A stretch of DNA of 32,857 nucleotides, from contig JAUYGN010000071.1 of assembly GCA_030690545.1 (NCBI GenBank), positions 1-32,857 on the forward strand. The letters run 5' to 3'. Of this stretch, positions 1 to 32,857 are shown piece after piece. The notes under the pieces were generated by a model. It did not search any database. It worked only from the letters and a program-made list of their open reading frames with translations, and was not told the origin of the DNA. How positions within the stretch are numbered: the first letter of the stretch is position 1; every line of letters starts with the position of its first letter. The stretch comes from Solirubrobacteraceae bacterium (lineage in GTDB: Bacteria; Actinomycetota; Thermoleophilia; Solirubrobacterales; Solirubrobacteraceae). The position numbers were made by a program, and so were the translations under genes.

Positions 1-852
1 GCGCGCGAGCGCGTCGCGCTCGGCCCGCAGGCCGCTCGACTCGCCGTGCAGCAGCGCCACCTGCCGGCGCAGCGCCTCGATCTCGCGCGGCTCGCGCGGG
101 TCGACGTGCTCCAGCAGCGCGGGCGTGACGTCGACGTCCGAGCGGCGGCGCAGCAGCACGAGTCCGTGCTCGCGCGGCGCGCTGCCCTCGCGCATCGTGA
201 CGATCTCGAACGCCCGTCCCCAGTGCTCGCGCAGCCACCAGGGCGAGTGGAAGACCGTCGGCCCGCCGCGCTCCCAGTCCTGGCCGTGGTCCAGGACGGT
301 CATGCCGATCGCGTCGGGCTCCCAAGCCTCCCCCGTCCAGACCTCGTACATCGCGCCGCCGAGGAAGGAGATGATCGCCAGTCCGCCGGGCCGCAGGATG
401 CGGTGCAGCTCCGACAGCCAGCCGGCCCAGTGATCGGTCAGATGCGTGAAGACCGACACCGACCAGACGAGGTGAAACGATCCCGACGGCTGACCCAGCG
501 GCGGCGCCTCGCCGTTGACGAAGGCGTGCAGCGGAGGGCTCAGCGCGGCGTTGATCCAGTCGATCGAGCGCTCGTCGATGTCGCAGCCCCACAGCTCGCA
601 GCCATCGGCCTCGGGCAGGAAGTGGCGCATCACCTTCGCCGAGCCGCAGCCGAAGTCGAGCACGCGCTTGCCGTCAAACGAGAATCCGACCCCGTCGGCT
701 GCGAGCAGCTGCAGGATCGTCGTGCGCGAGTCGCGACCGACGGCGCGGTAGGAGGCGATCGCGTCGGCCGGATCGGGCACGCCGGCGCGAACCGCCAGCG
801 CGCGCGGCGGCAGCGGGGCGGCCTGCTCGCGTTGCGTCGCGGCGTCGCTCAC
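1..852 (-). CDS. Class I SAM-dependent methyltransferase, C-terminus cut by window edge
   Basis: Reading the minus strand from a GTG at 852 gives 284 codons without a stop, running off the window at base 1. Around residues 65-75 it has the glycine-rich SAM-binding motif [10 protein letters not shown]. An acidic motif-II-like stretch ([12 protein letters not shown]) and a post-motif LHRILRPGG follow, all typical of Rossmann-fold class I methyltransferases. Downstream of the fold the chain becomes charged and heptad-like ([15 protein letters not shown]), suggesting a coiled coil leading into a further domain outside the window. An in-frame GTG nine bases upstream (861) is an alternative start. 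The methyl acceptor cannot be told. It is divergent from the macro-domain gene at 872, so the two probably share the short intergenic promoter region. Confidence 0.8.
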
Positions 853-871
853 GCGCGCCACACTATGCGTC

Positions 872-1381
872 GTGGGAGCCATCACGCTTCATCGCGGCGA
901 CATCACGACCGACGCGCAGGCCGACGCGATCGTCAACGCGGCGAACGAGAGCCTGCTCGGCGGCGGCGGCGTCGACGGGGCGATCCACCGCGCCGCGGGC
1001 CCGCGGCTGCTCGAGGAGTGCCGCGAGCTCGGCGGCTGCGCGACCGGCGACGCGAAGATCACCGGCGCCGGGGACCTGCCGGTACGGCGCGTCATCCACG
1101 CTGTCGGACCGATCTGGCGCGGTGGCGACGCGAGTGAGCGCGAGCTGCTGGCGTCCTGCCATCGCCGGGCGATCGAGCTGGCCGCCGAGCACGGCTGCGC
1201 CCGCGTCGCCTTCCCGGCGATCTCGACCGGCGTCTACCGCTACCCGCTCGACGAGGCGGCGGCCACCGCGATCGCCGCGACGCGGGCGGCGATCGCACGC
1301 CATCCCGCGGTGCGGGAGGCGCGCTTCTGGCTGTTCGGCGACGCCGCGTACCGCGCCTTCGAGCACGCGCTGGACGGGTGA
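872..1381 (+). CDS. Macro domain protein, O-acetyl-ADP-ribose deacetylase type
   Basis: This is a 169-residue single-domain protein of the MacroD/YmdB class, which binds ADP-ribose and hydrolyses O-acetyl-ADP-ribose or removes ADP-ribose from acidic residues. The N-terminal GDIT, the NAAN motif at residues 22-25, the [10 protein letters not shown] loop at about 30-39 and a late [12 protein letters not shown] substrate loop are all present. These are the ligand-binding signatures of catalytically competent family members. The start is a GTG. An upstream ATG at 864 is out of frame. Its stop overlaps the GTG start of the MobA-like gene by four bases (GTGA), so the two are very probably translationally coupled, although no functional link is obvious. 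Confidence 0.9.
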
Positions 1382-2223
1382 CCGCCGCGAGCTCCACCGC
1401 CGTTCGCGGCGCCGACACGGCCGTGCTCACCACCGCCGCGCTCGTCCTCGCCGGCGGGCGCTCGACGCGCATGGGCCGCCCCAAGGCCCTGCTCGACTGG
1501 CACGGCTCCACGCTCGTGCGCCGCGCGGTCGGGCTCGTCGGACGCGCGGTCGAGGGGCCGGTCGTCGTCGTGCGCGCCGCCGGCCAGACGCTGCCGTCGC
1601 TGCCGCCCGGCACCGAGATCGCCGACGACGAGCAGGAGGGCCGCGGGCCGCTGCAGGGGATCGCGAGCGGGCTGCGCGCGATCGCCGGCCGCGCCGACGT
1701 CGTCTTCGTCGCCGGCGTCGACACGCCGCTGCTGCACCCGGCGCTGATCGGTCACGTGATCGGCTCGCTGGGACCCGAAGACGACGTCGCGCTGCCCCAT
1801 GCGCACGGCTTCCCCCACCCGCTCGCGGCCGCCTACCGCATCGCCACCGTCGCACCCCTGCTCGAGACCCTGCTCGCCGAGGACTCGCTCGGCACGCGAC
1901 CGCTCATGCGGCGCTGCCGCGTGCGCCTTCTCGACGAGACGGCGCTGCTCGCCGACCCGGACGTCGCCGCGCTGGACCCCGAGCTGGACTCGCTGGCCAA
2001 CCTCAACGAGCCGGCCGAGTACGAGGCCGCGCGCGAGCGAGAGCGACCGGCCGTCAGCGTCGACGGCCGCGCGTGCCGGGCGACGAGGCTGGCGCAGGTA
2101 GGAGACGGGCCCGCGCGCATCAACGACCGCCCCGCCGACGACCCCGACGAGCCGCTCGCGACCGGCGACATCGTGCTGTTTTCACGCACGCGTGGCAGCG
2201 TTCGGGCGGATATCGCCCAATAG
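1378..2223 (+). CDS. mobA: MobA-like molybdenum cofactor guanylyltransferase with C-terminal extension
   Basis: Predicted to transfer GMP from GTP to molybdopterin, making the MGD cofactor. The nucleotide-binding signature [15 protein letters not shown] spans residues 22-36. [12 protein letters not shown] metal-binding segment (usually GCDMP) and the late NLNEPAEY motif typical of MobA proteins follow. Family members are usually about 190-210 residues, while this one has 281. The final 60 or so residues include [20 protein letters not shown], which resembles the C-terminal half of a MoaD/ThiS beta-grasp domain but lacks the terminal Gly-Gly. The gene is coupled to the macro-domain gene by a four-base overlap. 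A separate MocA-type cytidylyltransferase sits with the cox genes at 16705-17283, so this enzyme probably serves other molybdoenzymes. Confidence 0.82.
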
Positions 2224-2238
2224 GTGCCACGCGGCACC
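2204..2238 (+). terminator. Two adjacent hairpins at the end of mobA
   Basis: GGGCG-GATAT-CGCCC at 2204-2218 ends just before the mobA stop codon. Directly after it, GGTGCC-ACGC-GGCACC at 2223-2238 forms a perfect six-pair stem with a four-base loop. No U-run follows, as is common for hairpin terminators in high-GC actinobacteria. The rest of the gap up to 2436 must hold the promoter of the next operon, but I could not pick out a convincing -35/-10 pair. Confidence 0.5.
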
Positions 2239-2435
2239 CGCGGCGGAGGTCGCTCATCCCGTCCGGGCGTGCGCGCGAGCCGTTCGTCGCGCGCGATCGT
2301 GTACGTTGCGGCCGTTCACGGCATGGTCGGGCGCGCGATCGCAGGAGCGCGTGCCGCCATGCTTCCACCGGTCATCGCGCGCCGGCCTCGCGACAGCGAG
2401 CGCCTGCCGCGCCGCCGAAACGAGGTCCACGCGCA

Positions 2436-3461
2436 ATGAGTGCCCAGCCGACGATCAGCAGCGAACCCGTGCACGTGGGCGGCCCGTACTGGGAGGAGCT
2501 GTCCGTCGGCGATCGCTACGTCGAGTTCCCCGCGATGACGCTCACCGAGGGGCACGCGGCGCTGCACCAGTCGATCGTCGGCGACCGGCTGCGCCTGGCG
2601 CTCGACGCGACGCTCTCCGACAAGGTCGCCGGCCGCCGCCTGGCCCATCCGATGCTCGTCTGCGACGTCTCGATCGGCCAGTCGACGCTGCCGACCCAGC
2701 GCGTCATCGGCAACCTCTTCTACCGCCGCCTGATGCTCCGCCGGCTGCCGGCGATCGGCGACACGCTGACGTCGACGACGGAGATCGTCGCGCTGAAGCG
2801 CAACACGATCAAGGAGGGTCGCAAGCCGACCGGGCTCGCCGTCCTGCACATCGTCACGACCGACCAGCAGGACCGCGCGATCCTCGACTACTGGCGCTGC
2901 GCGATGCTGCCGATCTCGGACGTCGACGCATCGCAGCCGCACGCCGACGACCTCGACCGGTTCCCCGCCGACCTGCCGGCCGACGCGCTGCAGGCGACGC
3001 TCGACGGGATCGACCTCGGCGTCTACCGCAGCGAGGTCCCCGGCACGCACTTCGCCGACCTCGACGCGCCGACGACGTGGGCGCTCGACGGCGGCGACAG
3101 CGTCACCGCCGCGCCCGAGCTCGTGCGCCTGTCGCTGAACCTCGCCAAGGCACACAGCGACCCGGGCTCGCATCACTCCGGCCAGCGGCTCGTGTACGGC
3201 GGGCACACGATCGGCGTCGCCGCGTCGCACCTGACGAAGGTGCTGCCGAACCTCGTGACGATCATCGGCTGGCATCACTGCAACCACCTCGGCCCCGTCT
3301 TCGAGGGCGACGTGCTGCGCAGCACCGTGCACCTCGAGGGGACCGAGGCGCTGCCCGGCGGCGGCGGGCTCGTGACGCTGCGCGTCGAGGTCTCCGCGCA
3401 GCGCTCCGACGGCGCACTGGACGGCGTACTGGACTGGCGACTCGTGGGAGCGATGGCATGA
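2436..3461 (+). CDS. MaoC-type double-hotdog acyl-CoA dehydratase, mesaconyl-CoA hydratase-like
   Basis: This 341-residue protein has the length of two fused hotdog domains. The first (about residues 12-155) begins with GPYWEELSVGDRYVEFPAMT and carries TLTEGHAALHQ. The second (about 190-340) contains the substrate-pocket stretch GQRLVYGGHTIGVAASHLT followed by WHHCNHLGPVFEGD. This architecture is that of mesaconyl-CoA (2-methylfumaryl-CoA) hydratase and related acyl dehydratases, which reversibly hydrate a 2,3-enoyl-CoA dicarboxylate. The ATG at 2436 has a plausible GAGGT ribosome site. The stop overlaps the ATG of the CoA-transferase gene (ATGA), so the two act in one pathway. The mesaconyl/citramalyl assignment rests on that neighbour and on remembered family sequences. 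Another branched enoyl-CoA substrate is possible. Confidence 0.75.
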   Translation: MSAQPTISSEPVHVGGPYWEELSVGDRYVEFPAMTLTEGHAALHQSIVGDRLRLALDATLSDKVAGRRLAHPMLVCDVSIGQSTLPTQRVIGNLFYRRLMLRRLPAIGDTLTSTTEIVALKRNTIKEGRKPTGLAVLHIVTTDQQDRAILDYWRCAMLPISDVDASQPHADDLDRFPADLPADALQATLDGIDLGVYRSEVPGTHFADLDAPTTWALDGGDSVTAAPELVRLSLNLAKAHSDPGSHHSGQRLVYGGHTIGVAASHLTKVLPNLVTIIGWHHCNHLGPVFEGDVLRSTVHLEGTEALPGGGGLVTLRVEVSAQRSDGALDGVLDWRLVGAMA

Positions 3462-4618
3462 GCGACGAGGGCATTCTCGACGGGATCCGCGTGATCGAGG
3501 GATCGGCGTTCGTCGCCGCCCCGACGGCGGGCATGACGCTGGCGCAGCTGGGCGCCGACGTGATCCGCTTCGACGCCCCCGGCGGCGGTCTGGACTCCAA
3601 GCGCTGGCCATTGACGTCGTCCGGCGACAGCCTCTTCTGGTCGGGCCTGCAGAAGGGCAAGCGCTCGATCGAGATCGACCTGCGCTCCGAGGAGGGCCGC
3701 GAGCAGCTGTCGCAGCTGATCACGCTGCCGGGACCGGGCAACGGCATCTTCATGACGAACTTCCCCGCCCGCGGCTGGATGAGCTACGAGAAGCTCCGCG
3801 AGCGCCGCGAGGATCTGATCATGGTCGTCATGACGGGCAACCACGACGGCTCGTCGGAGGTCGACTACACCGTCAACCCGTCGGTCGGCTTCCCCGAGGC
3901 GATGGGCCCGCGCGACTCCGCCGTGCCGACGAACAGCCTGATGCCGGCATGGGACACGGCGATGGGCGGTCTCGCCGTCGTCGGCCTGCTCGCCGCGCTG
4001 CGCCACCGCGACAGGACCGGCGAGGGCCAGCTCGTCGAGATCGCGCTGTCGGACGTCGCGGTCGCGACGGTCGGCAACCTCGGCCGGATCGCCGAGGTCC
4101 AGCTGGAGGGCCGCGAGCAGCCGCGCGACGGCAACTACCTCTACGGCGCCTTCGGCGGCGACTTCCCGACGAAGGACGACCGCCGCGTGATGGTCGTCGC
4201 GCTGACCGGCCGCCAGTGGAAGGCGCTGAAGGAGGCGACCGGGACCGAGGGGCTGTTCTCCGCCGTGGAATCCGCGACCGGTCACGACTTCCGCGGCGAG
4301 GCGGGGCGCTACAAGGGTCGCGACCTGATCCGCGAGCTGCTGACGCCGTGGTTCGCCGAGCGCACGCTCGAGCAGATCCGCGAGGCGTTCGCCGGAACCG
4401 GGGTCTCCTGGGGCCCGTACCAGACCTTCAAGCAGCTCGTCGAGGAGGACGCACGCTGCTCGACGGAGAACCCGATGTTCACGATGGTCGCGCATCCGGT
4501 CGGCACGTATCTCACGCCGGCCTCGCCGCTCGTCTTCAGCAGGTCCGGCCGGCTGCCGGCGCGGCCGTCGCCGCGCCTGGGCGAGCACACCGAGGACGTC
4601 CTCGCAGAGCTCGAGTAG
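3458..4618 (+). CDS. mct: CaiB/BaiF (class III) CoA-transferase resembling mesaconyl-CoA C1-C4 CoA transferase
   Basis: A 386-residue class III CoA-transferase. The N-terminus (GIRVIEGSAFVAAPTAGMTL, then LGADVIRFDAPGGG) and the region around the presumed catalytic Asp166 (MPAWDTAMGG) match the family. So does the TGEGQLVEIALSDVA segment that follows. The combination of EGSAFVAAP, GGGLDSKRWP, FPARGW, EVDYTVNP and GNYLYGAFG closely recalls Chloroflexus 2-methylfumaryl-CoA isomerase (Mct), which moves CoA intramolecularly from C1 to C4 of mesaconate. That resemblance is from memory, not an alignment. It starts inside the stop of the hydratase gene and converges on the reductase at 4635. An intermolecular CoA transfer in mesaconate or itaconate breakdown is the main alternative. 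Confidence 0.78.
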   Translation: MSDEGILDGIRVIEGSAFVAAPTAGMTLAQLGADVIRFDAPGGGLDSKRWPLTSSGDSLFWSGLQKGKRSIEIDLRSEEGREQLSQLITLPGPGNGIFMTNFPARGWMSYEKLRERREDLIMVVMTGNHDGSSEVDYTVNPSVGFPEAMGPRDSAVPTNSLMPAWDTAMGGLAVVGLLAALRHRDRTGEGQLVEIALSDVAVATVGNLGRIAEVQLEGREQPRDGNYLYGAFGGDFPTKDDRRVMVVALTGRQWKALKEATGTEGLFSAVESATGHDFRGEAGRYKGRDLIRELLTPWFAERTLEQIREAFAGTGVSWGPYQTFKQLVEEDARCSTENPMFTMVAHPVGTYLTPASPLVFSRSGRLPARPSPRLGEHTEDVLAELE

Positions 4619-4634
4619 CGCGGGACGCAGCGGC

Positions 4635-6014
4635 TCAGCCGGCCTCGTAGGCCTCCAGCAGGCGCAGCCAGATCTCGCTGCGCGCCGGGAACGCCGGCAC
4701 GCAGTCCCACAGCCGCTCGATCGGGATCTCGCCGACGACGGCGAGCGTCGCGGCGTGCAGCCACTCGGCGACCTCGAAGCCGACGAACGTCGCGCCGACG
4801 ACGATCCCGCGGTCGCCGTCGACGACGAGCTGCGCGGTACCCGGCGTCGAGCGGCCGACGAAGCTCGCGCCGGCCGTGCCCGAGCTCGCAGACGAGACCG
4901 TCCGCACGGCGATGCCCGCCTCGCGCGCCGCCGCCTCGGTCAGGCCGACGGCCGCGACCTGCGGGTCGGTGAAGATCACGCGCGGCGCGCCCGGACCGTC
5001 CTGCGTCGCGCGCACGTGCTCGTCGCCGCCGATCGCGAGGCTCGCGACGCGCGCCTGGTACTTGCCCATGTGCGTCAGCAGCGCACGACCGTTGACGTCG
5101 CCGATCGCATACAGCCAGGAGTGGCCCTCGACCCGCATCCGGTCGTCGACCTGCAGGTACTCGCCGGCCTCCAGGCCGACCGCGTCGAGCCCGATGTCGG
5201 CGGTCGCCGGACGGCGCCCGACGGCGACGAGCAGCTCGTCGCCGGTCAGCTTCCGCCCATCGTCGAGCGTCAGCGTCACCTCGCCCCCAGGCGCTGGCCG
5301 CGCGACCGCCGCGACCTTGACGCCGGCGTGGATCTCGACGCCGTGCTCGCGCAGCGCCGCGCAGACCTCCTCCCCCGCGAACGGCTCCTCGCGCGCGAGC
5401 ACGCGCGGCCCGCCCTCGATCAGCGTCACGTCCGAGCCGAGCGACGCGTAGGCCTGCGCCAGCTCGACGCCGACGACGCCGCCGCCGAGCACGAGCAGCC
5501 GCGGCGGCACGATCGCGCTCGTCGTCGCCGCGCGATTGGTCCACGGCACCGCCTCGGCCAATCCCGCGATCGGCGGGATCGCCGCCGTGCTGCCGGTCGC
5601 GACGACGACGGCGCGGCGGGCGTGCAGCGTCGTGTCGCCGACGCGCACGCTGCGCTCGCCCGCCAGCCGCCCGTGCCCGCGCACGAGCGTGATGCCACGA
5701 TCCTCCAACCACGTCACCTGACCGCCGTCGTCGAGGTCGTGGACGATCTCGTCGCGGCGGCGCAGCACGGCCCCGACGTCGAGCGCGCCCGTCACCGCCT
5801 CGTCCACGCCGGGCACGCGCGCGGTCTCGCCGAGCAGCTCGGCCGGGCGCAGCAGCGCCTTGGAGGGCATGCAGGCGTAGTAGGAGCATTCGCCGCCGAG
5901 CAAATGCGACTCGACGATCGCGGTCGCGTAGCCGGCGTCGGCGAGGCGCCCGGCGAGCACCTCGCCGGCTGGGCCGGCGCCGATCACGATGACGTCGAAG
6001 TCTGCGTCTCCCAT
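4635..6014 (-). CDS. FAD-dependent pyridine nucleotide-disulfide oxidoreductase
   Basis: A class I flavoprotein disulfide reductase of about 459 residues (dihydrolipoamide dehydrogenase / mycothione reductase / mercuric reductase superfamily). It has the N-terminal FAD motif VIVIGAGPAGEVLAGRLADA and the redox pair in GGECSYYACMPSKALL, so both cysteines of CxxxxC are kept. An NAD(P)-binding LLVLGGGVVGVELAQAYASLG, the second FAD contact YAIGDVNGRALLTHMGKYQA and a C-terminal dimerisation domain follow. The usual C-terminal HAHPT-like catalytic histidine segment is not evident; the chain ends ARSEIWLRLLEAYEAG. ATG at 6014 and an in-frame GTG at 6020 are equally possible starts. The physiological disulfide or quinone substrate is unknown. 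It stands alone, convergent with the CoA-transferase gene. Confidence 0.85.
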   Translation of the reverse strand: MGDADFDVIVIGAGPAGEVLAGRLADAGYATAIVESHLLGGECSYYACMPSKALLRPAELLGETARVPGVDEAVTGALDVGAVLRRRDEIVHDLDDGGQVTWLEDRGITLVRGHGRLAGERSVRVGDTTLHARRAVVVATGSTAAIPPIAGLAEAVPWTNRAATTSAIVPPRLLVLGGGVVGVELAQAYASLGSDVTLIEGGPRVLAREEPFAGEEVCAALREHGVEIHAGVKVAAVARPAPGGEVTLTLDDGRKLTGDELLVAVGRRPATADIGLDAVGLEAGEYLQVDDRMRVEGHSWLYAIGDVNGRALLTHMGKYQARVASLAIGGDEHVRATQDGPGAPRVIFTDPQVAAVGLTEAAAREAGIAVRTVSSASSGTAGASFVGRSTPGTAQLVVDGDRGIVVGATFVGFEVAEWLHAATLAVVGEIPIERLWDCVPAFPARSEIWLRLLEAYEAG

Positions 6015-6047
6015 GGTCACTGCAGCCTACGCCGCTACGGGCAACCG

Positions 6048-6067
6048 CGTCGATCGCGCGATCGACG
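6048..6067. repeat. 20-bp perfect palindrome upstream of the flavin reductase
   Basis: CGTCGATCGCGCGATCGACG is perfectly self-complementary and lies about 35-55 bases before the reductase start. It could be an operator. GC-rich GATCG motifs are common in this DNA, so chance is not excluded. Confidence 0.4.
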
Positions 6068-6133
6068 ATGCGGCCCCTGATCCGCCGATCCGCCTCCTGG
6101 CCGGCCACGCCAGCAGGCGGCGTCATCCCACCG

Positions 6134-6478
6134 TCAGACGAGCTTCGCGAGCACGTCCTCGAGCGCGTCCAGCAGGCCGAGCGCCATCCCGAGCGAGGAC
6201 GTTCCCGACGGGAGCGGATAGCTGCGGCCGCGCTTGACGGCGGGCAGCGCCCGCCAGACGTCGGCGGCGAGGATCTCCTTCATCGTCGGGTCCGTCCCGG
6301 CCCGTCCCCGGACGGTCGGCGCGAGCGCGGATCCACGGAGTGCGATCCCGTCGTCACGCGCGTCGCCACCGTTTCCGCGTCCACGAGGTCGATCTCGCGA
6401 GGCTTCCCGGGGGCGCCGGCGCGCACGAGCCGCTCGATCTCCAACGACGCCCCGGCCGCAAGGGCCAAGGCGTCGCGA
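6134..6478 (-). pseudogene. Decayed ABC transporter substrate-binding protein (BtuF/FecB-like) remnant
   Basis: Two reading frames each look like part of a metal-complex substrate-binding protein. In one frame, near 6310-6470, SLEIERLVRAG and IDLVDAETVATR resemble the central hinge segment of the SaeID...LDaelLaaLrPD type. In another frame, 6134 to about 6295, DVWRALPAVKRGRSYPLP followed by LGLLDALEDVLAKL and a stop is the characteristic C-terminus of siderophore or cobalamin binding proteins. No start, signal peptide or N-terminal lobe exists, and the frames do not join. I read it as a truncated, frameshifted relic. Its 5' edge abuts the 3' end of tRNA-Gly, a common site of insertion and deletion. 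The rest of 6021-6744 holds no protein gene that I can support. Confidence 0.42.
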
Positions 6479-6552
6479 AGCGGCTGAAGGGACTCGAACC
6501 CTCGACCTGCTGCATGGCAAGCAGCCGCTCTAGCCAACTGAGCTACAGCCGC
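6479..6552 (-). tRNA. tRNA-Gly (anticodon GCC)
   Basis: On the minus strand the cloverleaf reads acceptor GCGGCTG/CAGCCGC (seven pairs), D stem GCTC/GAGC, anticodon stem GCTGC/GCAGC with loop TTGCCAT (anticodon GCC), a five-base variable region AGGTC, T stem GAGGG/CCCTT with one G-T wobble, and T loop TTCGAGT. The discriminator base is U, as usual for tRNA-Gly. CCA is not encoded. Confidence 0.97.
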
Positions 6553-6735
6553 ACGGAACGCGAGTCTATCGCGCGATGTCGCGCGACCCCCGGTGGACCC
6601 GAGCGCGACCGGCGGGCCCACGCGCGAACGCGGCTCCCTCCGGCGGCTTTGGGAGACTAGGCAGCGTGGCGAGCCGCTCGCGCGGTGGCGCGTGACCGCC
6701 CGGTATCGTGGAAGTTCTTTGATTTAGCAAGTAAG

Positions 6736-6753
6736 GTATGTCTTGTGTCTATA
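6736..6753 (+). promoter_or_regulatory. Candidate CbbR site at the cbbR start
   Basis: GTATGT-N7-CTATA lies in an AT-rich island (about 6715-6760) that stands out from the surrounding GC-rich DNA. The same 6+7+5 arrangement recurs upstream of glpX at 15180-15197. On the minus strand it reads TATAG-N7-ACATAC, which fits the loose T-N11-A rule of LysR-type regulators. It overlaps the predicted GTG start, which would suit autorepression. Confidence 0.45.
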
Positions 6754-7692
6754 ACTTTGACGCAGCTGCGTAGCTTCCTCGCGGTCATGCGGGGCGGCTC
6801 GGTCACGGCCGCCGCCGACGAGCTCGTCGTGACCCAGCCGTCCGTCTCCGCCGCCGTCGCGGCGCTCTCGCGCGAGCTCGGCACTCCCGTCACCGAACGC
6901 GAGGGACGCGGCATCCGGCCGACCGCGGCCGGCAACGCCTTCGCGCCCTTCGCCGCCGATGTCATCGGCCTGCTCGAAGAGGGACGGCGCGCCGCCCGCG
7001 AGGCGGCGCACCTCGCCGATCGACGGCTGCGCCTGGCGGCCGTCACGACGGCGGCGGAATCCTTCGTGCCACCGCTCATGCGGGCGTTCGCGCAGAGCAA
7101 CGACTCGATCGGCCTGACGCTCGCCGTCGGCAACCGCGAGCAGGTCCTCGATCTCGTCCTCGACCACCGCGCCGACGTCGCGATCGGCGGGCGGCCACCA
7201 CGCGACCCGCGCGTCCAGGCGACGCCGATCCTGCCCAACGACTTCGTCCTGATCACCGCACCCGACGACCCGCACGCCGCCGGCAGCACGGTCGACGCCG
7301 CCGAGCTGGAGCGCCGCGTCTGGCTGATGCGCGAGCCGGGCTCGGGCACGCGGATCGTCAACGAGGAGTTTCTCGCCGCGGCCGCACTCGAGCCGCAGAC
7401 GTTGACGCTGGGCTCCAACGGCGCGATCAAGCAGGCCGCCCGCGCAGGACTCGGGATCGCGTTCATATCCCGGGCCGCGGTCGCGCTCGAGCTCGACCAC
7501 GGGCTGCTCGCGTCACTGCCCGTGCGTCATCGGCCGGCCTCGCGGCGCTGGTATGCGATGTGCTCGACCGTCGGACCGCGCCGCGCGGCCGTCGAGCGGT
7601 TCATGACGTTCGCCGCCTCGCCGACGGCCCGCGAGGCGCTCGCAAGCGGTTCGGAGCAGGCGATCGCCACGAGGCCCGTGCGCGGACGCTAG
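6745..7692 (+). CDS. cbbR: CbbR-type LysR family transcriptional regulator of CO2 fixation genes
   Basis: A 315-residue LysR-type activator. The winged helix-turn-helix is N-terminal (LTQLRSFLAVMRGGSVTAAA, then TQPSVSAAVAALSRELG). The effector domain carries features I associate with CbbR rather than LysR proteins in general: VGNREQVLDLVLDHRADVAI leading into GRPP at residues 149-152, REPGSGTR at 196-203 and SNGAIKQAARAGLGIAF at about 224-240. CbbR proteins sense Calvin-cycle metabolites and switch on the cbb operon. GTG 6745 is chosen because MSITLTQLRSF matches the family start and TAAGG lies eight bases before it. A GTG at 6685 would add 20 untypical residues. The gene is tail-to-tail with the end of the cbb operon, whereas the classical layout is divergent. 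Confidence 0.87.
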   Translation: MSITLTQLRSFLAVMRGGSVTAAADELVVTQPSVSAAVAALSRELGTPVTEREGRGIRPTAAGNAFAPFAADVIGLLEEGRRAAREAAHLADRRLRLAAVTTAAESFVPPLMRAFAQSNDSIGLTLAVGNREQVLDLVLDHRADVAIGGRPPRDPRVQATPILPNDFVLITAPDDPHAAGSTVDAAELERRVWLMREPGSGTRIVNEEFLAAAALEPQTLTLGSNGAIKQAARAGLGIAFISRAAVALELDHGLLASLPVRHRPASRRWYAMCSTVGPRRAAVERFMTFAASPTAREALASGSEQAIATRPVRGR

Positions 7693-7722
7693 CGCGGGCG
7701 ACCTCGGCGGTCCGTCGAGCAG

Positions 7723-8184
7723 TCAGGCCGCTCGACCGCTGAGCAGCACCTGCTCGGTCGGCGCGCGCTCGCCCTCGACGTGCGTGACGGGCTTGCCCAG
7801 CCCGCGGACCTTGCTCGGCAGGTCCAGATGCACCCAGCGCGACAGACGCCGCGGCAGCGTCGAGATGATGATCTCGTGGATCTCGCGCTCGTGCAGGGTG
7901 TCGGAGATCGCGGCCATCGGGTCGGCGTCGCCGACGTGTCCGCTGACGTCCGCTCCGACCGCCTCCCGCAGCGGCTCGAGCGCGAGCGCGAGCTGCGCCG
8001 CCGCCTCCTGACGACCGGCGACCTCGGGGTCGACGACGCGATGCAGCCCGCGCGGCGTGGCCGGGACGAGGAGATGAAACTCGGCCGGACCGGCCTGCGC
8101 TCGTTGTCGCACCGCCTCCAGCAGCCGCTCGGTGGCTGCGGTGCGGTTGGCGACGATCAGCACGCGGCGCACGGTCCCTGTCAT
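7723..8184 (-). CDS. Universal stress protein-like (UspA fold) protein, last gene of the cbb operon
   Basis: A 153-residue protein starting MTGTVRRVLIVANRTAATERL, a Usp-type first strand and loop. It continues through an amphipathic helix rich in Ala/Glu to HEIIISTLPRRLSRWVHLDL and LGKPVTHV. That C-terminal segment is typical of a Usp-like family in actinobacteria. The ATP-binding G-x2-G-x9-G(S/T) motif of classical UspA is not evident. ATG 8184 is preferred over the upstream TTG because GAGGAG lies eight bases before it. It lies about 200 bases downstream of the PRK gene on the same strand, separated by a large hairpin, so it may be expressed partly independently. It has no established role in carbon fixation. 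Confidence 0.7.
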   Translation of the reverse strand: MTGTVRRVLIVANRTAATERLLEAVRQRAQAGPAEFHLLVPATPRGLHRVVDPEVAGRQEAAAQLALALEPLREAVGADVSGHVGDADPMAAISDTLHEREIHEIIISTLPRRLSRWVHLDLPSKVRGLGKPVTHVEGERAPTEQVLLSGRAA

Positions 8185-8330
8185 GGGTGAGGCTCCTCTG
8201 GACGCTTGTAACAAAAAGTACGAGCACGGAGCGTGTCACGTCTCGGCGATCGGTCCGATCGAAGTTCCTCGTTGCGTTACGGCCGTCTCAGAGAGCGAGC
8301 CCGCGGTTTCCTGAAGCAGCGCTTCTGCCG

Positions 8331-8377
8331 CCGGGGAGCCGATCGCCGGCCGCCGCGCGCCGGCACGGCTCTCCCGG
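8331..8377. terminator. Nested hairpin between the PRK gene and the usp-like gene
   Basis: An outer arm CCGGGGAGCCG pairs, with a small bulge, with CGGCTCTCCCGG. A perfect inner stem GCCGGC-N8-GCCGGC lies inside it. There is no U-tract. It begins 16 bases after the PRK stop and could terminate or attenuate the cbb transcript or stabilise its 3' end. Confidence 0.5.
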
Positions 8378-8392
8378 TGACGTGCGAGGACG

Positions 8393-9346
8393 CTAGCCCT
8401 GCGGAGTAGCGGACGCCGGCGCCTGCGCCTGATCGGCGCGCGTCCCCTCGCCGCCGAGCGCGACGGTGGCGCGTGCGGTGACGAGGTGGTAGAGCACGAG
8501 CACCTGGACGATCGCCAGCGACTCGGAGCGATGCAGCTCGGTGCCGACGGTGAACTCGCCAAGACGCTCGGAGCGCAGGTGGCTTGCGAAGTGCATCCGC
8601 TCCCAGACGGACTCCTCGATCGCCGAGCCGAGCGCTGGGTCGATGTCGCCGGGAACGAACAGCCGATGCTCGGTATCGCTCTCGTCGACCGTCACGCCCT
8701 TGCCGCCGGGCTCGGCGAAGTCCGTCAGATCGGGATGGACGAGGCCCTTGCGCAGGACGATCTCGGCGTCGAGATGCGACTGATCGCCGCGGCTTCCCGG
8801 CATGAACGAGACGACGAGGTCGGCCCAGCGCTGCTGCGGACGGATGTACAGCTCCGAGTCCGGCTCGCGGCGGTCGAGCTCCTCGAGGACCTGATCGGTC
8901 GTGTAGCCGCGGCGCGAGCAGTCGCGCTGGACCTTCCACTGACGGCGCAGCTCCTCCGGCGGGGCGAGGAAGACACGCACGTCGTAGCAGTCGCGCAGCG
9001 CCTCGGTGTGGTAGCCGAGCAGGCCCTCGATCAGCGTGAACTGCGCCGGCTTCGTGTAGACCGGCGGACCGAACGTGCCGTCCTTGTGCTGATAGACGGG
9101 CTTGAGGATCGCATTGCCGGCGCGCAGCTCGGCGAAGTGGCGCTCCATGATGTCGATGTAGTTGCAGTCCGGGTGCAGCGGCGTGATCTGATGCTCGGCG
9201 CGCTGACGACGGTCATAGCGGTGGTAGTCGTCGGCGGCGACGTGCGTGACGTTGTTCTCGCCCAGCATGCGGACCAGCCCGCGGGAGAGCGTGGTCTTGC
9301 CGGTTGCGGAGTCGCCGACGACACCGAGGATGATCGGACGGGGCAC
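8393..9346 (-). CDS. cbbP: Phosphoribulokinase
   Basis: Phosphorylates ribulose 5-phosphate with ATP to ribulose 1,5-bisphosphate, the RuBisCO substrate. The P-loop GDSATGKTT occupies residues 11-19. The PRK/uridine-kinase segment HVAADDYHRYDR and the sugar-phosphate region TPLHPDCNYIDIMERHFAEL follow, and then IEGLLGYHTEALRDCYDVRV with the Walker-B-like acid. At 317 residues it is a little longer than most bacterial PRKs. The final 20 residues (TRADQAQAPASATPQG) are low-complexity. The start is a GTG with AGGAG seven bases upstream, 16 bases after the cbbX stop. Its place behind cbbLSX makes the assignment to PRK rather than uridine kinase secure. Confidence 0.95.
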   Translation of the reverse strand: MPRPIILGVVGDSATGKTTLSRGLVRMLGENNVTHVAADDYHRYDRRQRAEHQITPLHPDCNYIDIMERHFAELRAGNAILKPVYQHKDGTFGPPVYTKPAQFTLIEGLLGYHTEALRDCYDVRVFLAPPEELRRQWKVQRDCSRRGYTTDQVLEELDRREPDSELYIRPQQRWADLVVSFMPGSRGDQSHLDAEIVLRKGLVHPDLTDFAEPGGKGVTVDESDTEHRLFVPGDIDPALGSAIEESVWERMHFASHLRSERLGEFTVGTELHRSESLAIVQVLVLYHLVTARATVALGGEGTRADQAQAPASATPQG

Positions 9347-9362
9347 GGTGTTGCTCCTAACG

Positions 9363-10301
9363 CTAACTGACGTTACCAGGCGCGGTCGGCTTGGCGTCGT
9401 CGTCGGGCGATTCGCCCTCCTCGTCGCCGAACAGCGAACTCGCGAGAATGTCTTCGGCCTTGATCGTCACGAGATCCTCGCGCGTGAGGTCCTCGCGGTT
9501 TGAGTACAGGCGGCCGGCCTGCCGCATGCGGGCACGATCGATCGCGTTGCGGATGCTGCGCCCGTAGGCGAAGCGCGGGCGCTCGACGCGCCGGTTGATG
9601 TACTCCCGGAACGCCTCACGCGCCTCGGGCTCGAACTCGTACTGCTGCTGACCCATCATGAGATCGGCGATCTGGACGAGCTCGTCGGGCGTGAAGTCGG
9701 GGAAGTGCAGGTGGTGGGCGACGCGCGAGCCCATGCCCGGATTGGACTTGAAGAACGTCTCCATCCGGTCCTTGTAGCCGGCGAGGACGACGACGAGGTC
9801 GTCGCGCTCGGTCTCCATGACCTGCAGCAGGATCTCGATCGACTCCTGGCCGTAGTCGCGCTCGTTCTCGGGGCGGTACAGGTAGTACGCCTCGTCGATG
9901 AACAGCACGCCGCCCTTGGCGCGCTTGAGCACGTCGCGCGTCTTCGGCGCGGTGTGCCCGACGTACTGCCCGACGAGGTCGTCGCGCGTGACGGAGACCA
10001 CCTTCGGCTTGGCGATGTAGCCAAGCCGATGGAGGATCTCCGCCATCTTCAGCGCGACGGTCGTCTTGCCGGTACCGGGATTCCCGGTGAACGTCATGTG
10101 CAGCGAAGGACGCGACGAGTCGAGCCCTGCCTCACGACGCAGCTTGTCGATCACGAGCAGCGCGGCCATCTCGCGGATGCGCTCCTTGACCGGTCCGAGG
10201 CCGACGAGCTCGCGATCGAGCTCGGACAGGACCGACTCGACGGCGTCTGCGTCGTCGAGCGCCTTGACGGCGCTCGGCAGGGTTTCGATCGTCTGTGCCA
10301 C
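9363..10301 (-). CDS. cbbX: CbbX, red-type RuBisCO activase (AAA+ ATPase)
   Basis: A hexameric AAA+ remodelling enzyme that pulls on the large-subunit C-terminus to eject inhibitory sugar phosphates from RuBisCO. Walker A GNPGTGKT is at residues 73-80 and Walker [12 protein letters not shown] at about 132-142. Between them lie the pore-loop region [20 protein letters not shown] and GHTAPKT. Sensor and arginine-finger segments follow ([14 protein letters not shown]). At 312 residues it is normal length plus an acidic tail ([14 protein letters not shown]). The GTG start abuts the cbbS stop with no gap. Its presence indicates that the RuBisCO here belongs to the red-type lineage. Confidence 0.96.
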
Positions 10302-10766
10302 CTACTCGCCCGCCGAGCCGTTCGTCGACCCGGTCTTGGCCGCGTAGCGCGAGCCGTGCGGGTTCTGATCGACGGCGTACGACGTGATCGTGTAGCGGAT
10401 CACGCGGTCGTTGGTCTCCTGGCGCTCGAGCTTGAAGCCGGGCTCGACCGCCGGACGGTTGACGATGAACGACATCGCCGACGTCTGACGACCCAGCGAG
10501 CGGTCGTAGGCGACGATCTTCACGTACACGTCGCCGTGCGCCTCGATGCAGGCACGCACGTCGCGCATCGCGACGTCGACCTCGTCCTCGGTGAGGTCGA
10601 ACATCGGCGGCGACCACATCTCCCACAGCCCGTTGCGCGGGTGCGGGTCGTCGGTGTACTCGACCATGATCGACCAGCCGTTGCGCAGCGCGTAGGCGAC
10701 CTGCGCCTGGATCTGCTCGTCGGTCAGGTCCGGCAGGAAGGAGAACTGTCCCTGTGTGAGTCTCAT
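10302..10766 (-). CDS. cbbS: RuBisCO small subunit, form I
   Basis: This 154-residue small subunit begins [19 protein letters not shown] and continues with the conserved core [19 protein letters not shown] and [13 protein letters not shown]. The segment [19 protein letters not shown] matches the family's strand and helix order. Red-type subunits carry a C-terminal beta-hairpin extension, seen here around [21 protein letters not shown] further polar tail of about 20 residues ([17 protein letters not shown]) makes it long even for that class. ATG 10766 has the strong site GGGAGGA and lies 14 bases behind the cbbL stop. CbbS caps the L8 core to make L8S8. Confidence 0.94.
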
Positions 10767-10780
10767 GTCTGTGTCCTCCC

Positions 10781-12282
<1,502 letters not shown>

Positions 12283-12293
12283 TGAGATAAAGC

Positions 12294-12330
12294 AAAAGAT
12301 CGAGGCTTTTACATCAACCTCTTGCTATAG
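12294..12330. promoter_or_regulatory. AT-rich operator-like element between comB-like gene and cbbL
   Basis: AAAAG-ATCGAGG-CTTTT (12294-12310) is an inverted repeat just upstream of the proposed -35. It is followed at 12325-12330 by CTATAG, the same half element seen at the two other candidate CbbR sites. The stem is too AT-rich to be a good terminator for the comB-like gene, so an activator site is more likely. Confidence 0.35.
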
Positions 12331-13050
12331 GTCCGCTTGCCCGTCGGCGGCTGCGGCGGCAGCAACCTCGGCGGCCGTCAGGACGGCCGCTCCGTCGACC
12401 ATCGCCGTCAGCCGGCCGACGGCGTCGACGATCGACTCCTGCGCGCAGAACTCGATGTCCGACTCCAGCCCCTCGCGTCGCAGCCCGATCGAGCCGCCGC
12501 TCGCCGCGAGCGCCTCGAACGGGCTCGCGTAGGAGGCCGCCAGGGCCTCGGCGATCCGCGCCGCGTCGCTGCGCTCGCCGTCGAGCGCCGCGCTGATGCG
12601 GCCGGCGAGGTAGACGTCCTCGAGGCTCACGCGCCCGTCGGTGCCGGCCGCGATCAGCAGCACGTCGGCGCTGCCGGCGAGCTGCTCGCAGACGGCGCCC
12701 AGGTTCAGCAGGGACGCGACGAGCACCTCGTCGGCGACGGCCGCCGCGGCGACGATCGCCGGGGCGCCGTTCGTCGTCGCGAGCACGAGCTCGAGCCCGC
12801 GCGGCGGGCGCGTCTCCGCCGGCGAGTTGCCGAGATCGAAGCCCGGCGCCCGCGCGCAGCCGACCTCCCCCGCCATCACGCGCTCGGACGTCCTCAGCGC
12901 GCTCGCCGCGTCGATGCTGCCGGCGACGAGCACGCGCTCGTAGCCCGAGGCGAGCGCGTACGTGATCGTCGACGTCGCGCGCAGCACGTCGATGACCACG
13001 GCGGTGCCGGCCGGACGGACGTCCGTGCCGAGGAATGCGACGTCGATCAT
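12325..13050 (-). CDS. ComB-family (2-phosphosulfolactate phosphatase-like) acid phosphatase inside the cbb operon
   Basis: A 241-residue protein matching the ComB fold throughout. VVIDVLRATSTI is at 18-29, GFDLGNSPAE at about 70-79, VLATTNGAP at about 89-97, SLLNLGAV at 113-120 and AAGTDGRVSLEDVYLAG at 134-150. Founding ComB enzymes are Mg-dependent and hydrolyse 2-phospho-3-sulfolactate in coenzyme M synthesis. Coenzyme M synthesis genes are not evident in this window. The gene sits 36 bases behind fba and 92 bases before cbbL on the same strand, so a role in handling phosphorylated Calvin-cycle acids or RuBisCO by-products is my inference. The ATG at 13050 has only a weak ribosome site. 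Confidence 0.85.
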   Translation of the reverse strand: MIDVAFLGTDVRPAGTAVVIDVLRATSTITYALASGYERVLVAGSIDAASALRTSERVMAGEVGCARAPGFDLGNSPAETRPPRGLELVLATTNGAPAIVAAAAVADEVLVASLLNLGAVCEQLAGSADVLLIAAGTDGRVSLEDVYLAGRISAALDGERSDAARIAEALAASYASPFEALAASGGSIGLRREGLESDIEFCAQESIVDAVGRLTAMVDGAAVLTAAEVAAAAAADGQADL

Positions 13051-13086
13051 CTACGTGGCTTCTGGGGCTGACCGGCGATCGCCGGG

Positions 13087-14109
13087 CTAGACCGCGGAGC
13101 GAACGCCGGATGCGTAGCGCGCCGCCATCTCCTCGAGCGACAGCGGCGTGTAGTCGCCGGCGTGGCCGGCCATGCCGAGCTCCTGCATGCGCTGCGTGCA
13201 GATCAGCTTCTGGCCGGCGCGCGCCGCCTTGCCGACACCGCGAGGATCCCAGTCGCCGGGCTTGTCGCGCAGGTGCTCGCGCACGAAGGCGGTGATCGCC
13301 AAGCGCCCGTCGGTGTCGATGTTGACCTTGCGCACGCCGTGCTCGATGCCACGCTGGATCGCCGAGATCGGCACCCCGAAGCCGGCGTCGACCTCGCCGC
13401 CGGCGGCCTTGACGCGCTCGACGATGTCGGCGGGGACGCTCGAGGATCCGTGCATGACGATGTGCGTGTCGGGCAGGCGGCGGTGGATGTCCTCGATGAT
13501 CTCCATCGCGAGGATGTCGCCGTCGGGCTCGCGCGAGAACTTGTACGCGCCGTGGCTCGTGCCGATCGCGACGGCGAGGGCATCGACGCCGGTGCGCTCG
13601 ACGAACTCCTCGGCCTGGGCCGGATCGGTCAGGCAGATCTCGCCGGAGCCGACGCCGTCCTCCATGCCGCCGAGCGTGCCGAGCTCGCCCTCGACGGTGA
13701 CGCCGCGCGCGTGGGCGTAGTCGACGACCTTCTTCGTGACGGCGACGTTGTCCTCGAAGTCCAGCGGCGTCTTGGCGTCCTCGCCGAGCGAGCCGTCCAT
13801 CATGACGCTCGTGAAGCCGAGCTCGATCGCGCTGATACACGTCTCCGGCGAGTTGCCGTGGTCCTGATGAAGGGCGACCGGAATGTCCGGGTAGGTCTCG
13901 GCCGCAGCCAGCATCATGTGGTAGAGGAAGTGATCGCCGGCGTACGAACGAGCACCGCGCGAGGCCTGCACGATGACGGGAGACTGCGTCTCCTGGGCGG
14001 CTTCCATGATGCCCTGGATCTGCTCCAGGTTGTTGACGTTGAAGGCGGCGACGCCGTAGCCGCCGGCGGCGGCCTCGTCGAGTAGCTGTCGCATGGTCAC
14101 GAGCGGCAT
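13087..14109 (-). CDS. fba: Class II fructose-1,6-bisphosphate aldolase, Calvin-cycle type
   Basis: A zinc-dependent aldolase that condenses dihydroxyacetone phosphate with glyceraldehyde 3-phosphate, and probably also with erythrose 4-phosphate to sedoheptulose 1,7-bisphosphate. The zinc and catalytic motifs are present: PVALHQDHG with the catalytic Asp, [19 protein letters not shown] with a zinc His, and VMHGSSSVP with another. [14 protein letters not shown] is the phosphate-binding NxDT segment. At 340 residues it has the length of the Calvin-cycle subtype. The start has a perfect AGGAGG and follows the glpX stop after four bases, so the two are co-translated. Confidence 0.95.
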
Positions 14110-14113
14110 GTGG

Positions 14114-15124
14114 TCATCCTCCTGCGGAATAATTGGGGACGGGTGCGGGGGTGCTCTCCACGATCCGGCGATACGAGCCGGGCCGGACGATCAGCGACTG
14201 GGTGGAGATCCAGCCGGCGGCGGTGCGGCGGGGCGCGCCCAGCATCGTGCCGCCGGTGATGCCGCAGGCGGCGAAGATCGCCGGGCCACGGACGAGGTCG
14301 TCGGCGTCGAGCACCTCGTCGAGCGAGATGCCGGCGGCGACGATCGCCTCGCGTTCGGTGTCGCGCTGGGGCGCGAGGCGCGTCTGCATGCCGCCGCCGA
14401 GGACCTTCACCGCACAGGCGGCCATGATCCCCTCGGGAGTGCCGCCGACGCCCATCAGCAGGTCGATGCCGGTACCCGGCAGCAGCGCGAACATCGCGCC
14501 GGCGACGTCGCCGGCGCTCGGCATGATCACGCAGACGCCGAGCTCGCGCAGACCGGCTGCGAGCTCGACGTGGCGCGGCTTGTCGAGGATCAGCACGCGC
14601 ATCTGATCGACCGGCTTGCCGAGCGCGGCGGCGACGCTCTTGACGTTCCACTCCGCGTCCTCGCGCAGGTCGATCGCGTCGCGCGCGTCGGGGCCGACGA
14701 CGAGCTTGTCCTGGTAGTGACCGGGACCCGGCGACCACAGGCAGCCGTCGCCGGCGAAGGCGATCGTCGTCAGCGAGCCGGGCAGGCCGGCGGCGCAGAG
14801 ATCGGTGCACTCGACCGGATCGACGGCGATGTCGAAGCGCGGCCCGTCGCCGTCGCCGAGCTGCTCGCCGTTGAAGAGCATCGGGGCGTTGTCCTTCTCG
14901 CCCTCGCCGATGATCACGGTGCCAAGGCCCTTCGTCTCGCCGAGAACGTGGCGCATCGCCTCGGTCGCGGCGCCGTCGGCGGCCTTGCCGTCGCCGAAGC
15001 CGGCGTACGCGTTCGCGGCCAGCGCGGCGACGCGGACGGCGCTCAGCGCCAGCGACTCGAGACTCGCAGGCAGCTCCGTGGCCGCGCTGCGATCAGCGTC
15101 GACTGGCTCCTCCACCAGGGACAT
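14114..15124 (-). CDS. glpX: GlpX-type class II fructose-1,6-bisphosphatase (possibly also sedoheptulose bisphosphatase)
   Basis: First gene of the cbb operon, 336 residues. Metal-site segments are [13 protein letters not shown] (residues 71-83) and the DPxEGT motif, which reads DPVECT at 102-107. The normally invariant glycine is thus Cys, while Asp, Glu and Thr are retained. What follows, [10 protein letters not shown], resembles the cyanobacterial dual FBPase/SBPase (NLCAxGxxGS). Later [20 protein letters not shown] and [12 protein letters not shown] are typical GlpX. In the Calvin cycle it would hydrolyse fructose and perhaps sedoheptulose bisphosphate. ATG 15124 has GAGGATGGAG upstream. 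It is divergent from the rhodanese gene. Confidence 0.93.
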
Positions 15125-15179
15125 GGCTCCATCCTCGCGTTGTCTGACTTTGGATTCAAGCGAAATGTTCGGCTCTTTC

Positions 15180-15197
15180 GTATGTGAAAAGGCTATA
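15180..15197 (+). promoter_or_regulatory. Candidate CbbR site in the glpX / MBL-rhodanese divergent gap
   Basis: GTATGT-N7-CTATA, identical in fixed positions and spacing to the element at the cbbR start. It lies 56-73 bases upstream of the glpX ATG within an AT-rich patch that also holds CTTTC/GAAAAG inverted arms. The position is right for LysR-type activation of glpX and could affect the divergent gene too. Confidence 0.48.
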
Positions 15198-15242
15198 GAT
15201 GCCCGGTCGCTACCGCGGGAAACCGCTATGTATCGTCGCAGG

Positions 15243-16613
15243 ATGCTCTTCCGCCAGGTGACACACGACGATCTTGGCTGCGCGTCCTACCTCGTCGGTG
15301 ACGACGGGGCGGGCGTCGCGGCGGTCGTCGACCCGCGCCTGGAGATCGGCGTCTATCTCGACCTTGCACGGTACATGGGCGTGCGCATCGAGCACATCCT
15401 CGAGACCCACAACCACGCCGACCACGTCTCCGGACACGGACGGCTCGCCGTGGCGACGGGCGCGACGATCCACATCCACCGCCTCGCCGAGCCCGACTAC
15501 GAGCACGAGACGTTCGACGACGGCTGGGAGCTCGAGCTCGGCAGCGTCGTCGTGCGCGCGCTGCACACGCCCGGTCATCGCCCCGAGCACACCGCGTTCG
15601 CGCTCGTCGACCGCGCCCGCGGCGACGCTCCCTGGGCGGTCCTCAGCGGCGACTCGCTGTTCGTCGGCGACGTCGCGCGGCCCGACCTCGCGATCGACCG
15701 CGACGAGGGCGCGCGCGGGATCTTCGACAGCCTGCACGAGCGGCTGCTGACGCTGCCCGACAGCTGCGAGCTGTGGCCCGGGCATCTCGGCGGCTCGATG
15801 TGCGGCGGACCGGGGATGGACATGAAGACGTCCTCGACGATCGGCTACGAGCGCGCCCACAACGCGTTGCTGCGCGAGCCCGACATCGGGCGCTTCGTCG
15901 AGCGCTCGATCGCGACGCTCGGGCCGCAACCGCCGAACTTCGAGGCGATCGTGGCACTCAACCGCGGCGACCTGCTGACCGACGACGTGCCGGCACGACC
16001 GCTCACGCCGCGCCAGGTGCAGCTGAAGTGCGGCGAAGGCGCGCTCGTCGTCGACGTCCGCACCGAGCAGCAGTTCGACGAGGCGCACATCCCCGGGGCC
16101 GTCTGCGTCACGGCGCTCAGCGCCGGCTTCGGAAGCCGGCTGGCCTGGATCGCCGACCGCGACCAGGAGCTGCTGCTCGTCGGCCGCGACGACGACGACG
16201 CACAGCACGCCGCGCGGCTCGCAAGCGCGGTCGGCATCGACAAGCTCGCCGGGTACCTGCACGGCGGCATGACGAGCTGGCGCGAGGAGCGCCGGCCGGT
16301 GGGGCAGATCGAGCGCCTGGCGATCGGCGACCTGCCCGCCCGCGCGGACCGGCTGCAGATCCTCGACGTGCGCGAGCGGGCCGAGTGGGACGCCGGTCGG
16401 ATCCCCGGCTCGACGCACGTGCCCTACCACGACATCGACGCGATTCCGGACGGGATCGACCCGGCGCGGCCGGTCGCCGTCGTCTGCGCGTCCGGCCAGC
16501 GGGCCGCGGTCGCCGCGAGCCTGCTCGCGCGCCACGGCGCCGAGCACGTCGTGCACGTCGTCGACGGCGGCGTCGGCGCCTGGGAGCGCGCCGGGCACCC
16601 GATCGAACGCTGA
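15243..16613 (+). CDS. Metallo-beta-lactamase fold hydrolase with two rhodanese domains (persulfide dioxygenase-like)
   Basis: About 456 residues in three domains. The N-terminal MBL domain (about 1-240) has THNHADHVSGH, the TPGHRPEHT histidine and LSGDSLFVGDVARPDL, the layout of ETHE1/CstB-type persulfide dioxygenases that oxidise glutathione or CoA persulfide with a mononuclear iron. The first rhodanese domain (about 255-350) has LLLVGRDDDDAQ where the catalytic Cys loop should be, so it is probably inactive. The second (about 360-455) has CASGQR and is predicted active. ATG 15243 is preferred because MLFRQVTHDDLGCASYLVG is the family's usual N-terminus. ATG 15228 is possible. It probably detoxifies or oxidises sulfane sulfur. 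Confidence 0.87.
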   Translation: MLFRQVTHDDLGCASYLVGDDGAGVAAVVDPRLEIGVYLDLARYMGVRIEHILETHNHADHVSGHGRLAVATGATIHIHRLAEPDYEHETFDDGWELELGSVVVRALHTPGHRPEHTAFALVDRARGDAPWAVLSGDSLFVGDVARPDLAIDRDEGARGIFDSLHERLLTLPDSCELWPGHLGGSMCGGPGMDMKTSSTIGYERAHNALLREPDIGRFVERSIATLGPQPPNFEAIVALNRGDLLTDDVPARPLTPRQVQLKCGEGALVVDVRTEQQFDEAHIPGAVCVTALSAGFGSRLAWIADRDQELLLVGRDDDDAQHAARLASAVGIDKLAGYLHGGMTSWREERRPVGQIERLAIGDLPARADRLQILDVRERAEWDAGRIPGSTHVPYHDIDAIPDGIDPARPVAVVCASGQRAAVAASLLARHGAEHVVHVVDGGVGAWERAGHPIER

Positions 16614-16639
16614 GCCGCTGGCGGCTGACGCCGTCGGCA

Positions 16640-16671
16640 CGAGTTCTCGGAACGTCAACTGCCGAAACTCG
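16640..16671. terminator. Bidirectional hairpin between MBL-rhodanese gene and mocA
   Basis: CGAGTTCTCGG pairs with CCGAAACTCG (ten pairs, one bulged C) around an 11-base loop. It is centred in the 91-base gap between two convergent genes, where it can serve both transcripts. There is no U-run. Confidence 0.6.
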
Positions 16672-16704
16672 CACCGCGTGCGCTGCGCCCTGACGCGCGG
16701 GTCG

Positions 16705-17283
16705 TTACCCGCGCAACTGCTCGAGCGCCTCGGGGGTGTCGACATCGGTGGCGTCGCACAGATGCCCGCACTCGATGCGGTGGACGCCGATCGCCTTCAT
16801 CACCTGGCGCGCGCCGGCGTCGCCCTCGAGCTGCGTGAGCTGCGCGAAGTAGTCGCTGCCGAGCGCGACCGGGTGGCCGGGCATGCCGTCGTAGACGGCG
16901 CGCGCCCGCGTCTGGGCGCCGTGCTCGGCGGCGAGGCCGGCGAAGCGGGCGATCACCTGCGGCGTGATGCGCGGCATGTCGCCGAGCGTCAGCACGACGG
17001 CGTCGGCATCCGCGATCGCCTCGATGCCGCAGCGCAGCGACGCCGCCTGCCCGTCGGCCCAGTCCTCGCAGACGACGGGCTCGGCAAGGCCGAGGTCGAC
17101 GCCCGCGCGGATCTGCTCCGCGCGGGCGCCCAGCACGACGACGATGCGCTCGATCGCCGGCACCGCCTCGACGGCACGCAGCGCGTGCTCGAGCAGCGGG
17201 ATCCCATCCAGCTCGGCCAGCTGCTTGGCCGTCGAGCCGAAGCGCGAGCCGGATCCCGCCGCCAGGACGACGCCTGCGATCAC
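16705..17283 (-). CDS. mocA: MocA-type molybdenum cofactor cytidylyltransferase
   Basis: A 192-residue nucleotidyltransferase of the MobA/MocA family. The signature VVLAAGSGSRFGSTAKQL starts at residue 5, with TLGDMPRITPQVI as the metal-binding acid segment and a late GDAGARQVM. The chain ends with the C-terminal CDATDVDTPEALEQL (normally D-I-D-T-P). CTP-using members attach CMP to Mo-molybdopterin to form MCD, the cofactor of CO dehydrogenase and xanthine dehydrogenase family enzymes. That fits its place as the last gene of the cox operon. The GTG start overlaps the coxM stop by four bases (GTGA). CTP over GTP preference is inferred from context. Confidence 0.88.
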   Translation of the reverse strand: MIAGVVLAAGSGSRFGSTAKQLAELDGIPLLEHALRAVEAVPAIERIVVVLGARAEQIRAGVDLGLAEPVVCEDWADGQAASLRCGIEAIADADAVVLTLGDMPRITPQVIARFAGLAAEHGAQTRARAVYDGMPGHPVALGSDYFAQLTQLEGDAGARQVMKAIGVHRIECGHLCDATDVDTPEALEQLRG

Positions 17284-18122
17284 GCGGCGCTTGCCGTCGT
17301 CAGCGCGCGACGCGTCAGCACCCGCGCGAGATGCTGCTTGTACTCCGGCGTGGCGTTGAGGTCGCCGAGCGGGCTCGTCGCATCGGCGGCGAGCGCGGCC
17401 GCCGCCGCGATGTGCTCGGCGTCGAGCGGCTGGCCGCGCAGCGCGTCCTCCGCCGCGCTCGCGCGCAGCGGCGTGGCGCCCATGTGCGTCAGCCCGATGC
17501 GGACGTCCTGGCAGACGCCGCCGTCGGACTTGACGAGCGCGCTGACGCCGACCATCGCCCAGTCCTCGGCGCGGCGGTTGAACTTCTCGTAGCCGTAGCC
17601 GTAGCCGGTCAGCGCCGGCAGCCGCACCTCGGTGAGCACCTCACCGTGCGCGACGGTCGTCGTCAGGTAGCCCTCAAACAGGTCGGCGGCCGCGATCTCG
17701 CGCTCGCCGTCTGGGCCGCGGACGACGACCGAGCCATCGCACGCGAGCAGCACGGCCGGCAGGTCGGCGGCCGCGTCACCGTGAGCGAGCGAGCCGCCGA
17801 TCGTGCCGCGGTTGCGCACCTGCTGGTCGGCGATCTGCGTGGCGACCGCCGCGACGAGCCCCATGTCCGCGCGCGCCTGCAGCTCGGCATGGCGCGTCAG
17901 GGCGCCGATCCGAAACGAGTCGCCGCCGGTCTGGATGCCGCGCAGCTCGTCGACCCTGCGCAGGTCGACGAGCAGCGAGGGCGCTGCGAAGCGCAGCTTC
18001 ATCAGCGGCACGAGCGAGTGGCCGCCGGCCAGCAGCTTGGCGTCCTCCCCACCCTCCGCCAGCAGCGCGATCGCGTCGTCGACGGACTCCGCCACAGCGT
18101 AGTCGAACTCGGCGCCGATCAT
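17280..18122 (-). CDS. coxM: CoxM-like FAD-binding subunit of a molybdenum hydroxylase
   Basis: The 280-residue medium subunit carries electrons from the molybdenum subunit's iron-sulfur partner to FAD. The FAD motif AKLLAGGHSLVPLMKLRFAAP is near residues 28-48 and the second motif TIGGSLAHGDAAADLPA near 120-136, both standard for CoxM/CutM proteins. The C-terminal CO dehydrogenase flavoprotein domain (KFNRRAEDWAMVGVSALV) is complete. Its ATG overlaps the coxL stop (ATGA) and its stop overlaps mocA, so all are translationally coupled. Length and motifs give no sign of damage. Confidence 0.93.
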   Translation of the reverse strand: MIGAEFDYAVAESVDDAIALLAEGGEDAKLLAGGHSLVPLMKLRFAAPSLLVDLRRVDELRGIQTGGDSFRIGALTRHAELQARADMGLVAAVATQIADQQVRNRGTIGGSLAHGDAAADLPAVLLACDGSVVVRGPDGEREIAAADLFEGYLTTTVAHGEVLTEVRLPALTGYGYGYEKFNRRAEDWAMVGVSALVKSDGGVCQDVRIGLTHMGATPLRASAAEDALRGQPLDAEHIAAAAALAADATSPLGDLNATPEYKQHLARVLTRRALTTASAA

Positions 18123-20583
18123 GACCGACCTCCTTCGGGAATCGTCGGGCCCGAGCCTGCCGAGCCTTCGCCCTGCGCGGGCAGCGACGCCCCCTGCTCG
18201 CTGTCGCGCGGGCCGTTGCCGTCGCCGCGCGCCTGCTCCAGTGCCTGCCAGACGCGCAGCGGCGTGAGCGGCATGTCGATGAACGAGATGCCCTCGTGGC
18301 GCAGCGCGTCGATCACCGCGTTGACGATCGCCGGCGTCGCCGCGATCGTGCCCGCCTCGCCGATCCCCTTGACGCCGAGCGAGTTGGATGGCGACTTCGT
18401 CTCCGTGCGATCGGTCTCGAAGCTCGGGACCTCCATCGTCGTCGGCAGCGCGTAGTCGACGAACGTGCCGGTGACGAGCTGACCGCGCTCGTCGTAGACG
18501 ACCTGCTCGTAGATCGCCTGGCCGATGCCGTGCACGATGCCGCCGTGGACCTGGCCGTCGATCAGCATCGGGTTGACCGCCGGCCCGCAGTCGTCGACCG
18601 CGACCCAGCGCACGACCTCGACCTTGCCGGTCTCGGGATCGACGTCGACGACGCAGACGTGCGTGCCGAACGGGAAGACGAAGTTCGACGGGTCGTAGAT
18701 CAGCGCCTGCTCGAGGCCGAGCTCCATGCCCTCGGGCATCTTCGTCGCGTCGACGTAGGCGCAGCCGGCGACCTCCGCGAGCGTCATGCCCTGGTCGGGA
18801 TCGCCCTTCAGCGAGAACCGGCCGTCGCGCACCTCGATGTCGGCCGGATCGGCCTCGAGGTTGTGCGCGACGATCTCGCGCGCCTTCTGGGCGATCTTCT
18901 CGGCCGCGTGCGCGACCGCGACGCCGCCGACCGACAGCGAGCGCGAGCCGTACGTGCCGAGGCCCATCGGGCCCGTCGCGGTGTCGCCGTGGACGATCTC
19001 GACGACGCTCGGATCGGTGCCGACGCGATCGGCGACGATCTGCGCGAAGCCGGTCTCGTGGCCCTGGCCGTGCGGCGACGCGCCCGTGTAGACGGTCACC
19101 GACCCGGTCGGATGGACGCGCACGAGCGCCGACTCGTAGAGGCCGATCCCGAGGCCGAAGCCGCTCGGACCGACCGCCCGCGAGGGCGCCAGGCCACAGA
19201 TCTCCGTGTACGTGGAGAACCCGATCCCGCGCAGGACGCCCCGCGAACGCAGGTCTGCCTGCTCGGCGCGGAAGGCCTCCATGTCGACGATCTCCAGCGC
19301 CCGGTCGAGCGCCGCCTCGTAGTTGCCCGAGTCGTACGTGATGCCGTATGGCGTCTCGTAGGGGAACTGCTCGGGCGCGATGAAGTTCCTGCGGCGCAGC
19401 TCGATCGGGTCGATCCCCAGCTCCTCGGCGAGCTGATCGATCATGACCTCGAGCATGTGCGTCATCTCCGGCCGGCCCGCACCGCGGATCGCGTCGGTGA
19501 AGAACTTGTTCGTCAGCACGCCGACGATGTCCGTCTGCACCACCGGGATCGCGTAGCAGCCGGTCATCACGAACGCCCCGAGCTCCGGGATCATCGGCGT
19601 CAGCAGACCGAAGTAGGCGCCGAGGTCCTGGATGATCTTCGCGTGGAAGGCGGTGATCTTGCCGTCGGCCGTCGCGCCCATGCGGACGTAGTCGACCTGG
19701 TCGCGGCCGTGGTGCGAGACGGCCATGTTCTCCGAGCGCGTCTCGATCCACTTGACCGGCCGGCCGAGCTTGCGCGACGCCCACGCGCACATCGTCTCCT
19801 CGGCGCAGACCTGCAGCTTGCCGCCGAAGCCGCCGCCGACCTCGGGCGCGATGACGCGGACCTTGTCCTCGCTGATGCCCATCTGGACGGCGTAGAAGAG
19901 CCGCAGCAGGTGCGGCACCTGCGTCGAGGACCAGACCGTCAGCGCGCCGGCGCGGTACTCGGCGATGCAGCCGCGCGGCTCCATCGCCGCACCGGCGGTG
20001 CGGTGGTTGACGATGCGCCGCTGCACGACGACGTCGGAGGCGGCCAGCGCCTGCTCGATGTCGCCGCCGCCGCCCATCGACCACTCGTGCGTCTTGTTCG
20101 TGCCGAGCGACGCGTGGACGAGGACCTCGTCCTTCAGCGCCTGCTCGACGTCGATGACGACCGGCAGCGACTCGTACTCGACCTCGACGTCGGCGGCGGC
20201 ATCGACGACGACGTACTTGTCGTCACCGATCACGAGCGCGACGGCGTCGCCCATGTGGCGGACGTGGCCGCGTACGAGCGGCCAGCGCTCAGGGGTCTTG
20301 ATCTCGACGCCGGGCGGTGCCCAGGCCATCGGCAGCGGGGCGAGCAGGTCGCTCATGTCCTCGCCGGTGTAGACGGCCTTGATGCCGGGACGCGCCAGCG
20401 CGGCGGAGGCGTCGATCGCGACGACCCTGGCATGCGCCTCGGGCGAGCGCACGACGGCGGCGTGCAGCATGCCGGGCAGCGCGAGGTCGTCGACGTAGGT
20501 GGCGCGGCCGGTGATCAGCCGCGGATCCTCCTTGCGGCGCAGCGACTGGCCGACGTGCTTGGTGGGTGGAACCTCGACGGTGC

Positions 20584-20587
<4 letters not shown>
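18119..20587 (-). CDS. coxL: CoxL-like molybdopterin-binding large subunit, form II-type active site
   Basis: An 822-residue large subunit of the xanthine oxidase/CO dehydrogenase family. N-terminal [20 protein letters not shown] and the cofactor-binding [17 protein letters not shown] are standard. The C-terminal [20 protein letters not shown] holds the catalytic Glu. The active-site loop reads AIRGAGR at residues 366-372. Form I CO dehydrogenases have AYRCSFR with the Cu-binding Cys, and form II enzymes have AYRGAGR, so this is form II-like with Tyr changed to Ile. CO is therefore not an assured substrate. A 35-residue polar tail follows the last conserved helix. The ATG overlaps the coxS stop. 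Confidence 0.92.
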
Positions 20588-21081
<494 letters not shown>

Positions 21082-21100
21082 GCTCTCCTCCTCCTATCGA

Positions 21101-21190
21101 CATTCCTTCATGAATGCTCGCCAGATCTCATCACATCGTGCCTCGCCGGTCGAGCGTTGCCGCCATCCTCGTACGTGATTATTCGCACGT
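21101..21190 (-). promoter_or_regulatory. coxS upstream region with two inverted repeats
   Basis: The 146-base gap before coxS holds CATTC-N6-GAATG (21101-21116), just upstream of the ribosome site, and ACGTG-ATTATTCG-CACGT (21173-21190) in an AT-rich island. Both are dyads of the size bound by dimeric regulators. I could not assign a -35/-10 pair with confidence. Confidence 0.4.
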
Positions 21191-21227
21191 GGATAAAGGC
21201 CGGATGCGTTTTCTGGCGCCCGGTGAG

Positions 21228-22163
21228 CTACGCCGGCGATCGCCGCTCGCGCCCGTGGGGCGCGTCGAGATCCAGCGCGGGTCCGTCGGGGACGATCCGC
21301 GTCGGGTTGATGCTCGGATGGGTCGCGTAGTAGTGCGCCTTGATCTGGGCCAGGTCGACGGTCTCCGCGACGCCGGGCCATTGGTAGAGCTCGCGCGTGT
21401 AGTCCCAGAGGTGCTCGTAGTCGACGATGCGCCGCAGGTTGCACTTGAAGTGCGAGTAGTAGACGGCGTCGAAGCGCACGAGCGTGGCGAACAGGCGCCA
21501 GTCGGCCTCGGTGATGCGGTCGCCGGTCAGGTAGCGGCGCTCGCCGAGGCGCACGTCGAGCACGTCGAGCGTCTCGAACAGATCGACGAAGGCGCGATGG
21601 TAGGCGTCCTGGGCCGTGGCGAAGCCGGCGGCGTAGACGCCGTTGTTGACGGTCTCGTAGATGCGCTCGTTGAGAGCGTCGATCTCCTCGCGCAGATCGG
21701 TCGGGTAGAGGTCGACGCGATCGTCGCCCCACTCGTCGAACTCCGAGTTGAGCATCCGGATGATGTCGGCGGACTCGTTGTTGACGATCCGGCCCGTCTC
21801 CTTGTCCCAGAGGACCGGGACCGAATGGCGTGCCTCGTACGTCGGATCGCTGCGCTCGTAGGCCTCGGCGAGGAACGCGAAGCCGTTGACGTCGTCGCGG
21901 AACTCCTCGCCGGGGAAGGCCCAGCCGCGGTCGTCGCGCAACGGGTGGGCGAAGGACACGGAGATCGCGTCCTCCAGGCGCTTGAGCCTGCGCACGATCA
22001 GCGCTCGCGACGCCCACGGGCAGGCCTTGGCGACGTACAGGTGGTAGCGGCCGTGCGCTGCCGGCAGGTGCCCGCGCCCATCGGCGCGGACCCAGTCACG
22101 AAACGTGCTGTCCTGGCGGACGAATGAGCCGTCGCCGTGCTGCTCGCGAGAGATCGTGCGCAT
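21228..22163 (-). CDS. Glutathionyl-hydroquinone reductase-like (Xi-class GST) protein
   Basis: A 311-residue protein of the YqjG/EcM4 family, which uses a Cys-Pro-Trp-Ala active site to reduce glutathionyl-hydroquinones. CPWA is at residues 48-51 inside RYHLYVAKACPWASRALIV. The conserved SVPVLWDKETGRIVNNESAD gives the thioredoxin-fold cis-Pro and the glutathione-contacting ESAD. The C-terminal helical domain follows, with YETVNNGVYAAGFATAQDAY and DRITEADWRLFATLVRFDAV. Most actinobacteria make mycothiol rather than glutathione, so the thiol partner is uncertain. It starts 24 bases after the EamA gene on the same strand and is probably co-transcribed with it. Confidence 0.88.
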   Translation of the reverse strand: MRTISREQHGDGSFVRQDSTFRDWVRADGRGHLPAAHGRYHLYVAKACPWASRALIVRRLKRLEDAISVSFAHPLRDDRGWAFPGEEFRDDVNGFAFLAEAYERSDPTYEARHSVPVLWDKETGRIVNNESADIIRMLNSEFDEWGDDRVDLYPTDLREEIDALNERIYETVNNGVYAAGFATAQDAYHRAFVDLFETLDVLDVRLGERRYLTGDRITEADWRLFATLVRFDAVYYSHFKCNLRRIVDYEHLWDYTRELYQWPGVAETVDLAQIKAHYYATHPSINPTRIVPDGPALDLDAPHGRERRSPA

Positions 22164-22187
22164 GCGGGATGGATACCCGCCACGCCA

Positions 22188-23069
22188 TCATGCAACCACG
22201 TCGGCCGCGGGCCGGCGCGTCGCCAGCACGATGCCGGCGACGATGACCGCGACGCCGGCGAGCTGCAGCGCCGCCGGATCCTCTCCGAGCAGGATGATGC
22301 CGAGCAGCACCGAGCCGACCGGCTGCACCGTCAGCACGATCGACGTCAGCGCGGCCGGCAGGCGCGGCAGCGCGACCGCGATCAGCAGCCAGCCGAGCAC
22401 CTGCGAGGTCAGCGCGAGCGTCAGCAGCCAGCCGTGGGCGGGCCAGCTCGGCCCGAGGTCGAGCTCGCCGAGCAGTGCGCCGGCGAGCGCCGCGACGAGC
22501 GTCGCGACCAGCGTGGCGACGAACAGCGGCCCGGCGGGCCGGCGCAGATCGCGTCCGGCCTCGCGCAGGACGAGGATGAAGCCGGTGTAGGCGATCGCCG
22601 TCAGCACGCCGTACAGCGCGCCGAGCGCCGGGTCCGACCCGAACGCGCTGTTGCCCAGCACGCCGGAGATGAGCACCGCGCCGCCGAACACGAGCACGAC
22701 CGCGACCGCGACGCGTCCCGACAGGCGCTCGCCGAGCACGATCCACGCGGCGACCGCGACGAGCACGACCTGCAGATTGGCCAACGCGGTCGCCAGGCCA
22801 GCGCCGACGCCGCCGATCGCGTGATGCCAGAGGACGAGGTCGGCGGCGAAGAAGACGCCCGCGGCGGCCGCGTAGCGCCACTGGCGCGGCGACGGCGATC
22901 CGAAGCGACGACGCTCGCGCAGCGCGAGCAGGCCGAGGACGGGCAACGCGTAGGCGCAGCGAAAGACGGCCGCCGTCGACGGGCTGACCGCGGCGAGCTC
23001 GACGAGGATCGCCGAGAAGGCGATCGCGATCGCCCCCGCGAGCGCGGCGAGCGCCGGCCTGCCGGTCAG
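22188..23069 (-). CDS. EamA/DMT-superfamily membrane transporter with unusual start
   Basis: About 293 residues arranged as ten hydrophobic helices in two five-helix EamA repeats, the layout of drug/metabolite exporters (RhaT/YdcZ/RarD type). The first helix is ALAALAGAIAIAFSAILVEL. The second repeat begins near ALGALYGVLTAIAYTGFILV. There is no ATG, GTG or TTG between the preceding gene's stop and the first helix. The best available codon is a CTG at 23069, with ATT at 23081 next. An upstream CTG inside rnhA would also be in frame. The substrate cannot be told. The gene lies directly behind rnhA and ahead of the Xi-class GST gene, all on one strand. Confidence 0.8.
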   Translation of the reverse strand: MTGRPALAALAGAIAIAFSAILVELAAVSPSTAAVFRCAYALPVLGLLALRERRRFGSPSPRQWRYAAAAGVFFAADLVLWHHAIGGVGAGLATALANLQVVLVAVAAWIVLGERLSGRVAVAVVLVFGGAVLISGVLGNSAFGSDPALGALYGVLTAIAYTGFILVLREAGRDLRRPAGPLFVATLVATLVAALAGALLGELDLGPSWPAHGWLLTLALTSQVLGWLLIAVALPRLPAALTSIVLTVQPVGSVLLGIILLGEDPAALQLAGVAVIVAGIVLATRRPAADVVA

Positions 23070-23073
23070 CGCG

Positions 23074-23481
23074 CTACGAATGACAGGCGGCGTCGAGGGC
23101 CTGGTTGACGAGCGCGTCGGCAGCGGCGTTCTCGGCGCGCGGCACCGAGCGGATCGACCAGCGCTCGAAGCCGCCGAGCGCTTCCAGCGCCGCGGCGTGC
23201 AGCGCCTTGAGGTCGCGGTGCTTGACCTTGTAGGCGCCGTTGACCTGCTTGGCGACGAGCTCGGAGTCGTTGACGACGTCGACCTCGCTGGCGCCCAGCT
23301 CGCGCGCGCGGCGCAGGCCGAGCAGCAGCCCGCGATACTCGGCGACGTTGTTCGTCGCGACGCCGATCGCCTCGGCGGCCTCGGCGAGCACGGCGCCGTC
23401 CGCCGAGCGGACGACCGCGCCGGCCGCGGCCGGCCCGGGGTTGCCGCGCGCGCCGCCGTCGACATGGACGACGACCTTCAC
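23074..23481 (-). CDS. rnhA: RNase HI-family ribonuclease
   Basis: A compact 135-residue RNase H domain that cleaves the RNA strand of RNA-DNA hybrids. The four acidic catalytic residues are visible: Asp in VHVDGGARGNPGPAA, Glu in NNVAEYRGLLLGL, Asp in VVNDSELVAKQV and Asp in ENAAADALVNQAL. It lacks the C-terminal phosphatase domain that mycobacterial homologues (Rv2228c type) carry. The start is a GTG. Its stop is four bases before the proposed EamA start. Confidence 0.93.
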   Translation of the reverse strand: MKVVVHVDGGARGNPGPAAAGAVVRSADGAVLAEAAEAIGVATNNVAEYRGLLLGLRRARELGASEVDVVNDSELVAKQVNGAYKVKHRDLKALHAAALEALGGFERWSIRSVPRAENAAADALVNQALDAACHS

Positions 23482-23520
23482 CGCTCGTGCTTCCTCCGAC
23501 GGGCCGGAGGGCGCACTAGC

Positions 23521-23739
23521 TCACCCCGGGTCGACGCGCGGGAACTCGCCCGGGACGCGTTGGCGGCGCCGGTCGCGCGTCTCGCGCTGCTCGGCGGCGG
23601 CCGGATCGTCGTTCGGTCCGCGGCGCTCGGACTTGCGCCGGTCGACGATCACGGTGACGTTCTCGTCGTCGGCGTAGTACGCCGTGAGCTTGTCGAACAG
23701 CTCCCCCTCCAGCGCTTCGGGCACGACGCAGTAGATCAT
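23521..23739 (-). CDS. Small conserved-looking protein with VIVDRRKSERR motif
   Basis: A 72-residue soluble protein starting MIYCVVPEALEGELFDKLTA. The first half looks like a small alpha/beta fold (a strand, an amphipathic helix, then NVTVIVDRRKSERR). The second half is very charged and probably disordered (EQRETRDRRRQRVPGEF). I recall similar short proteins with a VIVDRR-(K/R)-x-ERR motif in actinobacterial genomes, but no function is known to me. It lies 39 bases upstream of rnhA and downstream of the zinc-ribbon gene on the same strand. Confidence 0.65.
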   Translation of the reverse strand: MIYCVVPEALEGELFDKLTAYYADDENVTVIVDRRKSERRGPNDDPAAAEQRETRDRRRQRVPGEFPRVDPG

Positions 23740-23758
23740 GCGCTCACCCTAGACAAGC

Positions 23759-24565
23759 TCAGCTGGCGAGGACAAGTCGTCCGCGCTCGTCGGCGGCGGC
23801 GTTCGGCAGACGCTCGGCATCGGTCAGCTCGGCCAGCTCGGATCCCTGCCCGAGCACGCGCACGCCGGCGGCCTCGTCCGCGAGGTCGACCTCGTAGCGA
23901 TACCAGCACAGCTCCCAGCCGACGACGATCGACACGATCGCACCCTCGACCTCGGAGGGCAGCACGCTGACGATCGGGACGCCGAGCGACCGGGCCACCC
24001 CGGCGATCCGGCGTGGATGCGCGCTGAGGTTGAAGACGTCCAGCGCACGCGCCATCTTCAGGTCGGCGTTCGTCGGCACGGCGTGCACCTGGCGGGAGTC
24101 GCGCGCGGTCCGCTGCGCGTCCTGCTCTGACGCCGGCACGGGTCCGGGCACCGGTCCGGGCACCGGCGCGCGGTGCGCACGCGGGGCGTGGCCGTTCTCC
24201 GCGACGAGCTCGTCGCGGTCGTGATCGTCGGCGGCCTCAGCGGGCTGCTGGATCCGGTCGACGTTGGCCGAGATGCGGCGATACGGCAGCTCGACGGGCT
24301 CCGGCTCGGGACGGCGCGCGGGCTTCAGCCGCCCGAACAGCGAGCGTGGCCCGCCGCGCGGACCGTTGCGCCGGACGGCGAGCGTGTTGTCGGCGCCTTC
24401 GCGAATCCAGCCCTCGTTCGCGGCGCGCGCGGTGCACAGCTCGCAGACCATCCGCCGCGATCCGTTGGCGATGAAGGCGTCGGCCTGCTCGCCACGCAGC
24501 AGCGTGCGGCCGCAGACGTCGCAGGCGATCGCCGCGCGGGAGGTCGTGATCGACTTGCGCTCCAT
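23759..24565 (-). CDS. Hypothetical protein with N-terminal zinc ribbon and conserved C-terminal domain
   Basis: 268 residues in three parts. Residues 10-60 hold a four-cysteine zinc ribbon (CDVCGR, then CELC about 25 residues later) with the hydrophobic spacing of treble-clef fingers. Residues 65-165 are a low-complexity linker with the repeat PVPGPVPGPVPA, encoded by two perfect 12-bp tandem units (24141-24164). Residues 165-268 form a second globular unit containing DLKMARALDVFNLSAHPRRI and then VGWELCWYRYEVDL. I cannot assign a function. The start ATG 24565 is the only one that keeps the whole finger. Confidence 0.72.
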   Translation of the reverse strand: MERKSITTSRAAIACDVCGRTLLRGEQADAFIANGSRRMVCELCTARAANEGWIREGADNTLAVRRNGPRGGPRSLFGRLKPARRPEPEPVELPYRRISANVDRIQQPAEAADDHDRDELVAENGHAPRAHRAPVPGPVPGPVPASEQDAQRTARDSRQVHAVPTNADLKMARALDVFNLSAHPRRIAGVARSLGVPIVSVLPSEVEGAIVSIVVGWELCWYRYEVDLADEAAGVRVLGQGSELAELTDAERLPNAAADERGRLVLAS

Positions 24566-24687
24566 GTGCCGGCTCAGCGTATCGGCCCGGCGGCCTCGCT
24601 CCGGCTAGCGCACGTCTCCATGCGTCCGGCGGCGCCGCGAACGGCCAGCTCGCCGCTACCCGAACGGCTCGGCGAGCACGGCGCGCG

Positions 24688-26769
24688 TCAGGCGCTGACC
24701 GCCTCCTCCTGGCGGGTCTGCTCGACGATCTTCTGCTGCAGGTGCGCGGGAACCTCGTCGTAGCGCTCGAACTGCATCGTGTAGTCGCCCTGGCCGCCGG
24801 TCAGCGAGCGCAGGTCGGGCGCGTAGGTGAGCATCTCGGCCATCGGCACCTCGGCCTTGACCTCGGTCAGTCCGCCGCCGACGCCCTCCATCCCCTGCGG
24901 CCTGCCGCGGCGCGCGTTGAGGTCGCCGATGACGTCGCCGACGGACTCCTCGGGGATCGACAGCGTGACGAGCATGATCGGCTCCAGCAGCGCCGGCGAG
25001 GCGTTGCTCATCGCCTCCCTCATGGCGATCGAGCCGGCGAGCTTGAACGCCATCTCCGACGAGTCGACCGTGTGGTAGCTGCCGTCGAAGACCGTCACCG
25101 CGACGTCCCGCACCGGGCAGCCGGCGATCGGTCCGGACTGCATCGCCTCGACGACGCCCTTCTCGACGGCCGGGATGAACGACGTCGGGATCACGCCGCC
25201 CTTGATGTGGTTGATGAACTCGAACCCCGCGGGGTGGGCGGGATCGGTCTCCACGATCGGCTCGATCGAGATGTGGCAGTCGCCGAACTGGCCGCGGCCG
25301 CCCGACTGCTTCTTGTGGCGGCCGTGCGCCTTGGCCGGCTTGCGGATCGTCTCGAGGTAGGGCACGCGCGGCGGCTTCAGCGTGACCTCGGCGCCGAAGC
25401 GCTCCTTGAGGCGATCGATGACGACCTCGACGTGCATCTGCGACAGCCCGGCGATGATCTGGTCGCCGGTCTGCGCGTCGCGGTGCAGGTCGATCGTCGA
25501 GTCCTCCTCCTGCAGGCGGCGCAGCGCCGTGTAGACCTTGTCCTCGTCGCCGTGGGCCTCCATCGCGAACGCCATGACCGGCGCCGGCAGCTCGATCTTC
25601 GGCATCGAGATCGGCTCGTCGCGCTCGGCCAGCCAGTCGCCGGCGCGCGTCTCCTTGAGCTTGGCGACGGCGCCGATGTCCCCCGGGCCGAACTCCTCGG
25701 CCTGGCCGGACTGCTTGCCGCTGAAGACGAGCAGCTGGCCGACGCGCTCCTTGTTGTGGCTCGTCGTGTTCATGACATGGCTGTCGTGGCGCATGACGCC
25801 CTGATAGACGCGAAAGAGGTTGATCCGCCCGGCGAACGGGTCGGCGCGGGTCTTGAAGACGTACGCGTACAGCGGCGCGTCGGCGTCGGCCTCCAGGGTG
25901 ACCTCGGGCAGCTCGAACGAACCGTGCTTGACCGGCGACGGGAGGTCCTCGACGATCGCGTCCAGCAGCCGGTTCGTGCCGAGGTTGCGCGTCGCGACAC
26001 CGCAGACGACGGGAAACAGCGAGCCGTGGTTCGTGCCGTCCTTCAGCACCTCGACGATCTCCTCGTGGGCGATCTCCTCACCCTCGAGGTAGCGCTCCAT
26101 GAGCGAGTCCGAGACCTCGCAGATCTCGTCCATCATCTTCTCGCGGTACTCCTCGGAGAGCGCGAGCAGGTCGGCCGGGATCTCGATCTCCGCGCAATTG
26201 CCGCGACCGTCGCCGGTGTACGCATAGGCCTTCATGTCGACGAGATCGATCACCCCGGAGACGTCGTGCTCGGCGCCGATCGGGATCTCCGTCGCGACGA
26301 CGTGAGCGCCGAAGGCCTCCTTGAGCGACTCCAGCGCGCGGAAGAAGTCGGCGCGCTCGCGGTCGAGCATGTTCACGAAGATCATCCGCGCGAGATCGAG
26401 CTCCTCGGCACGCGCCCACAGGCGGCGCGTCGTCACCTCGACGCCCATCACGGCGTTGACGACGACGACCGCCGACTCGCAGACGCGCATCCCGCCGAGC
26501 GCGTCGGCGACGAAGCTCGGCTCGCCCGGCGTGTCGACGAGGTTGATCTTGCGCCCGTCCCATTCGAACGAGCTCAGCGCCAGCGAGATCGACATCTTGC
26601 GCGCCTGCTCGTCGGGCTCGGAGTCCGACACGGTCGTCCCGTCGAGCACCGATCCGAGACGGTTCGTCGCACCGGACTCGAAGAGCAGCGCCTCGTGCAG
26701 CGACGTCTTTCCGCTTCCGCGATGGCCGATCAGGGCTACGTTGCGGATGCGGTCAGCGGGCTTGTGCAT
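24688..26769 (-). CDS. Elongation factor G-like GTPase (FusA2-type)
   Basis: A 693-residue translational GTPase with all five EF-G domains. G1 is GHRGSGKT at residues 15-22, G3 DTPGEPSF at 79-86, and the G4 position reads NMLD at 133-136, where canonical proteins have NKxD. Domain IV contains FINHIKGGVIPTSFIPAVEK, and domain V starts near LLEPIMLVTLSIPEESVGDV. The DNA confirms Met rather than Lys in G4. Such EF-G paralogues lie outside the str operon, as here, and their roles in translocation, recycling or stress are poorly settled. The unusual G4 may alter GTP affinity. It is downstream of the sigma factor gene on the same strand. Confidence 0.9.
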   Translation of the reverse strand: MHKPADRIRNVALIGHRGSGKTSLHEALLFESGATNRLGSVLDGTTVSDSEPDEQARKMSISLALSSFEWDGRKINLVDTPGEPSFVADALGGMRVCESAVVVVNAVMGVEVTTRRLWARAEELDLARMIFVNMLDRERADFFRALESLKEAFGAHVVATEIPIGAEHDVSGVIDLVDMKAYAYTGDGRGNCAEIEIPADLLALSEEYREKMMDEICEVSDSLMERYLEGEEIAHEEIVEVLKDGTNHGSLFPVVCGVATRNLGTNRLLDAIVEDLPSPVKHGSFELPEVTLEADADAPLYAYVFKTRADPFAGRINLFRVYQGVMRHDSHVMNTTSHNKERVGQLLVFSGKQSGQAEEFGPGDIGAVAKLKETRAGDWLAERDEPISMPKIELPAPVMAFAMEAHGDEDKVYTALRRLQEEDSTIDLHRDAQTGDQIIAGLSQMHVEVVIDRLKERFGAEVTLKPPRVPYLETIRKPAKAHGRHKKQSGGRGQFGDCHISIEPIVETDPAHPAGFEFINHIKGGVIPTSFIPAVEKGVVEAMQSGPIAGCPVRDVAVTVFDGSYHTVDSSEMAFKLAGSIAMREAMSNASPALLEPIMLVTLSIPEESVGDVIGDLNARRGRPQGMEGVGGGLTEVKAEVPMAEMLTYAPDLRSLTGGQGDYTMQFERYDEVPAHLQQKIVEQTRQEEAVSA

Positions 26770-26786
26770 GCGCGGCTCCTCTCCTC

Positions 26787-26809
26787 GGGGATCGCGCGAT
26801 GCTATCCCC
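26787..26809. promoter_or_regulatory. Inverted repeat between the sigma factor gene and the EF-G-like gene
   Basis: GGGGAT-N11-ATCCCC lies 18-40 bases before the EF-G-like start and about 50 bases after the sigma factor stop. The perfect six-base arms could form an operator or part of a terminator. No U-run follows. Confidence 0.35.
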
Positions 26810-26860
26810 GCCGCGGCGAAATATCGACTCGCGACCGGGCTGTCGGGGACGTCGCGTGCG

Positions 26861-27646
26861 TCAGTCGGTGAAGTTCTCGTCGGACATGCGCCCGCGCAGC
26901 CGCAGGACGGCCTTCGTATGCAGCTGCGACACGCGCGACTCGGTCACGCCGAGGACCTCGCCGATCTCGCGCAAGGTCAGGTTCTCGTAGTAGTACAGGG
27001 CGACGACGAGCTTCTCGCGCTCGGGCAGGCGCGCGATCGCGTCGGCGATGCGGTCCTTGAGGTCGATCGCGTCCATCACCTGCGCGGGATCCGGTGCGGC
27101 GGGATCGCGCAGCGTGTCCAGCAGCGAGACCTGATCGCCCGAGGCGTCGGACACGGTCCACAGCTCGTCGAGGGCGGCGACCGTCGAGTTGGAGATCTGC
27201 AGCAGCGCGTCCTGGAAGTCCGACACGCTCATCGCCAGCTCGTGGGCCATCTCCTCGTCGGTCGGCGCGCGCTGCAGCTTGTGCTCCAAGCGCGTGTTGG
27301 CCTGCTCGATCGCGCGAGCGCGGGCGCGGACCGAACGCGGCACCCAGTCCAGCGAACGTAGCTCGTCGATGATCGCGCCCTTGATGCGGGTGATCGCGTA
27401 GGTCTCGAACTTGATCTCGCGCTCGAGCTCGAAGCGCTCGATCGCCGTGATCAGGCCACCGAGGCCGTAGGAGATGAGATCGGCCTCCTCGACGTGCGCG
27501 GGCAGGCCCGACGCCATCCGGCCGGCGACGTACTTGACCAGCGGCGAGTAGGCGACGACGAGGCGCTCCCGCGCGCGAGGATCCCCGTCACGCTTGTATT
27601 GGCGCCACAGGTCCTTCAGCTCGACGGATTTGACGTTGGTCTCCAT
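26861..27646 (-). CDS. FliA/WhiG-family RNA polymerase sigma factor
   Basis: A 261-residue group 3 sigma factor. Region 2 includes YSPLVKYVAGRMASGLPAHV, then DLISYGLGGLITAIERFE and FETYAITRIKGAIIDELRSL with the DNA-melting aromatics. Region 3 has APTDEEMAHELAMSVSDFQD. Region 4 ends with LTLREIGEVLGVTESRVSQL, the helix-turn-helix that reads -35 elements. The family drives flagellar genes (FliA) or sporulation genes (WhiG). No motility or spore gene is in view, so the regulon is open. ATG 27646 has AAGGGG just before it and gives the family N-terminus. An upstream GTG at 27682 would overlap xerC. Confidence 0.93.
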   Translation of the reverse strand: METNVKSVELKDLWRQYKRDGDPRARERLVVAYSPLVKYVAGRMASGLPAHVEEADLISYGLGGLITAIERFELEREIKFETYAITRIKGAIIDELRSLDWVPRSVRARARAIEQANTRLEHKLQRAPTDEEMAHELAMSVSDFQDALLQISNSTVAALDELWTVSDASGDQVSLLDTLRDPAAPDPAQVMDAIDLKDRIADAIARLPEREKLVVALYYYENLTLREIGEVLGVTESRVSQLHTKAVLRLRGRMSDENFTD

Positions 27647-27650
27647 CCCC

Positions 27651-28571
27651 TTATGCCCTCGGGTGCGACCGCGCGTAGGCACCCTTGAGGCGTGCCGACT
27701 CTACCCGAGTGTAGATCTGCGTCGTCGACACCGAGGCGTGGCCCAGCAGCTCCTGGATCGATCGCAGGTCGGCGCCGCCCTCCAGCAGGTGCGTCGCGAA
27801 CGAGTGACGCAGGGCGTGCGGGTGAACGCCGCCCTGCACGGTCGCGTGCCGCGCCCACTTGCTCAGGCGTCTGCGAACGTCCGACGTCGACAGCCTGCGG
27901 CCGGACTTCGAGACGAACAGCGCGGTCTCGCCGCGATCCTGCACGAGCACGCCGCGAGCACGCTCGAGGTAGCGAGCGAGGGCGCGCGACGCGGGCTCGC
28001 CGGCGGGCACGAAGCGCGTCTTGCCGCCCTTGCCCTCGACGCGCAGCTCCTCGGCGTCGAAGTCGACCGACGCGAGGTCGAGGTTGACGAGCTCCTCGGC
28101 GCGCAGGCCGCTGGAATAGGCGGTCTCGAACAGCGCGCGGTCGCGCAGCTCGAGCGGCGTCGACGCCGGGATGCGGTCCAGCAGACCGCTGATCTCCTCG
28201 GGTGCGAGCACGCGCGGCAGGTCCTTGGCGCGCTTGGGCGCCGCCAGCAGGTCGGCCGGGTTGTGCCGCAGCTCGCCGTGCTGGCGCAACGTCTCGAAGA
28301 AGGTGCGCAGCGCAGCGACCTTGCGCGCGACCGTCGCCGGCGCCGAGCGACGCTCGGACAGCGCAGCGGCATAGCGGCGCAGCAGCCGATGGGTCACCGA
28401 GGCCGGCTCGACCTGCTGCCAGCTCGCCCAGGCCGCGAACTGGCGCAGGTCGGCGGCGTAGGCGCTGCGCGTCTTCTCGGCCGCCCCGCGGCGGCGCAAG
28501 TCGTCGTCGAAGCGCGCGATCGCCGCGCGCCAGTCCGCGCTAGCCTCGGGCTCGATGGGCGTCTTCTTCAT
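27651..28571 (-). CDS. xerC: XerC/XerD-family tyrosine recombinase
   Basis: A 306-residue site-specific recombinase of the chromosome-dimer resolution type. The N-terminal SAM-like core-binding domain (about 15-105) precedes the catalytic domain. That domain carries Arg157 (GLRAEELVNL), Lys in VEGKGGKTRFVP, HPHALRHSFATHLLEGGAD with His252 and Arg255, LLGHASVSTTQIY with His278 and the nucleophile Tyr287. Spacing equals that of E. coli XerD. The housekeeping context, ahead of the sigma factor and without phage genes, argues against a mobile-element integrase. Whether it is XerC or XerD is not decided. The ATG overlaps the start of the opposite-strand ORF at 28555 by 17 bases. Confidence 0.92.
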   Translation of the reverse strand: MKKTPIEPEASADWRAAIARFDDDLRRRGAAEKTRSAYAADLRQFAAWASWQQVEPASVTHRLLRRYAAALSERRSAPATVARKVAALRTFFETLRQHGELRHNPADLLAAPKRAKDLPRVLAPEEISGLLDRIPASTPLELRDRALFETAYSSGLRAEELVNLDLASVDFDAEELRVEGKGGKTRFVPAGEPASRALARYLERARGVLVQDRGETALFVSKSGRRLSTSDVRRRLSKWARHATVQGGVHPHALRHSFATHLLEGGADLRSIQELLGHASVSTTQIYTRVESARLKGAYARSHPRA

Positions 28572-28845
28572 CGATACCGATCAGGGAACGGTCGCGACCC
28601 AGCACCAGCTGATCGCGGCGGGCGTCGCGTCGACCGTGGACGGTCCACCGCGACCGTGGCTGCGCATCCAGGGGACGAGCGACGCCACGACGATGTGGTA
28701 CGCGATCATGCGCAAGAGGGAGCGTGGCGTGTACATCGGCACGCTGGTCATTCGACACTCGCCGCATCATGCCCTGCTCGTGCAGTCCGGCTGGGAGGAG
28801 ATCCCGGTCGCGCGGATCGGCGTCGAGCGGTCCGCCGAGGCCTGA
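28555..28845 (+). CDS. Small hypothetical protein, head-to-head with xerC
   Basis: A 96-residue ORF beginning MGVFFIDTDQGTVATQHQLI. Its composition looks coding, with strand-helix alternation (TTMWYAIMRKRERGVYIGTL, then HHALLVQSGWEEIPVARIGVE). It fills a gap between xerC and the L,D-transpeptidase gene that would otherwise be empty for about 300 bases. Its start overlaps the xerC start by 17 bases on the opposite strand, which is unusual. One of the two starts may lie further in. The stop codon sits inside the left arm of a strong terminator hairpin, which supports real transcription. I recognise no family. Confidence 0.5.
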   Translation: MGVFFIDTDQGTVATQHQLIAAGVASTVDGPPRPWLRIQGTSDATTMWYAIMRKRERGVYIGTLVIRHSPHHALLVQSGWEEIPVARIGVERSAEA

Positions 28846-28870
28846 ATCCACTGAGCTCCGTGGATTCAGG
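28841..28870. terminator. Perfect bidirectional terminator hairpin
   Basis: CCTGAATCCAC-TGAGCTCC-GTGGATTCAGG is an 11-pair perfect stem with an eight-base loop between the convergent 96-residue ORF and the L,D-transpeptidase gene. It includes the TGA stop of the former and ends 15 bases before the stop of the latter. Confidence 0.8.
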
Positions 28871-28884
28871 CTTGAGCCCGCGAT

Positions 28885-29928
28885 CTAGTGAATGAACACC
28901 GTCGTGCCGACGGGCACTTCGTCGTAGAGCTTCTCGACGTCCTCGATGAGCATCCGGATGCAGCCCTGCGAGGCGTTGGAGCCGATCGAGCCGCGCGCGT
29001 CGGTGCCGTGCACCCCGACGCCGTCGTAGATCCCCAGCCAGCGCGACTTGATCGGGTTGTTCGGCGCACCGCTCGGAATCACCTGGCCCGCGAGGGAGCC
29101 CGCCCAGGCGGAGTTCGGGACATGCCAGGCGGGATTGACGGCCTTGTTCTGGATCTTGTACTCGCCGATCGGCGTCTCCTGACCGGCCCTGCCGACGGCG
29201 ATCGGATAGGTCCTGACGCGCTTGAGCTTCTTGAACAGGCTCAGCCGGAAGCTGCCGCGATCGACCGTCAGCACGATGGGGTAGCGGGCGGCGAGCTTGT
29301 CACCGGAGACCTTCGGCTCGATGCGCTTGATCGGCGCGCGGACGGAGCGTTCGCCGGTGTCCGAGACGAGCGCCTTCTGCACGTCGGCGCGCAGCTTGAC
29401 GGCGTCGATCGTCCGGCCGGTCCGCGCGGGCCGGACCACGACGTTCCCGGAGGCGAACTCGACCTTGGCGTCCTGCGCCTTGCGGCTGACGGAGACGCGC
29501 GCGCGATCGACGAGGCGCTGCACGGCCGGGCGCGCGTACTCGACCTCGGGCACGATGCGCGCGCCGACACCGCTGCCGCTGATCGCGCGCCAGGTGCGCG
29601 CGAGAACCCCACCCTCACGACCGCGCCGCACGGCCTCGTCGACCATCGCGTCGACGTCGGCGCGGATCCGTGCCTCGCGTGCGCTGAGCGGGAAGCTCTG
29701 GTCCGCCGCGTGGATCACGAGCGGCTTGCTGAGCGGCTCCACCAGGCGGTTCTTCAGCCGCGTGCGTGCCTCGTCGCGGTTCAGCCCGCCCACGTCGACC
29801 GGGCCGATGCTGACACCCTTGCCGATCACGTCCGCGCGGCTGCCGTCCCAGACGAAGGCTGCCAGGACGCCGACGAGCAGGACCGCGACGATCGCGAGGG
29901 GCGTGATGAGCTTGAGCGGCATGGTCAT
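28885..29928 (-). CDS. L,D-transpeptidase (YkuD) with N-terminal membrane anchor
   Basis: Forms 3-3 peptidoglycan cross-links outside the membrane, or attaches proteins to the wall. About 347 residues. There is one N-terminal transmembrane helix (LITPLAIVAVLLVGVLAAFV), then two putative peptidoglycan-binding modules of the VanW/PG_binding_4 type. One starts near VSIGPVDVGGLNRDEARTRL. The second is around VRPARTGRTIDAVKLRADVQ. The C-terminal YkuD domain has HGTDARGSIGSNASQGCIRM, with the catalytic His-x17-Cys pattern intact. Starts at GTG 29943, ATG 29928 and ATG 29922 are all in frame, and none has a clear ribosome site. I favour 29928. Confidence 0.9.
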   Translation of the reverse strand: MTMPLKLITPLAIVAVLLVGVLAAFVWDGSRADVIGKGVSIGPVDVGGLNRDEARTRLKNRLVEPLSKPLVIHAADQSFPLSAREARIRADVDAMVDEAVRRGREGGVLARTWRAISGSGVGARIVPEVEYARPAVQRLVDRARVSVSRKAQDAKVEFASGNVVVRPARTGRTIDAVKLRADVQKALVSDTGERSVRAPIKRIEPKVSGDKLAARYPIVLTVDRGSFRLSLFKKLKRVRTYPIAVGRAGQETPIGEYKIQNKAVNPAWHVPNSAWAGSLAGQVIPSGAPNNPIKSRWLGIYDGVGVHGTDARGSIGSNASQGCIRMLIEDVEKLYDEVPVGTTVFIH

Positions 29929-30142
29929 GCTGGTCGAACCCACATGTAACGCGGGTTAAGCGACTGTACGCGACGATCGGCGTGAGGGGTCACAGTTGCA
30001 GCGATTCTTGCCCTCGCGTGACGATGCGCACAGAGGTGATCGCGAGGCGCATGGCGGCCTTCACCTCGTCGATCCCAGCGCCACCACCTGGTGCGGCCGG
30101 TCCCTCCCGTCCCCCGGGAGTGACGAGCTGCGTGCCGTCGGG
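29929..30142. other. Intergenic region with an in-frame open continuation after ilvD
   Basis: The minus strand stays open for 50 codons after the ilvD TGA, in the same frame, and ends at 29990. The second half reads coding-like (IDEVKAAMRLAITSVRIVTR). A TAAC-GCGG-GTTA dyad lies at 29947-29958, upstream of the transpeptidase. I could not identify a promoter. Confidence 0.3.
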
Positions 30143-31825
30143 TCAGGTGACGGCGCCGATCGACGCGCTCGAGACGAGCTTTGCGTACTTGCCCAGGACG
30201 CCGCCGAGATCGGCGTTGTCGTCCCCCTCGTAGGCCGCGACGCGATCGGCGATCGTCGCGTCGTCGAGCGCGACGTCGAGCCGTCGCGCATCGACGTCGA
30301 TCGTGATCTCGTCGCCGTCGTGGACGGCCGCGATCGGACCGCCGCGGACCGCCTCCGGTGCGACGTGCCCGGCCATGAAGCCATGCGTCGCGCCGCTGAA
30401 GCGCCCGTCGGTGAGCAGCGCGACGTGCTCGCCGAGCCCGATCCCGTTGAGCGCCGCGGTGACGCCGAGCATCTCGCGCATGCCGGGGCCGCCCGCTGGG
30501 CCCTCGTTGCGAATGACGATCACCTCGCCGCGCTCGATCGTGCCGGCGACGACGGCCGCCATCGCGGCCTCCTCGCCTTCGAAGACGCGCGCCGGACCCT
30601 GGTGACGGCGGCGCTCGTGGCCCGACAGCTTCACGACGCAGCCGTCCGGCGCGAGGTTGCCGCGCAGGATCGCCAGCCCGCCGGTGGCCTTGATCGGGTC
30701 CTCGAGCGGGCGGACGACGCGCTGGCCCGCGGTCTCCGTCGCCTCGCGGGCGTGGTCGCCGACCGTGCGACCGGTGACGGTGATCGCGTGCTCGTGCAGC
30801 AGCCCGGCCTCGAGCAGGCGCTGGGCGACGAGCGGCACGCCCCCGGCGGCGTAGAGGTCGGTCGCGACGTACGCGCCGCCGGGCTTGAGATCGCACAGCA
30901 GCGGGGTGCGCTCGGAGATCCGGTCGAAGTCGTCGATGTCGAGCTGCACGCCGGCCTCGCGGGCGACGGCGAGCAGGTGCAGGACGCCGTTCGTCGAGCC
31001 ACCCGACGTCGCGATCGCGGCGATCGCGTTCTCCAGCGAGTCCTTCGTGATGATGTCGCGCGGGCGCAGCCCGCGCGCGAGCACGTCCATCACGAGCTCG
31101 CCGGCGGCGATCGCGACGCCGGCCTTGCCGGCGTGCTCGGCGGGGACCATCGCGGAGCCCATCGGGCTGATCCCAAGGACCTCGAAGGCCATCGCCATCG
31201 TGTTGGCGGTGAACTGGCCGCCGCAGGCGCCGGAGCCGGGACTCGCCGCCTGCTCGAGCTCGGTGAGCTCCTCGTCGCTCATCTTGCCCGCCGCGTGCGT
31301 GCCGACGGCCTCGAAGACGTCCTGGATCGTGACGTCCTGGCCGCGGTAGGTGCCGGGCGCGATCGAGCCGCCGTAGAGCATCACGCCGGGGAGGTCGAGG
31401 CGCGCGAGCGCCATCACCGTGCCGGGGATCGTCTTGTCGCAGGCGCTCAGCGCGACGATCCCGTCGAACAGGTGGCCGAGCGCGACGAGCTCGATCGAGT
31501 CGGCGATCACCTCGCGCGAGACGAGGCTCGTCTTCATGCCGCTCGTGCCCATCGTGATGCCGTCGGAGATCGCGATCGTGTTGAGCTCCATCGGCGTGCC
31601 GCCGGCGAGGCGGATGCCCTCCTTGACCTTGGCGGCGAGCGCGCGCAGGTGGAAGTTGCAGGGCATCGTCTCGATCCACGTCGAGGCGACGCCGATGATC
31701 GGCTTGCTCAGCGCCTCGGCGTCGAAGCCGATGCCGTGCAGGTAGGCGCGGGCGGGCGCACGCGCCGCACCTTCGGTGAGGGCGCGAGAGTTGTGCTTTG
31801 GATCGAGCTTGGCGTTCGTCGTCAC
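30143..31825 (-). CDS. ilvD: Dihydroxy-acid dehydratase
   Basis: This 560-residue enzyme dehydrates 2,3-dihydroxy-isovalerate and -methylvalerate to the 2-keto acids of valine and isoleucine synthesis. The three iron-sulfur ligands are Cys56 (TMPCNFHL), Cys129 (LSACDKTIPG) and Cys201 (GSGACGGQFTANTM), the pattern of the ilvD/edd family. GGSTNGVLHLLAVAREAG and DGRFSGATHGFMAGHVAPEA are further family blocks. Length is normal for the shorter type. Its ATG overlaps the stop of the 212-residue membrane-anchored protein (ATGA), so it is the last gene of a small operon. Sugar-acid dehydratase activity, as in related family members, is a less likely alternative. Confidence 0.93.
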   Translation of the reverse strand: MTTNAKLDPKHNSRALTEGAARAPARAYLHGIGFDAEALSKPIIGVASTWIETMPCNFHLRALAAKVKEGIRLAGGTPMELNTIAISDGITMGTSGMKTSLVSREVIADSIELVALGHLFDGIVALSACDKTIPGTVMALARLDLPGVMLYGGSIAPGTYRGQDVTIQDVFEAVGTHAAGKMSDEELTELEQAASPGSGACGGQFTANTMAMAFEVLGISPMGSAMVPAEHAGKAGVAIAAGELVMDVLARGLRPRDIITKDSLENAIAAIATSGGSTNGVLHLLAVAREAGVQLDIDDFDRISERTPLLCDLKPGGAYVATDLYAAGGVPLVAQRLLEAGLLHEHAITVTGRTVGDHAREATETAGQRVVRPLEDPIKATGGLAILRGNLAPDGCVVKLSGHERRRHQGPARVFEGEEAAMAAVVAGTIERGEVIVIRNEGPAGGPGMREMLGVTAALNGIGLGEHVALLTDGRFSGATHGFMAGHVAPEAVRGGPIAAVHDGDEITIDVDARRLDVALDDATIADRVAAYEGDDNADLGGVLGKYAKLVSSASIGAVT

Positions 31826-32460
31826 GGGGCGGGAACACTACCCGCGCCGCGACGCTGGTCGCGAAGCCGCGCCTGCTCCCACTGACCCAGGCGCCAGAGA
31901 TCGCGCTTGACCTGCTTGGGATCGATCTGCCGGCCGGGAAGGTGCATGTTCGCGCTGGCGATGATCCGCCGCTCGTCGCCGGTCAGCGCCATCCACTTCG
32001 CGAGCACGTCGTCGGAGTCGGGCAGGCGCGCGGAGCCATAGGGGCGCGTGTCGTCTGGGAAGGCGACGCAGTACTCGCTCAGCAGGCGGTGCGTCTGCGG
32101 CAGGTAGGCGACGATCGGCTTGTGCGGATAGATCAGGTAGGCGTACGTCGTGCCGCGCGCCTCGCGGTCGCCCAGCGGCCCCTCGGAGAGGCCGCCCCAG
32201 ACCCGGATGAAGCCGAGGTCGCGGTACATCGCCCACTCCTCGTCGTTGACGCAGGAGCACAGCAGGGTGCGCGCGCGCTGCTCGGCACGGCGCTCGCGGC
32301 CGGGGTCATAGCCCTCGATCTCGACGAGCGCGCGGCGCGCCCGCCAGCGCGCGAGCTTCTCGGCGGCGACCGGCCACGCGACCTCCCACAGCAGCACGAG
32401 CACGACGATCAGGCTTGCGCTGATTGCCAGCAGCACGAGCCGCCCGCTTCTACCGGCCAC
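31822..32460 (-). CDS. Membrane-anchored hypothetical protein upstream of ilvD
   Basis: A 212-residue protein with one N-terminal transmembrane helix (residues about 7-31, VLLAISASLIVVLVLLWEVA) followed by a charged stalk. A cytoplasmic or external domain follows, with LLCSCVNDEEWAMYRDLGFI, GTTYAYLIYPHKPIVAYLPQ and IIASANMHLPGRQIDPKQVK. The pair of close cysteines (CSC) could bind metal or form a disulfide. No family is recognised. The GTG start overlaps the preceding 82-residue gene by 11 bases and the stop overlaps ilvD, so all three are coupled. A role in branched-chain amino acid synthesis is not implied by the sequence. Confidence 0.68.
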   Translation of the reverse strand: MAGRSGRLVLLAISASLIVVLVLLWEVAWPVAAEKLARWRARRALVEIEGYDPGRERRAEQRARTLLCSCVNDEEWAMYRDLGFIRVWGGLSEGPLGDREARGTTYAYLIYPHKPIVAYLPQTHRLLSEYCVAFPDDTRPYGSARLPDSDDVLAKWMALTGDERRIIASANMHLPGRQIDPKQVKRDLWRLGQWEQARLRDQRRGAGSVPAP

Positions 32461-32698
32461 CCGCCGCGCGCGGGAAGAAGATCACGCGCTCGGCGTCCTG
32501 CGGGACGTCGTCGAAGCTCGACACCATCTGTGCCTCGCGGCGCCCGTTGACGCCCGCGAGCGGAACCGCCGCCCACATCCCGGCATCGAGCTGCGCTCGG
32601 AACGCGTCGACGAGCTCGTCGTGCTCCTCGGGCACGTCGACATCGCCCTCTGCGATGAGGACCTCACCGTGACCGGGCTTCATCCGAAGAAACCGCAC
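32450..32698 (-). CDS. Small hypothetical protein, first of the three-gene ilvD operon
   Basis: An 82-residue soluble protein. It has a strand-rich start with MKPGHGEVLIAEGDVDVPEE, a helix HDELVDAFRAQLDAGMWAAV, then GRREAQMVSSFDDVPQDAER and a final VIFFPRAAGG. The compact alternation suggests a small alpha/beta domain. I recall similar short proteins in actinobacteria but know no function. GTG 32698 gives MRFLRMKPGHGE. An ATG five codons later (32683) is possible. The stop lies within the start of the next gene. Confidence 0.62.
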   Translation of the reverse strand: MRFLRMKPGHGEVLIAEGDVDVPEEHDELVDAFRAQLDAGMWAAVPLAGVNGRREAQMVSSFDDVPQDAERVIFFPRAAGGR

Positions 32699-32730
32699 AA
32701 TGGCCGATTATGGCAAAGCGCGACCGGCGC

Positions 32731-32857
32731 TCATACCTGATCGTTCGGGAGCGATCCGTGTTGGCGCGCAAGCCCGAAGACGTCGACCGGCCCCGCGCCC
32801 GCGCCGAGCTCCCGCAGCCCGTCCGCGACGGCGGCCGCGGCGACCGCGCGGGCGCGG
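32731..32857 (-). CDS. C-terminal end of an unidentified gene, cut by window edge
   Basis: On the minus strand the last 42 residues of a protein are readable. They begin RARAVAAAVADGLRELGAGA and continue PVDVFGLARQHGSLPNDQV to a TGA. The alanine-rich helix followed by a short tail looks coding and fits the one-strand layout of the neighbours. It ends 33 bases before the next gene starts. Too little is visible to name a family. Confidence 0.45.
   Translation of the reverse strand, partial: RARAVAAAAVADGLRELGAGAGPVDVFGLARQHGSLPNDQV

Follow-up and report, generated by a model that had tools for sequence, protein, structure and literature searches.

A hydratase and CoA-transferase gene pair beside RuBisCO genes in a Solirubrobacteraceae bacterium, a probable variant C5 module of the 3-hydroxypropionate bi-cycle

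The C5 step from glyoxylate to pyruvate is known chiefly from work on Chloroflexus and on engineered bypasses. Structures of mesaconyl-CoA C1-C4 transferase (Mct) from Chloroflexus aurantiacus and Roseiflexus castenholzii (8apq, 7xkg) are described in PMC9813914 and PMC9196870, which name the residues compared below. A partial 3-hydroxypropionate bi-cycle is described for Kentron, "Ca. Thiosymbion," Accumulibacter, and others in PMC6593406, and a table of that paper assigns both the Calvin cycle and the C5 reactions to "Ca. Thiosymbion." The engineered glycolate-to-pyruvate bypass of Shih 2014 uses MCL, MCH, MCT, and MEH (PMC9393500), and the conversion of acetyl-CoA and HCO3- to pyruvate by a combination of Mct with ethylmalonyl-CoA reactions is presented in PMC10521678 as a designed pathway.

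The gene pair and its Calvin-cycle neighborhood

We analyzed a stretch of 32,857 nt, here called the window, from a Solirubrobacteraceae bacterium (GCA_030690545.1, contig JAUYGN010000071.1, positions 1 to 32,857, forward strand). Two open frames on the plus strand, both chosen by a codon-usage gene caller, encode a predicted double-hotdog hydratase of 341 amino acids (positions 2436 to 3461) that resembles Rv0216 and mesaconyl-CoA hydratase, and an Mct-like CaiB protein of 386 amino acids (positions 3458 to 4618). A preliminary description of this DNA had reported a four-base overlap of the MaoC-type and CaiB genes, and the two indeed have an ATGA in common at positions 3458 to 3461 of the plus strand. 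The pair is preceded by genes for a macro-domain protein and a MobA-like protein and followed by a convergent gene for a pyridine-nucleotide-disulphide oxidoreductase, a gene for a LysR regulator (positions 6685 to 7692, plus strand), and Calvin-cycle genes. The regulator is closest to CbbR, with a score of 208 bits that falls short of the model cut-off of 450. Genes for phosphoribulokinase (positions 8393 to 9346), CbbX (positions 9363 to 10301; 469 bits, cut-off 459), the small subunit of RuBisCO (positions 10302 to 10766), and its large subunit (positions 10781 to 12232) lie on the minus strand, and the genome is thus RuBisCO-bearing, as had been stated before.

Sequence relationships of the two proteins

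The CaiB protein had been likened to 2-methylfumaryl-CoA isomerase, and comparisons with a profile and with the sequences of solved proteins agree with this. The TIGR04253 model of that isomerase matched residues 5 to 384 with 493 bits (E = 6e-148), the next family reaching 119 bits, and the solved Mct proteins 7xkg and 8apq scored 487 and 471 bits, followed by a formyl-CoA transferase with 81 bits. The score of 493 bits is below the curated TIGR04253 cut-off of 725 bits, as is that of a betaproteobacterial Mct from a classical cluster (657 bits); the Chloroploca Mct lies above it (788 bits). A PF02515 search of the window genome found no CaiB-family protein other than this one. In a tree of 105 rows, 77 Mct rows, among them the window protein and, nested within, the Chloroflexales proteins, formed a single clade (100/100) apart from 28 CaiB paralogs. 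The Mct rows represent the 80 loci introduced below minus six, plus two plasmid loci and the window; of the six, four lie on short contigs where the hydratase or Mct region is incomplete, and two have little flanking sequence. The paralogs are CaiB proteins of the same loci and include the two CaiB genes of classical clusters, which we take to be SmtA and SmtB; formyl-CoA transferase stood outside the tree and was compared by score only. The profile search and tree proposed in the preliminary description thus place the protein with Mct and apart from the other CaiB proteins tested, with no sign of the unrelated clade that would have spoken against the assignment.

In reference numbering, the window Mct keeps Leu43, Arg47, Arg75, Asn100, Phe101, Arg104, Ser132, Glu133, Asp135, Tyr136, and the catalytic Asp165 (Asp166 in the window), whereas Ile74 is replaced by Leu and Arg314' by Gly. 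The catalytic Asp is present in all 77 Mct rows, and so are Arg47, Asn100, Asp135, and Tyr136. Arg47 and Tyr136 bind the free carboxylate of mesaconate (PMC9813914), and no paralog (0/28) has Tyr136. Leu or Ile occupies position 43 in 76/77 Mct rows but in 0/28 paralogs, all of which have Asp there. Arg75 and Arg104 are variable (62/77 and 63/77 rows), and Gly replaces Arg314' in 40/77 rows. By its clade and its catalytic, substrate, and "cork" residues, the CaiB protein is most likely a mesaconyl-CoA C1-C4 transferase. It shares these features with the Chloroflexus and Roseiflexus enzymes and differs from them in the two replacements, the lower profile score, and the absence of a SmtAB-MCL-Mch cluster.

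The closest solved relative of the hydratase is Rv0216 of Mycobacterium tuberculosis (2bi0, 296 bits), a member of the same subfamily, followed by 4e3e (83 bits), presumably the Chloroflexus Mch, and 8hgn (71 bits), which we take to be the structure of PMC10164722. Its identity is 52% to two Rv0216-like rows and 24 to 27% to three Mch rows. A Pfam search that included PF19315 (MC_hydratase) gave no match and NCBIfam no useful name; a single subfamily member, at locus L079, reached PF19315 (32 bits, cut-off 26.5). Of the eight residues around the malate bound in MeaC that are named in PMC10164722, six are identical in the window hydratase, namely the Asn226/His231 pair (equivalent to N235/H240), Arg142, Asn85, Tyr248, and Gly249; one is replaced conservatively (Ser79 by Thr), and Phe71 is changed to Ile. 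All of 60 subfamily rows and 10 Mch rows likewise keep these six, the Ser79 position is Thr or Ser in 60/60 subfamily rows, and the Phe71 position is Ile in 57/60. These 60 rows comprise 45 from Mct loci, the window included, and 15 from other stretches, one of them also with Mct; only matches of more than 250 residues were aligned, and duplicates and some further stretches were left out.

Judged by its sequence, the window hydratase belongs to the mycobacterial Rv0216 subfamily and is distantly homologous to mesaconyl-C1-CoA hydratase, with the same double hotdog. Because the malate-site residues are conserved, it looks like a dicarboxylyl-CoA hydratase, for either the C1 or the C4 ester; the exchange of Phe71 for Ile could indicate another substrate or the C4 ester. 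The earlier designation as a mesaconyl-CoA hydratase thus holds for the ligand residues, but the protein lies outside the Chloroflexus Mch subfamily. Members of its own subfamily were found in 20 of 396 genomes of a phylum sample (E <= 1e-25), and a plasmid search gave seven records, all distant. In family f35, apparently Mycobacterium-like, the hydratase gene adjoins an acyl-CoA dehydrogenase gene in 9 of 10 genomes, in one also with a lyase gene, and Mct was found in the hydratase stretch in none of the 10, which counts against the pathway proposed below. Among the titles and beginnings of abstracts listed by a literature search covering few subscription journals, we noticed nothing that ties Rv0216 to FadE3, mesaconyl-CoA, or methylsuccinyl-CoA, or that names its substrate, and no description of the present hydratase-Mct C5 module.

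Recurrence of the pair in other genomes

Mct was detected in 21 of 299 genomes of a class sample (E <= 1e-70), and a scan of named genomes gave at least 561 Mct relatives, of which the best-scoring 80 loci were analyzed; chosen by score, these lean towards the kind found in the window. Among these best 80 of at least 561 loci, an Rv0216-like hydratase gene is located directly 5' of Mct in 46, with a median of 19.5 nt between the match ends. Nine have the classical arrangement, in which Mct-MCL-Mch follows two CaiB genes; 20 have stretches that lack such a hydratase, in 3 it is located elsewhere, and 2 are too short. The hydratase-Mct pairing in 46 of the best 80 loci exceeds chance. A lyase gene lies within 400 nt of the hydratase gene in 16 of these 46 loci, and at locus L046 a lyase-hydratase fusion of 619 amino acids is encoded directly before Mct. 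Lyases and hydratases at first fell into one cluster, an artefact of this fusion, and were separated by pairwise BLAST. In three alphaproteobacterial loci (L094, L101, and L123), a Meh-like gene comes after Mct. The two-gene module proposed in the preliminary description does recur as a pair, but relatives often have a set of three genes that includes a lyase, and the matching lyase of the window genome is encoded on another contig.

Predicted pathway, alternatives, and relation to RuBisCO

These results suggest that the pair probably provides two steps of a variant C5 module of the 3-hydroxypropionate bi-cycle that converts propionyl-CoA and glyoxylate to pyruvate and acetyl-CoA. Lyases encoded elsewhere would form beta-methylmalyl-CoA from propionyl-CoA and glyoxylate, the window hydratase would interconvert it with mesaconyl-C1-CoA, and Mct would shift CoA from C1 to C4 within the same molecule, with Asp166 attacking the thioester and the trapped CoA re-attacking. 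The candidate for conversion of mesaconyl-C4-CoA to citramalyl-CoA is an Ich-like hydratase encoded beside a Chloroflexus-type lyase, and a lyase would split citramalyl-CoA into pyruvate and acetyl-CoA. In sum, glyoxylate and propionyl-CoA would yield pyruvate and acetyl-CoA with no carbon lost; the glyoxylate could come from malyl-CoA cleavage, RuBisCO oxygenation, or both. We infer these activities, their direction, and the physiology from the protein families, the residues, the recurring pairing, the lyases, the Ich-like gene, and the failure to find isocitrate lyase. Points against this reading are the Mct score below the curated cut-off, the Gly in place of Arg314', the lack of a Pfam match and the Ile in place of Phe71 in the hydratase, and the low RipB score of the Ich-like protein given below.

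The preliminary description had suggested a search for a malyl/citramalyl-CoA lyase and had taken its absence from the genome as evidence against the module. Three HpcH/HpaI lyases were found, on contigs C36, C84, and C1. The C36 lyase is 70 to 71% identical to the operonic lyases of loci L033 and L036, and the lyase on contig C1, with 508 bits to 4l7z, belongs with the malyl/citramalyl-CoA lyases of Chloroflexus type. Beside the latter lies the gene for the Ich-like hydratase; an itaconyl-CoA hydratase is reported in PMC12290011 to act also as a mesaconyl-C4-CoA hydratase. The same locus encodes a SucCD-like pair distinct from the true SucC of the genome (240 versus 438 bits) and a FadE3-like dehydrogenase (407 bits to FadE3). 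A PEP carboxykinase was also recognized there by eye from the sequence. A single Chloroploca protein, used as query for a Chloroflexus-type Meh with no positive control, had no match in the genome, and isocitrate lyase was not found by a model that matches 8 of 14 control genomes; as the genome is 98.6% complete, such absences are suggestive only.

Mesaconyl-C1-CoA might instead arise from the ethylmalonyl-CoA pathway. Ccr and a MeaA-type mutase would carry acetyl-CoA to methylsuccinyl-CoA, a dehydrogenase would give mesaconyl-C1-CoA, and Mct would divert this via mesaconyl-C4-CoA and citramalyl-CoA to pyruvate and acetyl-CoA, a net conversion of acetyl-CoA and CO2 to pyruvate, while the hydratase would serve the glyoxylate branch. 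We consider this route, which is compatible with the propionyl-CoA/glyoxylate module, rather unlikely. The search for ethylmalonyl-CoA genes that had been proposed found both Ccr (504 bits, cut-off 379) and, 5 kb away, a mutase gene cut by the contig end, whose product is 65 to 68% identical to proteins that carry the annotation meaA or to plasmid copies that carry none (66.2% to the Ruegeria "protein meaA"). We take meaA to denote ethylmalonyl-CoA mutase; a full methylmalonyl-CoA mutase is encoded on contig C74 and a third mutase on contig C113. These genes and the missing isocitrate lyase favor the route, as does the finding that each of the 21 class-sample genomes with Mct also has Ccr (P = 1.4e-11 over the class). 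However, Ccr is common in the order (91/103 genomes), within which P is 0.054, and co-occurrence was therefore not used as proof; Mct looks like an addition to a Ccr background. Ccr was matched (E <= 1e-60) in 20 of 46 named Mct genomes searched from the best 80: in 15 of 25 with the hydratase-Mct pair (four weakly, below 235 bits), in none of 9 classical ones, and in 5 of 12 others. As 10 of the 25 hydratase-Mct genomes had no Ccr match, the pair does not need Ccr.

Plasmids provide further support for the ethylmalonyl-CoA route: in Azospirillum, Mct lies near a gene for a dehydrogenase of 563 amino acids with all eight arginine/alanine signature residues of methylsuccinyl-CoA dehydrogenase (taken from PMC5798300), and in Paraburkholderia it overlaps the gene for a dehydrogenase that matches 8ciw with 687 bits and has five or six of the eight residues by alignment. 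Against it, each of the ten acyl-CoA dehydrogenases matched in the window genome by a methylsuccinyl-CoA dehydrogenase query has at most three of the eight residues, and all are without the N-terminal extension. FadE3-like dehydrogenases are encoded on contigs C1 and C94. The one of contig C1 was an attractive candidate for the missing enzyme, since it is of the kind found next to Rv0216-like hydratases in 9 of 10 f35 genomes, but with two of the eight residues it was left unassigned.

Catabolism of free C5 acids (itaconate, mesaconate, methylsuccinate, or citramalate), in which CoA activation would be followed by channeling through Mct and the hydratase to citramalyl-CoA and then to pyruvate and acetyl-CoA, appears improbable. 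The SucCD-like pair, lyase, and Ich-like hydratase of the contig C1 locus would suit it, but the Ich-like protein reached only 129.5 bits with the RipB model (cut-off 340), and the best RipC score among the genes tested was 189 bits (cut-off 375). The preliminary description had proposed either co-assimilation of glyoxylate and propionyl-CoA or use of mesaconate or itaconate; the former is best supported, and the latter is less so, since the search for CaiB-type proteins showed no further transferase that could activate the acid.

Just as improbable is that the pair acts on a different dicarboxylyl-CoA, shifting CoA within the molecule and hydrating it as part of the degradation of another branched dicarboxylate: ThnP, an intramolecular CoA-transferase of naphthalene breakdown (PMC11659651), the loci without such a hydratase, and the Ile at the Phe71 position would agree with it, but the mesaconate-binding Arg47 and Tyr136 are invariant among the Mct rows, and the neighboring lyases suit C5 acids.

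For the module acting on propionyl-CoA and glyoxylate, a link to RuBisCO was noticed after the fact. CbbL, Prk, or CbbX was found at 5 of 124 loci searched: the window, L030 and L047 of one genome, L048, and L160. At L160 (genome G322, family f22 of the phylum), genes for the hydratase, Mct, phosphoribulokinase, a C-terminal piece of transketolase, GAPDH, and a CbbR-like regulator lie on one strand, divergent from RuBisCO, whose small subunit was judged by eye. The L160 pair is 48% and 59% identical to that of the window and is thus not a recent copy. In two further members of the genus (L031/L049 and L032/L050), the stretch contained no cbb genes. Since the pair adjoins Calvin-cycle genes in the window and precedes phosphoribulokinase in L160, a role in recovering glyoxylate formed through RuBisCO is a realistic hypothesis. 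Going further, and tentatively, RuBisCO-bearing actinobacteria might possess a native Calvin-linked bypass, in which glyoxylate from the RuBisCO oxygenase reaction and propionyl-CoA would yield pyruvate and acetyl-CoA without loss of CO2, and in which Mct, together with Ccr and the MeaA-type mutase, would also close a natural route from acetyl-CoA and CO2 to pyruvate.

The window system resembles those of Kentron, "Ca. Thiosymbion," and Accumulibacter in having Mct chemistry outside the Chloroflexi and, as in "Ca. Thiosymbion," a Calvin cycle; the description of those genomes includes Mch and Meh, whereas the hydratase here is a different one, and the distribution sentence of PMC6593406 names no Actinobacteria. 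With the reductive citramalyl/ethylmalonyl-CoA pathway (PMC10521678) and the Shih 2014 bypass (PMC9393500) it shares the same C5 steps joined to Ccr or RuBisCO, but those are designed or engineered, whereas the window system is natural and known from genes. If the assignment is correct, the C5 chemistry of the bi-cycle would extend far beyond the lineages that PMC6593406 names, would use another hydratase subfamily, and would in some cases be located together with the Calvin cycle. It would suggest a substrate for Rv0216 that can be tested and would offer natural enzymes for the engineered glycolate-to-pyruvate bypass and the designed citramalyl route, and it may reveal a natural route from acetyl-CoA and CO2 to pyruvate, found in the literature consulted only as an artificial design.

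Gene groups around Mct in other loci

As shown in L160:1423-9009 (genome G322, from another actinobacterial family), phosphoribulokinase lies downstream of the hydratase-Mct pair on the same strand. The order on that strand is hydratase, Mct, phosphoribulokinase, a C-terminal piece of transketolase, GAPDH and a CbbR-like regulator, and RuBisCO is divergent from it. A CitE-like lyase and the hydratase of the pair are fused in one 619-aa frame at L046:10549-12408, and Mct is located directly downstream. On a Paraburkholderia plasmid (L181:5302-8224), an Mct-like gene is overlapped by a methylsuccinyl-CoA dehydrogenase-like gene, and both a CoA ester lyase and a MaoC gene resembling Meh lie close by; this group possibly represents a methylsuccinate route. 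In the Mct tree, the Mct of L106, a record titled Klebsiella pneumoniae MAG, clustered closely with that of L064, titled Deltaproteobacteria, and the former title is therefore probably wrong.

Further genes of the window and its genome

A CoxL/M/S-like molybdenum hydroxylase is encoded at 17280-21012 (minus strand) of the window. Its large subunit scored 712 bits, under the cut-off of 991 for aerobic CO dehydrogenase, and contains the motif AIRGAGR, which we take to be form II-like; CO oxidation should therefore not be assumed. In the protein encoded at 15243-16613 (plus strand), the C-terminal part includes two rhodanese stretches, and by eye the N-terminal part resembles a metallo-beta-lactamase (persulfide dioxygenase-like) domain. 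On contig C1 of the same genome (L029:1254-10710), a Chloroflexus-type malyl-CoA lyase is accompanied by an Ich-like hydratase, a FadE3-like dehydrogenase and a SucCD-like pair, the latter a possible malate-CoA ligase.

Neighbors of Rv0216-like hydratases

In L159 and L162-L169, an acyl-CoA dehydrogenase adjoins the Rv0216-like hydratase, and in one case a lyase is also present beside it. These neighbors provide a clue to the substrate of Rv0216 of Mycobacterium tuberculosis.

What the first reader, a model, noticed from the sequence alone, without database searches (positions are those of the whole stretch)
12325..13050. ComB-family phosphatase embedded in a Calvin-cycle operon: candidate 2-phosphoglycolate or RuBisCO by-product phosphatase
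The sequence shows a well-conserved ComB-like gene between fba and cbbL, all on one strand with short gaps. Known ComB acts on 2-phospho-3-sulfolactate, an alpha-O-phosphorylated carboxylate. RuBisCO's oxygenase product 2-phosphoglycolate has the same alpha-phospho-acid layout. No CbbZ or CbbY (HAD phosphatase) is present in the locus. I infer that this family was recruited as a non-orthologous replacement for phosphoglycolate or inhibitory sugar-phosphate removal, working beside CbbX. This is the strongest candidate here for an undescribed function.
Basis: partly seen in the sequence, partly recalled or inferred. Interest (0 to 1): 0.7.

Follow-up and report, generated by a model that had tools for sequence, protein, structure and literature searches.

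The report
ComB phosphatase built into RuBisCO operons
In a group of soil bacteria that fix CO2, a phosphatase of a family named for making a methane-producer cofactor sits directly beside the gene for the CO2-fixing enzyme RuBisCO in nearly every genome that has it, which suggests, without yet proving, that it clears the toxic by-product 2-phosphoglycolate made when RuBisCO takes O2 instead of CO2.

Summary
An intact 241-aa ComB-family gene (PF04029, E 1e-55) lies at 12325-13050 (-) in the order glpX-fba-comB-cbbL-cbbS-cbbX-prk. The host is a Solirubrobacterales actinobacterium.

The linkage is real and recurrent. Across 232 genomes of the order, 21 carry this ComB type. In 15 it lies immediately upstream of form I cbbL; in 3 more it is in a divergent cbb cluster; in 2 the contig ends at glpX-fba-comB. 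One has no cbb genes nearby. A second Thermoleophilia lineage carries ComB in an fba-tkt-comB operon opposite lysR-rpe-prk. Five relatives carry a different ComB beside ComA, the phosphosulfolactate synthase; that type is phylogenetically separate.

So this ComB tracks RuBisCO, not ComA. The best reading is a non-HAD phosphatase for RuBisCO's waste product, most likely 2-phosphoglycolate; the genome also encodes glycolate oxidase GlcDEF. No substrate was tested.

Three RuBisCO genomes lack ComB, and no HAD phosphatase replaces it in their cbb loci. A sister ComB clade mostly lives in genomes without RuBisCO, so the older role may be general 2-phospho-acid repair. I found no published description of the linkage.

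The parts
12325..13050 (-). comB-like gene, 241 aa, PF04029 2-phosphosulfolactate phosphatase family
13087..14109 (-). fba, class II fructose-bisphosphate aldolase (replaced by a class I aldolase in several relatives)
14114..15124 (-). glpX, class II fructose/sedoheptulose bisphosphatase
10781..12232 (-). cbbL, form I RuBisCO large subunit
10302..10766 (-). cbbS, RuBisCO small subunit
9363..10301 (-). cbbX, red-type RuBisCO activase (TIGR02880 over cut-off)
8393..9346 (-). prk, phosphoribulokinase
7723..8214 (-). conserved 163-aa protein without a Pfam or NCBIfam match, recurrent in the cbb cluster of relatives
6685..7692 (+). LysR-type regulator, probable CbbR, recurrent beside the cbb cluster
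12233..12324 (-). comB-cbbL gap, AT-rich, partly conserved within the genus; possible regulatory site, unresolved

Best explanation
The gene encodes a Mg-dependent ComB-family phosphatase that has become part of the Calvin-cycle gene set of Solirubrobacterales. It most likely hydrolyses 2-phosphoglycolate, the product of RuBisCO's oxygenase reaction, to glycolate and phosphate. This would keep 2-phosphoglycolate from inhibiting the cycle and pass glycolate to GlcDEF. Shown: gene integrity, ComB fold, kept family-conserved residues, recurrent cbb linkage, separation from the ComA-ComB pair, presence of GlcDEF. Inferred: Mg dependence (from the family), the substrate, and the physiological role.
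For: Linkage: of 21 genomes of the order with this ComB type, 15 have it immediately upstream of cbbL on one strand, 3 have it in a divergent cbb cluster, and 2 have glpX-fba-comB cut by the contig end. Co-occurrence with form I RuBisCO is 18/24 against 3/208 (Fisher p 5e-19, not corrected for shared ancestry). comB stays in place while its neighbour fba is swapped for a non-homologous class I aldolase or lost (G005). A nested second ComB lineage lies in fba-tkt-comB | lysR-rpe-prk, in three genomes that have form I RuBisCO elsewhere. Five relatives carry a divergent ComB directly beside ComA (clade 100/100), while four genomes with the cbb-type ComB have no ComA at all. Chemistry: 2-phosphoglycolate is the only standard Calvin-cycle by-product with the 2-phospho-acid layout of known ComB substrates (established enzymology). 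GlcDEF is present in the host. In one large survey 416 Calvin-cycle genomes had no annotated phosphoglycolate phosphatase (PMC7895386), so missing enzymes are expected.
Against: No substrate evidence of any kind. G447, G452 and G523 have form I RuBisCO without ComB, so it is not obligatory. Unassigned HAD phosphatases exist in the host genome, and some ComB carriers have better Gph-like HADs (G013, G351, G355, G356). The Gaiellales-type sister clade sits near ppdK in genomes that mostly lack RuBisCO. One member of the cbb clade, G443, has no cbb genes nearby. The host does encode a ComA elsewhere.
Confidence: 0.55

Rival explanations
1. A general metabolite-repair phosphatase for 2-phospho-hydroxy acids (2-phospholactate, 2-phosphoglycolate and similar side products of lower glycolysis and DNA repair), placed in cbb operons because such side products rise during autotrophy; not specific to RuBisCO.
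For: The sister clade lies near ppdK in genomes mostly without RuBisCO. G443 comB lies beside a gpmA-like gene. Mammalian phosphoglycolate phosphatase is such a repair enzyme, discussed with 2-phospholactate in several papers (one search list). ComB is scattered over many phyla without cbb genes in the fetched flanks.
Against: Within Solirubrobacterales this ComB type is almost confined to RuBisCO-encoding genomes (3 of 208 others have it), which a housekeeping repair role does not predict.
Confidence: 0.22
2. It is the annotated 2-phosphosulfolactate phosphatase, serving a ComA encoded elsewhere; its place in the cbb operon has no metabolic meaning.
For: Family name and fold. ComA is present in the host and in 9 of 13 ComB-cbb genomes of the 61-genome set.
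Against: Scores below every NCBIfam ComB equivalog cut-off (141.5 against 235 at best). Four cbb-ComB genomes lack ComA, and 14 genomes have ComA without any ComB. True ComA-ComB pairs exist in the same family with a different ComB clade. The basic residue after the TTNG motif (R/K in the ComA-paired ComBs checked) is Pro in 20 of 21 of the cbb clade.
Confidence: 0.1
3. It removes another RuBisCO inhibitor, such as xylulose 1,5-bisphosphate or a carboxypentitol phosphate, working beside CbbX as CbbY does elsewhere.
For: Immediate neighbour of cbbL, in one cluster with cbbX. No CbbY in the locus.
Against: Those inhibitors carry primary sugar phosphates, not 2-phospho-acid esters. Beta-phosphoglucomutase/CbbY-type HADs are encoded elsewhere in the genome. 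The second lineage keeps comB with fba-tkt, apart from cbbX.
Confidence: 0.08

Closest known systems
ComB, 2-phosphosulfolactate phosphatase (PF04029, EC 3.1.3.71; structures 2z0j, 2yyv, 1vr0)
   Same: Fold (TM 0.84-0.90) and family-conserved residues; about 30-39% identity to solved members.
   Different: Not beside comA but inside a RuBisCO operon; separate clade from ComA-paired ComB; below NCBIfam equivalog cut-offs; R/K after TTNG replaced by P.
CbbZ/Gph 2-phosphoglycolate phosphatase (HAD superfamily, TIGR01449)
   Same: Proposed reaction, and a phosphatase encoded with cbb genes; CbbZ carries out this step in Cupriavidus necator (PMC7486775).
   Different: Unrelated fold, no HAD motif; analogous, not homologous.
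ComA-ComB gene pair of relatives G007, G460, G469, G470, G482
   Same: Same protein family, same bacterial order.
   Different: Divergent ComB clade, adjacent to phosphosulfolactate synthase, no cbb genes found nearby.

Membership tests
ComB superfamily (PF04029) | Pfam profile match over gathering score | tested here: met
   188.7 bits against 26.4
ComB superfamily (PF04029) | ComB fold | tested here: met
   Model pLDDT 95.3; TM 0.84-0.90 to 2z0j, 2yyv, 1vr0 and no other fold
ComB superfamily (PF04029) | Residues conserved across the family | tested here: met
   D21, R24, E62, NSP 75-77, TTNG 92-95, N116, G136, D145, D198 kept
2-phosphosulfolactate phosphatase proper (coenzyme M / sulfolactate route) | Physical or phylogenetic association with ComA | tested here: not met
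   Not adjacent; separate clade; four cbb-ComB genomes lack ComA. A ComA is encoded elsewhere in the host genome.
2-phosphosulfolactate phosphatase proper (coenzyme M / sulfolactate route) | NCBIfam equivalog cut-off | tested here: not met
   Best 141.5 against 235; TIGR00298 102.7 against 175
2-phosphosulfolactate phosphatase proper (coenzyme M / sulfolactate route) | Hydrolysis of 2-phosphosulfolactate | not testable with these tools
   Needs an enzyme assay
CbbZ/Gph phosphoglycolate phosphatase (HAD) | HAD fold and DxD motif | tested here: not met
   ComB fold only; no HAD-motif ORF in the window
CbbZ/Gph phosphoglycolate phosphatase (functional class EC 3.1.3.18) | Encoded with the cbb genes | tested here: met
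   20 of 21 genomes with this ComB type in the order, counting 2 cut by a contig end after glpX-fba-comB
CbbZ/Gph phosphoglycolate phosphatase (functional class EC 3.1.3.18) | Replaces, and so anticorrelates with, HAD PGP | tested here: inconclusive
   No genome reaches the TIGR01449 cut-off, with or without ComB
CbbZ/Gph phosphoglycolate phosphatase (functional class EC 3.1.3.18) | Hydrolysis of 2-phosphoglycolate | not testable with these tools
   Needs an enzyme assay

The most novel reading that the evidence does not exclude
ComB-family proteins include a non-HAD class of 2-phosphoglycolate phosphatase, recruited twice into Calvin-cycle operons of Thermoleophilia from an older 2-phospho-acid repair role, and supply the missing first step of phosphoglycolate salvage in these trace-gas-type autotrophs.
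Probability: 0.4. Interest if true: 0.7.

Novelty: new variant of a known kind. Interest (0 to 1): 0.58.

Why it matters
Every aerobic RuBisCO user must dispose of 2-phosphoglycolate, yet in one survey 416 Calvin-cycle genomes had no annotated phosphatase for it (PMC7895386). Bacteria with RuBisCO form IE that live on atmospheric trace gases contribute to carbon fixation in cold-desert soils (PMC9561532), and Solirubrobacterales are among them. If ComB is the enzyme, an annotation tied to coenzyme M would be corrected for a whole clade, and a question about phosphoglycolate salvage outside Proteobacteria and Cyanobacteria could be tested directly in one cultured species, Solirubrobacter soli.

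Tried and rejected
Chance neighbourhood: rejected by recurrence over three families of the order and by persistence when fba is swapped or lost. A universal ComB-RuBisCO link: rejected; in the wider phylum many form I RuBisCO genomes lack ComB, and many ComB genomes lack RuBisCO. Of the 80 nearest ComB loci in named genomes, only the Thermoleophilia loci L016-L019 (cbbL) and L021, L025, L026 (prk, fba, tkt) carry cbb genes in the fetched flanks. Absence of HAD PGP as proof of replacement: rejected as uninformative. Literature searches for ComB with RuBisCO, cbbL or phosphoglycolate found nothing relevant; one paper reports comB moderately conserved near petRP/petJ in cyanobacteria (PMC9252766). 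The original ComB enzymology paper is not held. Promoter scan of the operon: nothing above chance.

Full report
OBSERVATION. The ORF at 12325-13050 (-) exists exactly as described. It is 241 aa and matches PF04029 at E 1.1e-55; it is the only copy in the host genome (3.53 Mb, 98.6% complete). It lies 36 nt after a class II fba and 92 nt before cbbL, on one strand, in the order glpX-fba-comB-cbbL-cbbS-cbbX-prk. CbbX passes its NCBIfam cut-off. A LysR regulator lies on the other strand past prk. The AlphaFold model (pLDDT 95.3, pTM 0.91) matches only the three solved ComB-family structures, with TM 0.84-0.90. All positions flagged as conserved across 115 ComB proteins are kept. dN/dS of 0.2-0.55 against relatives shows purifying selection. 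No HAD-motif ORF occurs in the window.

HOST. Named relatives of this ComB are Solirubrobacteraceae/Solirubrobacterales, including the isolate Solirubrobacter soli DSM 22325.

LINKAGE. In 61 relatives, ComB and form I RuBisCO co-occur in 11 genomes, always adjacent. Two further ComB genes (G003, G060) end at a contig edge, and one RuBisCO gene (G028) starts at one. I then searched all 232 held genomes of the order and fetched the loci. There are 21 genes of this ComB type. In 15 genomes comB is directly upstream of cbbL (G000, 1, 2, 4, 5, 6, 11, 13, 33, 43, 56, 507, 518, 520, 526). In 3 it is in a divergent cbb cluster: G389 glpX-fba-comB facing cbbLSX-prk-tkt, G440 glpX-fba-comB-prk facing cbbL, G457 comB-prk. 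In 2 glpX-fba-comB is cut by the contig end. In one (G443) there are no cbb genes nearby. The association with form I RuBisCO is 18 of 24 against 3 of 208 (Fisher p 5e-19; genomes share ancestry, so this is not a count of independent events). The position is kept although fba is a class II aldolase in some genomes and an unrelated class I aldolase in others, and is missing in G005.

EXCEPTIONS. G447, G452 and G523 have form I RuBisCO and no ComB. In G523 the order is glpX-fba-cbbL with comB missing from its place. No HAD-motif gene sits in any of these loci. G028, G439 and G525 also lack ComB but are 75% complete or less, with contigs cut at cbbL.

SECOND LINEAGE. In L021, L025 and L026 (uncultured Actinomycetota), comB directly follows tkt in fba-tkt-comB, divergent from lysR-rpe-prk. 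All three genomes carry form I RuBisCO elsewhere.

TREE. The first tree (115 ComB proteins) puts all Thermoleophilia ComBs of this type in one clade (100/99). It splits into the cbbL-linked clade (99/93) and a Gaiellales-type clade, mostly found near ppdK, in which the fba-tkt-comB lineage is nested (100/99). With the added genomes (56 proteins) the cbb clade has 21 rows (97/93), including G443. The ComA-paired ComBs (7 rows, 100/100) are distant. Most ppdK-type carriers checked lack RuBisCO; G157 has form I elsewhere and G342 a broken RuBisCO-like gene.

NOT COENZYME M. ComA (PF02679) is present in the host at another contig, in 9 of 13 ComB-cbb genomes, and in 14 genomes without any ComB; it is absent from G006, G043, G056 and G060, which have the cbb-type ComB. 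In five relatives a divergent ComB is directly beside ComA. So two ComB types coexist in one order with different partners. A basic residue two positions after the TTNG motif (R or K in the ComA-paired ComBs checked and in most others) is Pro in 20 of 21 of the cbb clade; it lies at the start of a helix. This is compatible with loss of a sulfonate contact but is only a lead; the fba-tkt-comB lineage keeps R.

WHY 2-PHOSPHOGLYCOLATE. Known ComB substrates are 2-phospho-hydroxy acids (family knowledge; the primary paper is not held). Among standard Calvin-cycle by-products only 2-phosphoglycolate has this layout. The host encodes an intact glcD-glcE-glcF cluster. Strong GlcD hits (430 bits or more, a threshold chosen after seeing the data) occur in 9 of 13 ComB-cbb genomes against 10 of 48 others (p 0.002). 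In C. necator the same pair of steps, CbbZ then GlcDEF, starts phosphoglycolate salvage (PMC7486775).

WHAT DOES NOT HOLD. The claimed anticorrelation with CbbZ/CbbY is not shown. None of 36 genomes with or without ComB reaches the TIGR01449 cut-off. Only two of 20 form I loci elsewhere in the phylum show a HAD-motif ORF near cbbL. The host has at least six unassigned HAD proteins. Its genus lacks the better Gph-like HADs (about 108-118 bits) seen in several class relatives, including the three genomes of the second lineage, so replacement is possible but not demonstrated.

VERDICT. The protein is a genuine member of the ComB superfamily but fails the tests that would file it as the coenzyme-M enzyme. 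It is proposed to work like CbbZ without being a CbbZ homologue. The linkage is solid; the substrate is inference.

Noticed in passing
window 17280-21081 (-): Genes for a CO dehydrogenase-type molybdenum enzyme (FAD, Mo and 2Fe-2S subunits) lie close to the cbb operon, fitting a CO- or trace-gas-fuelled autotroph; the active-site loop was not checked.
   Followed up: partly
L096, L097, L098, L020, L023: In Gaiellales-type genomes comB recurs about 1-2 kb from ppdK (pyruvate phosphate dikinase), mostly without RuBisCO.
   Followed up: partly
L107, L108, L109: In small-genome actinobacteria a ComB lies about 5 kb from a RuBisCO-like protein in what looks like a sugar-acid catabolic cluster with amidohydrolase, DeoR-type and LacI-type regulators.
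   Followed up: no
G000:C137:2875-3594: A second RuBisCO-like stretch in the host genome is interrupted by a TGA stop.
   Followed up: no
L180 8497-10112: The one cbb-clade ComB without cbb genes (G443) is divergent from a gpmA-like phosphoglycerate mutase gene.
   Followed up: no
window 12233-12324: The comB-cbbL gap holds an AT-rich segment partly conserved within the genus, perhaps a cbbL promoter or CbbR site; most other genera have shorter gaps of about 1-57 nt.
   Followed up: partly
window 14805-16613 (+): A metallo-beta-lactamase plus double rhodanese protein, persulfide-dioxygenase-like, is divergent from glpX.
   Followed up: no
L190 10185-11213: In G520 cbbL is matched in two overlapping pieces, so it is probably frameshifted or carries a sequencing error.
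   Followed up: no
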